DNA from: Halorhabdus salina
Lineage (GTDB): Archaea > Halobacteriota > Halobacteria > Halobacteriales > Haloarculaceae
Assembly (NCBI RefSeq): GCF_013839425.1
Contig: NZ_JACDNP010000003.1
Span: 235,872-299,871, forward strand
DNA: 64,000 nt
Direction: 5' to 3'
The notes below the pieces were generated by a model, which was given only the letters and a program-made list of their open reading frames with translations, had not been told where the DNA came from and did no database searches. The position numbers were made by a program, and so were the translations under genes. Numbering within the stretch: the stretch's first letter is position 1; the number at the start of each line of letters is the position of its first letter. Positions 1 through 64,000 of this stretch are shown piece after piece.

Positions 1-93
1 AACTTGTTCGTCCTGGCGAGTTATTTTGCGCGGCTTGACCCGCGAAGTACGGAGTTTCATCAATCCTGTGTGAAAGCCCTGGAAGCTGGCTAG
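1..93 (+). CDS. C-terminal fragment of an unidentified protein
   Basis: Frame 1 is open from the first base to a TAG at 91-93 and gives 30 residues, beginning NLFVLASYFARLDP and ending VKALEAG. The composition looks like a true protein end: a hydrophobic/aromatic helix followed by a charged helix. The gene begins to the left of the window. I do not recognise the family. A transposase or another mobile-element protein is possible because the following 330 bp carry no gene, but no motif proves it. Confidence 0.45.
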   Translation, partial: NLFVLASYFARLDPRSTEFHQSCVKALEAG

Positions 94-420
94 CGTCTCC
101 AATCGACTAGCCCAGTCTAGAGACGGCATCCAAGATTGTGGATCGTTGCATATTGGCTGCGCAGAACTGTTCGTGAAGGGGGGCTGGGTGTTTATTTTGC
201 TCCGACGGCCGCTTTGTGTCACTTTTCTTTACCTTCGACGGAATCACGACGGGGTGGAACCGAGTTCAGAGTCAGATGGGAGCATTGTAGAGAATCGATA
301 GTTTCTCGGTCACACACCCGGCAGGCGACTCGGTCGGACTCGTTGACGCGATGGATACAGAGAGATTGCATCGAATCCACCACCGTCGAGAGGAGATCTC
401 AACGTGACCACCGCCGTTCC
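94..420. other. gene-poor intergenic stretch
   Basis: No convincing coding sequence is seen on either strand. The open frames here have arginine/serine-rich compositions typical of out-of-frame G+C-rich DNA. Just after the stop of the truncated left gene there is an inverted pair CGTCTC ... GAGACG (about 95-124), which could form a hairpin. No tRNA-like fold was recognised. Confidence 0.4.
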
Positions 421-609
421 TTATGCGACCAGCACGGGGAGACCGAACGTCAACACGACTCCAGTGACGGCGATCGCCCATCCCATCGCGACCTGACTCG
501 TCGTGTACGTACTCTGAGGGGCAGTACTCCGGCGTGGTGGCTCCCGCGACGGCGGCGTGGGCTCGGTCGGGTCGTACGCTGGACGGTCTTCGTCGTGCTC
601 GTCGGACAT
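421..609 (-). CDS. small single-span membrane protein
   Basis: The protein has 62 residues. It has an acidic, proline-rich N-terminal half (MSDEHDEDRPAYDPTEP), then a polar linker, and one hydrophobic segment at residues about 41-62 that ends the protein. The start was placed at the ATG at 609 because the acidic stretch right after it is typical of haloarchaeal proteins, while the upstream extension is basic and unlike coding sequence. It is divergent from hisF. It resembles the short one-TM proteins of unknown function common in haloarchaea. The role is unknown. Confidence 0.6.
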   Translation of the reverse strand: MSDEHDEDRPAYDPTEPTPPSREPPRRSTAPQSTYTTSQVAMGWAIAVTGVVLTFGLPVLVA

Positions 610-770
610 GCGTATCCGTTCGTGTAGGGAGTACTTCGAAGTACCGGAACGAGCAACGTCGGTACGGTTCCCGAGTCGTGAGCAATCGGACGGGGCGAGA
701 ACCCACTCAGATTGAAGTGAGGCCGCTCGTGCGGACTGCTTTTGATGCCGCCCTGTGTAGGGCAAGCCAG

Positions 771-1586
771 ATGACGCTCACCAAACGGATCATCCCGTGT
801 ATCGATGTCGACTTGGACGAGGACGGCAATGCGGCCGTCTACACGGGCGTGAACTTCGAGGACCTCACGTATACGGGCGATCCCGTCGAAATGGCAAAGC
901 GATATAACGAGGCGGGCGCTGACGAGTTCGTCTTTCTGGATATCACCGCCAGCGCAGAGGGGCGGGCGACGATGCTCGAAACCGTCGAAGCAGTCGCCGA
1001 CGAAGTGTTCATTCCGCTCACGGTCGGTGGCGGGATCCGTACCCGCGAGGATATCAAGGAGACACTGCGGGCCGGCGCGGACAAGGTTTCGATCAACACT
1101 GGCGCAATCGAAAACCCGGACCTCATCGAGGAGGGGGCGACCGCCTTTGGCAATCAGTGCATCGTCATCTCCGTCGACGCCCGGCGGCGCTACGACGAAG
1201 AGGGCGAACACTACGAGCAAGTCGACGGCGAGTCAGTCTGGTTCGAGGCCACCGTCAAAGGTGGCCGCGAAGGCACAGGGATCGACGTTATCGAGTGGGC
1301 CAGGGAGGCCGAACAACGTGGTGCGGGCGAGCTGTTCGTCAACTCGATCGACGCTGACGGGACCAAAGACGGCTACGACATCCCACTCACCCGGGCGGTC
1401 TGTGATGCCGTCGACACGCCTGTGATCGCCTCCTCGGGCTGTGGCGCTCCGGAGGACATGTACGAGGTGTTCACCGAAGCCGGCGCAGATGCAGGGCTTG
1501 CAGCCTCGATCTTCCACTTCGGCGAGTACTCGATCGACGAAACCAAGGCGTATCTGGACGATCGAGGCGTCCCAATTCGGCTGTAA
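771..1586 (+). CDS. hisF: imidazole glycerol phosphate synthase cyclase subunit HisF
   Basis: The protein has 271 residues. HisF closes the imidazole ring in histidine synthesis, using ammonia delivered by HisH to make imidazole glycerol phosphate and AICAR from PRFAR. The sequence is a (beta/alpha)8 barrel beginning TKRIIPCIDVDLDEDG, with the first catalytic Asp in CIDVD and the second in the NSIDADGTKDGYD loop. The phosphate-binding loops VGGGIRT and ASSGCG are present. The usual length for the family is about 250-270. The ATG at 771 aligns with the family start, and upstream in-frame sequence is not coding-like. No other his gene is adjacent, as is common in haloarchaea where his genes are scattered. 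Confidence 0.96.
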   Translation: MTLTKRIIPCIDVDLDEDGNAAVYTGVNFEDLTYTGDPVEMAKRYNEAGADEFVFLDITASAEGRATMLETVEAVADEVFIPLTVGGGIRTREDIKETLRAGADKVSINTGAIENPDLIEEGATAFGNQCIVISVDARRRYDEEGEHYEQVDGESVWFEATVKGGREGTGIDVIEWAREAEQRGAGELFVNSIDADGTKDGYDIPLTRAVCDAVDTPVIASSGCGAPEDMYEVFTEAGADAGLAASIFHFGEYSIDETKAYLDDRGVPIRL

Positions 1587-1663
1587 ATGGGTGCCCTGAC
1601 AGACTGGGTGGTACTGTGGCGGAAGTCACGGGAGTTTTGTACGTGTAAGTCGGCCGTGAAGAC

Positions 1664-2485
1664 ATGAAGTGGCGCTGTCCGCAGTGTGGCAAGCCACACG
1701 ACCGCAATGACCCGCCGTGTGACAACTGCGGCCATCACGACTTCGAACGGGCGGTCGTTCCTGGGGCACCCGAAAGCGATCGAGAGTCATTCGTCTGGAG
1801 CTGTGTAGAATGTGGCCGACAGCACCAGCGGAACAACCCCCCGTGTGCTCGCTGTGGACACGGTACGTTCGAGAAACAACCGCTCGAATACAATGACGTC
1901 GATCTGTCAACCCGTGGCTACCTGGACTTGATCGGCCGGCAGGAACTGGCAGCTATCGGCGTACTGGTCGGATTACTCGCCATCGGGGCACTCGCGATCA
2001 CCGGGATCGTGACGGTGCCCGGCCTTACGCCGCAAGGGCCGCCGACTGTCGAGAACGTACCGGGTAACGCGACCGTAGCTGACGGACTGTCCCTCGGTGA
2101 CGTCGAGACTGCGTATCTGGAGGCACTCAACGACCGCCGTGGGGCCGCCGGGAGCACCACACTCGAGCGATCCGAGACGCTCGATTCCCTTGCCACGTAC
2201 TACAACCAGCACCGGGTGAGAGCTGTCTACGGAGATGGGTCTCTGCCCTCCAAGGCAGAGCTCGGGGAGTCCTTCGACGTGCAGTGTTCGGCGAAAATGT
2301 ACCCACTGAGACCGCTGCAGCCAAATTGGACTGCGTCTGCGTCTCCGCGGTCGCTTGGTGAAACACTGGCCACTGATCGGCTAGCAGATGAAACCGACAG
2401 CTTCCAGCGGACAGCGAGTCGGACGGGCATCGACATGCATTACGCGCCCGACGGAACGTTATTTGTCACCCAGGTCATCTGCTGA
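1664..2485 (+). CDS. tandem zinc-ribbon membrane protein with CAP-like C-terminal domain
   Basis: The protein has 273 residues. Two nearly identical zinc ribbons (residues about 4-27 and 46-69) share the pattern C-x2-CG-x-x-H-x-R-N-x-PPC-x2-CGH. A hydrophobic segment follows at about 95-117. The C-terminal part contains LEALNDRRGAAGSTTLERS, which resembles the first helix of CAP/SCP-type domains. The arrangement suggests a cytoplasmic zinc module tethered to an extracellular domain. The CAP assignment is tentative because the later CAP motifs are weak. The ATG at 1664 is directly followed by the first ribbon. Confidence 0.7.
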   Translation: MKWRCPQCGKPHDRNDPPCDNCGHHDFERAVVPGAPESDRESFVWSCVECGRQHQRNNPPCARCGHGTFEKQPLEYNDVDLSTRGYLDLIGRQELAAIGVLVGLLAIGALAITGIVTVPGLTPQGPPTVENVPGNATVADGLSLGDVETAYLEALNDRRGAAGSTTLERSETLDSLATYYNQHRVRAVYGDGSLPSKAELGESFDVQCSAKMYPLRPLQPNWTASASPRSLGETLATDRLADETDSFQRTASRTGIDMHYAPDGTLFVTQVIC

Positions 2486-2597
2486 CCAGTAATCGCGATC
2501 GCACTCGAAAACGAGCAATACAGACAATCGGTCAATTGATTGATCGAGTAAGAAAGAATAGAAACATCCATACCAACCTTCGGAAAAAGTCGCCTGA

Positions 2598-4082
2598 ATG
2601 CCGTCGTTATCGTATGAACCGGTCACGTACGAGGAACTGTCGCCCGATCGACGACCCACGCTCACGCAGGCGATCGTCCCGATCGTCGGTATGTTGGGCT
2701 TGCTGACGCTGTGGATGGTATTCCTCCCGATCGAGGAGCCGAGTCCGCACATGCCGTTGCTGTGGAGTGGTGCGTTTACCGGCCTGATCGGCTGGTTGTG
2801 GTTCGACCGCAGTTGGGACGAACTCTACGAGGGGATCGTCGACGGGCTACAGATGGGCATGCAAGCGATTTTGATCCTGATGATAGTCTACATGCTGATC
2901 GCGGCCTGGATCGCTGCGGGGACGATCCCGACCCTGATCGTCTACGGGCTAGAAGTGCTCACTCCATCGGTATTCCTGCCTGTCGCGGCCGTACTGGCCT
3001 TTGCGACCGCGTTCACCGTCGGTTCTTCCTGGACGACAGCCGGGACGCTCGGCGTCGCGTTCATCGGGATCGGGACTGGGTTGGGTATCCCCGAGCCGAT
3101 GACGGCCGGGGCTGTTCTCAGCGGGGCCTATACCGGCGACAAGGTTTCGCCGCTGTCAGACACAACGAACCTCGCGGCCGCCGTAACAAACACCGACCTT
3201 ATGGATCACGTCAGTGCCATGCGTGTCGGGACCGGGGTGGCGTTTGGCATTTCGGTACTCGCCTATGTCGTCTTGGGCTTGCAAGCAGGCGGTGAGATTC
3301 CCGTCGGGCAACTTGAGACGATCATTACGGGACTCGAAGGATCGTACACGATTTCTGCGTTAACGTTCGTCCCCTTTGTCGTCACGTTTGCACTCGCGTT
3401 GCGTGGGTATCCAGCGATCCCAGCACTGTTGGCCGGTGTCTTCGTCGGTGCCGGGACGGCCGTGGTCGTGCAGGGCCTTGCACCCATCGATGCCTGGCAG
3501 GCGATCCACTTCGGGACTGAGCCTTCGACTGGCGTCAAGTCGATCGACACACGACTTGCAGTTGATGGGCTTTCGGGTGCCATGTGGGTTATCTCACTGG
3601 TGATGATCGCGCTGTCGCTTGGCGGACTCTTCGAGCGGATGGGCATCCTCGCGGTCCTTGCCCACGGCCTCGCACGCACGATCCGTGGAGTCGGGAGTCT
3701 GACGATCGGGACCGCCGTCTCGGCGTTTTCGATGAACGTCCTCGCTGCCGAGCAGTACATGAGTATCGTCGTCCCGGGACTGACGCTCCGAAACCTCTAC
3801 GACGAGTATGACCTGGACAGTTCGAATCTCTCGCGAGCGATCGAGGCGGCAGGCACGACCACCAGCGCACTGATCCCCTGGACGACCGGCGGGATCTACA
3901 TGGCCGGCGTGCTCGGCGTCCCCACGCTCGAATATGCGCCGTATTACCTACTCGGCTTTCTCTCACCGCTCGTGTTGATCGTGATGGGGCTGACTGGCTG
4001 GCAGATTCGCTTCAAAGAAGACGTCGGGGAACCTGCCACGCCGTCAGTGGGTGAAACCTCGCCGAACGTCGACAGCAATTGA
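2598..4082 (+). CDS. nhaC: NhaC-family Na+/H+ antiporter
   Basis: The protein has 494 residues and about 11-12 hydrophobic spans. It exports Na+ in exchange for protons across the membrane, which supports the low internal Na+ of salt-in halophiles. Family signatures include FTVGSSWTTAGTLGVAF, the GAVLSGAYTGDKVSPLSDTTN stretch, and near the C-terminus AAGTTTSALIPWTTGG. The length is normal for NhaC. The ATG at 2598 is the first plausible start, and the 110 bp upstream are A+T-richer. It is convergent with rpoL, whose stop lies 1 bp away, so the two genes meet tail to tail. Confidence 0.93.
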   Translation: MPSLSYEPVTYEELSPDRRPTLTQAIVPIVGMLGLLTLWMVFLPIEEPSPHMPLLWSGAFTGLIGWLWFDRSWDELYEGIVDGLQMGMQAILILMIVYMLIAAWIAAGTIPTLIVYGLEVLTPSVFLPVAAVLAFATAFTVGSSWTTAGTLGVAFIGIGTGLGIPEPMTAGAVLSGAYTGDKVSPLSDTTNLAAAVTNTDLMDHVSAMRVGTGVAFGISVLAYVVLGLQAGGEIPVGQLETIITGLEGSYTISALTFVPFVVTFALALRGYPAIPALLAGVFVGAGTAVVVQGLAPIDAWQAIHFGTEPSTGVKSIDTRLAVDGLSGAMWVISLVMIALSLGGLFERMGILAVLAHGLARTIRGVGSLTIGTAVSAFSMNVLAAEQYMSIVVPGLTLRNLYDEYDLDSSNLSRAIEAAGTTTSALIPWTTGGIYMAGVLGVPTLEYAPYYLLGFLSPLVLIVMGLTGWQIRFKEDVGEPATPSVGETSPNVDSN

Positions 4083-4083
4083 A

Positions 4084-4368
4084 TTACGCTGCGGTGTTGT
4101 AGGCCGTTTCGAGGGCGTCGGCCTTCTCGACGACGCGCTGGGCACCCGTTTCGAGTGCATCGAGCGCATCCGTGTTGTCTTCGGTTTTGATCGTAAGAAT
4201 GGGATCGGTCTGTCCACCGGACTGTTCAGGGTTCATGTCGTATGTCGCGGCGGCAACGCCATCAGTCTCCAGCAACGCACCCTTCAGTACGTTCATGAAG
4301 GTGTGATCCTCGCCCGCGACCTCGATCGACAGGGAGGTATCGCCCTTTTCGATAACCCGTAGTTCCAT
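4084..4368 (-). CDS. rpoL: DNA-directed RNA polymerase subunit L (Rpb11-like)
   Basis: The protein has 94 residues. It pairs with RpoD (Rpb3-like) as the alpha-like assembly platform of archaeal RNA polymerase. The start [20 protein letters not shown] and the following [14 protein letters not shown] are the classic D/L dimerisation region. The C-terminal helix is charged as expected. The length agrees with archaeal RpoL (90-100). The gene is divergent from the zinc-finger microprotein gene, with 146 bp between the starts. Confidence 0.95.
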
Positions 4369-4514
4369 GCTCGAACCTATGGCCTCGCGCGCATCAACGT
4401 TACGTTACAGGTCCGAACGGTCGTCTGTCGCGCCAGGTTCGACGGGCCCGGACAGGTAGTTGGGGACGAGATAGCTTGGTAAGGGTTAAACGTCGGGGCC
4501 GGGAACGGGACAGT

Positions 4515-4694
4515 ATGAGTGAGAGCCAACAAAAACGTACGCAGAAGTGTGTCTCCTGCGGAATCAATATCTCGGGGACCAACGCCGCTGCGTTCGACTG
4601 TCCCGATTGTGGACGCCGGATTTACCGGTGTCCGACCTGTCGCAAGCAGAGTACGCTGTACGAATGTCCCGAATGCGGGTTCACGGGCCCGTAA
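4515..4694 (+). CDS. small CPxCG zinc-finger protein (HVO_2753-like)
   Basis: The protein has 59 residues and two zinc-finger units made of four CxxC-like pairs: CVSCG, CPDCG, CPTC and CPECG. It resembles the haloarchaeal microprotein studied in Haloferax as HVO_2753, which from memory was linked to swarming and biofilm formation. It sits directly upstream of the aEF-1 beta gene (36 bp gap), a common archaeal neighbourhood that suggests a translation-linked role. The ATG at 4515 was chosen because a TATA-like GGTTAAAC lies about 27 nt upstream, as for a leaderless message. Confidence 0.88.
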
Positions 4695-4730
4695 CGACAC
4701 GCACATAACTACCTACCGCAACTCATATCC

Positions 4731-4997
4731 ATGGGAAAAGTAGCAGCCGCGATCAAGGTTATGCCGGAAAGCCCCGAAGTTGACCTGGACTCTCTCGAGG
4801 ATCGCCTCGAACAGTCCCTCCCCGAAGGCGCGAAGATCAACGGGTTCGACCGCGACGATGTCGCGTTCGGCCTCGTCGCGCTTATCCCGACAGTCGTTGT
4901 CCCTGATGACGCTGGCGGGACCGAGGCCGTCGAAGAGGCCTTCTCCGACGTCGACGACGTCGAGAGCGTCTCCGTCGAGGACGTCGGTCGCCTGTAG
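4731..4997 (+). CDS. ef1B: translation elongation factor aEF-1 beta
   Basis: The protein has 88 residues. It is the guanine-nucleotide exchange factor that recharges aEF-1 alpha with GTP. It starts [19 protein letters not shown] and contains the family core [17 protein letters not shown], then an acidic tail ending VSVEDVGRL. The length matches archaeal EF-1 beta (about 88-92). It follows the zinc-finger gene closely and may be co-transcribed with it. Confidence 0.95.
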
Positions 4998-5010
4998 GGC
5001 CGGAACGCAC

Positions 5011-5020
5011 GTTTTATAAG
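5011..5020 (+). promoter_or_regulatory. TATA-like promoter of the rpl21e-rpoF unit
   Basis: GTTTTATAAG lies 27-36 nt upstream of the rpl21e ATG at 5047. This is the usual TATA-box spacing for leaderless haloarchaeal messages. It follows the aEF-1 beta stop by 13 bp, so the ribosomal gene probably has its own promoter. Confidence 0.6.
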
Positions 5021-5046
5021 TCCAACCGGATTAGCGCACTCCAAGA

Positions 5047-5343
5047 ATGCCCAGTTCAAACGGACCACTCGAAGGCACGCGTAACAAGCTCAAAAACGAC
5101 CCGCGAGAGCGCGGTACCTCGCCGCCGGACCAGGCCGTCGAATCGTTCGAAGTCGGCCAGATGGTCCACCTGGCGATCGACCCAAGCGTTGCTGATGGTC
5201 GCTTCCACCCCCGATTCTCGGGCCACACCGGCGAAGTTACCGGTGAACAGGGGAAAGCCTACAAAGTACAGATCAACGACGGCGGCAAGGACAAGACCAT
5301 CATCGCCAAGCCCGCTCACCTGCGCGAGCAGACCGAGGAGTAA
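5047..5343 (+). CDS. rpl21e: large-subunit ribosomal protein L21e
   Basis: The protein has 98 residues. It is a component of the 50S subunit found in archaea and eukaryotes. The signature [16 protein letters not shown] at the N-terminus and the SH3-like core with [16 protein letters not shown] are clear. The gene ends 3 bp before rpoF, the usual archaeal order L21e-RpoF-DUF655-KsgA, which supports all four assignments. Confidence 0.97.
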
Positions 5344-5346
5344 GGG

Positions 5347-5703
5347 ATGACGATCTTCAAGGAGAAGGTCAGTGAGGAGTACCTCACCTTCGCCGAGGCG
5401 AAGGAACTCCTCGCAGACATTGAGCAAGAGCGCGCGGCCGACGAAGAGCGGGAGATGCGCTACGAGCTCACCCGCGCGATCGAGCACGTCAACCGCTTTG
5501 CGACGCTCGATCCCGAGGAATCCCAGGAGTTCGCCGACGAAGTGCTCGAGTTGGAGAAAGTCGACGAACCGACTGCCTACAAGATCGTCAATCTCCAGCC
5601 ACGCGACCGAGACGAACTCCGTGCGATCTACGCCCAAGAGCGATACACGCTGGATGGCGACGAACTCGACGACATTCTTGACGTCGTCGCAAAGTACGTC
5701 TGA
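5347..5703 (+). CDS. rpoF: DNA-directed RNA polymerase subunit F (Rpb4-like)
   Basis: The protein has 118 residues. RpoF forms the stalk of archaeal RNA polymerase together with RpoE1 (gene at 46284-46856 in this window). The sequence is mostly helical and acidic; the pattern LTRAIEHVNRFATLDPEES followed by KIVNLQPRDRDELRAIY is characteristic. It starts 3 bp after L21e and is surely in the same transcript. Confidence 0.95.
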   Translation: MTIFKEKVSEEYLTFAEAKELLADIEQERAADEEREMRYELTRAIEHVNRFATLDPEESQEFADEVLELEKVDEPTAYKIVNLQPRDRDELRAIYAQERYTLDGDELDDILDVVAKYV

Positions 5704-5787
5704 CCTCTTGCCGGCAATCGGGTGAAACTGTCAAGACGCCGGGCGGCCCGCGTGATTTTAAGTGCCCCCTCACCGTAGCGATGGGAC

Positions 5788-6354
5788 ATGAGTACCGACG
5801 GAAGCGACTCGGATGCTGCCCGGGCCGTAATTCTCGATCATCTCCCACACGGTCGTTCGGAAGACGACCGCCCCCAATACCAGAAACAGCCTCTCGCCTA
5901 CGCGGTAACCACCGAGAACTTCCGGCTGGTCGAGTTGACCCTGCTCGCGGATGCGAGTCTCTCGATCGGTGACCGGATCTCCATTGAGACGGATATGATC
6001 GACGTCATTCGGGACGTCGAGTACGAGGACCTCTCGGGTGGTGCACAGTCAGAACTCGACTACGCCATCGAGGAAATAATCGAGGACAATGAGCCGCGCT
6101 TCGTCGATTTCTTCAACGACGCCCAGCCGATCACGACCCGCCTCCACGCGTTGAATCTCCTCCCCGGGATCGGGAAGAAACTCCGGAACGCGGTCCTCGA
6201 TCAGCGCAAGCGCAAGCCCTTCGAGAGCTTCGAGGAACTGGCCGACCGAGTCGATGGCCTGCACAATCCACAGGAGGTGCTCGCCGACCGGATTATGGAA
6301 GAGATTTCTGAAGAAGACCTCAAATATCGGACGTTCGCCCGTCGCGAGGAATGA
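5788..6354 (+). CDS. DUF655 nucleic-acid-binding protein
   Basis: The protein has 188 residues. An OB-like N-terminal region (about 25-100) is followed by a helix-hairpin-helix motif, LNLLPGIGKKLRNAVL, at about 114-129, and a C-terminal helical part. DUF655 proteins are found throughout archaea next to rpoF and ksgA and are presumed RNA- or DNA-binding, but no function is established to my knowledge. A TATA-like ATTTTAAG lies about 27 nt upstream of the ATG. The gene overlaps ksgA by 4 bp, which indicates coupled translation. Confidence 0.92.
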   Translation: MSTDGSDSDAARAVILDHLPHGRSEDDRPQYQKQPLAYAVTTENFRLVELTLLADASLSIGDRISIETDMIDVIRDVEYEDLSGGAQSELDYAIEEIIEDNEPRFVDFFNDAQPITTRLHALNLLPGIGKKLRNAVLDQRKRKPFESFEELADRVDGLHNPQEVLADRIMEEISEEDLKYRTFARREE

Positions 6355-7229
6355 GCGACGGCAACGAGACGAACGTGGCGGCGGGCGGGCACCGAGACCC
6401 GGACGCGCTGCTCTCGCGGGCCGGGGCCGCCGGCAATCCCGATCGCGATCAGCACTTCCTCGTCGACGATCGGGTCCTCGATCGGATCCCGACGTACGCG
6501 GCCGATGTCGAGATCGATCTCGATCACGTCTTGGAGATCGGTGCAGGGAACGGGGCGCTGACCGATCGACTACTCGCTGTCGCCGATCGCGTCACGGCAA
6601 TCGAGCGTGATCCAGACCTGGCGGCGTTCCTGCGTGAGGAATTTGGGGACGCGATCGCTGACGGTCGCCTGACGGTGATCGAAGGCGACGCCCTGGCGGT
6701 GGACCTCCCCGATCACACTGCATCGATTTCGAATCTGCCCTACGGCGCGTCCAGCGAGATCCTCTTCCGATTGCTCCCGGACGGAAAGCCCGTGATCGCG
6801 ATGGTGCAACAGGAGTTCGGAGAGCGGATGGCCGCCACACCAGGCAGCGACGAGTACGGTCGACTCTCGGTGACGGCAGGCCACTATGCCGACGTGGAAC
6901 TCGTCGAGCCAGTCCCGCCGGACGCCTTCTCGCCGCCGCCGGCCGTCGATAGTGCGATCGTTCGGGCGCTCCCGCGCGATCCCGACTACACCGTTCCCGA
7001 CGACGAGTTCTTCCTGGACTTCGTCAAAGCCGTGTTCACGCAGCGACGCAAGACCGTCCGGAACGGGATCCGGAACACGGCCCACATCTCGGGACTCGAC
7101 GATCCCGACGCGGTCGTCGAAGCGGCCGACGAGGAACTGTTGAGCAAGCGGGCCGGCAAGCTTGCGCCCGAAGATTTCGCGGCGTTGGCGAGTCTGGCCC
7201 ACGAAGTGGGACTCGCTAACGATGACTGA
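6351..7229 (+). CDS. ksgA: 16S rRNA dimethyladenosine transferase KsgA/RsmA
   Basis: The protein has 292 residues. It dimethylates two adjacent adenosines in the 3'-terminal helix of 16S rRNA during small-subunit maturation. The SAM motif I EIGAGNGALTDRL and catalytic motif IV NLPYGASSEI are present, and the substrate-binding region PPDAFSPPPAVDSAIVR is well conserved. The N-terminus DQHFLVDDRVLDRI is the expected start of the fold. It overlaps DUF655 by 4 bp and the following methylase by 8 bp. Confidence 0.96.
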   Translation: MSDGNETNVAAGGHRDPDALLSRAGAAGNPDRDQHFLVDDRVLDRIPTYAADVEIDLDHVLEIGAGNGALTDRLLAVADRVTAIERDPDLAAFLREEFGDAIADGRLTVIEGDALAVDLPDHTASISNLPYGASSEILFRLLPDGKPVIAMVQQEFGERMAATPGSDEYGRLSVTAGHYADVELVEPVPPDAFSPPPAVDSAIVRALPRDPDYTVPDDEFFLDFVKAVFTQRRKTVRNGIRNTAHISGLDDPDAVVEAADEELLSKRAGKLAPEDFAALASLAHEVGLANDD

Positions 7230-7833
7230 CGACGAGCAGTCGTCCGAACTGGACGTCGACCGCCCAGCCCTGGCCGACCAGCGTGGCGTCGACACTGTCT
7301 ACGGGGCAAGCGAGGACTCCCACTTGCTTGCGGAAGCAGCCGTCGAAGGGGCCAAGGAGGGCGAGCGCGCGCTGGACATCGGGACTGGCTCGGGCTACGT
7401 CGCGGGCGCGCTTGCCGAGGCTGGCGTCGACGTGGTTGGAACGGACCTGAATCCGGCGGCCTGTCGGCAGGTACACGAGGCTGGAATTTCGGCCGTGCGC
7501 GCGAATCTGCTCGATCCGATCCGTGCGGACGCCGTCGATCTCGTGGTTTTCAATCCGCCGTATCTCCCAACCGATCCCGAGACGGAGTGGGGCGACTGGA
7601 TGCAAGCGGCCCTCTCGGGTGGCGAAGACGGCCGTGCGGTGGTCGATCCGTTTCTGGCGGATGTCGGTCGAGTGCTTCAGGACGACGGCCGGGCATTCTT
7701 GCTGGTCAGCAGTCTCACCGGGATCGACGACGTGACGGAATTTGCCGGCGAGCAAGGGCTCAATTCGTCGATCGTCGCCGAGGAGTCGTTCCCGTTCGAG
7801 CGGCTGGTCGTGCTGCGGTTGACGGTCGAGTGA
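7222..7833 (+). CDS. HemK2/MTQ2-type protein-glutamine methyltransferase
   Basis: The protein has 203 residues. It is a class I SAM methyltransferase with motif I LDIGTGSGYVAGALAEAG and the substrate motif NPPY (in VVFNPPYLPTD), the mark of enzymes that methylate the GGQ glutamine of release factors. Archaeal members act on aRF1 with Trm112. The ATG at 7222 gives an 8 bp overlap with ksgA; a longer frame would run 60 bp into ksgA and adds no conserved sequence. This is the end of the L21e-rpoF-DUF655-ksgA cluster. Confidence 0.9.
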   Translation: MTDDEQSSELDVDRPALADQRGVDTVYGASEDSHLLAEAAVEGAKEGERALDIGTGSGYVAGALAEAGVDVVGTDLNPAACRQVHEAGISAVRANLLDPIRADAVDLVVFNPPYLPTDPETEWGDWMQAALSGGEDGRAVVDPFLADVGRVLQDDGRAFLLVSSLTGIDDVTEFAGEQGLNSSIVAEESFPFERLVVLRLTVE

Positions 7834-7839
7834 GTCCCG

Positions 7840-8565
7840 TCACTCCTCGCGCAATTCGAATTCAATTCGCTCGACGTCGGCCCCTTTCGAGACGCGGTTC
7901 GTGATCTCGATCGCCCCGATCGCACCTGTCCGGTCGACGTGCGTCCCGCCGCAGGGACACATGTCGAAGTCGCCGATCTCGACGACGCGCAGTTCTTCGA
8001 CGTGATCCGGAAGTAAATCGAGGTTCGACCGCCCCTCGGCGACGTTGTCCTCGACGCGCTCGCGCGGTCGTTCGTCTTTCTCGACCGGGAGGTTCTGCTC
8101 GATTACCGCGTTGGTCCGTTCCTCGATGACTTCGAGATCCTCGTCGTCGAAGTCGGCGGGCTCGAAGTCGATCCGCGAGAAGTCGGTGTGGATCTGGTTG
8201 CCGGCGGTTGTGGCGTCGTATTCTTCCAAGACGACCCGCGAGAGGATGTGCTGGGCGGTGTGCATCCGTCGGTGAGCCTCACGGCGCTGCTCGTCGATGC
8301 GTCCGGTGACAGTCTCGCCCTCGCCCGGAAGCCCCCCTTCGACGTCACCCAATTCGTGATGGATATCGCCGTGGTCCTTCCGGACGTCGACGACTGATGC
8401 GCTGCCACCGTCCCACTCTAACGTCCCGTTATCGGCGGGCTGTCCCCCGCCCTCCGAGTAGAAGTAAGTGCCGTCGAGAACGATCGAGTCGTCGGTCGTT
8501 TCGACAACGGTCGCCTCGAACTCGGTCACGTCGTCTTCGTCGGGGAGGTAGCGCAGTTCAGTCAT
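7840..8565 (-). CDS. alanyl-tRNA editing protein (AlaX-M)
   Basis: The protein has 241 residues. It is a stand-alone editing domain that hydrolyses Ser-tRNA(Ala) or Gly-tRNA(Ala). It contains the glycine loop FYSEGGGQPADNG, the zinc-binding HTAQH, and the second half of the site CPCGGTH. The size fits the AlaX-M class, which has the N-terminal beta-barrel. The ATG at 8565 was preferred over the longer frame because the upstream 39 residues are not conserved-looking. It is convergent with the HemK2-type gene (6 bp gap). Confidence 0.92.
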   Translation of the reverse strand: MTELRYLPDEDDVTEFEATVVETTDDSIVLDGTYFYSEGGGQPADNGTLEWDGGSASVVDVRKDHGDIHHELGDVEGGLPGEGETVTGRIDEQRREAHRRMHTAQHILSRVVLEEYDATTAGNQIHTDFSRIDFEPADFDDEDLEVIEERTNAVIEQNLPVEKDERPRERVEDNVAEGRSNLDLLPDHVEELRVVEIGDFDMCPCGGTHVDRTGAIGAIEITNRVSKGADVERIEFELREE

Positions 8566-8694
8566 ATGACCTGGTTCGGGGCCGATCACTACAAAGTCCC
8601 CGATCTGACGACTGGTCCTGTCCTGACGGGCGTTCCCAACTGCCGGGAGCAGACCCCAGCACATGAATAGGTCGACGTGCAATCACCGCCTATC

Positions 8695-9996
8695 ATGGGT
8701 TTGCGAGACTTTCTGCGTGAGGAGGCCCGAACGACGCTCACCGAACCCGTCGACGCGCGGTTCGAACTCCCGGCGTTGGCCGTCCAAGACGAGTCGAAAC
8801 CGACCGTCTTCGAGACCGTCGGTGAATACCCGAACGTGCGCGCAGTGGCCAACACGCTCGGCTCCCGCGAGATGATCGGCCGGGCACTCGATGTGGAGCC
8901 GTCGGCAATCGTCGACGCGATGGGCTCGGCGATGAACGATCCGCTGCCCGTCGAGAAAACGGCCGAGCCATCCTTCGAGCACGTCGCAAGCGAGCCAACG
9001 ATCGACGACCACGTGCCGATTCCGGTGTTCTACGACGAGCACGAGCGACAGTACTTCGCGTCCTCGGTCGTGATCAGCAAGGATCCCGAGACTGGCGTCC
9101 AGAACGCATCCTTTCACCGGATGATGTTCGATTCGGGCAACCGGCTCGTGATGCGCCTCGTCGAACGGCACCTCCACGACATCTACTCCCGTACTGAAGG
9201 CGGGTTGGAGGTTGCGATCGTGATGGGCGTCCATCCGGCCGTCGAACTGGCCGCCGCAACGTCGTTCGCCCCGGAAAAGAGTGAGCTTGCGCTTGCCAAT
9301 CGACTGCTCGATGGCACCTTTGCAACGACAGAGGTCGACGGGATCGACGTGCCCGCAGACGCCGAAATCGTCATGCGACCGACCATCACCGACGAGCGAA
9401 GCGAAGAGGGGCCCTTCGTCGATCTCTCCCGGACGTGGGATCGGACGCGTCAGCAACCCGTCGTCGAAGTGGCGGATCTCTACATGCGGCCCGATCCCTA
9501 CGCGCGGATCATCGTCCCCGGTCGCACCGAACACGCCCACCTGATGGGCATCCCGCAGGAGCCCCGGATCTACCGGATCGTCGAAAACACTGTTCCGACG
9601 GTCGAGAACGTCGTGTTGACGCCCGGCGGCTGCTCGTGGCTGCACGGCGTGGTCCAGCTCGACAAGCGCAGCGAGGGCGATCCGAAGAACGCCGGCATGG
9701 CCGCGCTGGCGGGCCACCCCTCGATGAAGAAGGTAACCGTCGTCGACAGCGATATCGACCCGGCCGATCCGCAATCCGTCGAATGGGCGACCGCGACGCG
9801 AATGCAGCCTGACGAGGATATCACAGTCATCGAGAACGCCAAGGGGTCTTCCCTGGATCCCTCCCAGGACTACGATCGCGGGACGCTCGCAAAGTGGATC
9901 GTCGATGCAACCGTGCCCGGCGACCGCGACCGAAGCGACTTCGCCGAGGTGACAGTGCCCAAAGCCGAGGAAATCGACCTCACGGACTACCAATAA
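8695..9996 (+). CDS. UbiD-family decarboxylase, likely trans-anhydromevalonate 5-phosphate decarboxylase
   Basis: The protein has 433 residues. UbiD enzymes decarboxylate unsaturated acids with prenylated FMN. The N-terminal domain, the ISKDPETGVQNASFHRM cofactor region, and the typical C-terminal half starting LTPGGCSWLHGVVQL are present. The next three genes encode the two subunits of an aconitase-X-type dehydratase and UbiX, exactly the set of the modified archaeal mevalonate route (phosphomevalonate to trans-anhydromevalonate phosphate to isopentenyl phosphate). That context makes this substrate more likely than an aromatic acid. The ATG at 8695 gives the family start GLRDFLREEA. Confidence 0.85.
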   Translation: MGLRDFLREEARTTLTEPVDARFELPALAVQDESKPTVFETVGEYPNVRAVANTLGSREMIGRALDVEPSAIVDAMGSAMNDPLPVEKTAEPSFEHVASEPTIDDHVPIPVFYDEHERQYFASSVVISKDPETGVQNASFHRMMFDSGNRLVMRLVERHLHDIYSRTEGGLEVAIVMGVHPAVELAAATSFAPEKSELALANRLLDGTFATTEVDGIDVPADAEIVMRPTITDERSEEGPFVDLSRTWDRTRQQPVVEVADLYMRPDPYARIIVPGRTEHAHLMGIPQEPRIYRIVENTVPTVENVVLTPGGCSWLHGVVQLDKRSEGDPKNAGMAALAGHPSMKKVTVVDSDIDPADPQSVEWATATRMQPDEDITVIENAKGSSLDPSQDYDRGTLAKWIVDATVPGDRDRSDFAEVTVPKAEEIDLTDYQ

Positions 9997-10014
9997 CACA
10001 GGAGACGACCAACT

Positions 10015-11193
10015 ATGCACCTGACACAACACGAGGAAGATTTACTCGAATCGAGCAATTCGGCCGTCCGGAAGGCGATGGAACTGCTCGTCAAGCTTGG
10101 GGATATTTACGGTGCCGAGGAGATGATCGAGATCGAGTCCGCCCAGGCCTCGGGCATCTCGTACAAGTCGATCGGTGACCCCGGCGTCGAGTTTCTGGAA
10201 GGCTTCGCCGACGAGGGCGCCGAAGCGTCGGTCCCGACCTTTGCCAACCCGGCCGGAATGGACCTCGAACGCTGGGAGGAGCTGGGCATCGACGACGAGT
10301 TCGCCGAACAGCAGTTCCGCATTCGCGACGCACTCAAGGAGATGGGAATCGTCCTCTCGTTCACCTGCACGCCCTACCTCGCGGGCAATCTCCCGCGGCG
10401 CGGCCAGCACGTCGCGTGGGCCGAATCCTCGGCCGTCTCCTTTGTCAACAGTGTGGTTGGAGCTCGAACCAACCGCGAGGGCGGTCCCTCGGCGCTGGCG
10501 GCGTCAATCACCGGCCGGACGCCGAAATACGGGCTCCACCTCGAAGAGAATCGCCAGCCAACCTACCGGATCGATGTCGAAGCCGACATCGAGAGTCAAG
10601 CAGACTTCGCAGCCCTCGGATCGTGGACGGGCCGACTCGTCGAGGATGGCAAACCGTACTTCACGGGGATCGACGCGGGCGGGACGGACCATCTGAAGGC
10701 CCTGGGGGCAGCGATGGCCGCCACCGGCGCGGTCGCACTGCACTTCGTCGAGGGCGTCACGACCGAGATGGAACCCCCCGAAAACGTCGAGACGGTGACC
10801 TTCGGCGAGGGCGAACTCCAGGCAGAGTACGACGAACTCACGACGGCCGAGGATCCCGAACTCGTCGTCATCGGCTGTCCACACTGCTCGCCCGAAGAGA
10901 TCCAGGACGTCGCGGCGACCGTCGAGGGCAAGTCTCTCACCAGCGATCTGTGGGTCTGTACGAGCGCTTCGGTCAAGACCTGGGCCGATCGGAACGGGCT
11001 GACTGAAACCATCGAGGCGGCTGGCGGCAAGGTACTGGCGGACACCTGCAACGTCGTCTCGCCGATCGAAGAACTGGGGTATGAATCCAGTGCGACTGAC
11101 TCGGCGAAGGCCGCGACGTATCTGCCAGGCTTTTGCAACCAGGACGTGGCGTTCAACGATAAGGAGACGCTGCTCGCGGAGGTGACCGAGTGA
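10015..11193 (+). CDS. aconitase X large subunit, likely phosphomevalonate dehydratase
   Basis: The protein has 392 residues (former DUF521). It would form the [4Fe-4S]-bearing subunit that removes water from 5-phosphomevalonate. Candidate cluster cysteines are C118 (SFTCTPYLAGN), C288/C291 (VIGCPHCS) and C345 (ADTCNVVSP); one of the two in the CPHC pair is extra. The family stretch VGARTNREGGPSALAASITG is clear. The gene starts 18 bp after ubiD and overlaps the small-subunit gene by 1 bp. Other aconitase-X proteins act on hydroxyproline derivatives, but the UbiD/UbiX neighbours argue for isoprenoid synthesis. Confidence 0.88.
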   Translation: MHLTQHEEDLLESSNSAVRKAMELLVKLGDIYGAEEMIEIESAQASGISYKSIGDPGVEFLEGFADEGAEASVPTFANPAGMDLERWEELGIDDEFAEQQFRIRDALKEMGIVLSFTCTPYLAGNLPRRGQHVAWAESSAVSFVNSVVGARTNREGGPSALAASITGRTPKYGLHLEENRQPTYRIDVEADIESQADFAALGSWTGRLVEDGKPYFTGIDAGGTDHLKALGAAMAATGAVALHFVEGVTTEMEPPENVETVTFGEGELQAEYDELTTAEDPELVVIGCPHCSPEEIQDVAATVEGKSLTSDLWVCTSASVKTWADRNGLTETIEAAGGKVLADTCNVVSPIEELGYESSATDSAKAATYLPGFCNQDVAFNDKETLLAEVTE

Positions 11194-11618
11194 TGACGGA
11201 TAGTGACGCCGCCAGAGCAGCGACCGAAATCACAGCCGAGCCGATCACCGAAGGAACCGGCCGCGGGGAAGTCCTCCGCTCGCCCGTCCCGATCAGCTTT
11301 TACGGCGCGGTCGAACCCGACACGGGCGAGTTCATCGAGGACGGCCATCCCCTGGAGGGCGAGAACATTGCGGGCAAGGTGCTGGTGTTCCCGCGCGGGA
11401 AGGGCTCGACAGTCGGCTCCTATGTCCTGTACGGACTGGCAAACAACGGCTGTGCGCCGGCGGCGATCGTCAACGAGGAGACCGAAACGATCGTCGCGAC
11501 GGGCGCGATCCTCGGGGAGATTCCCTGTCTTGACTCCCCGGAGATGGATCTGGAAACGCTCGAAGACGGCGAGACCGTCGAGGTCGACGCCGACGCGGGC
11601 GTGATTCGGCGACAATGA
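11193..11618 (+). CDS. aconitase X small (swivel) subunit, likely phosphomevalonate dehydratase
   Basis: The protein has 141 residues (former DUF126). It is the mobile swivel domain that completes the active site of the large subunit; in many bacteria the two are fused. The typical loop VFPRGKGSTVGSYVLYGL is the catalytic/phosphate region of the domain. GTG at 11190 and ATG at 11193 are both in frame; the ATG was taken. It overlaps the UbiX gene by 4 bp. Confidence 0.88.
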   Translation: MTDSDAARAATEITAEPITEGTGRGEVLRSPVPISFYGAVEPDTGEFIEDGHPLEGENIAGKVLVFPRGKGSTVGSYVLYGLANNGCAPAAIVNEETETIVATGAILGEIPCLDSPEMDLETLEDGETVEVDADAGVIRRQ

Positions 11619-12187
11619 CCGAGACGCGTTTCGTCGTCGGCGTGACGGGTGCGTCGGGGATCCCGATCGCCATCCGGACAGTCGAGGCCCTGGCTGAACA
11701 CGGCGCGGTCCACACGGTAGTCACCGACGCCGCCGAGTCGGTGATGGCCCACGAGTCTGGCTCGCGCGAAGCGACGATGGATCGGCTACAGGAGGCTTCA
11801 GCCGAACTCTACGGGGAGAGCGAAGTGGGCGCGCCGATCGCCTCTGGTTCGTTCGACACTGACGGGATGGTAATCGTCCCGGCCTCGATGAACACCGTCG
11901 CGGCCGTCGCCACCGGTCGCTCGGATTCGCTGGTGACCCGGGCCGCCGACGTCACGCTGAAGGAACGCCGCCGGCTTGTGGTCGTTCCCCGGGAGACACC
12001 GCTGAGTCAGATTCACTTGGAAAATCTGACGAAACTCGCGGAGCTGGGTGTCGACGTCGTGCCCCCCGTTCTCGGCTTTTACTTCGATCCCGAGGACCCC
12101 GATGACTTCGTCGATCACATCGTCGGGAAGATCCTCGAACGGTTCGGTCTCGATCACGACTGTTACGACGCCTGGAATCCCGACTGA
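11615..12187 (+). CDS. ubiX: flavin prenyltransferase UbiX
   Basis: The protein has 190 residues. UbiX joins a dimethylallyl group to FMN and makes the prenyl-FMN cofactor that UbiD needs. Signatures are the FMN-binding GVTGASGIPIAIR, the PASMNTVAAVATG loop, and RLVVVPRETPLSQIHLENL. Being the last gene of the ubiD-acnX operon, it would supply cofactor to the UbiD encoded first. Its own prenyl donor, dimethylallyl phosphate, comes from the same isoprenoid pathway. Confidence 0.95.
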   Translation: MTETRFVVGVTGASGIPIAIRTVEALAEHGAVHTVVTDAAESVMAHESGSREATMDRLQEASAELYGESEVGAPIASGSFDTDGMVIVPASMNTVAAVATGRSDSLVTRAADVTLKERRRLVVVPRETPLSQIHLENLTKLAELGVDVVPPVLGFYFDPEDPDDFVDHIVGKILERFGLDHDCYDAWNPD

Positions 12188-12273
12188 GCAGGTGGGCCCT
12201 GACGCGCTCCGGTGACTCGCTCACAGGTCTCGACTGGCAAGGCCCAAGCGTCTCCGCCGTCGAGTGATAGGCG

Positions 12274-13182
12274 ATGGACGTGCTGACGCGCCTCGTCGTG
12301 ATGATCGGCCTGCTTGCGGTCGGCGTCGGGTTACGAACGGGCGGTATCCTGACGGCGACCCGCGTGGGCTGGCTCAACAGCGTCGCCTTCTACGTCGTCT
12401 TGCCGGCGCTGGTGTTCGACTCGACGCACGCCGAGCCCTTAGGCGAGATCGTCTCGGTACGACTACTTCTCGGCGTCGTCGTGCTCGTGGCCGTGACGGC
12501 GGCGATCGCGATGGTGGTTCACCGACGGCTCGAATCGGCCTCCGCGCGAGCCGCGGCGACGGTCCAGTCCTATCACACCAATCTGGGCTACATCGGCCTC
12601 CCGATCGTGGCGAGTGCGCTCGGCGACCAGGCGGCGGCGATCGGCAGCGTCGTCCTCGGGATCGGCGCGCTCGTCCAAATCCCGTTGACGGTCACGCTGC
12701 TTGTTCGGATCACCGGTGCTGGGACGAACGTCCGAGATGAAATCAAACGGCTGGTGACCAATCCTGTCCTGATCGCGTTGCTAATCGGACTCGCGGTCTC
12801 CCAGGCACCGTTCGCGGTGACTGGCCAGCCTGCCGAAGGCATTGGGTTGGTTGCCGAGGCGGCCCTGCCGATCGCGCTGCTCTGTGTGGGGGGCTCGATC
12901 GAACTCGAATCGATCGACTTCGATCGCTCGATCGTCGGGAGTGTTTTGGCACTGAAACTGCTCGTCATGCCCGCTGTCGCCTGGCTGGTCTTTTTCGCCA
13001 TCGGGGCCACCCCCTGGGAACTCCGCACAGTCGTCGTCATGTTTGGGGCACCGGCGGCTGTCTCGACGTTCGTCTACGTCACCGAGATGGGTGGTGATCG
13101 CCGAGTAGCCTCCGTGAACGTCTTCCTCACGACAGTGGCCTCGGCAGTCACGCTTTCGGCGTTGATCACCCTTGTTCCGTGA
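12274..13182 (+). CDS. AEC-family (auxin efflux carrier-like) transporter
   Basis: The protein has 302 residues and about 10 hydrophobic spans arranged as two five-helix repeats with a break near the middle (around IKRLVTNPVLIALLIGL). The family pattern YHTNLGYIGLPIV and the C-terminal FGAPAAVSTFVYVTEMGGD are typical. Substrates in this family are organic acids and similar anions; the actual substrate here is unknown. It lies 86 bp after ubiX and may be separate from that operon. Confidence 0.85.
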   Translation: MDVLTRLVVMIGLLAVGVGLRTGGILTATRVGWLNSVAFYVVLPALVFDSTHAEPLGEIVSVRLLLGVVVLVAVTAAIAMVVHRRLESASARAAATVQSYHTNLGYIGLPIVASALGDQAAAIGSVVLGIGALVQIPLTVTLLVRITGAGTNVRDEIKRLVTNPVLIALLIGLAVSQAPFAVTGQPAEGIGLVAEAALPIALLCVGGSIELESIDFDRSIVGSVLALKLLVMPAVAWLVFFAIGATPWELRTVVVMFGAPAAVSTFVYVTEMGGDRRVASVNVFLTTVASAVTLSALITLVP

Positions 13183-13296
13183 GTCGCTCTCTTGCCGTCT
13201 CGACGGCCGAACATGTTCTGTCGTCGTGTCCATCTTTCTCAGTCGCTGGGAGCGGACGGTTTCCATTTATATGCATTCGCTTCGTTTTCCAACTGT

Positions 13297-13743
13297 ATGT
13301 CAGACGACGTTGTCGACCTGTTGCGAAAGGCGTACCTGGATGAGATCGAGACTGCGATGAACTATCTTGCCAACGGGACATACCTAGCGACGGTCCGGGG
13401 CGAGATGGTCGCCGAATCCCTCAAAGAGGACGTCGACGAGGAGCTCCACCACGCCGAGGAGCTCGGCTACCGGCTCCGATACTATGGGGAAGTGCCGCCG
13501 GCATCGGCCGATTTCGAGGTCAATCAGGACTCACTCCAGCCCCCGGCCGAGAGCAGCGACGTGCTCACGGTTATCGACGGTGTCATCGAGGCCGAGGAAG
13601 ACGCCATCGAGACCTACGAGGCGTTGATCGAGGCCGCCGAGGAAGCCAACGATCCCGTCACCGAAGATCTGGCGACGGAGCTGTTGGCAGACGAACAGGC
13701 TCACCGGGCGGAATTCCTCAGCTATCGGCAGGACTTCGCCTGA
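13297..13743 (+). CDS. ferritin-like di-iron protein
   Basis: The protein has 148 residues and is almost entirely helical. Likely iron ligands are in YLDEIETAMNY (Glu), ELHHAEEL (ExxH), EAEEDAIETYE (Glu) and LADEQAHRAEF (ExxH), the pattern of a four-helix ferritin-like bundle. It may oxidise or store iron. A TATA-like ATTTATAT lies about 25-30 nt upstream of the ATG at 13297, which decides the start against a longer frame. The exact subfamily is uncertain. Confidence 0.82.
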   Translation: MSDDVVDLLRKAYLDEIETAMNYLANGTYLATVRGEMVAESLKEDVDEELHHAEELGYRLRYYGEVPPASADFEVNQDSLQPPAESSDVLTVIDGVIEAEEDAIETYEALIEAAEEANDPVTEDLATELLADEQAHRAEFLSYRQDFA

Positions 13744-13813
13744 ATCGACCTGCATCCATTACGAAATACTGTAAAGGGAAGATTTTACTCCAGAGAGTGG
13801 CTACCCGGTATCG

Positions 13814-14692
13814 GTGAATTCCGTGTCTATTGATCAAGCGCCTGACGGCGACCTTGCCGATCGAATAGAGTCCTATCGCCAGACGGCACCGGCAGTCCGC
13901 AAGGACATTATCGAGATGGTCTATGCAGCCCAGTCGGGTCATCCCGGCGGGTCGCTGTCGGCCGTCGAGGTTTTACTCTGGTTGTACAACGAGGAACTGA
14001 ACGTCGATCCGGCGAATCCGGACGACCCGGACCGAGACAGACTCGTCTACAGCAAAGGCCACGCTTGCCCCGTGCTGTATGCACTGTTGGCTCGCTACGA
14101 CTTCATCGATTGTGATCCCAACGAGGAGTTCCGTCGCCTGGGTGGGGAATTGCCGGGCCACTCCTCGCCGAAGGTCCCCGGCGTTGAGTTTCCGTCAGGA
14201 TCGCTCGGCCAGGGCCTGTCCTATGCGAACGGGCAAGCACTGGGTGCCGACTATGACGACGACGATTTCGACGTCTATACCATCTTGGGCGACGGTGAAG
14301 TTCAGGAAGGGAATATCTGGGAAGCGGCGATGTCCGCCGGCGAGAAAGAATTAGATGTCGTCGCGATTGTCGATCGGAACAAGAAGCAAAACGATCTGCC
14401 CGTCGCCGAGACGATGGAGATCGACCCGCTGGCCGAAAAATTCGAGGCCTTCCGTTGGGACACCTGGGAAGTTGACGGCCACGACTTCGGCGAGATCGCC
14501 GCGGCCTTCGAAGAAATCAACGCCACGGACGGCCCGCGCCTGTTGATCGCCAATACGGTCAAGGGCCATCCGATCGACTTCATGGAAGCCCAGCCTAACG
14601 GCTATCACGCCGGTGCGATCACTGACGAGGAACTCGACGAGGCGATGGAAGAACTCGGATACAACGCAGCAGACACGGAGGTGGACCAATGA
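13814..14692 (+). CDS. transketolase, N-terminal (thiamine-binding) subunit
   Basis: The protein has 292 residues. With the next gene it forms a two-chain transketolase, which moves two-carbon units between sugar phosphates in the non-oxidative pentose phosphate pathway. The thiamine diphosphate motif GDGEVQEGNIWEA ... NKKQND is intact, and the substrate loop SGHPGGSLSAVE and GSLGQGLSYANG are conserved. The start is a GTG at 13814. It overlaps the C-terminal subunit gene by 4 bp. Most haloarchaea lack transketolase, so the gene is informative for physiology. Confidence 0.95.
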   Translation: MNSVSIDQAPDGDLADRIESYRQTAPAVRKDIIEMVYAAQSGHPGGSLSAVEVLLWLYNEELNVDPANPDDPDRDRLVYSKGHACPVLYALLARYDFIDCDPNEEFRRLGGELPGHSSPKVPGVEFPSGSLGQGLSYANGQALGADYDDDDFDVYTILGDGEVQEGNIWEAAMSAGEKELDVVAIVDRNKKQNDLPVAETMEIDPLAEKFEAFRWDTWEVDGHDFGEIAAAFEEINATDGPRLLIANTVKGHPIDFMEAQPNGYHAGAITDEELDEAMEELGYNAADTEVDQ

Positions 14693-15621
14693 GCGAGAAG
14701 ATTTCCACCCGGAACGGCTTCGGGAACGGATTGTTGCGCGAGGCTGAGGAGCGTGAGGACTTCATCGTCATGGACGCCGACCTGGCGAAATCCACCCGTG
14801 GCGGGTGGTTCCGTGACGAACTCCCCGAACGCTGGATCAACGTCGGCATCTCCGAGCAAGACCTCTTTGCTACCGCTGCAGGGATCGCCGAGACCGGCCA
14901 TCCGGTCTTTGCGAATACGTTCGCCATCTTCTCAGAGCGTGGCTTCGAGCAAGTTCGCCAGCAGATCGCTCGGCCGAAACAAAACGTGACGGTCGTCGGC
15001 AGTCACGCCGGCGTCATCACCGGCGAGGACGGCCCAAGTGCCCAGACGATCGAAGATATTTCGGCCTATCGTGGCTTGCCGAACCTGCGTGTGATCTCGC
15101 CCGCCGACGCTGTCGAAGCAAACGCTTTGGTGACGGCGCTGGCTGACGACGACGAGCCCGCTTACCTCCGCCTTGCCCGGGAATCGATCCCTGTCATCCA
15201 CGACGCCGAGGAGTACGAGCCGGAGATCGGCAAGGGCGAGGTTCTGCGTGACGGGTCGGACGTGACGCTGATGGCTCACGGCGCGATGGTCCATGTCGTC
15301 CAAGAAGCCGCCGAGATCCTGGCCGAGGATGGGATCGACGCTCGCGTGATCAATATGTCGACGATCAAGCCCTTAGACGAAGCGTTGGTCGTCGAATCTG
15401 CCGAGCAGACCGGTGCAGTTCTGACCGCCGAGGACCACAACGTCATCGGTGGGCTGGGTAGTGCTGTTGCGGAAGTGCTGGCCGAGCAACGGCCGACGCC
15501 GATGAAGCGTGTCGGCATCGAAGACGAGTTCGGGACATCCGGTAACGGACTCGATCTCTACGAGTACTACGGCTTCACCGGCGACGCGATCGCCGAACAG
15601 GCAAAAGAGCTGCTTGCCTAA
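14689..15621 (+). CDS. transketolase, C-terminal subunit
   Basis: The protein has 310 residues. It carries the pyrimidine-binding and C-terminal domains. The catalytic Glu lies in NVGISEQDLFATAAGIAETG, and the GEDGPSAQTIEDI and LTAEDHNVIGGLGSAVAEVL segments are standard. It is co-translated with the N-terminal subunit. Transaldolase follows 45 bp downstream, so these three genes give most of the non-oxidative pentose phosphate branch. Confidence 0.95.
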   Translation: MSEKISTRNGFGNGLLREAEEREDFIVMDADLAKSTRGGWFRDELPERWINVGISEQDLFATAAGIAETGHPVFANTFAIFSERGFEQVRQQIARPKQNVTVVGSHAGVITGEDGPSAQTIEDISAYRGLPNLRVISPADAVEANALVTALADDDEPAYLRLARESIPVIHDAEEYEPEIGKGEVLRDGSDVTLMAHGAMVHVVQEAAEILAEDGIDARVINMSTIKPLDEALVVESAEQTGAVLTAEDHNVIGGLGSAVAEVLAEQRPTPMKRVGIEDEFGTSGNGLDLYEYYGFTGDAIAEQAKELLA

Positions 15622-15666
15622 ATAGCGAAAGGCCTTTTTGTAGCAGTCGGCTAATAAATCGTATCC

Positions 15667-16323
15667 ATGCGCACGTACATTGACTCTGCGTTCGTCGACG
15701 AGGTTCGAGAAGCTGACGAACTAGGGCTGGTCGACGGGGTAACGACGAATCCGTCGCTCGTCTCTTCGACCGATCGAGAGTATCGTGATATCATCGACGA
15801 GCTCGACGAGTTCGTTGAAGGACCGATCAGCGTCGAAGTGATCGCCACGGATTATGAGGACATGCTCGAAGAAGCCCGAGAGTACGACACCTGGGGCGAC
15901 AATATCGCGGTCAAGTTGCCGATGACGCGCGACGGCATGCGAGCGCTCCGAACGCTCTACGATGAGGGCATCCAGACGAACATCACGCTCGTGTTCTCGG
16001 TCAACCAGGCCCTGATTGCAGCGAAGAACGGCGCAACGATGGTCTCGCCGTTCATCGGTCGCTTGGACGACAACGGCCACGACGGTGTCGGCCTCATCGA
16101 AGATATCCGGACGGTTTACGACAATTACGGCTTCGAGACGGACATCCTCGCGGCGTCGATTCGTAACCCGCGACACGTCCAAGAAGTCGCCAAAGCAGGC
16201 TCGGATATCGCAACGCTGCCGCCCGAGGTTGCCGACTCGATGTTCGATCACCCCCGCACCGACGGCGGCCTCGAAGCCTTCCTCGACGACTGGGGCGACC
16301 GCGAGAGTCCAGCACTGAAGTAA
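15667..16323 (+). CDS. tal: transaldolase (short TalC/MipB-type)
   Basis: The protein has 218 residues. It transfers a dihydroxyacetone unit between sugar phosphates. The short form has TTNPSLV at residues 26-32 and the Schiff-base lysine K83 in IAVKLPMTRDG. Its size is that of the TalC/fructose-6-phosphate aldolase group, so an aldolase activity is an alternative; the adjacent transketolase genes favour transaldolase. A TTTTT-containing element lies about 27 nt upstream of the ATG and may be its own TATA box or a weak terminator after transketolase. Confidence 0.92.
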   Translation: MRTYIDSAFVDEVREADELGLVDGVTTNPSLVSSTDREYRDIIDELDEFVEGPISVEVIATDYEDMLEEAREYDTWGDNIAVKLPMTRDGMRALRTLYDEGIQTNITLVFSVNQALIAAKNGATMVSPFIGRLDDNGHDGVGLIEDIRTVYDNYGFETDILAASIRNPRHVQEVAKAGSDIATLPPEVADSMFDHPRTDGGLEAFLDDWGDRESPALK

Positions 16324-16467
16324 CCCGCTCAGTTTTTCGGATTTGTCGCAGTTTCGACTCGCCATGTCGCAGTCACGATCTAATTGAGATGGCTGTTCTG
16401 GCTCCGTGAATCGGGAGCACTGGCGTCCGAACCTGAAATATGTGTGGCCAGTTACCATAGTCTTTTG

Positions 16468-19191
16468 ATGCACGCCACCCAAGAAGTAACTGTGGTGACA
16501 GGTGAACTGGCGCAGATCGACGTTCTGCACGTCGACGACGAGCCGGATCTCGTGGCGCTGGTGGCTGATATGCTCGAGCGCGATAGTGATATCGCCGTCG
16601 AGACAGCCACGAGTGCAAGCGAGGGGCTCGATCGGCTTTCGGCCGGCCGGTTCGACTGTCTGGTCTCGGACTACGCGATGCCGGAGATGGACGGCATTGA
16701 GTTCCTCGAGACGGTTCGGGCAGCACATCCCAACCTCCCGTTCATCCTCTATACGGGGAAGGGGAGCGAAGAGGTGGCCAGCGAGGCAATTACCGCCGGG
16801 GCGACCGATTACCTCCAGAAGGGTGGAGGGACCGAACAGTACGATCTGCTCGAAAACCGGATCCACAACGCCGTTGCTCAATACCGGTCCGGGCAGCGGG
16901 CAGCGAAACTCGATCGGATCCGATCGCTCGCCAGCGACATCAACCAGATCCTCGTACGGGCAGACTCCCGGGCCGAGGTAGAGGCTCGTGTGTGTGAGCG
17001 AATCGTCGAGACTGATCTCTACGCGCTCGCGTGGATCGGCACCGTCGATGCTGAGACGAGCCGACTCGTCCCGCGGGAGGCGGCCGGAGAGGCAGAGGGG
17101 TATCTCGAAGAGATCACAGTCACGGCAGACGACAGCCCGACTGGACAGGGGCCTGCCGGGACTGCGGCCCGCGACCGGCACGTCGCTGTCTCGGAGAACA
17201 TCGCGGCTGATCCGGCGCTCGATCGGTGGGTGCAAACAGTGACCGCATACGGGTTCGAGTCGATCGCGGCCGTCCCGTTGGAACACGGCGAGACGCTGGG
17301 CGGCGTGCTCACGCTGTATGCGGACCAGCCCCACCCCTTCGATGAGGACGAGCGCGACCTGCTCGCGGAACTCGGTGCTGACATCGGCCACGCGCTGCAC
17401 TCACTGTCGATCGACGAACAGCGTCGGGAGGAGCGTGACCGCCGGGAGGCGCTGTTCGCGAACGCGCCCACGCCAGTGGCCGCCTCTCGCCCTCTACGTG
17501 ATGACGACCAGCAGTACATTACGGACGTCAACGAGGCCTTCGAGGCGGTCTTCGGGTTCGACCGCGATGCCATCGTTGGCGAGGAAGTGTCTGACGTCCT
17601 CGTTCCCGACGCACATCATGACGAACACGTTGAGTTTCGTGAACGAACCGCCAAGGGAGAGGCCATCACCGAAAGCGTCGAACGGCGGACACGCGACGGG
17701 ATCCGGGAGTTCATCATCCACATCATTCCGTTCGGGCTGGACGACGGCTCGCCCGATGGCAACTACGTCTGGTACACGGACGTTACGAACTGGAGCGAAC
17801 GCGAGCGTGAGCTCCGGTCGTTCCGCCAGGCGGTCGAACATGTCGGCCACGCGGTCTACTGGACAGATCCCGAGGGCACCATCGAGTACGTCAATCCGGC
17901 GTTCGAGGCCCAATCCGGATATACAGCCGAAGACGCAATCGGCCGTGAGGCGTCGATCCTCAGATCCGGCGAACACGACGAAGCGTTCTACGCCACTCTC
18001 TGGGAGACAATCCTCGACGGCGAGACGTGGGACGGGCAACTCCTCAACGAACGTCGCGACGGGACGCGCTACGTCGTCGAGCAGACGATCACACCGGTCA
18101 CCAACGACGAGGGTGAGATCGAGCGCTTCGTTGCGATCAACGTCGACGTTACCGACCGCAAAGAGCGCGAACGAGAACGCGACCAGGCCAATACGGTTTT
18201 GCGGACGATCGTCGAGAATCTGCCGGTGGGTGTCCTCGTCGAGGACGCTGACCGTAACGTTCTACTGGTCAACGAGCGGTTGCTCTCGCTCTTCGGTGCC
18301 CCGTCTTCGACTGACGCGTTGATCGGCCAGGACTGTACCCTGGCTGCCGAACATTTCAAGGCCGATTTCGCTGATCCCGAAGGGTTTATCGACGGGATCG
18401 ACGAGCGGATCGCCGCCCGTGACCTCGTCGAAAACGAGCGATTCGAGCTCGTTGACGGACGCGTCCTCGAACGTGATTATGTCCCCTATACGCTACCCGA
18501 CGGCGAGGCCAATCTCTGGTTGTACCGGGACGTCACCCAGCGGACGCGCAATGAACAGCGCCTAAAACAGCAAAACGACCGCCTCGACCAGTTCGCGGGC
18601 GTCGTCAGTCACGACCTCCGGAACCCATTGAACGTCGCCAGCAGCCGACTCGAACTCGCCATCGAACAGTGTGACAGTGTCCACCTCGAATACGCGGCGA
18701 CGGCCGTCGAGCGAAGCATCTCGCTGATTGCGGACCTCCGGACGCTCACTGTCGAAGGGATGGCCGCAATCGAGACAGAACCCGTCGGACTCGCTCAGGC
18801 GGCTGCGGACAGTTGGCAAACGGTGATGACGGCTGAGGCGACTCTTTCCGTCGAGACTGATCAGACGATCGACACCGATCCGGGCCGGTTGAGACAGCTG
18901 CTCTCGAACCTCTTCTCGAACGCGATAACTCACGCTGGCGACGACGTTGCTGTCACAGTTGGAGCGCTCGAAAACGGCTTCTACGTCGCAGACGACGGCC
19001 CAGGCATCCCCGAAGAGAGCCACGAATCGGTGTTCGAACCGGGTCACTCCACAGTCGAAGACGGGACGGGCTTCGGGCTTGCGATCGTCGAGGCGATCGC
19101 CGACACTCACGACTGGCGTGTTCGAGTAACCGACGGAACGGACGGCGGCGCGCGCTTTGAGTTCACCGAAGTGGATGTGGTTGGGGAGTAA
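16468..19191 (+). CDS. hybrid sensor histidine kinase: receiver, GAF, three PAS, kinase
   Basis: The protein has 907 residues and no membrane segment. Order: receiver domain (about 17-135) with acidic pair D23-D24, phospho-Asp D68 in SDYAMPEMDG and the Lys of YTGKGS; GAF domain (about 150-320); PAS domains at about 330-440, 455-570 and 580-695; then a histidine kinase with H715 in VVSHDLRNPLN, N-box NLFSNAITHA, G1 DDGPGIP and G2 GTGFGLAI. The receiver is at the N-terminus, so the protein may take phosphate from another kinase. The ATG at 16468 was chosen; GTG at 16495 is an alternative. Its signal is unknown. Confidence 0.92.
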   Translation: MHATQEVTVVTGELAQIDVLHVDDEPDLVALVADMLERDSDIAVETATSASEGLDRLSAGRFDCLVSDYAMPEMDGIEFLETVRAAHPNLPFILYTGKGSEEVASEAITAGATDYLQKGGGTEQYDLLENRIHNAVAQYRSGQRAAKLDRIRSLASDINQILVRADSRAEVEARVCERIVETDLYALAWIGTVDAETSRLVPREAAGEAEGYLEEITVTADDSPTGQGPAGTAARDRHVAVSENIAADPALDRWVQTVTAYGFESIAAVPLEHGETLGGVLTLYADQPHPFDEDERDLLAELGADIGHALHSLSIDEQRREERDRREALFANAPTPVAASRPLRDDDQQYITDVNEAFEAVFGFDRDAIVGEEVSDVLVPDAHHDEHVEFRERTAKGEAITESVERRTRDGIREFIIHIIPFGLDDGSPDGNYVWYTDVTNWSERERELRSFRQAVEHVGHAVYWTDPEGTIEYVNPAFEAQSGYTAEDAIGREASILRSGEHDEAFYATLWETILDGETWDGQLLNERRDGTRYVVEQTITPVTNDEGEIERFVAINVDVTDRKERERERDQANTVLRTIVENLPVGVLVEDADRNVLLVNERLLSLFGAPSSTDALIGQDCTLAAEHFKADFADPEGFIDGIDERIAARDLVENERFELVDGRVLERDYVPYTLPDGEANLWLYRDVTQRTRNEQRLKQQNDRLDQFAGVVSHDLRNPLNVASSRLELAIEQCDSVHLEYAATAVERSISLIADLRTLTVEGMAAIETEPVGLAQAAADSWQTVMTAEATLSVETDQTIDTDPGRLRQLLSNLFSNAITHAGDDVAVTVGALENGFYVADDGPGIPEESHESVFEPGHSTVEDGTGFGLAIVEAIADTHDWRVRVTDGTDGGARFEFTEVDVVGE

Positions 19192-19209
19192 TTTGCACCC
19201 GGCAATAGG

Positions 19210-20049
19210 TCACTCCGCCATGCCCCAGACGTCGTCGTCCCAGGAGCGAGCACGGTCGTCGTAGACTGGCTCGTCGCGATCGAGCTCGTCGATGCGAGCG
19301 TGATCCTCCGCTCCGAGCTCGAAGTCGAAGAGATCGATGTTCTGTTCGATATGGCCCCGAGAAGTCGAGCGCGGGAGGACAACGACGTCCTTCTCGATGG
19401 CCCACCGAAGGACGATCTGGGCCGGCGTTCGGTCGTACTTCTCGGCGAGTTTCTCGATTACGGGGTCATCGAGCACTTCGGTCCGAGCGAGAGGGGCTGC
19501 GGCCTCGACGACGATGTCGTTCTCTTGGCAATACTCGACGAGGTCGGGCCGCTGCAAGTAGGGGTGGAACTCGATCTGGTTGACGGCGATCGGAACCGAA
19601 CTGACGTGCTGGGCCGCGCTGAGTTGATACAGATCGAAGTTCGACACACCGACGTTGCGGACGTGTCCCTCCGATTTCAGGGTCGCCATCGCGTCCATCG
19701 TCTCCCGGATGGAGATCGCCGGATTGGGCCAGTGGATCAGGTACAGATCCAGAAAGTCCGTCTGGAGGTCCACAAGGGTCGACTTCGCAGCCTCGATCAC
19801 TGATTCGTAGTTGAGATGTTTCGGGAGAACTTTCGAGGTGAGAAAGACCTCTTGGCGGTCGTGCCCGGCGAGGGCCTCGCCCAGAGCTGCCTCGTTCATG
19901 TAGCCCTCGGCGGTGTCGATGTGCGTGTATCCAGTCTCCAGAGCGATCTCGACCGGCGCTTTGACGGCCTCGCGCTCCAACTCGTAGGTTCCTTTGCCGA
20001 CGACTGGCAGTTCGTCACCGCTCGGCAGCGTGGTGGTCGGGACAGACAT
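19210..20049 (-). CDS. aldo/keto reductase
   Basis: The protein has 279 residues. It is a NAD(P)H-dependent barrel enzyme that reduces aldehydes or ketones. The Asp/Tyr pair is in HIDTAEGYMNEAALGEAL, the Lys in FLTSKVLPKHL and the His in DLYLIHWPNP. The cofactor region LPRSTSRGHIEQNIDLFDF is near the C-terminus. The length is normal. It lies downstream of the frameshifted TIM-like gene on the same strand, with its own probable promoter and a hairpin just upstream. A second paralogue is at 40321-41094. Confidence 0.92.
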   Translation of the reverse strand: MSVPTTTLPSGDELPVVGKGTYELEREAVKAPVEIALETGYTHIDTAEGYMNEAALGEALAGHDRQEVFLTSKVLPKHLNYESVIEAAKSTLVDLQTDFLDLYLIHWPNPAISIRETMDAMATLKSEGHVRNVGVSNFDLYQLSAAQHVSSVPIAVNQIEFHPYLQRPDLVEYCQENDIVVEAAAPLARTEVLDDPVIEKLAEKYDRTPAQIVLRWAIEKDVVVLPRSTSRGHIEQNIDLFDFELGAEDHARIDELDRDEPVYDDRARSWDDDVWGMAE

Positions 20050-20055
20050 AGTCAG

Positions 20056-20074
20056 GCCCGATTTTTGATCGGGC
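20056..20074 (-). promoter_or_regulatory. perfect inverted repeat just upstream of the aldo/keto reductase
   Basis: GCCCGAT and ATCGGGC form 7 bp perfect arms around a 5 nt loop. On the minus strand the repeat ends 7 nt before the ATG. A TATA-like GTTAAG lies about 30 nt upstream of the ATG. The repeat therefore overlaps the expected transcription start and could be an operator or an mRNA hairpin. It could also be a terminator for the TIM-like gene upstream. Confidence 0.45.
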
Positions 20075-20122
20075 TGGTCTTAACGTGCCCGCTCGATTGC
20101 GATGACCACCGGCCGATCCGGG

Positions 20123-20805
20123 TCACTGCTCAGCAACGACCGCACCGATTGCTCGAAGGTTCGAGCCGGGGTTCTTGGCAGTCGCGATCGCCGACGCCGC
20201 GTCGACGGTATCAACGCCTAGGTCGACCGCCCGGCGAACGTCCTTGGCGGATACGATACCCCTTCCGATCCGCACTGCTGCCTCGGGGGCGTTCGCGTCG
20301 CGCAGGTCGAGAACCGGCTCGGCTCGTTCGGGATGGGTACGCGTGAGCGGGGCTTGGCCCCCGATGTCGTCGGGGCGCTCAAACAGGATTGATCCGGCTC
20401 GAACGGGGCAACGGCCCGGCCGGTCTCAACGCTGTCGACACAGACAATCGTGTCGAGTCCCGCGTCCCGACAGCGCTCGACCTTCTGCTGGACGTCCGTG
20501 AGCGTATCTTGCTTCTCAGTGTGGTTGATCACGGCCCCCACTGCGCCCGCATCCGAAAGCGCTTCCGGGCGGACTCTCCCCGTGGCACGCCCTGGGCTGA
20601 CGGGGTCGACCGACGGGGCGATGATCGGCAGCGTCGTCTCCCGTGACAGCAAACGAATGTCGGGGAGTTGGGGTGTGCGGGCGAATGTCCTGCCAGTCTC
20701 GGCGGCGATCCGCTCGATTGTCCTGGCCAGTTCGAGGCCTTCGAACCCATCTGTGCCGCGGTAGTCCTTGTAGCTGATTTGGCAATGTGGATACGGTAAC
20801 CCCAT
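20123..20805 (-). pseudogene. triosephosphate-isomerase-like gene broken by a frameshift
   Basis: The first part (20805 down to about 20395) encodes QISYKDYRGTDGFE ... IAPSVDPVSPG ... GAVGAVINHTEK ... LDTIVCVDSVETG. This matches archaeal TIM order, including a Lys in the YKDY strand, the His in INHTE and the VxxCV strand. At about 20391-20396 the frame shifts by one base. The other frame continues with ILFERPDDIGGQAPLT, a Glu-containing active loop, then RIGRGIVSAKDVRRAVDLG and ends VVAEQ at a TGA (20123-20125). One missing base explains it. It may be a paralogue of the true tpiA, or a sequencing error. Confidence 0.8.
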
Positions 20806-20921
20806 CCTGCCGGGATTGCCGGGCGAGAGACACAACGGTTTCCACGGTACAGTGGGTCAAACCGGCGATCGACGGGTCGAACCGAAATGTCTTATTGCCT
20901 CTCCCGAGAAGAGTTCGATAC

Positions 20922-21770
20922 ATGATTACGGGTACGTCGACTGCGCAGGCAATCGCGACGGGTGTCTCGGATGAGCTAGACGAACCGCTGGTCGACTTCG
21001 AGGCCGATGGGACGGCCGTGACGGCTGACGGCGTGACGGTTGCCGGCGACGATCGGATCGTCGTGATTGGCTCGACGACCACTGCGCGGGCTCACCTCGA
21101 ACTGATTGAACTCCAGGAACGAGCCAACGCCTTTGATCCGGACGAGGTTGTGACGGTACTCCCCTACCTGGGGTATTCTCGCCAGGATAAGCTGTTCGAA
21201 CCGGGGCAAGCTATCTCGGCACGAGCGGTCGCACGCGCTATCAACGCAAGCACCGATCGGGTTTATTCGGTCAACCCGCACAATATCTCCGTGCTAGACT
21301 ACTTCGATGTCCCCTCGGCACCCGTCGACGCCGCCCCGAAACTGGCCGAACCCCTGCCGGACGACCTTGCCGATCCCGTCTTCCTGGGACCCGACGAAGA
21401 CGCTGAATGGCTCGCCAATTCTGTCCGAGACACTTACGGCGAGGGGTACGTCGACAACTTCGACAAGGTCCGCCACTCTGCGACGGACGTCGAGATGACG
21501 GCCGAGGACAAAGACTTCTCGGGCAGCGATATCGTGCTTGTCGACGATATGATCGCGACCGGCGGGACGATGAGCGAGGCAGTCAACATCCTCGACAATC
21601 AGGACACTGGTCGAGTCTACGTCACCTGCATCCACCCGCTGCTCGTCGGAAACGCGCTCAGTCGACTCCACCGCGCTGGCGTTCAGTCGCTGTGCGCTAC
21701 CGACACGATCGATCGCTCGATTAGTCAGGTCAGCGCTGCCAAGCCAATCGCTGACGCGCTGGCGGAGTAA
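20922..21770 (+). CDS. prs: ribose-phosphate pyrophosphokinase
   Basis: The protein has 282 residues, as usual for archaeal PRPP synthases. It makes phosphoribosyl pyrophosphate from ribose 5-phosphate and ATP for nucleotide, histidine and tryptophan synthesis. The ATP loop region PYLGYSRQDKLFEPGQAIS and the PRPP-binding motif VLVDDMIATGGTMSEA are intact. The ATG at 20922 fits a TATA-like TTATTG about 28 nt upstream. Neighbouring transketolase, transaldolase and epimerase can supply its ribose 5-phosphate. Confidence 0.95.
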   Translation: MITGTSTAQAIATGVSDELDEPLVDFEADGTAVTADGVTVAGDDRIVVIGSTTTARAHLELIELQERANAFDPDEVVTVLPYLGYSRQDKLFEPGQAISARAVARAINASTDRVYSVNPHNISVLDYFDVPSAPVDAAPKLAEPLPDDLADPVFLGPDEDAEWLANSVRDTYGEGYVDNFDKVRHSATDVEMTAEDKDFSGSDIVLVDDMIATGGTMSEAVNILDNQDTGRVYVTCIHPLLVGNALSRLHRAGVQSLCATDTIDRSISQVSAAKPIADALAE

Positions 21771-21818
21771 GCCGCTTCGGACGCATTCCTGTATATCGGC
21801 GCTCCGGTAGAAGATTGC

Positions 21819-22460
21819 TTACTCGGCGTCGATACCGATCGCCGCTCGGAGTTCCGACAAGGCCGCCGACGCGTCATCACGGCCGAACAGCGACGAGCCA
21901 ATGACGAAGGTATCGGCCCCCGCCTTGGCACACTGTGGTCCCGTCTCAGCGTCGACGCCACCGTCGACTTCGATCTCGACGTCGCTGATTGCAGCGATTT
22001 TTTCGACTTTCTCGACGGTTTTGTGCATGAACGACTGCCCGCCGAACCCGGGTTGGACGGTCATCACCAGGGCCAGGTCGATGTCCTCCAGAAGCGGTTC
22101 GATCGTCTCGACTGGCGTGTCTGGATTGATCGCAACGCCTGCGTCCAAACCTGCGTCGTGTATCTGGTCGACGACGGCCGCTGTGTCCTCACAGGCTTCG
22201 GCGTGGACAGTTAGCCTGTCGGCTCCGGCCGCCTCGAACGTGTCGACATAGCGTTCGGGCTGTTCGATCATGAGATGGGTGTCGAAATAGACGTCCGTCC
22301 GAGATCGGAGCGACTCGATGACCGGCGGCCCAAAGGAGATGTTCGGCACGAAGTGGCCGTCCATGACGTCTAAGTGCAACAGTTCGACTGAGTCGACTGC
22401 TTCGACCTCGCCGGACAGGTCGGCGAAGTCGGCCGCGAGGATTGACGGTGCGATACGCAT
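21819..22460 (-). CDS. rpe: ribulose-phosphate 3-epimerase
   Basis: The protein has 213 residues. It interconverts ribulose 5-phosphate and xylulose 5-phosphate. Typical segments are IAPSILAADFADLSGEVEAV at the start, LHLDVMDGHFVPNISFGPP with metal ligands, MTVQPGFGGQSFM, and EVDGGVDAETG. The ATG at 22460 begins the conserved barrel. It is convergent with prs. With transketolase and transaldolase nearby it completes the xylulose/ribose interconversion. Confidence 0.95.
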   Translation of the reverse strand: MRIAPSILAADFADLSGEVEAVDSVELLHLDVMDGHFVPNISFGPPVIESLRSRTDVYFDTHLMIEQPERYVDTFEAAGADRLTVHAEACEDTAAVVDQIHDAGLDAGVAINPDTPVETIEPLLEDIDLALVMTVQPGFGGQSFMHKTVEKVEKIAAISDVEIEVDGGVDAETGPQCAKAGADTFVIGSSLFGRDDASAALSELRAAIGIDAE

Positions 22461-22571
22461 GGTGACTTGGGATTGAAATCGAGGCAGTAAAACGGTATCC
22501 ATCGGGGCAGGGTCCGTCCGGCGCTGCATCGAATCCGGGCGCTTAAGTCACTCTGCGGGCTTACGCCGGAC

Positions 22572-22892
22572 ATGGAATTCTGCGACGACTGCGGCTCGAT
22601 GATGAAGACCGAAGGCGACCGGTGGGTCTGTGGAAGTTGCGGTGCCGAAAAACCCCGCGAATCAGATGCAGAGAGCGGCATGGTCACGACCCAGGGCCAG
22701 GAAGAAGGCGAGATCGTCGACCTCAGCGAGAGCGAGGAGGACGCCCGGCCGACGACCGATATTCAGTGTCCGGAGTGTGACAATGACCGTGCGTTCTGGG
22801 AGCTGAAACAGATCCGGGCCGCCGACGAATCCGAAACGCGGTTCTTCACTTGCACCGAGTGCGACCACAAGTGGCGCGAAGACGACCACTGA
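22572..22892 (+). CDS. tfs: transcription factor S (TFIIS-like cleavage factor)
   Basis: The protein has 106 residues. It restarts backtracked RNA polymerase by stimulating transcript cleavage. The N-terminal zinc ribbon (FCDDCGSMMK ... CGSCGAEKP) and the C-terminal ribbon (CPECDNDRAFWELKQIRAAD ... CTECDHKW) are complete, including the acidic DE pair needed for cleavage. A TATA-like CTTAAG lies about 27 nt upstream of the ATG. The next gene follows by 3 bp. Confidence 0.96.
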   Translation: MEFCDDCGSMMKTEGDRWVCGSCGAEKPRESDAESGMVTTQGQEEGEIVDLSESEEDARPTTDIQCPECDNDRAFWELKQIRAADESETRFFTCTECDHKWREDDH

Positions 22893-22895
22893 CCC

Positions 22896-23519
22896 GTGTC
22901 GGACGAAACGCCGGATATCGACGCCCGGTATCCGACCGTCCCACTCGACCGTCTCGAGGACAGTGGCTGGGCGCTTCGCGACGAGCGCCTCGAGGTTCGG
23001 GCCCGCATCATGGGCGTCACCGTCCACGCACACGAACGCCGCTACGAAGACGATGCGCTGCGCGAGCAGGTCCGAACTGCTGGCGGCCCGGATCACCTCT
23101 GGCGGCTCTTCTACGCGGCGCGGCTGACGTTCACCCCGTCGCTTCCCCCCGCATTCGGGCCGGCGATGGCGCTCCCGAAAGTCCGCAGCGCCGCTCGGGC
23201 GGAATTCGGCGATCAACTCCGCGAGGAAGGCTTGATCGACGTCGAGCAGGGTGAGGCGGTGGACATCGAGACCGAGTCGGGCACGCAAGCGAAACTGACG
23301 CGCTACGACGCAACGCTGCCGGTCGAGACGGACAACGGCAAACGCGAGGTGCCGATGGAAGGCTGGATCGGCATCTGGCACGACGACGCGATACTGGTGG
23401 CCGGTGGGCTCCATCCGGCGGTGTCGCTGGCTGACGTGCTGGACCTCCCAACCCTCGATGACGCACCGGACGACAATCGCCAGGAATTACGCTCGCTGAT
23501 TCGCAGCGTCGAGTATTGA
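22896..23519 (+). CDS. conserved haloarchaeal protein of unknown function
   Basis: The protein has 207 residues, starts with GTG 3 bp after tfs and is probably co-transcribed with it. It is soluble and acidic. A mid-region LFYAARLTFTPSLPPAFGP and a C-terminal WIGIWHDDAILVAGGLHP look structured. I recognise no catalytic motif. It has the look of a protein conserved only among haloarchaea. Confidence 0.75.
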   Translation: MSDETPDIDARYPTVPLDRLEDSGWALRDERLEVRARIMGVTVHAHERRYEDDALREQVRTAGGPDHLWRLFYAARLTFTPSLPPAFGPAMALPKVRSAARAEFGDQLREEGLIDVEQGEAVDIETESGTQAKLTRYDATLPVETDNGKREVPMEGWIGIWHDDAILVAGGLHPAVSLADVLDLPTLDDAPDDNRQELRSLIRSVEY

Positions 23520-23583
23520 TCACAAGCCGTCACGATTGAGGTCCGACAATACTCATAATTTGACTGTCACAAATGGACGATAC

Positions 23584-23973
23584 ATGCAATCGTCAGTTCG
23601 ACTCCCAAACAAGCGCGGTGTGATATCGATCCTCGGTATCCTACTGCTGATTGTCGGTGCCATCTTTGGAACGTTCGTGATGGAGATGGGGGCCTCCCAG
23701 GGAGAGGCAAGCGTACCGCCACAGGCAGTGTTCGGCTTCGAATCCGACGACTCGGGTGCAGTCGTTATTACCCACGAAGGTGGTGACATGGTCCCCCGAT
23801 CAGCGCTCGAAGTGCGGAGTCCCGGTACTGTCAGCGAGTGGCCGGACGACGAGATCGCCGCCGGGGATTCGATCACGGTTACCGAACTCGAAAGCGGCGA
23901 TGCGATCCGGGTTGTCTGGGAATCACCTGACGGTGAGAAGGCGTCAGTTCTTGCAACCTACGACGTCCCGTGA
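23584..23973 (+). CDS. type IV pilin-like protein
   Basis: The protein has 129 residues. It starts with a short positively charged head (LPNKRGVISILGILLLIVG), followed by a hydrophobic segment at about 14-34. This is the archaeal pilin pattern, in which a PibD-type peptidase cleaves just before the hydrophobic helix. The rest is a beta-rich domain typical of DUF1628 pilins. It would be assembled in a surface filament or remain membrane-anchored. It overlaps the end of folA by 16 bp, tail to tail. Confidence 0.8.
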   Translation: MQSSVRLPNKRGVISILGILLLIVGAIFGTFVMEMGASQGEASVPPQAVFGFESDDSGAVVITHEGGDMVPRSALEVRSPGTVSEWPDDEIAAGDSITVTELESGDAIRVVWESPDGEKASVLATYDVP

Positions 23974-24542
23974 TCCGTTCGGCCGGTTCCCGTCCGCTCG
24001 TACGTCAGAAACGCTAGCTCGTCCGTTTCCCGCCGATCGATGACCGTCCAGTCGTCGGTATCCCGCTCGGGAAAGTACGTGTCGCCGTCGGGTGACTCGG
24101 GCACTTCGGTTACGACCAGCCGATCGGCGAGCGGGAGGAACTGCTTGTAGACCGTCGCGCCACCGGCGACGTACGCGACGTCTGCATCCCGTTCGGCTGC
24201 GCTCGCGATCGCGTCCGTGACACTCTCGGCCACGATGGTCGCTGTGTCGTCGTCCGCGTCCGTTTCGTCCGGCGAAAATCCCGACCGTGAGAGGACGACA
24301 TTCGTCCGACCGGGCAGTGGGCCGCCCACTCGCTCGGCGATGGACTCGTAGGTGCGCCGGCCCATGATGACGGGGTGACCCATCGTTGTTTCCTTGAAAT
24401 GCGCCAGGTCCTCGGGATAGTACCACGGGATTTCTCCGTCGGCACCGATAACACCGTTTTCGGCAACCGCGGCCAGGAGGACAATCGTCGGATCATCGGC
24501 GCGTTGCGGTGTCGCTCCCGCAGGGCTCTCGTCTTCCGACAT
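23958..24542 (-). CDS. folA: dihydrofolate reductase
   Basis: The protein has 194 residues. It reduces dihydrofolate with NADPH. The active-site stretch VAENGVIGADGEIPWYYPED, the VIMGRRTYESI motif, the GRTNVVLSR segment and VAYVAGGATVYKQFL are present. There is an acidic N-terminal extension of about 20 residues. The start is either the ATG at 24542 or a GTG at 24548; the ATG was taken. It follows thyA with 2 bp between them, so the two make a coupled thymidylate-cycle operon. Confidence 0.94.
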   Translation of the reverse strand: MSEDESPAGATPQRADDPTIVLLAAVAENGVIGADGEIPWYYPEDLAHFKETTMGHPVIMGRRTYESIAERVGGPLPGRTNVVLSRSGFSPDETDADDDTATIVAESVTDAIASAAERDADVAYVAGGATVYKQFLPLADRLVVTEVPESPDGDTYFPERDTDDWTVIDRRETDELAFLTYERTGTGRTDHGTS

Positions 24543-24544
24543 AA

Positions 24545-25546
24545 TCACTCCGCGACGGCGAATTCGAGCCCGGGTGCCGACTCGTACTCGCGGAGCTGGA
24601 TGTCCTCGAAGTCCAGTGCAGCAAGCGGTTTCTCGGCCACGTCGATGGTCGGCCGTTCGCGAGGCTCGCGAGTCAGTTGTTCCAGGAGATTTGGCACGTG
24701 ATCGGCGTTCTCAGTGCCGGGTTCCGGCGGCGCTTCGGACGCAATCCATGCTTTCACGTCGGCGTACTCGCTACGGTCCTCGACCGCGGCCACGCGATCG
24801 GCGAGTTCCGCACGGTTCTCGTCGTACCACTCGCCACGCTCGCCCTCGCCACAGTAGATGTGGGCGTCGACGACGGTGTGGGAGAACCGCCCTACTTCGA
24901 AGCCAGTCCGGTCGGCAACGATGTGAGCTAGCAGTGAGTAAGCGGCGATATTAAAGGGGATCCCCAGCGCGACGTCGCCCGAGCGCTGGGTCAGATGGAC
25001 GTTCAACTGGTCGCCCTGGACGTTGAACACGAACGTGTAGTGACACGGTGGGAGCGTGCTCACGGCCGCGTTGGCGGGGTGCCAGGCGTTGACGACGAGC
25101 CGCCGGGACTGTGGGTTCTCCTGGAGTTGGTCCATGACGTACTGCAGTTGGTCGAAGGTCCCCTCGTCGTTCACCCAGCGGTGGCCCTCGTCGGGCCAGG
25201 ACTCGCCCGGAAGACGCTCATCCCCCTCGGGGATCGGATAGCGCCGCCAAAACCGCCCGTAGGCGGTATCGAGGTGGCCTTCCTCGTCGGCCCAGTCGTC
25301 CCAGATGCCTGTCTCTTCTCGGAGAGTCCGGATGTGCTCCTCGCCCGAAAGGTACCACAGTACCTCGTGGAGCATCGAATTCCAGCGGAAGCCGTCCATC
25401 TGCTTGGTCGTGAGTAGCGGATAGCCCTCCTGGAGGTCGACATCGTAGCTGTACCCGAACGCCGCGAGCGTGTCGACGCCGGTCCGGTTGGGCTTGTACG
25501 TGCCCTCCGCCAAGACGTGTTCGACGAGATCGAGATACTGCTGCAT
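24545..25546 (-). CDS. thyA: thymidylate synthase ThyA
   Basis: The protein has 333 residues. It methylates dUMP using methylene-tetrahydrofolate and yields dihydrofolate, which FolA recycles. The catalytic Cys is in TLPPCHYTFVFNV, preceded by the RRLVVNAWHPA motif; QRSGDVALGIPFNIA and HIYCGE are standard. It starts at ATG 25546; a GTG 15 bp further up is the alternative. A C-terminal region of about 50 residues (from ASEAPPEPG) contains an insertion typical of haloarchaeal forms. Confidence 0.95.
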   Translation of the reverse strand: MQQYLDLVEHVLAEGTYKPNRTGVDTLAAFGYSYDVDLQEGYPLLTTKQMDGFRWNSMLHEVLWYLSGEEHIRTLREETGIWDDWADEEGHLDTAYGRFWRRYPIPEGDERLPGESWPDEGHRWVNDEGTFDQLQYVMDQLQENPQSRRLVVNAWHPANAAVSTLPPCHYTFVFNVQGDQLNVHLTQRSGDVALGIPFNIAAYSLLAHIVADRTGFEVGRFSHTVVDAHIYCGEGERGEWYDENRAELADRVAAVEDRSEYADVKAWIASEAPPEPGTENADHVPNLLEQLTREPRERPTIDVAEKPLAALDFEDIQLREYESAPGLEFAVAE

Positions 25547-25615
25547 CGTTGACGGAGTCACGCACCACGGAGGTTAATAGCTGGCTACTCCGATCCGCAG
25601 ACCGCCGCGACACCG

Positions 25616-26317
25616 TTACGCTTGCGTGCAGACGAACACGGTCCGTTCGTCACCAGGGCCATAGCCATCGACGGCCTCGACTGCAAGACCCGCCTCATCG
25701 AGACCGTCGGCGATCGTGGCGTCATCGAACGGCGTCATCAAACGCGAATCGACGAAAAACTCGCCGTCGGGCGTGACCGTCATCGATCGCCAGTCGAGGC
25801 GGCCCTCACCGGTGGCAACGTGCTGGGAAATCCGTGCGTAATCCCCCTGGTCCGTGGTCCCAACGGCGAGCGCTGGGTGATTCCCATCAGGTGGGAGCGG
25901 GGAGTTGTCGAAGACGAGGGCGCCGCCCGCGGCCAGGCGCGTCTCGATGGCGTCGATTGCGGGCTGTAGATCCTGGGGCGGAAGGTGATTGAGGACACCA
26001 CGGATCAGGACGATGACGTCGAACTCGCGCTCGACGGTGAGATCAGGGAGCGCTTCTCGTCGGAAGTCAGCGTCGCACTTTTCGCGGGCGACGTTGAGCA
26101 TCCCGTCGTACTTGTCGATCGCCGTCACGTCGAACCCGGCGGCCACGAACCGCCTGGTGTGCTCGCCCGTCCCACAGCCGATCTCCAGCAGTCGCTCTCC
26201 GTCGACGTTGAAACGATCGAGGGCATCGGTGACGAACGACACGTCCCGGTCGTAGTCCCACTCGGACTGGATGGCGTCGTACAGTTCCGGGTGGTCGGTG
26301 TACAACCGTTCGGGCAT
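25616..26317 (-). CDS. class I SAM-dependent methyltransferase
   Basis: The protein has 233 residues. SAM motif I is LLEIGCGTGEHTRRFVAAG, followed by TAIDKYDGML (motif II acidic residue) and DVIVLIRGVLNHLPPQD (post-motif). It resembles small-molecule methylases. The substrate cannot be deduced. It stands alone between thyA and the tRNA methylase gene, on the same strand as both. Confidence 0.85.
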   Translation of the reverse strand: MPERLYTDHPELYDAIQSEWDYDRDVSFVTDALDRFNVDGERLLEIGCGTGEHTRRFVAAGFDVTAIDKYDGMLNVAREKCDADFRREALPDLTVEREFDVIVLIRGVLNHLPPQDLQPAIDAIETRLAAGGALVFDNSPLPPDGNHPALAVGTTDQGDYARISQHVATGEGRLDWRSMTVTPDGEFFVDSRLMTPFDDATIADGLDEAGLAVEAVDGYGPGDERTVFVCTQA

Positions 26318-26373
26318 GCCAAGGCCCGCTTTCGCCTGCTAGGAATTGGTTTCGATTCGGATTCGGGGCTGGC

Positions 26374-27105
26374 TTAGACTAGCCGCCCGAACGTCAGATA
26401 GCCCGTATGCCCGACGCCGGCGGTCGAGGGTCGCGAGCCACGCGAATCGAAGTCCATCTCGCGTTGGATCGTCTCTAAGGTCTCAATCTCGGATAGTCCG
26501 ACCTCGCGGGCCGTCTCGACGACTGCCTTGGAGCTTTCGACGAACGGCGAGTAAACCGCCACGAACCCACCGTCAGCCAGCAGGTCGGGGGCATGCTCGA
26601 CCAGCGCGGGGGCGTCGCCGGTATCAAGCGTCAACACGTCGAAAGGCGCGTCATCCTGGAGGGCGTCCAGGCGTTCGGTCGCATCACCCGTCCGCACGTC
26701 AACAGCGTCTGCAACACCAGCAAGCGCCATGTTCTCTCGAGCGACCTCGGCAAAGTCTCCGTCCTGCTCGTAGGTCACGACCGACGCGCCGGTTCGAGCC
26801 GCGTACGCCGCGAGGACGCCCGTCCCGGTGCCCACGTCCAGCACGCGATCGCCGCCAGCGATGCCAGTGTGACCGAGAATGAGGCCCACGTCCCGGGGCA
26901 TCATCGGCGCGCCGGTCCGCTGGAAGTGCTCGAACAGATCCGGACCCCGCAACGCGCGCACCTCGAAGACGGTCCCGAGATGCGTCTCCAGCGTGTCGCC
27001 CGGTTGGGCGTCTTCGGGGATCTCCAGAACACCGAGATCGGTCTCTAAGGTCTCGCCACGTTCGCGGAGGTACTCCCGTCCCTCCCCGACGAGGAGAACG
27101 CTCAC
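26374..27105 (-). CDS. trmI: tRNA (adenine-N1)-methyltransferase TrmI
   Basis: The protein has 243 residues. It methylates N1 of adenines in the T-loop of tRNA. The N-terminal small barrel domain (about 1-75) is followed by a Rossmann fold with motif [18 protein letters not shown] and the [17 protein letters not shown] catalytic region. The family stretch [15 protein letters not shown] lies between them. It overlaps the NAC gene by 4 bp, a common archaeal pairing. Confidence 0.9.
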
Positions 27106-27482
27106 TCGAGGCTGGCGACCGCTGCCGCGAGGTCGCCGTCGGCCTCTTCTAAGGCCTCACGAGCCGTCGCTTCGTCGACGCCAGCCCGCTGGACGACGAT
27201 ATCGACGTCAGCCTGTGGGACCCCTGCGTCAACATCGTCGGCTGCCGTGTCGGCGTCCCCGCTCGCGCCGCCTTCGCGTTGCTCTGGTTCACCGACGACC
27301 TGGTAGGTCTTCTGGCCCTGTGCCTCCATCAGCTGGACCTCGGCGTCGTCGAAGACCAGATCGCCATCGGGCGTTTTGATGACGACCTCCTCAGCTTCGA
27401 TGTCTTCCATGTCGATTCCCATCTGTTCCATCATCTGCTTCATTTTGCGAGGATTCAGGCCCCCGCCGCCGCCTCCGAACAT
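27102..27482 (-). CDS. nac: nascent polypeptide-associated complex protein (aNAC)
   Basis: The protein has 126 residues. It is an archaeal NAC that binds ribosomes and emerging chains as a homodimer. A glycine-rich N-terminus ([18 protein letters not shown]) is followed by the NAC beta-barrel (about 30-60) and a UBA domain at the C-terminus ([20 protein letters not shown]). The order and length are normal. An acidic linker of about 25 residues joins the domains. Confidence 0.95.
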
Positions 27483-27545
27483 ACACTGGCGTCAGCTACG
27501 CGCAATAAAAAGCCTGGCGACGTCAGGTTCGATTGCCTGCCGGTC

Positions 27546-28007
27546 TCAGTCGTCGGCACCGTCCCGAACGGCGACAGCCATCCCGGTCTCGAAGTCCGCC
27601 ATCGCTGTGGCCGGGAGTTCCGCGCGCCCGACCGCAAGCAGCGTGTCGTCCTCACGGACCACGAGCACCTCATCGGCTTCTCTGATTGCCGGATCGGCCG
27701 CGGTCACGAACTTTGCAAAGGCATTGCGACCGTCACGCACGTACGGATCACTTTCCTCGCCGACAACGACGCGGTTGCGTAACTCCTCGGTCGCGGCCGT
27801 GAGTCGCTGTCCCCCGGCGTAGCCAAGGGTGAATCGACCGTCCAGGCCCAGCGTGAGGAGCCGTCCGTCGGGGCCGTGAATCTGGCGCGGGCGACCCGAT
27901 TTTGACCGGGAGATCGTTAGCTCCTCCCGATTGGCAAACAGTGCCCTGCCGGCACCGCTACCGAACTGATACTCCGCGATCCGCGAGAGACGACGCCATT
28001 CGTCCAT
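27546..28007 (-). CDS. PUA-domain RNA-binding protein
   Basis: The protein has 153 residues. The C-terminal half (about 80-150) is a PUA domain, with VVVGEESDPYVRDGRNAFAKFV and the VLVVREDDTLLAVGRAELP strand pair. The N-terminal half is a beta-rich region specific to archaea. It likely binds structured RNA such as tRNA or rRNA. It is upstream of NAC and trmI on the same strand and may form an operon with them (63 bp gap). Confidence 0.85.
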   Translation of the reverse strand: MDEWRRLSRIAEYQFGSGAGRALFANREELTISRSKSGRPRQIHGPDGRLLTLGLDGRFTLGYAGGQRLTAATEELRNRVVVGEESDPYVRDGRNAFAKFVTAADPAIREADEVLVVREDDTLLAVGRAELPATAMADFETGMAVAVRDGADD

Positions 28008-28110
28008 CGACCGATGGTTGTCGATGCGACGATTTAACCGCTGCTATCAGCCACGGCAATCCAGACCGGGTAGTGCTCGATTTATGCGGCCGGGGGTGAT
28101 ATTGGCGCAT

Positions 28111-28290
28111 ATGGCTGTCGACTCACAGAAACAACTCCTGGGTTTCGGGTTACTGGCGGTTTCGAGCGTCGTTATTCTCGCTGGTGGCGTCACCGACGTC
28201 ATTCCGGCGATGGCTGGCGCACCAGCCGCTCTGGGGCTGGCCGCGGGCGCACTACTCGTCGGCACGGCAGAGCAAGGCCGGCCAGTGTAA
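28111..28290 (+). CDS. small two-span membrane protein
   Basis: The protein has 59 residues. It has two hydrophobic segments (about 8-27 and 33-53), joined by a short loop rich in Ala and Gly, and ends EQGRPV. The ATG at 28111 was chosen because the sequence before it does not resemble protein. It is divergent from the PUA gene. Function unknown. Confidence 0.65.
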   Translation: MAVDSQKQLLGFGLLAVSSVVILAGGVTDVIPAMAGAPAALGLAAGALLVGTAEQGRPV

Positions 28291-28298
28291 ACAACCAC

Positions 28299-28796
28299 TC
28301 ACAGTAAGAAACGATTCGTATCCTCGCTCAGGTCCGTAAATGCCTCCGCGCGGTCGATCAACTCCTCTGAGGTCGATTCGCCGAACGCGAACACCTCTAC
28401 TTTGACACCCTCGTGTCTGACGTGTGAGACCAGCCGGGAGAAGTCACCGTCACCGGTACACAACACGAGTGTATCGACGTGGGGGGCCAGCGATACCGCA
28501 TCGAGGCTCATCCCTACGTCCCAGTCTGCCTTCTTCGACCCGTCCGCGAAGGTTTTGAGATCCTTGATCTTTGTCTCGAATCCGATATCGATCAGCGCCT
28601 CGAAGAACCGCTGCTCGTCGTCGGTGTCCGCCCGAATGACGTACGCGATTGCCCGCGTGAGTCGCCGGTCGTCGACCGCTGCCGACAGAAGCGACTCGTA
28701 GTCGATGTTCTGTGAGTATAGGCTCTGGGCCGTGTGATAGAGATTCTGGGAGTCCGCCAGTACGGCGACCCGCTGGTCTGGGTGGATATCCGTCAT
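28299..28796 (-). CDS. NYN-domain (LabA/DUF88-type) nuclease-like protein
   Basis: The protein has 165 residues. It has the PIN-like NYN fold: the first acidic motif VAVLADSQNLYHT, the middle DWDVGMSLDA, and the third LCTGDGDFSRLVSHVRHEG. These acidic residues would bind metal ions for RNA cleavage. It is cytoplasmic and single-domain. The target is unknown. It lies convergent to the small membrane protein gene with 8 bp between them. Confidence 0.9.
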   Translation of the reverse strand: MTDIHPDQRVAVLADSQNLYHTAQSLYSQNIDYESLLSAAVDDRRLTRAIAYVIRADTDDEQRFFEALIDIGFETKIKDLKTFADGSKKADWDVGMSLDAVSLAPHVDTLVLCTGDGDFSRLVSHVRHEGVKVEVFAFGESTSEELIDRAEAFTDLSEDTNRFLL

Positions 28797-28935
28797 TGCT
28801 CACCCTCCGGCCGGTGGGCGCAAAGGGTTTGTGGCGACTGTCCCTGTCTGAGATGCCGGCCCATGCGTGCTATTAGATATCGTGGGAACCGTTACATTGA
28901 TGAGGGAATATCGTGAACGTTCGGTGTGGTACACA

Positions 28936-29109
28936 ATGTCGATGGGCTCTTTCGATGAGGAAGAACACGAGCGCCGTGAGCGAAAGAACAGTTCGGTCGA
29001 CGCCAGTTTCGACGACGACCGGACGGTCTATCACGGCAGTGTAGAGTACGAGAGCGACGACTCGACGGAAGAGCTCCTCGAGACGTACAAGGAGATCCAG
29101 TCCGACTGA
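28936..29109 (+). CDS. DUF5786 small acidic protein
   Basis: The protein has 57 residues and is very acidic and hydrophilic. It begins MSMGSFDEEEHERRERKNS and ends with ELLETYKEIQSD. This resembles a widespread haloarchaeal family of about 55-60 residues. The ATG at 28936 is the expected family start; a second in-frame ATG follows at 28942. Function unknown. Confidence 0.8.
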   Translation: MSMGSFDEEEHERRERKNSSVDASFDDDRTVYHGSVEYESDDSTEELLETYKEIQSD

Positions 29110-29157
29110 TTTCGGTTCCCTCGTTATGACCCAGTGTACTGGACGACAGCCGGACTA

Positions 29158-30021
29158 TTAGCCGGAGGAGTCACTCCAACCTGACGTTGTGGGTGCACCA
29201 CGTACCGTCTCGATCGATTCGGCCAGCGACGGGTCGGGCACCTCGGTATGTGCGCGTCGCCGCCAGTCCTCGATGGCATCCCCGATCCAGGAATCGGCGA
29301 TGAACACTCGCTCGCGCGTCTGTTCGTAGAAGCGCGCTTCGATCTCGACAGTCCCCGGACTCGCCGCCGCGGCGACGGCTACAAACTCGGCCCGGTCCCG
29401 GGCCGTCGCGTCGCCATCTCGGATCCGCGCAACTGCCGCCTCGATTCGATCGGGATCCGGGTGGGCGAACACCCGAGTCCCCAGCGCCCCTGGTCCGAAC
29501 ATCGGCTCGGCATCCGGCGGCGCGTCGGCTTCCAGTAACCGTCGGCCGCCGTGTTCGCGCTCGACTCGTTCACACTCGGTTTCGGCGTCGAGCAGGAGAT
29601 TCGAACCGGGATAGATCCGGCAGGTTGCAGGATAGATATCGTCCGCGTGAATCCGGCACTGCAGCGTCTCGGGATCGAGAAAAACACACGTCGACAGCCA
29701 GGTCGGCTCCTGACCGAACGGGCCGACTGGTTTTGGCACGTGGCGGAGGCCAATCAGGAACGTCGGTTGTCCATCAATAGCTGCCAGCTCGATCCCATCG
29801 ACAGTGACGCCGTCCCCCTCCCCCGCCCACAGGCGCGGGGTCAACGCGTCGGCCAGCCCCGCCTCGACGAATCCGCGGACTTCCTCGCGACGGAGCGATA
29901 CCAGATTGTAGGCGTCGTCGAGTGGCTCGTAGGGCCCGCTTCGTTCGTGATCGAGCGAGCCAGCAGCGAGCGGACGCCAGTCGATGCAACACCCGGCACA
30001 CCCCTCGCAATCGACCTCCAT
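29158..30021 (-). CDS. YkgJ-family cysteine-cluster protein
   Basis: The protein has 287 residues. It has an N-terminal CEGCAGCC motif (residues 5-12), then CVFLDPETLQCRIH and YPATCRIYPG, the eight-cysteine pattern thought to bind zinc or an Fe-S cluster. The C-terminal 120 residues are helical and specific to archaea. A shorter relative of the same family is at 41133-41789. The reaction is unknown. Confidence 0.85.
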   Translation of the reverse strand: MEVDCEGCAGCCIDWRPLAAGSLDHERSGPYEPLDDAYNLVSLRREEVRGFVEAGLADALTPRLWAGEGDGVTVDGIELAAIDGQPTFLIGLRHVPKPVGPFGQEPTWLSTCVFLDPETLQCRIHADDIYPATCRIYPGSNLLLDAETECERVEREHGGRRLLEADAPPDAEPMFGPGALGTRVFAHPDPDRIEAAVARIRDGDATARDRAEFVAVAAAASPGTVEIEARFYEQTRERVFIADSWIGDAIEDWRRRAHTEVPDPSLAESIETVRGAPTTSGWSDSSG

Positions 30022-30090
30022 GCGTGTTCATCGGTACCACGAACGCAAAAATCGTCGGCCATCGGTGAGAGGGAGCCAACTCCTGAGCGC

Positions 30091-31296
30091 TCAGACCTCG
30101 AAGGTCGCGAGCGTCCGCCCCTCTCGTTCGCAGACCGGATGATACTGGAGCTGGAGCCTCGCCCCTGGTTTGACGGCAACTGTGACTGTATCGCCGGGCG
30201 CGACTGCACTCATCGAACCCGATGTCCCGCCCGCCCAGCGGCCTGGGTCGTCCTGGTCGAGTGACGTGTCAGCCCGGAATCCCTCCCCGCACAGATAGAG
30301 TCGCGTTCCTGGGATCGCATCGCCCCCGGCGTGAACGATCGTGGCCGCCCGCTTGTCGGGCCCGTAGGTTGCCTTGAAGTTCACCGTGGGCGTCGTCTGT
30401 AGCGCGTGTTCGAGGGCAGGGAGTGGCGTCAGTGTGTCGCGCGTGAGTGCCGATATCGTCGCTGTGACAACGCCGACGCGCCCTCGCTGTCCGATGTCGA
30501 CGCCGTCGTATTCGGAGAGTGTCCCGGCGTTGGCCAGCCGTTCGATCTCGTCGGTCGGCACGTTCGAACCCGGCGGGAAGACGAACGCAAACGTGACTTT
30601 TGCCAGCTGCTGGTCGAACCGCCAGGCTGCGCCCGTCGCCTGGACGTTCGAACGTGGAACTTTTGCCCCGCCAGTCTGTCCGACGATGATATCGCCATCG
30701 CCCAGTACCTTCGTCAGATCAGCGAACGCCTCGTCGGCCGAACGATAGCGCGGTCGGTCACCGTCCTTCGCGTCGATCACTGTTTCGACGACGCCGCTCC
30801 CATCGGCACCGCCAGGTCCGAACACGATCGCCTCGTCTGAAACTGCGACGTGCGTGCTATCATCCGTAGACGCGTACAGGCCGTACCCCTCGTACTCGCC
30901 CGCCGCCTGAAATCCCGCGGCGCGGAGGTTCTCTTTGGCTCGCTGGGCTGCAACGGAATATTCGAGGACAGCGGCGAAGTGACCGATCCGGTAGACGCCG
31001 GACAGATCCGTAAACGAGATATCGAGGATGTCGACAGCACGGGCGAGACTCGCGGAGAAGTCGTCCTGAACGTCCGAAGGGGCGGCTCCAGAGCGCTCCA
31101 ACGCTGTTGGCGTCATCATCAAGAGATTGAACTGCTCGATGGTCCCCAGCGCGTCCGGCGACGGGACCCACGAGAGTGAGTTCGATCCCATAACTCCCGA
31201 GAGCCCCCCATCCAGACAGCCGCCAAGTAGTGGCGTTCCCGCGACGCTGGCCAACCCAACGCCCCGGAGTACGTCCCGACGTCTCCACCCGCACAT
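30091..31296 (-). CDS. Tat-exported lipoprotein of unknown function
   Basis: The protein has 401 residues. The N-terminus MCGWRRRDVLRGVGLASVAG contains a twin-arginine motif, a short hydrophobic stretch and a lipobox ending LLGGC, so it is probably exported folded and lipid-anchored. The rest is soluble and rich in beta strands. Segments such as FTDLSGVYRIGHFAAVLEYS and VTFAFVFPPGSNVPTDEIER recall haloarchaeal exported proteins, but I recognise no enzyme motif. The ATG at 31296 puts the Tat motif at the right place. Confidence 0.8.
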   Translation of the reverse strand: MCGWRRRDVLRGVGLASVAGTPLLGGCLDGGLSGVMGSNSLSWVPSPDALGTIEQFNLLMMTPTALERSGAAPSDVQDDFSASLARAVDILDISFTDLSGVYRIGHFAAVLEYSVAAQRAKENLRAAGFQAAGEYEGYGLYASTDDSTHVAVSDEAIVFGPGGADGSGVVETVIDAKDGDRPRYRSADEAFADLTKVLGDGDIIVGQTGGAKVPRSNVQATGAAWRFDQQLAKVTFAFVFPPGSNVPTDEIERLANAGTLSEYDGVDIGQRGRVGVVTATISALTRDTLTPLPALEHALQTTPTVNFKATYGPDKRAATIVHAGGDAIPGTRLYLCGEGFRADTSLDQDDPGRWAGGTSGSMSAVAPGDTVTVAVKPGARLQLQYHPVCEREGRTLATFEV

Positions 31297-31451
31297 ATGT
31301 ACTTCCCCAACCCCCACGAAAGTGAAACTTTTGGAGGCGGCCAACGTAGAACCGGCGACAGCAGTGCGGTTTGTTCGGTACCCGGCCCACTGGCGGGGCG
31401 ATCGTACGTCCGATCGGTAGGGTTAACCCTAATCACGGATTGACCACTATC

Positions 31452-33224
31452 GTGGATCCGTCCCGCATTGTCGATGCCTTTCCTGCTCCCGAATACCGGG
31501 GCAATCAGGCTGTCGCCCTCGATCGAATTCGCGACGCGTTCGACAGCGGCAAGGATATCGTACTCGTTCGCGCACCGACCGGCAGCGGCAAGTCTCTGCT
31601 TGCCCGCGCGATCGCTGGCTGTGCTCGCCCGGGCAGCCAAGCTAGCACAACCGAGGCGATCGGTGCCTACTACACGACGCCACAGGTTTCCCAGCTAGAT
31701 GACGTCGCGGCCGATCCATTGCTTTCGGATCTGGCGATCGTTCGCGGCAAGTCAAATTACAAGTGTATTCTGCCAGGCGAGACCGATACACCCGTCAACG
31801 GCGCGCCGTGCGTCCGCGAGCGGGAATTCGACTGCGAGGTCAAACACCGGTGTCCGTACTTCTCGGACCGGGAGATTGCGGCCAACCAGTCGATCGCAGC
31901 GATGACGCTTGCCTACTTCATGCAGACGGCTGGCTCGGATGTCTTTGGGAAACGCGATGTCGTCGTCATCGACGAGGCCCACGGCCTGGGCGAGTGGGCC
32001 GAAATGTATGCGAGCATCGAACTGTCGCCCGACACAGTGCCGGTGTTCGACGAGCGACCGCCGCCAGCGATCGACGATCTCGACGCGGCGGCCGACTACG
32101 CTGCCGGACTGGCCCGGACGTGCGACCGACGCCTGACTGATCTCCGCTCCCAAGCCGAACTCGACCCTGACGAGGCCCAGGAGCGCGATCGACTCACGGA
32201 ACTCCAGTCGGATCTGGCGTGGTTCCGTGAGGTGTACAGCGACCCCGAAAGCTCCACAACTTGGGTCCTCGACCAGCCGGACGGCGATGGGACACGCGTC
32301 ACCATCAAGCCGCTCAATCCAGAGCGATACCTGGCCCACACCGTCTGGGATCGGGGCAACAAGTTCGCGCTGCTGTCGGCGACGATCCTGAACAAAGACG
32401 CCTTCTGTGCCAGCGTGGGGCTCGATCCCGACCGCGTGGCGCTGGTCTCGCTTGATCACACGTTCCCGGTCGAGAACCGCCCACTCTACGACGTCACACA
32501 GGGCAAGATGACCTACGACGAGCGCGAGACGACGTTGCCGAAGGTTGCCGAGACACTCGTCTCGTTGATGGCGCGCCATCCCGACGAGGCCGGGCTGGTG
32601 CACTGTCACTCCTATGCGATTCAGGATGCACTCGCCGACACCCTCACGGACTGGGGCGTTGGCGATCGGCTCCGAACGCACGACAGCGAGGATCGCGACG
32701 GCCAGCTGGCCGCTTGGAAGCGCAGCGACGAGCCGACGGTCTTTCTCTCGGTGAAGATGGAAGAGGCGCTGGATCTGGCGGGTGATCTCTGTCGGTGGCA
32801 ACTGCTCTGTAAAGCGCCGTATCCGAACACGCGAGACTCGCGGGTGGCCCGCCGGCTGGAGGACGGCGACTGGGGCTGGTACTACCGGACGACTCTTCGG
32901 ACGATGATCCAGGCCTGCGGGCGGATCGTCCGCTCGCCGGACGACCACGGTGCGACGTATCTCGCCGACGTGAGCCTGACTGACTGCTTCGAACGCGCTC
33001 GCGGGGACATGCCAGAGTGGTTCAAAGAGCAGGTCGACCGGATGGAGCGACCCGACCTGCCGGAGCCCGATCCCGGGGCGGCACTGGCCGGACTGTCGGC
33101 CAGAGGGTCGAGTAGCCCTGCCGGGAAGTCCGAGGCGAGCGACTCCCGCCGATCGAACTCACGTAGCTCCCGGCGCTCACGATCCGGCTCGAATCCCGTC
33201 GCGGACGTCTGGGACACGGAATAG
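31452..33224 (+). CDS. XPD/Rad3-like DNA helicase with Fe-S cluster
   Basis: The protein has 590 residues. Walker A is APTGSGKSLLARAI and motif II is VVIDEAHGLGEW. Between them is a four-cysteine region (KSNYKC, GAPC, FDC, HRCPYF), as in the 4Fe-4S domain of XPD/DinG helicases. The C-terminal motif VI is QACGRIVRSPDDHG. It probably unwinds DNA in repair. The GTG at 31452 was chosen as the start (family start DPSRIVDAFPAPEYRGNQ); TTG at 31440 is possible. A 12 bp palindrome AGGGTTAACCCT sits at 31419-31430, near the expected promoter. Confidence 0.9.
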   Translation: MDPSRIVDAFPAPEYRGNQAVALDRIRDAFDSGKDIVLVRAPTGSGKSLLARAIAGCARPGSQASTTEAIGAYYTTPQVSQLDDVAADPLLSDLAIVRGKSNYKCILPGETDTPVNGAPCVREREFDCEVKHRCPYFSDREIAANQSIAAMTLAYFMQTAGSDVFGKRDVVVIDEAHGLGEWAEMYASIELSPDTVPVFDERPPPAIDDLDAAADYAAGLARTCDRRLTDLRSQAELDPDEAQERDRLTELQSDLAWFREVYSDPESSTTWVLDQPDGDGTRVTIKPLNPERYLAHTVWDRGNKFALLSATILNKDAFCASVGLDPDRVALVSLDHTFPVENRPLYDVTQGKMTYDERETTLPKVAETLVSLMARHPDEAGLVHCHSYAIQDALADTLTDWGVGDRLRTHDSEDRDGQLAAWKRSDEPTVFLSVKMEEALDLAGDLCRWQLLCKAPYPNTRDSRVARRLEDGDWGWYYRTTLRTMIQACGRIVRSPDDHGATYLADVSLTDCFERARGDMPEWFKEQVDRMERPDLPEPDPGAALAGLSARGSSSPAGKSEASDSRRSNSRSSRRSRSGSNPVADVWDTE

Positions 33225-33461
33225 TCGCCTGGCGGAGTTAGAGTGACGGGTCAGCTGCATCAACACGTTGCATCTCAGCCTGAGGACAGCGCCGGTAAAC
33301 GCCCACTCACACGTGAACGTTCTCACTCACGTGTCTGGGTGGTGCATAGTGATCAACGGGGCCGAACAATCTCGACAAATGAACTGTAGATTTGGCGGTA
33401 TGTGCTACAATTCAATTTGGTTTTAGCGACAGTCAAACCTTTGCTACGCTGTTTTCTGCCC
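33225..33461. other. A+T-richer intergenic region
   Basis: No gene is seen. The stretch at 33303-33334 holds a near-direct repeat, CACTCACACGTG then CACTCACGTG. Base composition is more A+T-rich towards 33370-33440 than in the flanking genes, in keeping with an acquired or decaying region next to the toxin remnant. Confidence 0.4.
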
Positions 33462-33731
33462 CTAGCACGGGTTTTCCATGTATGTTGGACTGATTGTGAT
33501 ATCGGCGTTCCAGCCAACAGTATCTCTCTGTATCATCGGTACGACTCCCAATCTTGACGAGCGCACCGAGACAGTCCGGCTCGTCGTCGCGAACGTACGG
33601 GAGGATGTCGGCCTCGACGTCAGCAGCGGGACCGAGATTCTGATCGGAGTGTTTGGCCCGATAGCCTTCGAAGCGAATGATCTCAGCGATCTTGGCTCCA
33701 AATTTGAATCGACAAGGAACGCCCAGCGCAT
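33462..33731 (-). pseudogene. decayed PIN-like (DUF5615-type) toxin gene
   Basis: The start MRWAFLVDSNLEP matches the N-terminal strand and Asp of DUF5615 proteins. Then the frame breaks near 33695-33700. The frame shifted by one base continues with KIAEIIRFEGYRAKHSD, NLGPAADVEADILPYVRDDE, which fits the family (helix, second strand, acidic DILPYAR-like motif). After that no frame gives a good C-terminus. It begins 3 bp after the DUF433 antitoxin gene, the usual order for this pair. The gene is most likely inactive. Confidence 0.65.
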
Positions 33732-33734
33732 CGT

Positions 33735-34022
33735 TTACTCTGTGGCTGTGACGTCTTCCGCCCGGTTGATATCACGCTCAATCTCGTCCATGATCGCCTC
33801 GCGCTCGCGCCCGGGTTCCTCGAACTCTCGGGGACGTTCGTGGTAGTACAGCACCGCGGCGTACACGTCACCGACATCGAGATCATGCCGATCCGCGACA
33901 GTCTGCGGATCCAGCCCTCGCCCCTCAACGCGCTCGATAATGGTAAGGACCGGGATGGGCCGGTCCTGGATGTGGGGCTCGTCAAGGAGATCTCGAACGA
34001 TTCGAGCGCTCTGTTGGGACAT
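33735..34022 (-). CDS. DUF433-family antitoxin
   Basis: The protein has 95 residues. It has the DUF433 helix-turn-helix-like region: HIQDRPIPVLTIIERVEGRG, then LDPQTVADRHDLDVGDVYAA and LYYHERPREF. These proteins are usually paired with a PIN-like toxin of the DUF5615 group. The gene is intact while the downstream partner is broken. It may repress its own promoter. Confidence 0.88.
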   Translation of the reverse strand: MSQQSARIVRDLLDEPHIQDRPIPVLTIIERVEGRGLDPQTVADRHDLDVGDVYAAVLYYHERPREFEEPGREREAIMDEIERDINRAEDVTATE

Positions 34023-34146
34023 CTATGCAGAGTGCCTCTCTCAGCTAGTTCAATCTGCGGGAGATCCTCGCCCCTGTCTCAATCGACTCCACTCCCGTTC
34101 GTGAGCGCCCGTTCCCGAACCGGATGCTGATCCATGACCACACCCT

Positions 34147-34169
34147 TTTTATACCGAACCAGTATAAAA
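34147..34169 (+). promoter_or_regulatory. inverted TATA-like repeat in the PNP promoter
   Basis: TTTTATAC (34147-34154) and GTATAAAA (34162-34169) form perfect 8 bp arms with a 7 nt spacer. The first arm lies 22-29 nt upstream of the ATG at 34176 and works well as the TATA box of a leaderless message. The second covers the expected start site. The symmetry suggests a repressor operator or a bidirectional TATA arrangement. Confidence 0.6.
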
Positions 34170-34175
34170 GGACGT

Positions 34176-34997
34176 ATGACGGAACCGGTCGACTACCTCG
34201 AAGAACAACTCCAGGCAAACGACCTATCGACGCCCGAGACCGCGATGGTGCTCGGGTCTGGACTCGGTGGCATGACCGCGGAGATGGACATTTCGCTATC
34301 GATCCCCTACGAGGAGGTCCCGACACTCGAGGCCTCGACCGTCGAAGGGCACGTGGGCCGGTTCGTCGTCGGGACAGTTGGCGACGTCAACGTCTTGGCG
34401 ATGGACGGCCGCGTCCACTACTACGAGTCCGGTGACATGGCTCCGATCGTGGCCCCGATCCAGACGCTCGGACAACTCGGCTGTGAACGGCTCGTCATCA
34501 CGAACGCCGCCGGCGGGGTCAACGCCGACTTCGAGCCGGGCGATGTGATGCTCATCGAGGATCACCTCAACATGATGGGGACGAACCCACTGCTTGGCCG
34601 TGCTGGATTGGGTGACGGCCCGATGTTCCCGGACCTGACCAACGCCTACAGTCCGGACCTACTCGCAGAGGCCCGCGACCTGGCCGCTGACTCCGATCTG
34701 ACGATCCACGACGGTGGCGTCTATGCGGGCATGATGGGGCCCAGTTACGAGACGCCGGCCGAGATAGAAATGCTCGATACGCTCGGTGCGGACGCCGTCG
34801 GCATGTCGACGGTACCGGAGACGATCGTCGCCAACCAGGTGGGGATGGATGTCGTTGGGATGTCCACCATTACGAACTACGCCGCCGGGGTCGTCGGCGA
34901 TCCACTTTCCCACGATGAAGTCGTTGCCACGATCGACGAGATCGAGGACGACCTTCGGACGTACGTTGGGACGCTCTTAGAACGAATCGACGCGTAA
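34176..34997 (+). CDS. purine-nucleoside phosphorylase (trimeric PNP type)
   Basis: The protein has 273 residues. It splits purine nucleosides with phosphate into a base and ribose 1-phosphate. Motifs: phosphate loop LGSGLGGM, EGHVGRFVVG, GRVHYYESGD, base-site VITNAAGGVN with GPSYETPAEIEML, and the late MSTVPETI segment. The start was set at the ATG at 34176 because the upstream in-frame ATG falls within the promoter. The product ribose phosphate could enter the pentose phosphate genes of this genome. Confidence 0.93.
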   Translation: MTEPVDYLEEQLQANDLSTPETAMVLGSGLGGMTAEMDISLSIPYEEVPTLEASTVEGHVGRFVVGTVGDVNVLAMDGRVHYYESGDMAPIVAPIQTLGQLGCERLVITNAAGGVNADFEPGDVMLIEDHLNMMGTNPLLGRAGLGDGPMFPDLTNAYSPDLLAEARDLAADSDLTIHDGGVYAGMMGPSYETPAEIEMLDTLGADAVGMSTVPETIVANQVGMDVVGMSTITNYAAGVVGDPLSHDEVVATIDEIEDDLRTYVGTLLERIDA

Positions 34998-35028
34998 CGT
35001 CTGCGTCGTGGCGTAGATACAGTTCTCT

Positions 35029-35115
35029 TCAGATGATACTGATGGCAGCGTAGCCGACTGACGATCCGATCATCAACACGACCAGGAGTATCGCGATAAG
35101 TTGCTGACGGTCCAT
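35029..35115 (-). CDS. 28-residue membrane microprotein
   Basis: The ATG at 35115 opens a frame of 28 residues starting MDRQQLIAILLVVLMIGSSV and ending AAISII, stopped by TGA at 35029-35031. It is one hydrophobic helix behind a short charged head. Similar tiny MDRQQ-type proteins occur in other haloarchaea as far as I recall. It lies in the 170 bp gap between PNP and the Trm5-like gene. Function unknown. Confidence 0.6.
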   Translation of the reverse strand: MDRQQLIAILLVVLMIGSSVGYAAISII

Positions 35116-35167
35116 ACCTGCCAGTCGTCACCCCGCAGAGAAAGGTGTTATCCTCGCTGCCAGCCTG

Positions 35168-36310
35168 TCAGTCGACTCGCGCGTCGATCACGACGTGGAC
35201 GACACCCTCGCTGTAGGTCTTTATTTCGTGGGTGTCGAGGATCTCGACGGCCCGGCCGCGTTCGGCTGCTGCCCTCCGCAGGCGATCGATCGGCCGCTCG
35301 AAGACCAGCGCCTCGGGCGTAGCTTCGTGAAGGTGGACGACGCCACCGGGTTCGAGTGCGTCGAGCGCGCTGTCGAGATACTCGTAGGCGTCATAATAGC
35401 CCATGACGACGCGCTCGGCCTCGACGCCGCCGACCACGTCCCGGCAATCCGCCCGGTACGGCCGAAGGCGGTCGGTCACATCGTTGAGCCGGGCGTTCTC
35501 GAGCAGATACTGGAAGGCGGTTGGATTACGTTCGACGGCGGTCACGTCCGCGCCCGCCCGAGCCATCGGGAGCGTGAAGTAGCCGATCCCGGCGAACATG
35601 TCGAGGACAGTCTCGTTATCCTCGACCGCCCTGCTCGCGGTTGCACTGCTCGCTCTGTCCGTCGTCTCGTTCCCCCCGACGACGCGGCCCATTCGGGCAC
35701 GTTCTTCCTTGTTCCCGGGCGAGAACATGACCTCGCTGAGATCGAGGGCGTAGCGCGTGCCGTGCTCGGTGTGAATCGTCTCCGTGTCACCCTCGCCGGC
35801 GATCACGTCGACGTCGGGTTCGCGATGTTCGCCGGTGATCCCACCGCGATCGAGGACGGTATCAGCCTCGCCGTGGATCGAGAGCAACGCCTCGCCGATT
35901 TCGTGCGGGCGAGGTGCCTCCGCAATGTCGACGAGGACGACGCTACCGATCACGGCCCACGACGACGGTGCCCGGGCGATTTCGTCGTCGGACCAGCCTT
36001 GCTCACGGAGGTGATCGTCGAGGGTCCGCAGGCGGGGGTCGCCGACCTGCCGGACGACGTCGTGAAACGCGACAGTCTCTGGCACCGTCGTCACCGGGAT
36101 CGAAACACCGCTGTCGCCGTAGGCCCGGACGTGCCGGTCGGCATCGTAGACGCCCGCGTCCTGGAGAGCGTCGATAGCGTGTTGGGCACGTGGTCGATCG
36201 ACGACGACGGCCAGATCGCCCTCGGCACTGATGGCCTCGATTGTGTCGGCCTCACCCGGATCGTCGGCACTGTCCGTGTGGGTACGGTCTGCTGCTGGCG
36301 GGTCACTCAT
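35168..36310 (-). CDS. Trm5/Taw2-family tRNA-G37 modification enzyme
   Basis: The protein has 380 residues. The N-terminal part is archaeal-specific. The catalytic Rossmann domain has VLDMFAGIGYFTLPMARAGA (SAM motif I), AVERNPTAFQYLLENARLND and a FSPGNKEERARM motif typical of the Trm5/Tyw2 group. The reaction is either N1-methylation of G37 or transfer of the aminocarboxypropyl group in wyosine synthesis; I lean to the second (Taw2) because of the SPGN motif, but cannot decide. It overlaps nmd3 by 8 bp. Confidence 0.85.
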   Translation of the reverse strand: MSDPPAADRTHTDSADDPGEADTIEAISAEGDLAVVVDRPRAQHAIDALQDAGVYDADRHVRAYGDSGVSIPVTTVPETVAFHDVVRQVGDPRLRTLDDHLREQGWSDDEIARAPSSWAVIGSVVLVDIAEAPRPHEIGEALLSIHGEADTVLDRGGITGEHREPDVDVIAGEGDTETIHTEHGTRYALDLSEVMFSPGNKEERARMGRVVGGNETTDRASSATASRAVEDNETVLDMFAGIGYFTLPMARAGADVTAVERNPTAFQYLLENARLNDVTDRLRPYRADCRDVVGGVEAERVVMGYYDAYEYLDSALDALEPGGVVHLHEATPEALVFERPIDRLRRAAAERGRAVEILDTHEIKTYSEGVVHVVIDARVD

Positions 36311-37424
36311 CCTCGCCCTCCGGCAGGACGTACAGTCCAGCCCGTGACTTCAACACGGGGACTTCGTCGGCATCTTCGTCGAGGTGGTCCGGTCGCGGGA
36401 TCGATTTCGTCTCGTAGGTGTCGGGGTCGAGCACCTGGACGGCGTGGTCGTCCTCGATCGCCACGAGCGTCGTCTGGACGCCGTCGGTCCGGTCGCCCAG
36501 CCGCGTCGCGTCCGGCGCGTCACCGTCCTCGAAACTCGCCTCGTAGTCCTCGCCGGTGGCCAGCCGCGTCCCCTTGAGGTTTCCCTGAACGCTCCTGACC
36601 AGGACCGGCCCGTCACCGTCCTCGGGATCGATGATTTCGCCCGGCGAATAGGGGGGCAGCCGGACCGCATAGGTAACCCGGTAGACCTTCTCGCCGTCCT
36701 CATCTTCGGTGATGAGTCGTTCCGAATCCGAAAAGGAGCCGCCGAACTCCCCCACGAGGCGCTGGGCGATCTTGAGCCCGATCTTCGTCGTCGAGACTTT
36801 GATATTCAGTCCCCCCTCAACCGACCCGACGTCGGTGACGAACGCGTCGCGGTCACCCGTTGCCTCCATCTCGGCGACGATCTCGCGCGCGATTTCCTCC
36901 GCGCGTTCTTCCTCCTCGTCAGTCGGCGTTCGATCGACGGCCCGGATCTGGACGACGCTGGCGAAAGAGCCACCGGCGATCCGGCCACACCGCTGGCACG
37001 TCTCCCGAGAGATCTTGACGGGGACGACGACTTCTTCGGTGACAGGCGTGCCGCGGACGACGCCCGTGAACGTACAGTGCATGCGGATCGTGTTTCGGTC
37101 GACCTGTTCGGGCGCGACCTGCCAGGAGACGTCCGTCGCCTGCATGTGCACGCCGAGGGCCTCGCTAGTCACGTCGACGGCGACGTCAGTGTAGTCCTCC
37201 GCGCCCACGTCCACCCACCGATTCCCTCGGTGGACCGCCCCACACTGGGAGCAGACTCGCACCTCGATCCGGTCGGGCGCGTCCACCAGATCGAATTCCT
37301 CGAAGTAGCAACTATCACAGAGCACGCTGTCGGGATCACGGGCCTCCGGATGGGTCGGCCGGTCGCCTGGATCACTCTCGATAGGATCGCCACAGCGCGG
37401 ACAGAACGCACCCGATCGCGTCAT
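36303..37424 (-). CDS. nmd3: Nmd3-like ribosome export/assembly protein
   Basis: The protein has 373 residues. In eukaryotes Nmd3 escorts the 60S subunit; in archaea it likely serves late 50S assembly. Four zinc-binding CxxC pairs are visible: CPRCG, CDSC, CSQCG and CQRCG. These are followed by an OB-like and a beta domain; GGLNIKVSTTKIGLKIAQRL is typical. The ATG at 37424 precedes the first zinc ribbon. Its product precedes the Trm5/Taw2 gene in an operon. Confidence 0.92.
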   Translation of the reverse strand: MTRSGAFCPRCGDPIESDPGDRPTHPEARDPDSVLCDSCYFEEFDLVDAPDRIEVRVCSQCGAVHRGNRWVDVGAEDYTDVAVDVTSEALGVHMQATDVSWQVAPEQVDRNTIRMHCTFTGVVRGTPVTEEVVVPVKISRETCQRCGRIAGGSFASVVQIRAVDRTPTDEEEERAEEIAREIVAEMEATGDRDAFVTDVGSVEGGLNIKVSTTKIGLKIAQRLVGEFGGSFSDSERLITEDEDGEKVYRVTYAVRLPPYSPGEIIDPEDGDGPVLVRSVQGNLKGTRLATGEDYEASFEDGDAPDATRLGDRTDGVQTTLVAIEDDHAVQVLDPDTYETKSIPRPDHLDEDADEVPVLKSRAGLYVLPEGEDE

Positions 37425-37587
37425 TGGACGGACGTAGGTCCCAGCTCTGTAAAAGCGACGCGTTATCGCCCGCTCACGACTCAAACCTACCCGATGGACC
37501 GACTGGCAGTGTCACGAAAGAACTCGATCAGTTCCGCTTCAGTTGTGAGGCCAACACTTTTGGTGCGCTCGGGCAAAGTCAACCCGT

Positions 37588-38718
37588 ATGCTACCAATTA
37601 TTCCCCTCCAACTCGGGGACGCAGGAATCGTCCCCATTGTCGGGTTGATACTGTTGGCCATCGCCGTGGTAACCGTCTGGCAGATGGTCGTCATCACCGA
37701 CGCGACCGAGAAGAAGGCCCTGACGGTCCTCGGGGAGTTTCGGAAACTCCTCGAACCCGGGATCGCGTTCGTGCCGCCGTTCGTCTCGGCAACTCACACT
37801 TTCGACATGCGGACACAGACTTTAGACGTCCCGCGTCAGGAAGCGATCACGCGGGACAACTCACCGGTCACCGCCGACGCCGTCGTCTACATCAAGGTAA
37901 TGGACGCCAAGAAGGCCTACCTCGAAGTCGACGACTACAAGCGGGCCGTCTCGAACCTCGCCCAGACGACGCTACGGGCCGTACTGGGCGACATGGAACT
38001 GGACGACACGCTCAACAAGCGCCAGGAGATCAACGCCAAGATCCGCCGTGAACTCGACGAGCCCACAGACGAGTGGGGGATCCGCGTCGAGAGCGTAGAG
38101 GTCCGGGAAGTCAACCCGAGCAAAGACGTCCAGCAGGCCATGGAACAGCAGACATCCGCCGAGCGCCGCCGCCGTGCCATGATTCTGGAAGCCCAGGGTG
38201 AACGTCGCTCCGCCGTCGAGGAGGCCCAGGGTGAGAAGCAATCGAACATCATCCGCGCCCAGGGTGAAAAGCAGAGCCAGATCCTCGAAGCGCAGGGTGA
38301 CGCCATCTCGACCGTCCTCCGCGCAAAGTCCGCCGAGGCGATGGGCGAACGAGCAGTCATCGAGCGCGGGATGGAAACCCTTGAGGAGATCGGCAAGGGC
38401 GAGTCGACGAAGTTCGTCCTGCCACAGGAACTGACGTCACTTGTCGGTCGATACGGCAAGCACCTGACCGGTTCGGACACCCGGACCGACGGCGAGATTC
38501 TCGAAGGGCTCGACTTCGACGAGGAGACCCGCGAGATGCTCGGCCTGGACGACATCGAGAAGATCCTCGGCCAGATCGACCAGGAAGCCGAGGTCGACGT
38601 CGAGGAGATGGAAGAGCAAGCCCAAGCAGTCAAGTCCGGGGCGGAAACGGCCGATATCAAGAACCCCGACGACGTGATCGAAGAGATGGACGCCGACCTG
38701 GAGGGCGAGGAGAACTGA
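37588..38718 (+). CDS. stomatin/prohibitin (SPFH) family membrane protein
   Basis: The protein has 376 residues. One N-terminal membrane segment (about 10-30), then a Band 7 domain (MRTQTLDVPRQEAITRDNSP ... VNPSKDVQQAMEQQ), then a long coiled coil with repeated EAQGE/RAQGEKQS units, and an acidic tail of about 80 residues. Such proteins form ring scaffolds and partner with NfeD-like proteins; no NfeD gene is next to it here. A TTTTGG element 27 nt upstream may be the TATA box. Confidence 0.92.
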   Translation: MLPIIPLQLGDAGIVPIVGLILLAIAVVTVWQMVVITDATEKKALTVLGEFRKLLEPGIAFVPPFVSATHTFDMRTQTLDVPRQEAITRDNSPVTADAVVYIKVMDAKKAYLEVDDYKRAVSNLAQTTLRAVLGDMELDDTLNKRQEINAKIRRELDEPTDEWGIRVESVEVREVNPSKDVQQAMEQQTSAERRRRAMILEAQGERRSAVEEAQGEKQSNIIRAQGEKQSQILEAQGDAISTVLRAKSAEAMGERAVIERGMETLEEIGKGESTKFVLPQELTSLVGRYGKHLTGSDTRTDGEILEGLDFDEETREMLGLDDIEKILGQIDQEAEVDVEEMEEQAQAVKSGAETADIKNPDDVIEEMDADLEGEEN

Positions 38719-38764
38719 CAGAGAGGCGAAGCCGTTTTGTCACTCGGTACCGTGTTCTCGCCTA

Positions 38765-39367
38765 ATGGGTGAGGAGCCAGTCGATGAGAGCAAACGGGCG
38801 ACGCTCCGTCGGTTCGCGGCACTGGGGGCCGCCAGCCCGCTCGTTGCCCTCGCTGATTCAGGGAGCGACAGCACCGCGCCGGACGCCATCGCCGGGTATC
38901 TCTCGCGGACACCCGGGGCACACTTCTCGAAGATCCGCGATGACTTGCAACTCGGGACGGGCGAAACCCAGCACCACCTTCGCCAGTTACTCACCAAAGA
39001 GACCATCGAGAGCGAGCGCGACGGAGAGTATCGACGGTTCTTCCCGGCCGACCGCTTTGAGGCCTTCGAGCGGACTGCCCTCGGGTATCTCCGTCGTGAG
39101 ACGCCCAGGGGTATGATCGTCACCCTCCTCGAACGACCAGATGCGACCGCGAGCGAGGTTGCCGATCGCCTTGACGTCTCGAACCCGACCGTCAGCAAAT
39201 ATGCAGGACGACTCGAAGACGCCGGCCTCCTGACGCGGGAAGACGGCTACGAACTCCGAAACCCGGAGACGTTACTGTTACTCGTCGTCCAATACGCGGA
39301 CTCGTTCGGCCCGGACGCGATCGCCTTTGCCGCCGCTGCCGACGAGCATATCACGTACAAGAAATAA
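38765..39367 (+). CDS. double winged-helix transcriptional regulator
   Basis: The protein has 200 residues. Two DNA-binding domains: one around PGAHFSKIRDDLQLGTGETQ (about 58-105) and one MarR/ArsR-like around ATASEVADRLDVSNPTVSKY (about 134-165). The N-terminal 30 residues contain RRFAALGAASPLVALAD, a hydrophobic stretch preceded by basic residues, which is unusual for a cytoplasmic regulator. The target genes are unknown. It starts 46 bp after the SPFH gene. Confidence 0.82.
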   Translation: MGEEPVDESKRATLRRFAALGAASPLVALADSGSDSTAPDAIAGYLSRTPGAHFSKIRDDLQLGTGETQHHLRQLLTKETIESERDGEYRRFFPADRFEAFERTALGYLRRETPRGMIVTLLERPDATASEVADRLDVSNPTVSKYAGRLEDAGLLTREDGYELRNPETLLLLVVQYADSFGPDAIAFAAAADEHITYKK

Positions 39368-39375
39368 CGACAGCT

Positions 39376-39624
39376 TCAGGCGTCGACCATCCAGGTCGTC
39401 GACGAAGAGTACCCCCACTTCTCGACGGAAATATCGAAGTTGCCGTCCGCGATTGCCGTCATGTTCGTCCCAACTTCCTTGGCCGATAAACCGAGTTCCT
39501 CGCCGATGAGGCGCGATTTGAAGTACGTCTGGTCGTCGGCGTTACTACGAAGATACTCGAGGATTCGGCGCTGCTTTTTCGAGAGCGGCTGCGTTTCGTT
39601 GTCACCGACGGTTCGGACACTCAT
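39376..39624 (-). CDS. DUF7123-type small winged-helix protein
   Basis: The protein has 82 residues. It contains SKKQRRILEYLRSNADDQTY and the helix-turn-helix IGEELGLSAKEVGTNMTAIA, with a C-terminal strand EKWGYSSSTTWMVDA as the wing. It is probably a DNA-binding regulator conserved in haloarchaea. The ATG at 39624 was chosen over one 9 bp upstream. It is convergent with the double winged-helix regulator, with 8 bp between stops. Confidence 0.75.
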   Translation of the reverse strand: MSVRTVGDNETQPLSKKQRRILEYLRSNADDQTYFKSRLIGEELGLSAKEVGTNMTAIADGNFDISVEKWGYSSSTTWMVDA

Positions 39625-39780
39625 ATCTATCACTCTGGTCGAGAACGGTTTAGGGGATTTGGTACAGTCGGTTAAAGCGATCGCCGTCTGTCGATCTTGG
39701 CCGACGATATTGCGGTCACCGGGGGTGAGAGACCCGTGGCTCGGGGCCGTCTGGTACAGGCGGGAAAACAGGAGGAGGGC

Positions 39781-40275
39781 CTAGATGTCTTCTTCGATGA
39801 TCTCGCCGACGGCGAAGTTCGACTTGACTTCGGTGACCTCGACTTTGACACGATCACCGACGTTAGCACCGGGGACGATGATGACATAGCCACGCTCTAC
39901 GCGGGCGATGCCGTCGCCTTGCTTGCCGATATCTTCGATCTCGACGTACCTGATTTCGCCGTTCTCGACCGGTGGCTGGGGCTCCGAGGGTGGCCCCTCA
40001 CTGGTCGGCTGTTCTTCGGCCGGTTCCGCGTCGCCGGAGATGACCGCAACCCGGTAGGTGTCCCCGGGCTCGATCGAGCCAGTCTCGATTTCTCGGCGAG
40101 GGACTTCGACGACGTAGCGGTCGTCTTCGGCCGTCACTTCTGCACTGAACAGACACAAGAGCTTCTCTGAGATTTCCACAGTCAATCCTCCGTTCGCGGC
40201 GTCGGCGGCCTCCCTAAAGAACTTGACGACGGCCCGCTCCGTCTGGGAGATGAATAGACTGCGTCGAGACCGCAT
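39781..40275 (-). CDS. TRAM-domain protein
   Basis: The protein has 164 residues. The C-terminal 60 residues are a TRAM domain (VEIEDIGKQGDGIARVERGY ... VGDRVKVEVTEVKSNFAVGE), an RNA-binding barrel. An N-terminal region of about 80 residues and an acidic, proline-rich linker precede it. Small TRAM proteins in archaea act as RNA chaperones. It starts divergent from the aldo/keto reductase gene (46 bp between starts). Confidence 0.88.
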   Translation of the reverse strand: MRSRRSLFISQTERAVVKFFREAADAANGGLTVEISEKLLCLFSAEVTAEDDRYVVEVPRREIETGSIEPGDTYRVAVISGDAEPAEEQPTSEGPPSEPQPPVENGEIRYVEIEDIGKQGDGIARVERGYVIIVPGANVGDRVKVEVTEVKSNFAVGEIIEEDI

Positions 40276-40320
40276 CGTTCCCGAACCTGTCGGTGCACTT
40301 TTGGGACGACTCGACGACGT

Positions 40321-41094
40321 ATGAGCATGGACGAACGCCAGACAGTTGGCCTCGGGACGATGGGTATCGACGACCCCCCGACGATCGAGACGGCGATCGA
40401 TCTCGGCTATCGCCACCTCGATACAGCCCAGATTTACGACAACGAGGCGGTCGTCGGCCAGGGTATCGAGCGCTCGACACTCGACCGGGACGAGCTGTTC
40501 GTAGCGACGAAGGTGTGGATCGACAAGCTTGCGCCACAAAACGTCGAGAAATCGACGGCAGCGAGTCTGGACCGGCTCGGACTGGAGTACGCCGATCTGC
40601 TGTACGTCCACCGGCCCCGTGGCGACTACGACCCCGCCGAGACGTTGCCAGCCTTCGACGAACTCCGGGAGCGTGGCGAGATCGAACACGTCGGCGTCTC
40701 GAATTTCACGGTCGACCAACTCGAAACCGCACGGGACCACCTCGAAGCACCGATCTTCGCCAACCAGGTCGAGTACCACCCGCTCTACCAGCCGACCGAT
40801 GCCCTCGCGGACGCCCAGGCCCACGACTCCTATCTCGTGGCGTACTCGCCGCTGGCCAACGGCCGGGCGGGTGACATCCCCGAAGTCGTCGAGATTGCCG
40901 AGAAGCACGACGTGACGCCCCAGGCAGTCTGTCTGGCCTGGCTAACGGCCAAGGACAACCTCATCGCGATCCCGAAAGCCAGCAGCGAGGCGCACCTGCG
41001 TGCGAACCGCGACGCCGCCGACCTGACGCTCGATCCCGAAGACCACGCCGCCGTCGATGACATCGAACGCGAGGACGAAATCTTCCCGGAATGA
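40321..41094 (+). CDS. aldo/keto reductase
   Basis: The protein has 257 residues, a little short for the family. The site residues are in DTAQIYDNEAVVG (Asp, Tyr), FVATKVWIDKL (Lys) and YVHRPRGDYD (His). The cofactor region near the end IPKASSEAHLRANRDAADLT binds NADPH. It is distinct from the paralogue at 19210-20049. The substrate is unknown. Confidence 0.9.
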   Translation: MSMDERQTVGLGTMGIDDPPTIETAIDLGYRHLDTAQIYDNEAVVGQGIERSTLDRDELFVATKVWIDKLAPQNVEKSTAASLDRLGLEYADLLYVHRPRGDYDPAETLPAFDELRERGEIEHVGVSNFTVDQLETARDHLEAPIFANQVEYHPLYQPTDALADAQAHDSYLVAYSPLANGRAGDIPEVVEIAEKHDVTPQAVCLAWLTAKDNLIAIPKASSEAHLRANRDAADLTLDPEDHAAVDDIEREDEIFPE

Positions 41095-41132
41095 GAGACG
41101 TTTGAAGAGGGGTCGGCGTCCAGTGACGGCGA

Positions 41133-41789
41133 CTACTGCTGATCTGCCAGTGATGTTCCGTCCGGTCGCTTCTGGCCCTCCGAATCGTGGACGACCACGC
41201 CATCAGCGTCGACCGGTTCGTAGTTGTCCCGCACCGCGATGGCTTCCTCGAGTTCCCGAATCGCCCGTTCCTTGAGCGTTGCCGCCAGTTCCCGGGCTTC
41301 GTCCTGGGAGATGTCCCGCCCGAGCCCCTCACACTCGTGAGCGCGGACTGGGCCGTCACTATCGACGACGCTGCCCATCGGTTCGCTCGTGCCGGCACCG
41401 TCCTCGCCGAGAGCGATGCTGAACGGGTAGGTTTCACAGATGAGTGGCCGATCGTCGTAGATCGAACACGCCTCGCCGTCGACGTCGTAGAACGTACAGT
41501 CACGGCAGTCGTCGGTCTGGAGCGCCCACTCGAACGTCTCGCCGCTCGGGTCGTGGTCGTCGTCCGTGAGTCCGAAGGGCATCGGTCGGGCGACATCTCG
41601 CCAGTCGTACTCACCGGAATCTTGAATCGCCCGCACTTCATCGGGAAAGACCGTCGCCGTGTGCTCCTCGTCCATCCCGCGACAGCAGTGCCCACAGCGC
41701 GTACACTCGAAACCGATTCGGGCAATCGCGTCGGCAATCACCGCCACGTCCAACTCGCGGGCGGCGGCCAATTCAGCTTCGAGATCCAT
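41133..41789 (-). CDS. YkgJ-family cysteine-cluster protein
   Basis: The protein has 218 residues. FECTRCGHCCRGMD, CRDCTFYDVDGEACSIYDD and PLICETYPF give the eight-cysteine arrangement that should bind zinc or Fe-S. Compared with the 29158-30021 paralogue it has a different C-terminus. It is presumed to be an oxidoreductase or a metal carrier, but the role is not known. Confidence 0.87.
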   Translation of the reverse strand: MDLEAELAAARELDVAVIADAIARIGFECTRCGHCCRGMDEEHTATVFPDEVRAIQDSGEYDWRDVARPMPFGLTDDDHDPSGETFEWALQTDDCRDCTFYDVDGEACSIYDDRPLICETYPFSIALGEDGAGTSEPMGSVVDSDGPVRAHECEGLGRDISQDEARELAATLKERAIRELEEAIAVRDNYEPVDADGVVVHDSEGQKRPDGTSLADQQ

Positions 41790-41853
41790 ACACCCGCTAC
41801 CTGATCAGCAGAGAAAAACGCGTCGGGCCGCGATCAAACTGTACTTGGCGTAC

Positions 41854-42132
41854 TCACTCGCTGGTCAGGTAGTAGACCTGCTTGCGAGCGTCCCGGAAAC
41901 TGTATCGGGCGTCGACGAGGTTGGCATCCTCCAGACGGTTCAACGCGTACCGGACAGTCCGATCCGGCAGCAATGACTCCTCCGCAAGTTGACCCTGGGA
42001 AAGGGGCTGATCCATCTCCAGAACTTTCGCGACCAACTTCGCACTGGGTGGCAACTCGCGCAGGCGCTCACGGAACTCCGTGGCCGTGAGGACGACTTCC
42101 GTCCGGGACCCGTCTTCAACTGTCGTGCTCAT
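41854..42132 (-). CDS. winged-helix (MarR/TrmB-like) regulator
   Basis: The protein has 92 residues. It is a single DNA-binding domain with LAEESLLPDRTVRYALNRL as the recognition helix region and a C-terminal wing ARKQVYYLTSE. It belongs to the small haloarchaeal regulators. The ATG at 42132 was preferred to a longer frame whose extra sequence is not acidic. It is divergent from the methyltransferase gene at 42275 and may control it. Confidence 0.8.
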   Translation of the reverse strand: MSTTVEDGSRTEVVLTATEFRERLRELPPSAKLVAKVLEMDQPLSQGQLAEESLLPDRTVRYALNRLEDANLVDARYSFRDARKQVYYLTSE

Positions 42133-42274
42133 GTCTACCACGTCACCGCGAGGTACTGGTAAAGTTTGTCTATATGGAGGACATAATTCCTTAATTTGTT
42201 TAAGGATATCCGGCCGGTCGAGGGCGATAGCGATCAATACCGTTTTAGTCACCCCGAGATGAACACGGAGTAGC

Positions 42275-42979
42275 GTGAAAGGACAGGAGTGGTACCAGGC
42301 CGACGAGATCGCCGAGGCCTACGAGGACAAGCGATTCTCAGGTGGCGGCCGGCTTATCGATCGCCGCGAGAAGCGAGCGGTACTCGAAGCGATCGGCCCA
42401 GTCGAGGACAAGCGGGTCCTTGAGATTGCCTGCGGGACCGGCCGGTTTACCGTCATGCTCGCCGAACGCGGAGCTGACGTCGTTGGGCTGGACATCTCGA
42501 CGCCGATGCTCCAGCAAGGCCGGGAGAAGGCCCGCGCGGCCGGCGTCGATGAGCATCTCCAGTTTTTCCGGGGCGACGCCGGGCGACTGCCGTTCCCCGA
42601 CGATCACTTTGATGCCGTGCTGGCGATGCGGTTTTTCCACCTTGCCGATACGCCGGTCGCGTATCTCGAGGAGATGCGTCGCGTTTCGAAAGACATCGTC
42701 TTCTTCGATACGTTCAATCGCTTTAGCGCTCGATCGATCTACAACTGGGCGCTCCCAATGGGATCGCGGCTGTACTCCCGCTGGGAAGTCAACAGCTTGC
42801 TCGACGAGGCTGACCTCGAACTCGTCGGAGCCAATCACGATTTCATCGTGCCGTATGGGTTCTATCGGGCGATCCCGGACGGGCTCGCGTCGGCGTTCCG
42901 GAGCGTCGATCGGGCAGTCAGTGCGATCCCGGGTGGCGATCGACTGTCGTCAGTGTCTTACTGGGAGTGTCGGGTCTGA
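42275..42979 (+). CDS. class I SAM-dependent methyltransferase
   Basis: The protein has 234 residues, starting with GTG at 42275. SAM motif I is VLEIACGTGRFTVMLAERGA, with VVGLDISTPMLQ and DAVLAMRFFHLADTP. Arrangement and size fit UbiE/Coq5-type or lipid methylases, but the substrate is not evident. A glycosyltransferase gene follows 52 bp downstream on the same strand, so a role in lipid or glycan modification is possible. Confidence 0.87.
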   Translation: MKGQEWYQADEIAEAYEDKRFSGGGRLIDRREKRAVLEAIGPVEDKRVLEIACGTGRFTVMLAERGADVVGLDISTPMLQQGREKARAAGVDEHLQFFRGDAGRLPFPDDHFDAVLAMRFFHLADTPVAYLEEMRRVSKDIVFFDTFNRFSARSIYNWALPMGSRLYSRWEVNSLLDEADLELVGANHDFIVPYGFYRAIPDGLASAFRSVDRAVSAIPGGDRLSSVSYWECRV

Positions 42980-43031
42980 ACGCGAACCAATCCCGCGACG
43001 TTTTTAGTCGTCCATAGCGCTATAGCGTACT

Positions 43032-43934
43032 ATGGACCTGTCCGTGGTCGTCCCGACGCTCAATGGGCGCGAACAACTGGCGGCAACGCTCGAATCGCTG
43101 TCCGCCAACGCGCCCGATGCCGAGGTAATCGTCGTCAACGGACCCTCGACGGACGGCACGACAGGTATGGTTCGCGAGCGTGACGATGTCGATAGCCTCG
43201 TCGAAATTGCGGACCGGTCGGTCAACGCCGCACGGAACGTTGGGATCGAGTACGCCTCGGGGGACGCCATTATCCTTCTCAACCAGGGACTGTCGCTGAC
43301 CGGTTCCTGGTTGGATGCCCTCGAATCTGGCTTCCAGCGTGCACCTGTCGTCACCGGGCCGACCCATCGGCCGGTCCGGGCCGGAAAGACGACTGAAGAT
43401 GCCGAAACACGCACCATCAGTGGCCGCTCAATCACGTACGTCAACCCCGGAAATCTGGCTGTCACGCGGAAATTGATCGACGACCTCGACGGATTCGACG
43501 AATATCTGGCGGTTGGTGGCGCACGGGATCTCTCACACCGCATCGCCGGGATGGATCGAGATGTAACCTTCGAACGTCGGATGGCCGTCGAGGAACTAGT
43601 CGGCGCTGATGGCGGCAGCCCGGACGCGGACTGGGGCTGGAAGTACCGCTCGCTCGCCTATCGCCTCGCGAAAAACTACGGGGCCCGCCCCTCGATCGTG
43701 GGTCGCCTCGGCCGCCACGCCGTTGGCGATGCCCTCGACACGTTCCGGGACCTTCTCGACGGTGAGCGTCGTGCTTCGGCGTGGCTCGGCAGTGGGCGTG
43801 ATGTCCTCGTTGGCGTCGCTACCGGGTTCAAAGACGGACTGGTAGCCCGGGCCAGAGATCGCACGCCCCGGCGTAATCCACACGGGCGGTCGGTAAACCG
43901 TAACCGGGTTGTCGCCGATTACGACGCCAGGTGA
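43032..43934 (+). CDS. family 2 glycosyltransferase, DxD motif altered
   Basis: The protein has 300 residues. It has a GT-A fold: DLSVVVPTLNGREQLAATLE at the start, VIVVNGPSTDG and NAARNVGIEYASGD. Where most family members have a metal-binding DxD after the strand, it has LLNQGLSL with no aspartate. It may use another residue or be inactive. A TATA-like TTTTTAG lies about 27 nt upstream, and CCATAGCGCTATAG at the start site carries a small palindrome (ATAGCGCTAT). Confidence 0.8.
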   Translation: MDLSVVVPTLNGREQLAATLESLSANAPDAEVIVVNGPSTDGTTGMVRERDDVDSLVEIADRSVNAARNVGIEYASGDAIILLNQGLSLTGSWLDALESGFQRAPVVTGPTHRPVRAGKTTEDAETRTISGRSITYVNPGNLAVTRKLIDDLDGFDEYLAVGGARDLSHRIAGMDRDVTFERRMAVEELVGADGGSPDADWGWKYRSLAYRLAKNYGARPSIVGRLGRHAVGDALDTFRDLLDGERRASAWLGSGRDVLVGVATGFKDGLVARARDRTPRRNPHGRSVNRNRVVADYDAR

Positions 43935-43970
43935 CGAACGCGATCGGAGACTCGAAGGTGTCGCCGACCC

Positions 43971-44780
43971 TCACCGCGCCAGTGCGTCGACGACGCGGCT
44001 CGGATTTTTCGAGAGCACTTTCACCATCGCGTCCTCGGGCACGTCGAGTGTCAGTATCTCCATGATCGCCACGGTTGGATGCGCACACGGCGCACCACTC
44101 CCGAACATGATTCGGTCCGGGTGTTCCCGAAGCGCACGCTCGATCGGCTCCCGGAATCGGACGAAACTCGTGTCCAGATAGCACTTATCGTTCCGGTCGA
44201 GCAGTGCGATCGCCTCGTCCATGCGGTCTCGTCGAAGCGGGTAGCCGCCGAAGTGGGCGACGATCGTCGGTATGTCATAAGACAGAATTGTCTCTTCGAT
44301 GGATGCCGGGGGGAAGGAATCGCCGCCGTGGACGATCAGCGGAAGGCCCGCATCTTCGAGTGCTTCGAAGACGGGTTCGTCGGGGAGGCCGTCTTTTTCG
44401 GGATGGAGTTTGAATCCGACAAATCGGTCGTCGTAGGCGTACTGTTCGATGTCATCGGGTGACGTGTGTTCGTCTTCGCGGCTCGCAGTGAGATTTCGCA
44501 GGCGTGATCCCGGTCCCTCGCCTGGGTCCCGCGGCCCGTTGATGCGGGCGACGGCCACGAACGGGCGCCCGACGCTCATCCTGGCGATCGCGTTGTTGGC
44601 CTTCAGATAGTCGTCTGTCTGGGTGTCCGGGAACACCAGCGAGCGAACGATCCCTGCCTGGTGCATCTCGCGCTCTAGACGCTCCGGACTGCCGGCGGCC
44701 TCACCCGATCGGCTGTCGGCGTCTGGTTCGAGTCTAGCGTGGACGTCGACCACCCGGAACTCGTGTTCCAACTCCAGCAT
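43971..44780 (-). CDS. amidohydrolase-like TIM-barrel protein
   Basis: The protein has 269 residues. It resembles amidohydrolase-2 enzymes: VVDVHARLEP near the start, FVGFKLHPEKDGLPD, LIVHGGDSF, IVAHFGGYPL and RIMFGSGAPC near the end. The usual HxH of the first strand is HxR here, and the last metal-binding Asp is replaced in FGSGAP. It may therefore be inactive or use a different metal set. Haloarchaeal relatives have similar sequences. Confidence 0.75.
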   Translation of the reverse strand: MLELEHEFRVVDVHARLEPDADSRSGEAAGSPERLEREMHQAGIVRSLVFPDTQTDDYLKANNAIARMSVGRPFVAVARINGPRDPGEGPGSRLRNLTASREDEHTSPDDIEQYAYDDRFVGFKLHPEKDGLPDEPVFEALEDAGLPLIVHGGDSFPPASIEETILSYDIPTIVAHFGGYPLRRDRMDEAIALLDRNDKCYLDTSFVRFREPIERALREHPDRIMFGSGAPCAHPTVAIMEILTLDVPEDAMVKVLSKNPSRVVDALAR

Positions 44781-44987
44781 CTCCCCGAACTACCACAGGA
44801 TGGGGTATTAAATCATCGCTACCGACCGGCCTCTCAACCAGCTACTGGTGTCGGCCCTGTTACTTCGCTTCGTGACCACCGAACTCGGGGGATAGCATCG
44901 ACATCGAAACTCTGCTCGGTCCGGTCTGCGTTGTGAGTTCACTATTCCGTGACAGCGGGAATTCGTGATAGCTTGTCCCTTCAGCGG

Positions 44988-45424
44988 TCACGCAAGGTGT
45001 GCTGGTTCCCGGCCAAGCATCGTCCGGGCTTTCTCGATGCGACTGAGGTTTTCAGTGTCAAGGGGGCACTACCGGTCTGCCTTCGGATAACATTCGCCAA
45101 CGACCTGCTCGGACGGTGTCGCCACGGATCGTGCCCGCGGCGATGGTCCAGAACTGGTCGTGGCCGGCAATGGTTTCCTCGATGGCCAGTCTGGCGACAG
45201 TCGCGGCATCGTCGATGTGTACGTACGGAAACAGCGTCGCATACGTCAATTGCGCAACTGTCGTTGGAGACGGACTCACGCTGGCCCCTCCGAGCGAGAG
45301 TGACCGTGTGGTGCCCGTTGCCATCGAAATCAGTGAGCATCGCCGTGCCGATGCATCCGGTATCGCCGGTGACTGTGATCGTGTCTGTGCCGTCGAGGTA
45401 CAACACCAGGGCGGTTGAAACCAC
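44988..45424 (-). pseudogene. remnant of an NAD-dependent sugar epimerase/dehydratase gene
   Basis: The start keeps a Rossmann motif, DTITVTGDTGCIGTAMLTDF. In a second frame follow YVHIDDAATVARLAIEETIA and HDQFWTIAA, near-C-terminal segments of the same family. In a third frame follow ECYPKADR, a stop, and LSRIEKARTMLGREPAH, the last part. About half the expected length (some 300 residues) is missing in the middle. Several frameshifts and a deletion make it non-functional. It lies between the amidohydrolase-like and dephospho-CoA kinase genes. Confidence 0.8.
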
Positions 45425-45456
45425 CGGTGGCGTAGCCCTGCCGTCTGTGGAGAGGC

Positions 45457-46083
45457 TTAGTTGGCGAGAATCGCCAGTGCCCGCGAGGGATCGCCGTGCA
45501 TCCGCTCGAGTAGTGACCGACAGCGCTCCCGAACGGCCGTCTCCACCTCGACATGTACCATTCCTTCTCCGGGTTGCCCGTAGACGACGCTTGCCCCGTC
45601 CGGCGCGGCCACAATCGCTGGTAGTGCTGCTAGATCTTCTTCGCCGTAGACGTTCACAATGGTCGGCGGGCCGCCGTCGAGCGCTGCGACGAGTGCCTCA
45701 AGCAGGGACGCCGTCAGCGTCGCTGAGGGATTGGCGACATCGAAGCGACGATCGAACCACGAGTCCCCGTTGCCGACGATAGCCTTTCTGACACCGTTGT
45801 CGATTGCCGCTCGCTCGCTCCGCTCGTCGACGAATGCCACGTCTGGCGGTCTGCCGGCCTCGACGAGGTGATACGTGACCATGTCGCCGACGGCAATCAC
45901 CGGCTCACCGGCGACTGAAAGCAGGGCAGCCGGGTCTTCGAAAATAGGTCCCATCGAATCCTTGAGTTCGGGTCGCAACGCGTCTGGAAGGTCAAGCACG
46001 ATCTCGGTTTCCGGATCGGATCCGGTGCGCTTGACGTCGGTGGTTGCACCGCTTTCCACGTCAGTAGATGGGTCTTCTGTCAC
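45457..46083 (-). CDS. GTP-dependent dephospho-CoA kinase (DUF359)
   Basis: The protein has 208 residues. This archaeal family carries out the last step of coenzyme A synthesis with GTP and is unrelated to bacterial CoaE. The sequence has IAVGDMVTYHLVEAGRPPDV, a VDERSERAA segment and TIVNVYGEEDLAALPAIVAA. An N-terminal acidic extension of about 30 residues is variable. It lies 3 bp after the spt4 gene, the usual archaeal order. Confidence 0.9.
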   Translation of the reverse strand: MTEDPSTDVESGATTDVKRTGSDPETEIVLDLPDALRPELKDSMGPIFEDPAALLSVAGEPVIAVGDMVTYHLVEAGRPPDVAFVDERSERAAIDNGVRKAIVGNGDSWFDRRFDVANPSATLTASLLEALVAALDGGPPTIVNVYGEEDLAALPAIVAAPDGASVVYGQPGEGMVHVEVETAVRERCRSLLERMHGDPSRALAILAN

Positions 46084-46086
46084 GAT

Positions 46087-46284
46087 CTATCTGACCTTCA
46101 GCGCGTACTTGCCGGCTTCGGCCACGTCCATTTCCTCGGCGATCTCGCTGTCTTCGGGATGGGCAATCACGACATACCCAGCCCAGTCTTCGGTGAGCGA
46201 ACTCGATCCACAGGCCTGGCAGATCTCGACCTCCGGCTGATCCTGAACGCGGTGGCACTCCCGACAGACGTACCGATCGGCCAT
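46087..46284 (-). CDS. spt4: transcription elongation factor Spt4
   Basis: The protein has 65 residues. With Spt5 it forms the processivity factor of archaeal RNA polymerase. Four zinc ligands are in YVCRECHRV and ICQACGSSS; WAGYVVIAHPEDSEIAEEM is typical. It follows the rpoE1 gene with a 1 bp overlap. Confidence 0.94.
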   Translation of the reverse strand: MADRYVCRECHRVQDQPEVEICQACGSSSLTEDWAGYVVIAHPEDSEIAEEMDVAEAGKYALKVR

Positions 46285-46856
46285 TAGTCCTCACCCGCGG
46301 CTTTCTCGCGTTCCTTGCGTTCCTCGTCGAGCCAGCCGTGCTTGCCCAGCCCCACCTGTTTTGCGGTGAGGCCGATCTTCGAATCGCGGGGATTGCGTTC
46401 GTCGATAGACTTGGTGACGATGCGTGCGCGGACGCTGTCACCGACCGTCATCGACCGATTGGAGTCCCGGGAGGCAAGCGTCTGGTTTGCCTCGTCGTAG
46501 GCCAGATACTCGTCGGAAATCTGGGAGACGTGCAACAGGCCGTCGACCGGCCCGATCCCGACGAACGCGCCGAAGCTGACCGCTTCGACGATCTCGCCGT
46601 CGACGACTTCCTGCATCTGGGGGTCGAACGTGAGAGCGTCGAACTCGGCTTCGTAGTAGACGCCGGGCTCGTTGGGGACGACCGCCCCCTCGCCAATATC
46701 GTGGACCTCCGTCACGCTCACGACGCTGCCGACGTCTTCGTCCATGCGGCCCTCTAGTTTGTCTTGCAGTAGTTTCTTCACCAGCTCCGGCGTCACGTCC
46801 GCCAGATGCTCGGGCGGTACCTCGACCGTATCGCGGAGACGAACCCGTTTGTACAT
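46284..46856 (-). CDS. rpoE1: DNA-directed RNA polymerase subunit E' (Rpb7-like)
   Basis: The protein has 190 residues. It makes the stalk with RpoF (5347-5703). The N-terminal domain MYKRVRLRDTVEVPPEHLAD is followed by an S1/OB domain (SFGAFVGIGPVDGLLHVSQI). It lies between the PIN-domain and spt4 genes, a well-conserved archaeal arrangement. The start ATG at 46856 is 1 bp from the PIN stop. Confidence 0.95.
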   Translation of the reverse strand: MYKRVRLRDTVEVPPEHLADVTPELVKKLLQDKLEGRMDEDVGSVVSVTEVHDIGEGAVVPNEPGVYYEAEFDALTFDPQMQEVVDGEIVEAVSFGAFVGIGPVDGLLHVSQISDEYLAYDEANQTLASRDSNRSMTVGDSVRARIVTKSIDERNPRDSKIGLTAKQVGLGKHGWLDEERKEREKAAGED

Positions 46857-46857
46857 G

Positions 46858-47232
46858 TTATGGTTGAGTGATCGCGAGTTTGTTCCGGTCCCTTAAACCA
46901 ATTACTGGAACAGCTTCGGCGAGCAGCCGTTTCTTGAGCGGCCCGTCATTGGTGACGGCGTAGGCGTCCTCGGCGGTAGCGAGTTCCAGCACCGCATCGT
47001 CGGCGTAGTCAGCCTCGTGATCGCGGATCGAACAGCGATCGACGAGATCCCGGCCGACGCTCGCCGCCGTGGCTTCTTCGGACGCACCTGTAGAGAGATC
47101 TTCGAGCTCGACAACGACGGCCTGGGGAACCAGCCGCTCGCCGGCACCCAGCAGCCGATCGAGTTCGTCGAAAACCCGAACGTTACATTCGACAGGCATC
47201 ATCAGGGCGTTTGTATCCAGTACAGCAGTCAT
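46858..47232 (-). CDS. Fcf1/Utp24-like PIN-domain ribonuclease
   Basis: The protein has 124 residues. It is a PIN domain with the first Asp in [13 protein letters not shown], the middle acids in [14 protein letters not shown], and [11 protein letters not shown] for the last. Members next to aIF2 gamma and rpoE1 are thought to process rRNA. It overlaps the aIF2 gamma gene by 4 bp, in keeping with translation-linked function. Confidence 0.88.
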
Positions 47233-48464
47233 CCACGGAGCCGTCCGATGCCGATCAGCCGCCAGCGCGCGCCGACCCGACGATTGATCGCGATCGTCGA
47301 ATCATCGTGAGCACAGACCGGCCGCTTCAGGGCGACTTCGGCCTCACCGTCGCGGGCGCTCGTGACCGATCCGACAGTCGTCGCCGTCCCGATCGTCAGC
47401 ATGAGCGGCTCACCGGTCGAAATCTCCTCGACGTCGTCGGTCTCCTCGCCGACGATCCGGTCGAGCAACTGGACGTCCATCGTGAAGCTGTCGTGGACCG
47501 GCGGCAGCGTTCCGGGCGGGCCAGCGACCTGTCCCGCCAGCGCATCGCCTTTCGTGAGGGACGGATCGAGGCCGGTGCCCACGCCCAGTAAGCCGCCTGG
47601 CGTTACCTCCTCGACGCTTTCGCCGCCAGCCTGCAACGATCGGGCCGTGGTCGTGACCGGCCGCCACTCCGACTGGCCACCCTCCTCGACCTCGCGACCG
47701 GGTCGCAGTTCCAGGTCGTCGTCGGGCCCCAGGCGGCCCTGGACGAGGCTCCCACCCAGGACGCCGCCCATCAGCGAATCCCACGTCGTGCCCGGGCGAT
47801 TGATGTCGAAGCTGCGAGCGACCAGCATCTCGGCATCGGCGTCGGGATCGCGGTCGGGCGTCGGGATCTCTTCCTCGACAGCCTCGATCAAGAGATCCAT
47901 GTTCACGCCCTGTCCGGCACTGATCGGGACGATCGGCGCGTCCTCGGCGACTGTCCCTTCGACGAACTCCTGAATCTGCTGGTAGTTCTCGCGGGCGCGC
48001 TCGGCATCGACCAGATCGACCTTGTTCTGGGCGACGACGATGTTGTCGATCCCGATGATGTCCAGTGCCATCAGGTGTTCTTCGGTCTGTGCCTGCGGGA
48101 CGTCTTCGGTCGCTGAGATGACGAGGACGGCACCGTCCATGATGGCCGCGCCGGCCAGCATGGTCGCCATCAGCGTCTCGTGGCCCGGCGCGTCGACGAA
48201 CGAGACAGTCCGACGTACGTCCGTCTCGGCGTCGTGATCCGGACACGTCTCGGCGACGGTGTAGCCGGCCGGCTGCCCACAGTCCGGACAGCTCCGGAAC
48301 GTCGCGTCGGCATACCCGAGCCGGATCGAGATCCCGCGTTTCATTTCCTCGGAGTGTTGGTCCGTCCACTCCCCGCTCAGGGCCTCGACCAACGTGGTCT
48401 TGCCGTGGTCGACGTGCCCGACCAGTCCAATGTTCACCTCCGGTTGTCCGTGTGTTCCCGTCAT
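47229..48464 (-). CDS. eif2g: translation initiation factor aIF2 subunit gamma
   Basis: The protein has 411 residues. It is the GTPase that brings initiator Met-tRNA to the ribosome. G motifs: [23 protein letters not shown] and NKVDLV. The zinc knuckle [19 protein letters not shown] is present. Domains II and III follow with the expected sequence. The ATG at 48464 was preferred to a GTG at 48470. It heads the operon aIF2 gamma, PIN, rpoE1, spt4 and dephospho-CoA kinase. Confidence 0.96.
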
Positions 48465-48557
48465 CTCCACAGTAATCGTGCCCGAACCTTCCCCCGTGGC
48501 GAAGATAAACTTACTGTTCTCACCTCGCTGAACCGACTGTCCGCCACGAGCGGCGCG

Positions 48558-49103
48558 TCACTCCTCGGGCGTCCGGCGCGTCCAGCGAGACTCGACGTTG
48601 CGGTTCGCCAGCACGACGAGCCCGTCCTCGGTCCGGACCCGGCTCTTCCGGAGGCCGATGTCGACGACGGTTCCCGTCACGGACTCGGCGGTGACCGTAT
48701 CGCCCGGGTTGAAATCGGGGTCCCGGAGGAGATAGACGCCGGCGACGGTGTCGGCGATCATATTCGATAGTGCATAGGAGATGCCCAAACCGATGAAGCC
48801 AGCGGCCGTCCCCAGGCTCGCTGCCACGGCCCCCAGACCGACGATATTCAAGAGGACGAGCGCGGCACCAAACCACATGAACGCCGCCACGACGATGACG
48901 AAGAAGTCGACGATGAGGGCCTGCTCGGCGGGATACACCCGTTCGAGAACGCCCCGGAGGACGCCTAACGCGAGCTTGATCCCGACGTAGGCCACGGTCA
49001 AGAACACGATGCCTGCGATGAGTTTCGGGAGCGCCTCGACCAGTCCAGTCCGGAATGACTCGACGGTTGTCTCGACGACGTTCAGTGGCAAGAGTGGACG
49101 CAT
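48558..49103 (-). CDS. small MscS-family mechanosensitive channel
   Basis: The protein has 181 residues. Three hydrophobic segments (about 28-50, 62-85 and 90-115) come before a short beta domain with DFNPGDTVTAESVTGTVVDI, the MscS pattern. The pore helix includes GTAAGFIGLGISYALSNM. It is shorter than E. coli MscS because the C-terminal vestibule domain is missing. It would release solutes in osmotic downshock. Confidence 0.88.
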   Translation of the reverse strand: MRPLLPLNVVETTVESFRTGLVEALPKLIAGIVFLTVAYVGIKLALGVLRGVLERVYPAEQALIVDFFVIVVAAFMWFGAALVLLNIVGLGAVAASLGTAAGFIGLGISYALSNMIADTVAGVYLLRDPDFNPGDTVTAESVTGTVVDIGLRKSRVRTEDGLVVLANRNVESRWTRRTPEE

Positions 49104-49160
49104 ACCACGTGCTTGCGCGATCGGCGACTAAAGGCTAGGGCGACGATCGCCCCCGGCCCG

Positions 49161-49186
49161 CAGGGGCTTTAGGCCCCCAGGGGCTA
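49161..49186 (+). promoter_or_regulatory. G+C-rich repeat around the TATA region of the RaSEA gene
   Basis: CAGGGGCT occurs at 49161-49168 and again at 49179-49186. Between them GGGGC-TTTAG-GCCCC (49163-49177) can form a hairpin. The TTTAG loop lies about 27 nt before the ATG at 49197, where a TATA box is expected. It may be an operator that sets the level of the tRNA-modification enzyme. Confidence 0.4.
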
Positions 49187-49196
49187 CCCGAGTGCA

Positions 49197-50273
49197 ATGA
49201 GCCAACCGAGTCCGGAGGTCTACGAGCGCGATCGGGGCATGGACGCCCACAACCAGGTGATGCGGGAGATTCGGGCCCGCAACGACGCGTCATACGAACC
49301 CGACGAACCGACGAAGGTCTGGATCGACGAGGACAACACGCCAGACGGCGTCCTCGATTCGTTGACGATCGTCCTCAACACCGGCGGCTGCCGCTGGGCA
49401 CGGGCCGGGGGCTGTACGATGTGTGGGTACGTCGCCGAAAGCGTCGAGGGCGGGACGGTCGCTCACGAAGATTTACTCGCCCAGATCGACACTGCCCTAG
49501 AGCAAGAACGAGAGATGCACGAGGGCACCTGCCGGCAGGTCAAAATCTACACTTCGGGCAGTTTCCTCGACGAACGGGAGGTCCCCGCCGAGACACGAGG
49601 GGCTATTGCCGAGCGCTTTGGCGATCGCGATCGGATTGTCGTCGAATCCCTGCCCGACTTCGTCGACCGCGAGAAGATCGCCGATTTCCGCGAACAGGAC
49701 CTGAAGACCGACGTTGCGATCGGCTTAGAGACCGCCACCGATCGGGTCCGTCACGACTGCATCAACAAGTACTTCGACTTTGCCGATTTCGAGGCCGCCT
49801 GCGAGGAAGCACTCGCCGCCGACGCCGGCGTGAAGGCATACCTCCTCATGAAGCCGCCCTTCCTCAGTGAAAGCGAGGCGATCGAGGACATGATCTCCTC
49901 TATCGAGCGATGCGGGGCCGTCGACGGTTGTCACACCGTTTCGATGAACCCGACGAACGTCCAGCGGTACACGATGGTCGAGCAACTCTACTTCGATGGC
50001 GGATACCGCCCGCCGTGGCTCTGGAGCGTCGTCGAAGTGCTCAGCGAGACCGCTGATCTGGACGTGACGGTCGTCTCCGATCCGGTCGGGCACGGTTCCG
50101 ATCGCGGGCCGCATAACTGTGGGGAGTGTGACGATCGCGTCCAGACTGCGATCAAGGATTTCAATCTCCGACAGGCCGAGAGTGTCTTCGCACAGGTCGA
50201 ATGTGCGTGTGAACGCACATGGGACGGGGTTCGGGATCGGGAGCGGAGTTACTCGCTGCCGCTGGCGCAGTAA
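49197..50273 (+). CDS. raSEA: archaeosine synthase partner RaSEA (radical SAM)
   Basis: The protein has 358 residues. With ArcS it converts the lysine-modified preQ0 at position 15 of tRNA to archaeosine. The radical-SAM cysteines are in CRWARAGGCTMCGY (Cx7Cx2C), not the usual Cx3Cx2C, which is a mark of this family. IGLETATDRVRHDCINKYFD and the late HNCGECDDRV segment agree. The ATG at 49197 is the first plausible start. ArcS itself is not in the window. Confidence 0.9.
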   Translation: MSQPSPEVYERDRGMDAHNQVMREIRARNDASYEPDEPTKVWIDEDNTPDGVLDSLTIVLNTGGCRWARAGGCTMCGYVAESVEGGTVAHEDLLAQIDTALEQEREMHEGTCRQVKIYTSGSFLDEREVPAETRGAIAERFGDRDRIVVESLPDFVDREKIADFREQDLKTDVAIGLETATDRVRHDCINKYFDFADFEAACEEALAADAGVKAYLLMKPPFLSESEAIEDMISSIERCGAVDGCHTVSMNPTNVQRYTMVEQLYFDGGYRPPWLWSVVEVLSETADLDVTVVSDPVGHGSDRGPHNCGECDDRVQTAIKDFNLRQAESVFAQVECACERTWDGVRDRERSYSLPLAQ

Positions 50274-50277
50274 GACC

Positions 50278-50952
50278 TCAAGCAAATGCGCCCAGCACGC
50301 CGCGACCGTCCGTCGGACCGATATCCGGAAGGGACATCCGCTCGGGGTGGGGCATCATGACGGCCACTGAGTCGCGCTCACCTGTGACGCCGGCGACGTT
50401 GTGTTTCGAGCCGTTGGGATTCGATTCGGGCGTGACCGTCCCATCCGGTTCACAGTACCGGAACAGGATCCGATCGTCGGCTTCGAGTGTGTCGAGTCGG
50501 TCGTCGCTTATCTCGAAGCGGCCTTCGCCGTGGGCGATGGGCAACTGGATGACGTCCCCTTCCTCGTAGGCTCGCGTCCACGGTGTGTCGGCGTTTTCGA
50601 CCCGGAGATGGACGTGTTCACACTGGAATCGATCGCTCTCGTTGGTCGTGAACGCGCCGGGGGTCAACGAGGCCTCGCAGCCGATCTGGGCCCCATTGCA
50701 GATGCCCAGAACGGGCGTTCCCGCGTCGGCGGCTGACCGAACGTCGTCCATAATCGGCGACTGGGCTGCCATCGCGCCTGCACGGAGGAAGTCGCCATAG
50801 GAGAACCCACCGGGAAGGACAATCCCTTCGATCCCCGCTGGAAGTCCGTCTTCGTGCCATATCAATTCCGCCTCGACGCCGACTGAATCGAGCGCCTGGA
50901 CGGTGTCTCGGTCGCAGTTACTCCCACCGAACTGGATTACAGCCACCGTCAT
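50278..50952 (-). CDS. purQ: phosphoribosylformylglycinamidine synthase, glutaminase subunit PurQ
   Basis: The protein has 224 residues. It provides ammonia from glutamine for the fourth step of purine synthesis. The catalytic Cys is in PVLGICNGAQIG and the His/Glu are in MMPHPERMSLPD; VLPGGFSYGDFLRAGAMAA is typical. The ATG overlaps the PurS stop by 4 bp. The large subunit PurL is not in the window. Confidence 0.96.
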   Translation of the reverse strand: MTVAVIQFGGSNCDRDTVQALDSVGVEAELIWHEDGLPAGIEGIVLPGGFSYGDFLRAGAMAAQSPIMDDVRSAADAGTPVLGICNGAQIGCEASLTPGAFTTNESDRFQCEHVHLRVENADTPWTRAYEEGDVIQLPIAHGEGRFEISDDRLDTLEADDRILFRYCEPDGTVTPESNPNGSKHNVAGVTGERDSVAVMMPHPERMSLPDIGPTDGRGVLGAFA

Positions 50953-51200
50953 CGTTGCTCAATGTCGATTTCGTAGTCGTGAATCGTCGGGTTCGCCAGC
51001 AGGCGCTCGGTCATCGCTTCGGTACGCTCGCGAGCCGTTTCGTGGTCCGCGGCCTCGATATCGATCTCGAAGCGCTCGGCTGAGCGCAATGACTCCAATT
51101 CGAAGCCAAGCCGTTCCAGGGCATGCTGGGTCGTCTCGGCTTCGGGATCGAGGACTCCCGATTTGAGCCTGACAGTGACGATCGCCGTATAGCCAGTCAT
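50949..51200 (-). CDS. purS: phosphoribosylformylglycinamidine synthase subunit PurS
   Basis: The protein has 83 residues. PurS is the small bridging subunit joining PurQ and PurL. TAIVTVRLKSGVLDPEAETT with HALERLGFELESLRSAERFE is the classic sequence. The ATG at 51200 is the expected start. It is divergent from the hydrogenase-like operon with about 210 bp between starts. Confidence 0.95.
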   Translation of the reverse strand: MTGYTAIVTVRLKSGVLDPEAETTQHALERLGFELESLRSAERFEIDIEAADHETARERTEAMTERLLANPTIHDYEIDIEQR

Positions 51201-51349
51201 CGCCTGAACGGGAGAGGCCACCCGCGAAAACTCTTGTGGAACGCCGTTGGCATCGCCGTGCTATCGGTGGCGGGCGAATATTCCCGCACGGCTCGTGTGC
51301 TCTCTCCACTTCGTGGGCGCTTTGCCGGCCTCCTTCTATTACCTTTGAG

Positions 51350-51399
51350 GGAACCTATATGCTTGTAATCGAAGGAACCTTTATCTGCGCTACGTAGCG
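51350..51399 (+). promoter_or_regulatory. promoter and operator-like repeats of the hydrogenase operon
   Basis: GGAACCTATAT (51350-51360) and GGAACCTTTAT (51374-51384) are direct repeats with one mismatch, 24 bp apart (about two helical turns). The second contains a TTTAT TATA box about 29-34 nt before the ATG at 51413. Next comes the perfect palindrome CGCTACGTAGCG (51388-51399), which lies where transcription should begin. Repeats plus palindrome suggest regulated expression, perhaps by redox or oxygen. Confidence 0.55.
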
Positions 51400-51412
51400 A
51401 TTTTTAGGCATT

Positions 51413-51763
51413 ATGGAGGCTGTGTTTCTTTTGGTTCCCCCGGTTGCGTTTGGACTGTTTTTACTGATAACGATGCTTATTGATCGTGTCGGAGCCACTA
51501 TTTCGGCTGATCGGGCGGATCCGGACAGTGCGCTTGGGGCATCGTGGGCGAGTGGCGAGGCCCATCCCGACCGGGCAAACAAGCCCCAATATCGAATGTA
51601 TCATATCGGGATTGGATTTACGATCATCCACGTCGCGGTCTTGCTGGTCGGGACGGTTCCCGTCACCGTCGAGGGCGCTGTCTTGGCCATGCCGCTGCTG
51701 GCGGTCGTGGGGCTTGGACTGTTCGCGTTGCTCGATTCTGACAAACCACAACCAGAGAGGTAA
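51413..51763 (+). CDS. NuoA-like membrane subunit of the hydrogenase complex
   Basis: The protein has 116 residues and three hydrophobic segments (about 4-24, 63-82 and 88-107), the topology of NuoA. The long loop between helices 1 and 2 carries GEAHPDRANKPQYRMYHIG. In complex I this subunit lies at the contact between the quinone-like chamber and the membrane arm. The gene opens the operon and is 5 bp from the small-subunit gene. Sequence likeness to NuoA is weak, so the name rests on topology and order. Confidence 0.65.
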   Translation: MEAVFLLVPPVAFGLFLLITMLIDRVGATISADRADPDSALGASWASGEAHPDRANKPQYRMYHIGIGFTIIHVAVLLVGTVPVTVEGAVLAMPLLAVVGLGLFALLDSDKPQPER

Positions 51764-51768
51764 CACAT

Positions 51769-52350
51769 ATGGGACGCATTATCGACTGGGCACGGAACCG
51801 ATCGCCGTGGATACTCCACCTCAACTGCGGGAGTTGCAACGGCTGTGATATCGAGACTCTCGATGCGTTGATGCCGCGCTACGACATCGAGCGGTTCGGC
51901 ATCCTCAAGAAAGACACACCGCGACATGCCGACATCCTCGTCGCGACTGGTCCCGTCACCAAACAGATGGCACCCCGGCTGAAGCGTGTCTATGAGCAAA
52001 TGCCCGAGCCGAAGCTGGTGATCGCCGCCGGTTCCTGTGCCTCGACGGGCGGTGTCTTCCATGACTGTTACAATTGTCACGAGGGCGTCGACGATGTCAT
52101 CCCGGTGGACATGTACGTCCCTGGCTGTCCAACCTCGCCGGAGGCACTGATCGACGGAATCGTCAAACTACTCGAAGAAGCCGGCCAGGACGCACAGGCC
52201 GAACGGCTTGCCGAGGCCAAACCCGAGATCGTCGAGGAAGGCGCTCGGATCGACGAGGCCGTCCCGGCCGCCGACGAATCGACCGCCGAAATCGACACAG
52301 ACGACAATCCGGAGGAGGGAACAGATGAACCAGAGCCAGTTGAAGCGTAA
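51769..52350 (+). CDS. [NiFe] hydrogenase small subunit (NuoB-like)
   Basis: The protein has 193 residues. It would carry the proximal 4Fe-4S cluster between the ferredoxin-like subunit and the NiFe site. Cysteines lie in LNCGSCNGCDIETL (C20, C23, C26), GSCAST (C90) and PGCPTSPE (C120). The SCNGCD pattern is that of Ech/Mbh hydrogenases, not the CCAxE pattern of NuoB. A C-terminal acidic extension from about residue 140 to 193 has no counterpart I know and may suit high salt. It overlaps the next gene by 26 bp. Confidence 0.88.
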   Translation: MGRIIDWARNRSPWILHLNCGSCNGCDIETLDALMPRYDIERFGILKKDTPRHADILVATGPVTKQMAPRLKRVYEQMPEPKLVIAAGSCASTGGVFHDCYNCHEGVDDVIPVDMYVPGCPTSPEALIDGIVKLLEEAGQDAQAERLAEAKPEIVEEGARIDEAVPAADESTAEIDTDDNPEEGTDEPEPVEA

Positions 52351-52798
52351 CCTCGACGAGGAGTTGGCCGACATAATCGCCGCCTCGAGCGAGCGCGATG
52401 ACGGCCGTCTGGAGTTCGTTCTCGGCGACCGGACAGACCTCGATGACGCCGTCGCCACGCTTCGGGACGCCGGAATTACGCACTTGATCACGATCACCGG
52501 CGTCGACAGCGACGAACAGGTCGACGTCCTGTATCACTTCCTCAAGTACGGCGAGTACGACGCGGGCGATCTGAGTGAGGGTGTCGAACTCACACTCCGA
52601 GCGATCGTGCCGGACGACGACCCGACGATCGGGACGATCACCGACCAGATTCCGGCCGCCGGCCTCTATGAGCGTGAACTAATGGACATGCTCGGCGTCG
52701 AGGTGACGGGCCATCCCAACCCCAAGAAGCTGCTGTTGCCCGACGACTACGACGGTGGGCCACCGCTTCGGGCCGAGAACGTGGAGGTGACCGACTAA
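52325..52798 (+). CDS. NuoC-like subunit of the hydrogenase complex
   Basis: The protein has 157 residues. It corresponds to the 30 kDa subunit of complex I and to EchD/MbhK. The fold elements are a ferredoxin-like region (about 37-100) with THLITITGVDSDEQVDVLYHF and a C-terminal YERELMDMLGVEVTGHPNPK, the family motif near the interface with the large subunit. It is a separate chain, unlike the NuoCD fusion of ordinary haloarchaeal complex I. Start ATG at 52325. Confidence 0.88.
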   Translation: MNQSQLKRNLDEELADIIAASSERDDGRLEFVLGDRTDLDDAVATLRDAGITHLITITGVDSDEQVDVLYHFLKYGEYDAGDLSEGVELTLRAIVPDDDPTIGTITDQIPAAGLYERELMDMLGVEVTGHPNPKKLLLPDDYDGGPPLRAENVEVTD

Positions 52799-54075
52799 TG
52801 TCCGAGCAGAAAGCGGGCACGGAGATTCCGGTCGGCCCCCAGCACCCCTCGCTGAAAGAGCCTGCAAACTTCACCCTGAACGTCGACGGCGAGGTCATCA
52901 CCGGCGCGGAGATGAAACTCTCGTACAATCACCGCGGCATCGAGCAAGCCGTGCTGGGTAACTCCTACATCGAGAACATCTATCTCCTCGAACGGATCTG
53001 TGGGATTTGCTCACACGCCCACACCTCTGCGTTCACGCAGGGCGTCGAGGAACTGCTGGATCTGGACGTGCCACCCCGTGCCCGATACATCCGGACATTG
53101 ATCGGCGAACTCGAGCGCATCCACAGCCACATGCTCTGGCTCGGCGTCGCCGGCCACGAGATCGGCTTCGACACGCTCTGGCAGTACGCCTGGCGCGATC
53201 GGGAGATCGTGATGGATCTCCTCGAAGAAATTACGGGCAACCGGGTTCACTACTCGATCAACACGATCGGCGGCGTCCGGGAGGATCTGACCGACGACCA
53301 ACGTGAGACGATCCTTGCGGGCATGGACGATCTCCAAGAACGGATCGACTTTTACCAGGAAACGGTCCCGAACGAGCAAACCGTCCGGATGCGCTGTGAG
53401 AACGTCGGCGTCGTCCCGAAGGATCTTGCCCGCGAATACTGTGCGGTCGGGGCCGTCGGTCGGGCTTCTGGCGTCCCCACGGACGTCCGCAAGGACGCGC
53501 CGTATGCCGCCTACGACGACGTGGACTTCGACGTGATCACCGACGACCGGGGCGACCTGCTGGCCCGGACGGTCGTCCGGATCGGCGAGATTGCCCAGGC
53601 GATTCGGATCATCCGACAGGTCGCCGAACGGATCCCGGAGGGTGACCTCAAAGCCAGCGCAAAACCACCCCAGGCATTGCTCGCCCAGGTGCCCGAAGAC
53701 GACGCCGTCAGCCGCTACGAGGCACCCCGCGGGGAGTTGATCCACTACATCCGCTCGGATGGGACGGACACGCCCGCCCGCGTCCACATTCGCGTGCCGA
53801 CGCTGGCCAACTGGCCGACCGTCGTCGAGTCCCTGAAGGGGAGTTACATCGCCGACACGCCGATCGTCGTCGCCGGGATCGACCCCTGTATCAGCTGTAC
53901 CTCCCGGATCGGCGTCGAGACCGACGGCAGCCACGGCGGCGAGAACGCCTTCGATCTGGACGAACTCCGGGAGTACGGCATCGATTGGTACGACGAGCGC
54001 GGCAACGTCGAGCGACCGTCGACAGCGGGCGAGGGCCGAACGGCAACCGACGGCACGGAAGGTGAGCGACCGTGA
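52798..54075 (+). CDS. group 4 [NiFe] hydrogenase large (catalytic) subunit
   Basis: The protein has 425 residues. It would hold the NiFe centre that makes or splits H2. Both ligand pairs are intact: L1 in LLERICGICSHAH (C68, C71) and L2 in IDPCISCTSR (C364, C367). NuoD of complex I lacks these, so this is not NADH dehydrogenase. The C-terminal 55 residues after the L2 motif would be removed on maturation, in keeping with the HycI-like protease gene next to the operon. Ni-maturation genes hypABCDEF are not in the window. Confidence 0.92.
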   Translation: MSEQKAGTEIPVGPQHPSLKEPANFTLNVDGEVITGAEMKLSYNHRGIEQAVLGNSYIENIYLLERICGICSHAHTSAFTQGVEELLDLDVPPRARYIRTLIGELERIHSHMLWLGVAGHEIGFDTLWQYAWRDREIVMDLLEEITGNRVHYSINTIGGVREDLTDDQRETILAGMDDLQERIDFYQETVPNEQTVRMRCENVGVVPKDLAREYCAVGAVGRASGVPTDVRKDAPYAAYDDVDFDVITDDRGDLLARTVVRIGEIAQAIRIIRQVAERIPEGDLKASAKPPQALLAQVPEDDAVSRYEAPRGELIHYIRSDGTDTPARVHIRVPTLANWPTVVESLKGSYIADTPIVVAGIDPCISCTSRIGVETDGSHGGENAFDLDELREYGIDWYDERGNVERPSTAGEGRTATDGTEGERP

Positions 54076-55061
54076 GCCTGGAACTCGATCTGGCGACCGG
54101 GTTGCTCTACCTGCTGGTGTTTCCCGGGTTCGCGTTCCTGTTCGCCTACGGGTTGACCGCGGAGTTCCTCGACCGGAAGCTGTACGCGCGCCTGCAAAAT
54201 CGCGTCGGCCCGCCGCCGCTACAGCCACTCGCGGACTTCCTGAAGCTACTCTCGAAGGAATCGGTCGTCCCCGATAACGCGACTGCCCGAATCTACAACG
54301 CCGCCCCGTTGACGGGACTAGCTGGCGTGTTCACCGCGATGTTGTACATCCCAGTCTGGACCGAACAGGCCGCCTTCGCCTTCGAGGGCGACCTTGTCGT
54401 CGTCCTTTTCCTCCTCTCGTTGCCGTCGTTCTCGCTGTTTTTCGGCGGCTGGTACTCCGGGAACGTCTTCAGCCGGATCGGGACCACCCGGACGATCACG
54501 CAACTGTTCGGCTACGAGATCCCGTTCTTCCTGGCGGCATTTGCGCCCGCCGTTGCTGCCGGGTCGCTGTCGACCTCCGAGATCACCGCGTTCATCGGCG
54601 CGAACCCCTGGTACGTCCTCGTCCTGCTGCCGGCCTTTGCGATCGCCCTCCTCTCCCTGCAAGCCAAACTCGAACGCATCCCCTTCGACATTCCCGAAGC
54701 CGAGACGGAACTGGCGACGGGGACGCTCGTCGAGTACTCGGGCCGGAAACTGGCGCTGTTCCGCCTCACGAAAGACGTCGAATTGGTCGTGGGCGCGGCG
54801 CTGCTGTCGGCATTGTTCCTCGGTGGCCCGTACCCGGCAGGGTCGATCGAAGGGTTCGCGGGGGTCGCCGCTGGCGTGGTGGTCTTCCTCGTGAAGACCC
54901 TCGCGGTGATCGCGCTGTTGACGGTGCTGAAGGCCGTCGTCGCCCGGCTACGAATCGAGCAGATGGTCAGCGTCTTCTATCGGGTGCTCGTCCCGGTGGC
55001 GCTTTCCCAGATCGCCGTCGTCCTGCTGGTCGGACTGTACACGGAGGGACTGATCCCATGA
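54072..55061 (+). CDS. NuoH-like membrane anchor subunit (EchB/MbhM type)
   Basis: The protein has 329 residues, about 8 membrane spans, and starts with GTG at 54072. It joins the soluble part to the ion-pumping arm. Family signatures are RVGPPPLQPLADFLKLLSKE in the first loop and LERIPFDIPEAETELATGTL in the middle. The acidic loop residues around EAETE are essential in relatives. It overlaps the large-subunit gene and the ferredoxin-like gene by 4 bp each. Confidence 0.92.
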   Translation: MSLELDLATGLLYLLVFPGFAFLFAYGLTAEFLDRKLYARLQNRVGPPPLQPLADFLKLLSKESVVPDNATARIYNAAPLTGLAGVFTAMLYIPVWTEQAAFAFEGDLVVVLFLLSLPSFSLFFGGWYSGNVFSRIGTTRTITQLFGYEIPFFLAAFAPAVAAGSLSTSEITAFIGANPWYVLVLLPAFAIALLSLQAKLERIPFDIPEAETELATGTLVEYSGRKLALFRLTKDVELVVGAALLSALFLGGPYPAGSIEGFAGVAAGVVVFLVKTLAVIALLTVLKAVVARLRIEQMVSVFYRVLVPVALSQIAVVLLVGLYTEGLIP

Positions 55062-55417
55062 GCATTCCAGGCAAACTCATCCCAGAAGCACTCAAAACGC
55101 TGGGCAAAGACCGCGCGACCGTATCGTACCCGAAGAACAAGCGGACGATGCCCGATCGGTTCCGCGGGGCCGTCGAGTTCGAGCCCGAACCCTGTACGGG
55201 CTGTGGCATGTGCGAACGCCACTGTGCGGCCGACGCGATCACGGTCGAGACCGACGCGGACGGCAACGTCACCTGGAGTTACGATGTCGCCAAGTGCATG
55301 TTCTGTGGCCAATGTGAGGAATCCTGCCCGACCGATGCGATCGTCATGGGCCAGAAATTCGAACTGGCCGACAGTGAAAAGCCGAGTTTCGAAGAAAGCT
55401 ACACGTTCGATCGGTGA
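55058..55417 (+). CDS. NuoI-like polyferredoxin subunit
   Basis: The protein has 119 residues. It carries two 4Fe-4S clusters: CTGCGMCERHC (C46, C49, C52, C56) and CMFCGQCEESCP (C80, C83, C86, C90). It is the electron entry subunit, in this type of enzyme probably accepting from reduced ferredoxin, because no NADH-binding subunit (NuoE/F/G) is encoded. It ends the first part of the operon, with the protease gene following in the opposite direction after 6 bp. Confidence 0.93.
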   Translation: MSIPGKLIPEALKTLGKDRATVSYPKNKRTMPDRFRGAVEFEPEPCTGCGMCERHCAADAITVETDADGNVTWSYDVAKCMFCGQCEESCPTDAIVMGQKFELADSEKPSFEESYTFDR

Positions 55418-55423
55418 GCGGTA

Positions 55424-55906
55424 TCAGCCCGTCTCGATCGCCTGGGCCAGCCGTTCTACTAGTTCGCCGAGACATTCTGTCAGCGCCGATGACAGTTCAC
55501 TCTCCGATTCAATAGCCGCAGGCTGGACGCCGAACAGCACGACCTGGGCCCCGGTCTCGCGTGCGAGAAACGTTCGTAACATCGCTGGCGTCGACTTATG
55601 CGAAGAGAACGATTCACCGCCGAGGTCATCCGGATCGACCCACTTACCCGAGCCGGGATCGGCGTCGAACGCGACGGCATCAATGAGGACGATCCAGTCC
55701 GGATCGAATCGCCTGATTACGCCGGTGTGGTTCTCCGGAGCGACCCCGCCCTCGACGAACAGCAGCCGGTCGTCTTCGGAGGGTGCTGCCCGCGATTCCA
55801 ATCGCCTGAGCAGTTCGAGGCCGACGGCGTCGTCACCACGCAGTGCCGACCCGATCCCGAGGACGGCGACGCGCTCGCTTGAATCGATCGAGGGTGGTTC
55901 TGCCAC
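55424..55906 (-). CDS. hydrogenase maturation endopeptidase (HycI-like)
   Basis: The protein has 160 residues. It would cut the C-terminal tail of the large subunit after Ni insertion. Typical residues are VLGIGSALRGDDAVGLELL (acidic metal ligand), IVLIDAVAFDADPG and SSHKSTPAMLRTFLA (histidine ligand). The GTG at 55906 is taken as the start; a TTG at 55927 would add 7 residues. It is on the opposite strand, between the two halves of the hydrogenase gene set, and is the strongest sign that the complex matures as a real [NiFe] enzyme. Confidence 0.9.
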   Translation of the reverse strand: MAEPPSIDSSERVAVLGIGSALRGDDAVGLELLRRLESRAAPSEDDRLLFVEGGVAPENHTGVIRRFDPDWIVLIDAVAFDADPGSGKWVDPDDLGGESFSSHKSTPAMLRTFLARETGAQVVLFGVQPAAIESESELSSALTECLGELVERLAQAIETG

Positions 55907-56102
55907 ACTGCTCGAAACGGCACACAACCTCTAAAGCGATCCGATAGACCACGGATTGAAGACAGTCTCTGAGTCGTCCTGGGCCAGTCCATCACGATAG
56001 ATATCTCCACAGATGCCGACGAAGGTACCGGCTGAATTCGAATAATTCAAGGCCGATTCCGATCAAACTTGCCGGTATGTATACTTCCGGGAGGGCAGTC
56101 GT

Positions 56103-57602
56103 GTGAGTGGCACACATCTCGCCATCGCACCGTTGATCGCGCTGTTTGGCGGTGTACTCGGGGCCTATCTGGCTGGCCGATCCACGCGTGGCCGATCGGC
56201 GACCCGGCCTGGCGTCGTCGCCGCGCTGGCATTGGTGCTCGCACTGGCGTCGACCTGGTTGCTGTGGACGCGATCGCTCCCGATCGAATACGCCCTGTTC
56301 GGCGAGGGTGTCGGCGTACGCGTCACCGCACTGAGTGTCTTTCTCTCGACGATCGCGTGCATGGTCGGCCTCGCTGTGACCGTCCACGCAATGGGGAGTG
56401 ACGACAGCGATGACGCCGCCGACCTGTACTTCCCGCTCGTTCTCGCGACCGTCGCCGGCGTCGTCGGGATCGGCCTCTCCGCGGACCTGTTCTCGCTGTA
56501 CGTCTTCTTCGAGGTGATGGCCGTCGCGACCTACGCGCTGGTCCCCTTCGCGGTCGATCGGGCAACGGCCGTCGAGGCAGGTCTCAAATACGTGATCATG
56601 AACGCCGCGGGCTCGCTGCTGGCAATCTTCGGCATTTCGCTCGTCTACGCCCACACCGGTGGCGTTCTCGACTTCGCCGCACTGTCCGGGGCGCTGACGG
56701 CAACGACCGGCCCGGGGCCCCTGGAGGCGGCGGTCCTCTTCCTCGTCGTCGGATTCGGCGTCAAGGCAGCGGTCGTCCCGCTACACACCTGGCTTCCGGA
56801 CGCCTACACGGAGTCGCCGGCGAGCGCGAGCGCACTGCTTGCAGCCCTGGCGACGCCGGCTGCGATCGTCGCGATGGGCAAGGCGCTCTCGGTGGTTCCT
56901 GATGGCGTCTCGGTCGGTCTCCTGCTACTGGTGCTTGGCGCGCTGACGATGACCGTCGGCAACTTCCTCGCGCTGGGTCAGCGCGATCTCAAGCGACTGC
57001 TCGCCTATTCGTCGATCCCGCACGTCGGCTACATCGTCTTCGGGCTCGGCGTCGGCTTCTACGGCGGGTTCGATGTCGCCTTCGACGGCGCCCTGTTCCA
57101 CGTCCTCGCGAACGCGTTCATGAAGGGCGGTGCCTTCCTCGCGGTTGGCGCGATCGGCTATCGACTTGCCGGGGTCGAGGGCGAGCATCGAACGCTCGAC
57201 GCGCTTGCCGGCGTGGGCTACCGGATGCCGGTCGCCGCAGGCGCGATCGCCGTCGCCGTGTTGGCACTCGCTGGCGTCCCGCCGCTCGCGGGCTTCTGGG
57301 GCAAACTGTTCATCGTCCTCGGGAGCGCCGAGGTATCGGGCGCAGTCGGCGTCGGTCTCGCCGTCATCGTGGTTGGCAACTCCTTCCTGTCGCTTGGGTA
57401 CTATCTTCCGGTGCTCGGAGCCTTGTTCGATAGCCCGACTGACGCCGTATCGTCGCTCGACCGGACGCCCACGCGACTCGCCGTGCCAATCCTGGCGATG
57501 ACTGCCGGGACGATCCTGCTCGGACTCGCCCCGGCCTTCGGGCTCGACCTGGTCGGGCCAGCGGCTGACGTCTTGCAGCATGGCCTGGAGGTGACACCAT
57601 GA
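56103..57602 (+). CDS. NuoN/MrpD-type ion-translocating subunit
   Basis: The protein has 499 residues, about 14 membrane spans, GTG start at 56103. It is an antiporter-like proton or sodium channel of the membrane arm. Landmarks are the FFEVMAVATYALVPF helix with a key Glu, KAAVVPLHTWLPDAYTESPA, and RDLKRLLAYSSIPHVGYI, which holds the central Lys. A TATA-like GTATACTT lies nearby. The second half of the operon begins here, 175 bp or so after the divergent protease start. Confidence 0.92.
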   Translation: MSGTHLAIAPLIALFGGVLGAYLAGRSTRGRSATRPGVVAALALVLALASTWLLWTRSLPIEYALFGEGVGVRVTALSVFLSTIACMVGLAVTVHAMGSDDSDDAADLYFPLVLATVAGVVGIGLSADLFSLYVFFEVMAVATYALVPFAVDRATAVEAGLKYVIMNAAGSLLAIFGISLVYAHTGGVLDFAALSGALTATTGPGPLEAAVLFLVVGFGVKAAVVPLHTWLPDAYTESPASASALLAALATPAAIVAMGKALSVVPDGVSVGLLLLVLGALTMTVGNFLALGQRDLKRLLAYSSIPHVGYIVFGLGVGFYGGFDVAFDGALFHVLANAFMKGGAFLAVGAIGYRLAGVEGEHRTLDALAGVGYRMPVAAGAIAVAVLALAGVPPLAGFWGKLFIVLGSAEVSGAVGVGLAVIVVGNSFLSLGYYLPVLGALFDSPTDAVSSLDRTPTRLAVPILAMTAGTILLGLAPAFGLDLVGPAADVLQHGLEVTP

Positions 57603-58138
57603 TCGAGCAACTGCCCACGGCTGTCCTCGGCCTTACGGTCCTGTTTGGGCTGGTCGCGGTCGCCGCACGGGACTTCCTGGTTTCGATCCTCTCGCTGTCG
57701 GGGGCGAGTGTCGCTCTCGCGGTGTACTTCTTCCTGGCAGGGGCACCGATCGCAGCGGTGTTCGAGGCGGTCGTCGCCGCCGGGCTGATAACCGTCCTCT
57801 TCCTGTTCGTGATCAGCCTGACCGAGGCTGATACCGCCGAGCGCATCGAACGCGGGAAACTCACGGTGGTGGGGCTGGCACTCGGGGGCCTCCTCGGTGT
57901 CGGTATCGCTGTCTGGGCACTCCTCGATCCCGTTGCCAGCGAAGCAGCCACCGGGACGACGTTCGCCCAGGCACTGTGGAGTGGTCGGTCAGTCGATCTG
58001 CTCGCCGTCACAATACTCATGTTCGTCGGCGTCCTCGCCGTGGTCCGGTTGACGGCTGAACGGCTCGACCCCGTGACCGACACGACAGCGACGCAACCGG
58101 GTGACCGAGCCAGCGGCCAACAGGAGGGAGAGTCATGA
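57599..58138 (+). CDS. NuoJ-like membrane subunit
   Basis: The protein has 179 residues and about 5 membrane spans. It starts MIEQLPTAVLGLTVLFGLVA, with the broken helix region VFEAVVAAGLITVLFLFVIS typical of NuoJ/MbhD-type subunits. In complex I this helix changes shape during turnover. A short acidic tail ends the protein. It overlaps its neighbours by 4 bp on each side. Confidence 0.82.
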   Translation: MIEQLPTAVLGLTVLFGLVAVAARDFLVSILSLSGASVALAVYFFLAGAPIAAVFEAVVAAGLITVLFLFVISLTEADTAERIERGKLTVVGLALGGLLGVGIAVWALLDPVASEAATGTTFAQALWSGRSVDLLAVTILMFVGVLAVVRLTAERLDPVTDTTATQPGDRASGQQEGES

Positions 58139-58419
58139 CTGCACTCGCCTATGGCGTCGCAGTGGCACTGTTAGTACTCGGCCTGGCGAGCATCGTCGCC
58201 GGTCGGAACGTGGTGAAGACGCTGATCGGCGTCGAACTCGCCTCGAAAGGCGTCCTCGTGAACTTTGTGGCGACCGATCCAGCCGGCAGTCAGGGGATCG
58301 TCGTGATTCTCATCGTGATCGATGCCGTCGTCGTCGCCGTGCTGCTGGGCGTGGCCGTCGCGGCGTATCGACAGTACGGAACGCTTGATCTCGATGCCCT
58401 CGGGAGGTTGACATGGTAA
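58135..58419 (+). CDS. NuoK-like membrane subunit
   Basis: The protein has 94 residues and three membrane spans. LIGVELASKGVLVNFV contains the conserved Glu of NuoK/MrpC, and the third span is IVVILIVIDAVVVAVLLGVA, which has an Asp. It lies in the path linking the H subunit and the antiporter-like subunits. It overlaps the NuoL-like gene by 7 bp. Confidence 0.88.
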   Translation: MTALAYGVAVALLVLGLASIVAGRNVVKTLIGVELASKGVLVNFVATDPAGSQGIVVILIVIDAVVVAVLLGVAVAAYRQYGTLDLDALGRLTW

Positions 58420-60293
58420 CGAACCGACGGACGTTGCTCGTATCGACGCCCGGCGTGCTGGTCGCCGGCGCACTGCTTGTCGCCGTTGCAGTCATGGCAC
58501 CCGGACAGCCGACACCGGCCGTCCTGGCCCTCGGCGCGATCGTCCTACCGCTTGTCGGCGCAGCCGTGTTGCCGTTCGTCGCGACCGCGGGCGATCGCGT
58601 CCGGAACGGGACGGCCGTCCTGATCGGGGTTGTCACTGCGGGCCTGACGCTGTCGCTTGTCCCGCGCGCGCTGTCCGGTGATCCAGCCGTTGTCCAGTAC
58701 GACGTCGCCTGGGTGCCGGCGGCCGACGTGTCTTTCGGCCTCTATATCGACGTTCTGGGCGTGCTAATGGCGACCATCGCGGGCATCGTCGGCGCGCTTG
58801 CGCTTGTCTTCTCGACGCGCTTCATGGAACGTGAAGGGGGGCTGACGCGGTACTACGCGCTCACGTTGCTGTTCGTCGGCGGGATGATCGGGTTCGTGTT
58901 GACCGACAGCCTCGTCGCGCTGTACGCCTTCTGGGAAGTGCTGGGACTGTGTTCGTTTGGCCTGATCGCGTTCTGTCTGGAGGACGAGACCTCCTTCGCG
59001 GCCGGCGTGAAGGCCTTCGTCACGACCCGCTTTGGCGACATCGGCCTGCTGGCTGGCATCGCCGTGCTGTGGGTCGGCGGCGGAACGTTCTCGATCCGTG
59101 GCCTGATCGACCAGGCTGCAAGCGGCGCGCTGCCGACCTGGACGCTTACCGCCGCCGGCGCGCTGTTCATCCTCGCGGCAGTGGGCAAATCGGCACAGTT
59201 CCCCTTACACGTCTGGCTACCCGACGCGATGGAGGCCCCGACGACCAGCACGGCGCTGATCCACGCCGCCTGTATGGTCAACGCCGGACTGTACCTCCTG
59301 CTTCGGACGCGCCCCATCTTCGAGGGGGTGTCCTGGTGGGCGACTGCCGTGCTGGCCATCGGGACGATTACCGCGTTCCTCGCGGCCGTGCTCGCAACCG
59401 TCGAGAACGACTTCAAGCGCGCGCTGGCCTACTGTACAATCAGCCAGCTGGGGTACGTCACGGCGGCCATCGGTCTGGCCGGCGGCGTCCTGCCCGCGAG
59501 CTATCACCTCCTGAGCCACTCGATTTTCAAGGCGCTGCTGTTCCTGGCAGCTGGCTCGGTCATCTACGGGATCGGTGGGACGGTACACAAACACGTCGAC
59601 ATGGTCGAGTATAGGGGCGTGGGGAACCGCGAGCAGATGCCCCTGACCAACGCGGCTTTCCTCGTGGGTATCCTCGGGCTGATCGGCGTCCCCGGGTTCA
59701 ACGGCTTCTGGAGCAAGGAGTTGATCCTCTCGACGGCACTGGAGGGCAGTGCCATCGAGCAGGTCGCCTTCGGCGTCCTGGCGATCACGGCCGTCTTGAC
59801 GGCCGTCTACTCGATCCGGATCTACTATCTGGTGTTCGTCGCCGAGCCGACGGCGAGTGCCGAGGAATCGCCGCTCGCGATGACCGGGCCGCTGGCCGTG
59901 TTGGCTGGGCTGACGGTTACCTCCTGGCTCGCCATCGGACCGCTCTCCGATGGGCTGGCGACGTACTTCCCGGCAAGTCACCTCCACGCCTACACGCTCG
60001 TCGAATTCCTCGAGCACACGCTGACGCCCCGGACAGCTGTCCTGACGGCCGGGATCCTCGGCTTTGGCTATGTCGGGTTCCGCTTCCGGGAGCCGATCAA
60101 CGTCGCCGCGCCGAACGGGCTGCTTGCCATCCTCGACGCTGGCTACGGCTTTGATCGACTCTACAAGGAGCTCGTCGCGGCCTACCGCTGGTGGTGTACC
60201 CGGACGCGCATCATCCAGACCGGTGACGTGAACTACAACGCGGTCGGGATCGTTGTCGCGTTAGTGCTCGCCGCCGTGGTGCTCGTCATCTGA
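58413..60293 (+). CDS. NuoL-like ion-pumping subunit
   Basis: The protein has 626 residues, about 16 membrane spans, and is the largest subunit. Key segments: YAFWEVLGLCSFGLIAFCL (with Glu), FPLHVWLPDAMEAPTTSTAL, and NDFKRALAYCTISQLGYVTA (central Lys). A C-terminal lateral helix region ends with GDVNYNAVGIVVALVLA. With the N-like subunit it gives the complex at least two antiporter-type channels. The proposed complex lacks a third M-like channel, unlike complex I. Confidence 0.93.
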   Translation: MVTNRRTLLVSTPGVLVAGALLVAVAVMAPGQPTPAVLALGAIVLPLVGAAVLPFVATAGDRVRNGTAVLIGVVTAGLTLSLVPRALSGDPAVVQYDVAWVPAADVSFGLYIDVLGVLMATIAGIVGALALVFSTRFMEREGGLTRYYALTLLFVGGMIGFVLTDSLVALYAFWEVLGLCSFGLIAFCLEDETSFAAGVKAFVTTRFGDIGLLAGIAVLWVGGGTFSIRGLIDQAASGALPTWTLTAAGALFILAAVGKSAQFPLHVWLPDAMEAPTTSTALIHAACMVNAGLYLLLRTRPIFEGVSWWATAVLAIGTITAFLAAVLATVENDFKRALAYCTISQLGYVTAAIGLAGGVLPASYHLLSHSIFKALLFLAAGSVIYGIGGTVHKHVDMVEYRGVGNREQMPLTNAAFLVGILGLIGVPGFNGFWSKELILSTALEGSAIEQVAFGVLAITAVLTAVYSIRIYYLVFVAEPTASAEESPLAMTGPLAVLAGLTVTSWLAIGPLSDGLATYFPASHLHAYTLVEFLEHTLTPRTAVLTAGILGFGYVGFRFREPINVAAPNGLLAILDAGYGFDRLYKELVAAYRWWCTRTRIIQTGDVNYNAVGIVVALVLAAVVLVI

Positions 60294-60307
60294 CGGCCGA
60301 AAACGCA

Positions 60308-60316
60308 CCCTTTTTG
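60308..60316 (+). terminator. T-rich terminator after the hydrogenase operon
   Basis: CCCTTTTTG follows the last stop codon by about 14 bp. Oligo-T tracts of this kind end transcription in archaea. It is also possible that the element belongs to the promoter of the purU gene, but the distance (about 60 nt) is greater than normal. Confidence 0.4.
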
Positions 60317-60376
60317 CTCACGTGGCCGCCATGACTGGACAATGAGCCCGACAGCGCGACCTGTGAGGTGGTGGCC

Positions 60377-61342
60377 GTGACCCGCGAGTTTACCGAGATC
60401 ACCGTCGTCGGCGACGACGCCACGGGATTGATCGCCGAGGTTACCTCCCTCCTCTTCGAGCGCGGGATCAACATCGAAGACCTCGATCAGGCGGTCCGGG
60501 AGGGCGTCTTCCGGATGACGACGATGGTCGACACCAGCGAGATGATCGTCACCGAGGAGACCCTGCGGGAGGATCTCCAGGACCTTGCCGACGATCTCGG
60601 AGTCGACATCACGGTCCGGTTCCCCGAGGACCGTGAGACCCAGTCTATCGCTGTTCTCGTGACCAAGGAGAGTCACTGCCTGGAAGCCATCTTCGAGGCC
60701 TGGGCCAGCGGGAATATCGACGCCGACGTCGAGGTGGTCATCGGCAACCACTCCGATCTCCAACCGCTCGCCGAGAAGTACGATGTCCCTTTCCACGACA
60801 TCGGCGACGAGAAGGGCACGCCCGACGAGGACGAACTCTTAGATCTGCTCGCCGAGTACAACGCGGACCTGATCGTCCTCGCGCGGTACATGCGCATCCT
60901 CAGCCCGGACGTCGTCTTCCGGTACGAAAGTCGGATCATCAACGTCCATCCCTCGCTACTTCCCTCCTTCCCCGGTGCGTCGGCGTACATGCAGGCCATC
61001 GAGGAGGGAGTCCGGATCGCCGGCGTGACCGCCCACTACGTGACAACTGACCTCGATCAGGGCCCGGTCATCACCCAGCGGGTGTTCAACGTTCCTCCGG
61101 AAGCGACCGAGGAAGAACTGCAGCAGATCGGCCAGCCATTAGAGGCCGAGGCACTACTGGAGGCGATAGATCTCCACCTCAACGACGAGATCTACGTCCA
61201 CCGTGGTCGGACTCGGCTGCGCGATCCCGAGGAGACCGACGCCCAACTGGGCGCCCCCGAAAAGATCGACGAACTCAATCCCGATCGACCGATCGATGGG
61301 TTAGGTGAAATTGTTTCAACGGGTGGCGAGGCCGACGACTGA
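60377..61342 (+). CDS. purU: formyltetrahydrofolate deformylase PurU
   Basis: The protein has 321 residues. It hydrolyses 10-formyltetrahydrofolate and yields formate for PurT-type purine synthesis. An N-terminal ACT domain (about 3-75; VVGDDATGLIAEVTSLLFER) precedes a formyltransferase-like domain with INVHPSLLPSFPGASAY and VTAHYVTTDLDQGPVI (catalytic His and Asp). The C-terminal 55 residues extend past the usual length. The start is uncertain among GTG codons at 60368, 60371 and 60377; the last fits the family start best. Confidence 0.9.
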   Translation: MTREFTEITVVGDDATGLIAEVTSLLFERGINIEDLDQAVREGVFRMTTMVDTSEMIVTEETLREDLQDLADDLGVDITVRFPEDRETQSIAVLVTKESHCLEAIFEAWASGNIDADVEVVIGNHSDLQPLAEKYDVPFHDIGDEKGTPDEDELLDLLAEYNADLIVLARYMRILSPDVVFRYESRIINVHPSLLPSFPGASAYMQAIEEGVRIAGVTAHYVTTDLDQGPVITQRVFNVPPEATEEELQQIGQPLEAEALLEAIDLHLNDEIYVHRGRTRLRDPEETDAQLGAPEKIDELNPDRPIDGLGEIVSTGGEADD

Positions 61343-61395
61343 CGACCAGTTGGAACCCAATCGGCCGATAATAACGCTCCAGCGGAGAAAACGAG

Positions 61396-61617
61396 TTATT
61401 CCAGACCGAGGTCGGCCAGCGAGTGCGTGTGCTGCCACGCGCCAGCGATCGCGTCAGTATCGAAGGTGATGACGCCGTCGGTCAGCTCCAGCCGGACGGT
61501 GTCGCCGTCGATCTCCGTGTCGTGAAGGTGCAGTTCAAGCGGCTGGCCGAAGTCCGCGACCGCGATCATCAGTTCACCGTTCGTTTCGAGCAACTCCTGT
61601 AGTTCGTCAGCTTCCAT
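61396..61617 (-). CDS. small conserved haloarchaeal protein
   Basis: The protein has 73 residues and is acidic. It begins MEADELQELLETNGELMIAV and has DFGQPLELHLHDTEIDGDTV, a short beta-rich domain. No motif tells its function. It lies convergent to purU and divergent from the zinc-finger microprotein. Confidence 0.7.
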   Translation of the reverse strand: MEADELQELLETNGELMIAVADFGQPLELHLHDTEIDGDTVRLELTDGVITFDTDAIAGAWQHTHSLADLGLE

Positions 61618-61710
61618 AGTCGGATACAGCTACACGCGAACTACCCAAAAAGATTGCTACATCATGGATTTTCGACGCTGATTCCACCGAACGGACCGAC
61701 GCAAGCCCTC

Positions 61711-61731
61711 GTTTTTGGCCGGCCTAAAAAC
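61711..61731 (+). promoter_or_regulatory. inverted repeat upstream of the zinc-finger microprotein
   Basis: GTTTTTGGCC is followed directly by GGCCTAAAAAC, a near-perfect inverted repeat with one extra base. It lies 57-77 nt before the ATG at 61788. It could be a terminator hairpin or an operator; the sequence alone does not decide. Confidence 0.35.
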
Positions 61732-61787
61732 AGGCAGAACCCGCCCCTTCTGGAAGGGCTAAACGGGGCCGTCCCTGCTGTCGGGGT

Positions 61788-61898
61788 ATGCAGGTCTCCC
61801 ACTACGATACGTGTCAGGACTGTGGCTGTGAACTCGAAGCAACCACGACCTACCGCAATCACGCCTACTGTGGCGATTGTGGCGGGACGCTCGCCTGA
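61788..61898 (+). CDS. 36-residue zinc-finger microprotein
   Basis: The ATG at 61788 opens a 36-residue frame, MQVSHYDTCQDCGCELEATT to DCGGTLA, ending TGA at 61896-61898. Two CxxC knuckles (CQDCG and CGDCG) could hold one zinc. A TATA-like GGCTAAAC lies about 27 nt upstream, as for leaderless genes. Such small CxxC proteins are common in haloarchaea and mostly uncharacterised. Confidence 0.72.
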   Translation: MQVSHYDTCQDCGCELEATTTYRNHAYCGDCGGTLA

Positions 61899-61928
61899 GT
61901 CGCGACAGCAACAGTCCGCTCAGAGATC

Positions 61929-62948
61929 CTAGACACGCTCGATCGCGTCCTCGATAGCTGGCGCGTCGAAGACATCCCGACCGACATAGGCGTTCGTCCC
62001 CGCCTGGTAGAGGTCGCTTGCGGCGTCGATAATATCTTCTTCGAGCGGTTCCGGCTGGCGCTCACACAGTGATTTCCAGTCGGCCACGCCGCGCTCGTTC
62101 GCCACCGCCTTCGCGTCGCTGACGGCCCCGACCCAGTCCGATTGGGTCCGCTTGTGATATTGTCGAATGACTTCCTTGCTGACTTCCTGCCCATCGTAGG
62201 AGAACCGATTCTCATCGAAGGTGCCCACCACGTCAGCGACCCGGATCTCGCCCTGGTAGTAGAGACACTCGATTTTGCCGTCTTCGTGGACGAAGCCTGC
62301 CTCGGCAGCCTGGCGATTGAGCAGGTCGTTGACCTCGCGGGCGACAGCTTCGAGAGCATCGATATCGGCACGGCCGGCGATCCGGTCGGCCGCCGCCGCC
62401 GAGAGGTACCGATCCTGTTCCTCGTACTTCGTCGAGAATTCCACGATCGGGTCGGTCAGTTCGACGGCCTCCTCGGGCCACGATTCGTAATCGAGACCGT
62501 GGTCGGCCGGGTCCGAGCGCTTCCGAAGGCTCGAACCGACGGGGACGGTGTTGCGGAAGACGATCTCCAGCGGGATGAGGTAGTTCTCGCCCGCCGCGTC
62601 GTGATAGGCATCGTAGTCGTAGCCGCCTGTCTCGTGTGGCAGATCCGGGACCTGTGTCAGACTGATAGCCATCTCGCGGGGCTGTTTTCCGGCCTCGATG
62701 GCCGTTTCGAGGGCCATCTGTTCGCCATCGACGACGACACCCTCGTAATGAGTGCCTATGCCAGCTGCGTCCAGTTGGTCGAAGTTAGAGGCCCCCATCG
62801 TACAGAGTGACGCCCCCTTTCCGGGGATTTCGTCGGGCATCTTCCCCCAGTCGAACACCGAGTAGTCGTCGGTGAAGACGAACGCGCCCCGACCCAACCC
62901 GGTCGCCGTCGGTTCCTCGTCGATCCGGAACTCCTTGACGCTGGTCAT
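61929..62948 (-). CDS. purC: SAICAR synthetase PurC
   Basis: The protein has 339 residues. It joins aspartate to CAIR in purine synthesis. The family start [40 protein letters not shown], and the later [10 protein letters not shown] and [21 protein letters not shown] support it. It is the longer archaeal form. The ATG at 62948 fits the family start; the extension above it is not alike. Confidence 0.92.
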
Positions 62949-63248
62949 CGAATCGGCGTTCCGGGCCGGCACCCTTAGAGGTTGCACATCCTACCGGCCG
63001 GGCACATCGCCGTCGAGTGCACGCCCGTTCAACGCATGTGCGTCTCCGGAACAGCTTCGAGCGGTAACTGCCTATCCCATCACAAACGCGTGTGTTGCCC
63101 TGGATCACGAGAGGGCGTTAGAAAACCAAGCGGTCATTACAGCTTTATCTATTCGAACGGACTGGCTGAAACGTGAGATACATTTATACAAGTGGCTTTT
63201 GTTATCGAGATCGATAGGCGCACTCATCGCATATCGCCCCGTTCTACA
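62949..63248. other. intergenic region with promoter-like sequence
   Basis: No gene is seen. From about 63100 the composition is A+T-richer. CATTTATACAAG at about 63180-63191 resembles a TATA box, but it lies about 60-70 nt before the next gene, so a longer leader would be implied. No tRNA or structured RNA was recognised. Confidence 0.4.
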
Positions 63249-64000
63249 ATGAGCTCCCAAGACGTTCACATACTCCACGTTCCTGCTCCCGCTGCCGATC
63301 GGGAGATCGGGAAGCAACTCGCCAATATCGACGGATACGACGTGCTTACGAAGACATGCATCGAACCGGCCCTAGAAGCCGTCACGGCTGGCGATATAGA
63401 TTGTATCGTCACCGTGGACGACGGGAGCGGTGCCGGAATCACATTTCTCCGCCGTCTCCGGTCGCGAGTTACCGACCCGACGCCGTTCGTTCTCGTCGTG
63501 GACAATCCAGCCGAGCAGACAGTGATAGACGCGCTGAACGCCGGTGCCGATCGATTTCGCCGAGTCCAGGAGGTCGAAGACGACGTATCCTCACTGGCTA
63601 CAGCGATCGACGAAAGTATCATGGCTCGCAACGCCGAGCGACAGGCCGCCCAAGACCGCCGCGAATACGAGCGGCTGTTCAAACATATCAACGAGGGGGT
63701 CGCATTACATCGGCTGGTTAGAGACGACGACGGAACACCAATCGACTACGAATTGATGGAGGTGAACCCGGCCGGCCGTGATATGCTCGATATCGATTCG
63801 CCACGGGCGTTGCCGGCCCATGCGTCGACATTCTTCGAGCAGGACCCACCACCGTATCTCGATCAATATGCGGATGTCGTCGAGACTGGCGAATCCGTGA
63901 CATTCGAGACGTACTTCGAGCCGTTCGAATCGTGGTTCAGCGTAGCCGCGTACGCACCGGACGGAAATCAGTTCGCCACGGTTTTCGAAGACATCACGGG
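63249..64000 (+). CDS. PAS-containing sensor protein with degenerate receiver domain (partial)
   Basis: The frame is open from the ATG at 63249 to the window end (250 residues), so the C-terminus is missing. The N-terminal about 120 residues follow a receiver fold: HILHVPAPAADREIGKQLAN, DCIVTVDDGSGAGITFLRRL, FVLVVDNPAEQT. The acidic pair is replaced by PA in the first loop, so phosphorylation is doubtful. A PAS domain follows at about 130-240 (EYERLFKHINEGVALHRLV). A histidine kinase module is expected beyond the edge. Confidence 0.8.
   Translation, partial: MSSQDVHILHVPAPAADREIGKQLANIDGYDVLTKTCIEPALEAVTAGDIDCIVTVDDGSGAGITFLRRLRSRVTDPTPFVLVVDNPAEQTVIDALNAGADRFRRVQEVEDDVSSLATAIDESIMARNAERQAAQDRREYERLFKHINEGVALHRLVRDDDGTPIDYELMEVNPAGRDMLDIDSPRALPAHASTFFEQDPPPYLDQYADVVETGESVTFETYFEPFESWFSVAAYAPDGNQFATVFEDIT

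Follow-up and report, generated by a model that had tools for sequence, protein, structure and literature searches.

The archaeal mevalonate route, which is built on phosphomevalonate dehydratase (PMDh) and trans-anhydromevalonate phosphate decarboxylase (AMPD), costs less ATP than the other routes, and the PMDh of Aeropyrum pernix (ApPMDh) is inactive after exposure to air (PMC10040528). Halobacteria have been described as an exception that does not use this route (PMC10040528, PMC9385802), and phosphomevalonate decarboxylase (PMD) is said to have replaced it there (PMC9254496). A survey that widens the distribution of the route covers 229 genomes from 138 orders and is sparse within Halobacteria (PMC11052028); a literature search for which most subscription papers were out of reach found no earlier report of the archaeal route in this group. 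The operon considered here lies in a window of 64,000 nucleotides (the whole stretch of Halorhabdus salina DNA that was analysed), from a genome of 2.86 Mb that is 99.99% complete. We propose with good confidence that its products make up an entire lower mevalonate branch of the archaeal type, working in parallel with PMD, and that mainly haloarchaea with an anaerobic or sulfur-respiring way of life have kept it. As enzymes they are typical representatives of the archaeal route; the surprise lies in finding them in Halobacteria that also have PMD.

Operon structure, carriers and origin

The operon occupies positions 8695-12187 of the window, where four intact and tightly packed open reading frames on the + strand encode UbiD, the large and small subunits of aconitase X (AcnX) and UbiX. 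The UbiD gene (8695-9996, +; TIGR00148, 302 bits, over the cut-off) encodes the predicted AMPD, and its start at ATG 8695 is backed by an MGLR N-terminus conserved across all carrier genera and by a TATA-like element ~28 nt 5' of it. It is followed by AcnX large (10015-11193, +; PF04412, 492 bits), the predicted large subunit of a PMDh of AcnX type IIb, and by AcnX small (11190-11618, +; AcnX_swivel PF01989, 115 bits), the predicted small (swivel) subunit, whose start is probably ATG 11193 rather than 11190. The last gene, UbiX (11615-12187, +; NF004685, 211 bits, cut-off 188), encodes a flavin prenyltransferase predicted to make the prenyl-FMN for UbiD, and among solved structures it matches the UbiX 6m8t at 154 bits. 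The domain matches of UbiD, AcnX and UbiX (PF01977, PF04412, PF01989, NF004685) all lie well over their cut-offs, and the junctions between AcnX large and AcnX small and between AcnX small and UbiX overlap by 1-4 nt. The TATA-like promoter element ACATGAATAGG (8661-8671, +) is the same in 7/7 Halorhabdus genomes; its AATA lies ~26-29 nt 5' of the UbiD ATG, an arrangement resembling that of a leaderless haloarchaeal transcript, and the other carrier genera have TATA-like elements at the same spacing from the UbiD start. AlaX is the upstream neighbour of the operon, in divergent orientation. The AEC transporter gene at 12274-13182, 3' of the operon, was excluded as a member because it is adjacent in Halorhabdus only. 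The order UbiD-AcnX large-AcnX small-UbiX is found in 17 further genomes of haloarchaea, where the junctions range from -61 to +57 nt (mostly -8 to +30) as counted from approximate homologue starts.

Full-length archaeal-type AcnX occurs in 18/391 Halobacteria and 6/86 genera, always in the four-gene order. Partial AcnX matches elsewhere in haloarchaea, which are below the cut-off and cover part of the model only, were not counted, nor was the AcnX of one further haloarchaeon (G271), which is real but hydroxyproline-like by its diagnostic residues. The carriers are Halorhabdus (7/7 genomes), Halapricum (4/5, one genome being without the operon), Halodesulfurarchaeum (2/2), Halalkaliarchaeum (2/2), genus g53 (2/2), which we take to be probably Halanaeroarchaeum, and genus g2 (1/1). 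Halodesulfurarchaeum, with the carrier strain HSR6 (PMC5437934), is strictly anaerobic, Halalkaliarchaeum AArc-Sl, also a carrier (PMC6176080), is a facultative sulfur respirer, and Halapricum salinum is listed as encoding a polysulfide reductase operon (PMC6176080). The anaerobic ribonucleotide reductase NrdD is present in 6/391 Halobacteria, all of them Halorhabdus (6/7 genomes), and is therefore uninformative as an anaerobe marker outside this genus. Heme-copper oxidase is absent in 4/80 genomes tested, three of which carry the operon; this gives 3/18 carriers without a terminal oxidase versus 1/61 non-carriers (G271 left out), which is weak support for a link with anaerobic life, and the Halorhabdus and Halapricum carriers retain terminal oxidase genes. 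The sulfur-respiring Natronolimnobius strains of PMC6176080 probably fall in a family that, among the 391 genomes, yielded no archaeal-type AcnX. The carriers are a minority of haloarchaea and largely anaerobic or sulfur-respiring; the link between lifestyle and operon, drawn from about four or five lineages, is thus suggestive and imperfect.

The simplest reading of the origin is retention, in which PMD arose in cells that already had the ancestral route and most lineages lost the latter afterwards, because AcnX of haloarchaea is monophyletic and its neighbour in the tree is a non-halophilic lineage without detected PMD. In the tree, 19 haloarchaeal AcnX proteins form a single clade (100/100) joined to that of G522 (100/99), a non-halophilic Halobacteriota genome with another family code and an AcnX that is not acidic. 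No PMD was detected in 19/20 non-haloarchaeal Halobacteriota examined, G522 among the 19, although for G522 this is provisional because the genome is only 84% complete. That oxygen was the force that stripped the ancestral route from aerobic haloarchaea is a tentative suggestion, to which we give somewhat less than an even chance. A different origin, in which the operon was gained by lateral transfer and passed among anaerobic haloarchaeal lineages with its function unchanged, is possible, though less likely than retention. Such transfer would fit the patchiness of the operon, the partly unresolved relations among carrier genera in the tree, and an AcnX large identity across families (78-79% between Halorhabdus and Halalkaliarchaeum) that nearly equals that between Halorhabdus and Halapricum (80-81%). 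However, the single haloarchaeal clade adjoins a non-halophilic Halobacteriota lineage, the concatenated operon tree groups by family (Halapricum next to Halorhabdus, the two genera of Halobacteriaceae as a pair), and the operon proteins are strongly acidic and halophile-adapted in all carriers tested, all of which argues for retention.

Predicted enzymes and the parallel PMD route

Scores, tree position and active-site residues all predict that the AcnX pair is a phosphomevalonate dehydratase and not a hydroxyproline-type enzyme. AcnX large finds its best match in TkPMDh of Thermococcus kodakarensis (7cnr_A, 347 bits), as compared with 194 bits for hydroxyproline-type AcnX, and the best solved relative of AcnX small is the TK1248 small subunit (7cnr_B, 118 bits); as in a two-subunit PMDh, PF04412 and PF01989 lie on adjacent reading frames. 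In the AcnX tree, the operon protein groups with archaeal AcnX. The [4Fe-4S] cysteines, which are C122, C297 and C356 in A. pernix and C110, C283 and C342 in T. kodakarensis (PMC8184944, PMC10040528), are C118, C288 and C345 in AcnX large and are invariant in all aligned sequences. The roles of the cluster and of the residues that contact mevalonate 5-phosphate (MVA5P) are known from the same work (PMC8184944, PMC10040528); the TkPMDh residues G48, S50, N79, P80, E129, S130, S131, K361 and Y365 are kept, V49 (a main-chain contact) is Ile in AcnX large, and N53 (a phosphate contact) is replaced by Ser in haloarchaea and their sister lineage and, in the majority of the other Halobacteriota tested, by Thr. 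The cluster cysteines and the Gly, Ser, Asn, Glu, Ser, Lys and Tyr substrate residues are invariant in 18/18 haloarchaeal proteins aligned, whereas the type-I-like AcnX of G271, which serves as a negative control, is without the phosphate-contact Ser and Asn.

The UbiD of the operon is the only one in the genome and carries PF01977 (142 bits), PF20695 and PF20696. It matches the AcnX-linked archaeal UbiDs at 203-264 bits, and the order UbiD-AcnX large-AcnX small is also common among other Halobacteriota. The motif GPFVD is found in 15/15 aligned haloarchaeal and AcnX-linked archaeal UbiDs, and EGPFVD in 14/15; at that motif the nearest solved non-AMPD UbiDs, 6h6x (which we take to be TtnD) and AnInD, have EGPFGE and EGPFAE, respectively. 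From these sequence features the operon UbiD is read as a predicted AMPD and UbiX as its putative cofactor supplier. The first-pass annotation had recognised a UbiD/aconitase-X/UbiX operon with the enzyme set of the modified archaeal mevalonate pathway; the operon is confirmed by its four intact reading frames and family matches, and the enzyme set is supported by scores, residues, UbiD motif and the AcnX tree, which places the protein with archaeal PMDh on the question, also raised there, of a hydroxyproline-type affiliation.

PMD is present in the same genome. A profile built from four haloarchaeal PMDs identified an intact PMD gene at G000:C20:128913-129881 (1.8e-170), and the same profile found PMD in 391/391 Halobacteria sampled. 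An apparent absence of PMD in a search with Pfam MDD_C (PF18376), which would have hinted at a replacing route, was a false negative in the operon's own genome; this model hardly recognises the haloarchaeal PMDs, which it gives only ~20-33 bits, and the search therefore missed it. The PMDs of all carriers are full length and retain the GSSxSG loop and the DTGA motif, which in DMD and PMD are the ATP loop and the motif of the catalytic Asp. MVK (269 bits) and isopentenyl phosphate kinase (IPK; 188 bits) are encoded side by side at G000:C1:179515-181171, so that the two further enzymes of an archaeal-type mevalonate pathway occur in the genome. The usual archaeal-type state, in which there is no PMD or DMD homologue, does not hold here, and the genome is therefore a dual-route one and not purely archaeal-type. 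In all four carriers of the Halobacteriaceae (Halodesulfurarchaeum and g53), the PMD gene follows UbiX on the same strand at a distance of 66-82 bp; this adjacency, the best genomic evidence, ties the operon to mevalonate 5-phosphate as its probable substrate. Comparison within Halorhabdus gives dN/dS values of 0.04-0.16 for the four operon genes and 0.09-0.13 for PMD, and the operon genes and PMD are thus under purifying selection, which indicates that both routes are maintained. The expectation of the first-pass annotation that haloarchaea generally use PMD, and that this gene should be sought elsewhere in the genome, therefore holds for the host. It had left a second route, a replacing route and another substrate as alternatives; the replacing route is ruled out by the intact PMD in the same genome, and the second route is favoured, in particular since the operon of Halobacteriaceae has PMD next to it.

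We propose the following mechanism, in which the enzymology is taken from homologues and the activity on mevalonate 5-phosphate and the use at low oxygen are inferred. AcnX large and AcnX small, with their [4Fe-4S] cluster, would convert mevalonate 5-phosphate into trans-anhydromevalonate 5-phosphate, which UbiD, with the prenyl-FMN supplied by UbiX, would decarboxylate to isopentenyl phosphate; IPK would then form isopentenyl diphosphate. PMD itself takes mevalonate 5-phosphate to isopentenyl phosphate in a single step that consumes ATP but should be insensitive to oxygen, so that the cell would possess an ATP-saving, probably oxygen-sensitive route alongside it. Given the air inactivation of ApPMDh and the lower ATP cost of the archaeal route, PMD would be the better fit when oxygen is present and the operon when growth is anoxic and energy-poor, and we hypothesise an oxygen-dependent split between the two.

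It is unlikely that the enzymes instead dehydrate and decarboxylate another phosphorylated or plain 3-hydroxy acid, with isoprenoids made via PMD alone. All carriers have an intact PMD, which in Halorhabdus is under selection, so that isoprenoid synthesis could formally do without the operon, and the replacement of the phosphate-contacting Asn53 by Ser would also agree with a different substrate; however, the remaining MVA5P-contact side chains are all retained, and the other Halobacteriota tested likewise have Ser or Thr in place of Asn53, although as a group they should need the archaeal route because 19/20 have no detectable PMD. The adjacency of PMD in four genomes, and the finding that no catabolic genes accompany the operon across genera in the carrier gene neighbourhoods, likewise argue for mevalonate 5-phosphate. 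It is highly improbable that AcnX is of the hydroxyproline type and that UbiD and UbiX form a pair unrelated to it, for although C3LHyp dehydratase (NF051439) is the sole NCBIfam model matched by AcnX large, the score of 248 bits is far under its cut-off of 700, the subunits are split, tree position and residues go with PMDh, and the type-I-like protein of G271 departs at the diagnostic sites. Equally improbable is a decaying, functionless relic of the ancestral pathway: PMD could be enough alone and most haloarchaea are without the operon, but all four genes are intact in 18/18 carrier genomes, their dN/dS is low, and gene order and promoter element are conserved. A functional lower branch parallel to PMD is thus our preferred reading. 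With cultivated haloarchaea that encode both routes, the question of replacement becomes testable, and the carriers offer halophilic PMDh and AMPD for study.

Comparison with known mevalonate pathways

The archaeal mevalonate pathway of A. pernix, T. kodakarensis and methanogens employs the same enzymes, i.e. a PMDh of AcnX type IIb and AMPD, and its cluster cysteines, substrate residues and UbiD motif also match the Halorhabdus operon, which shares the UbiD-AcnX gene order with this pathway in other Halobacteriota. Unlike the usual archaeal pathway, the Halorhabdus operon occurs within Halobacteria beside an intact PMD, has UbiX at its 3' end and encodes strongly acidic proteins. Type I AcnX (C3LHyp dehydratase) belongs to the same AcnX family as the predicted Halorhabdus PMDh, but is a single fused chain with other phosphate-site residues and a hydroxyproline gene context (PMC8184944). 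With the haloarchaea-type pathway of Haloferax volcanii, which proceeds through PMD and isopentenyl phosphate kinase, the Halorhabdus genome has PMD, MVK and IPK in common; in contrast to it, Halorhabdus adds a predicted ATP-saving bypass of the PMD step, and in four Halobacteriaceae genomes bypass and PMD lie in one apparent operon. Two types of lower branch in one archaeal genome are also described for MAGs of Hodarchaeales (Asgard) (PMC11052028). There, archaea-type and eukaryote-type (PMK/DMD) branches are combined, whereas the haloarchaea combine the archaea-type with the haloarchaea-type (PMD) branch, and the haloarchaeal carriers, in contrast to those MAGs, include closed genomes of cultivated strains.

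Operon flanks and anaerobic ribonucleotide reductase in Halorhabdus

Directly upstream of the TATA-like element, the seven Halorhabdus genomes all share a conserved TTCYCA...CGGGAG stretch (window positions 8630-8660, approximately), a possible site for a regulator. The next gene after the operon, again in 7/7 of these genomes, encodes an AEC-family transporter (window 12274-13182), which was not found behind the operon in the remaining carrier genera. The anaerobic ribonucleotide reductase NrdD (G000:C12:76448-78169 in the genome of the window) was found in six of the seven Halorhabdus genomes and was absent from all others among the 391 Halobacteria searched.

A probable aconitase X of another type

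The haloarchaeon G271 (family f3) carries a two-part aconitase X (AcnX; L045 9250-10197 and 8810-9178, minus strand) without the phosphate-site residues of phosphomevalonate dehydratase; this AcnX is probably of the hydroxyproline type. AcnX of this type is rare among haloarchaea.

Paralogues and relatives of phosphomevalonate decarboxylase

Halodesulfurarchaeum possesses two phosphomevalonate decarboxylase (PMD) genes, an operon-joined copy and a divergent second paralogue (G001:C1:863933-864874, locus L091; G007:C1:1800466-1801407, locus L092), the latter retaining the DTGA motif. Outside the haloarchaea, a Halobacteriota genome of about 1.0 Mb (G414, family f25) encodes both AcnX and a PMD-like protein (G414:C24:82000-82974, minus strand, locus L162; 242 bits). 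In this protein the catalytic Asp is apparently absent, because MQTG replaces the DTGA motif; the protein may be a kinase-type relative, e.g. a mevalonate 3-kinase.
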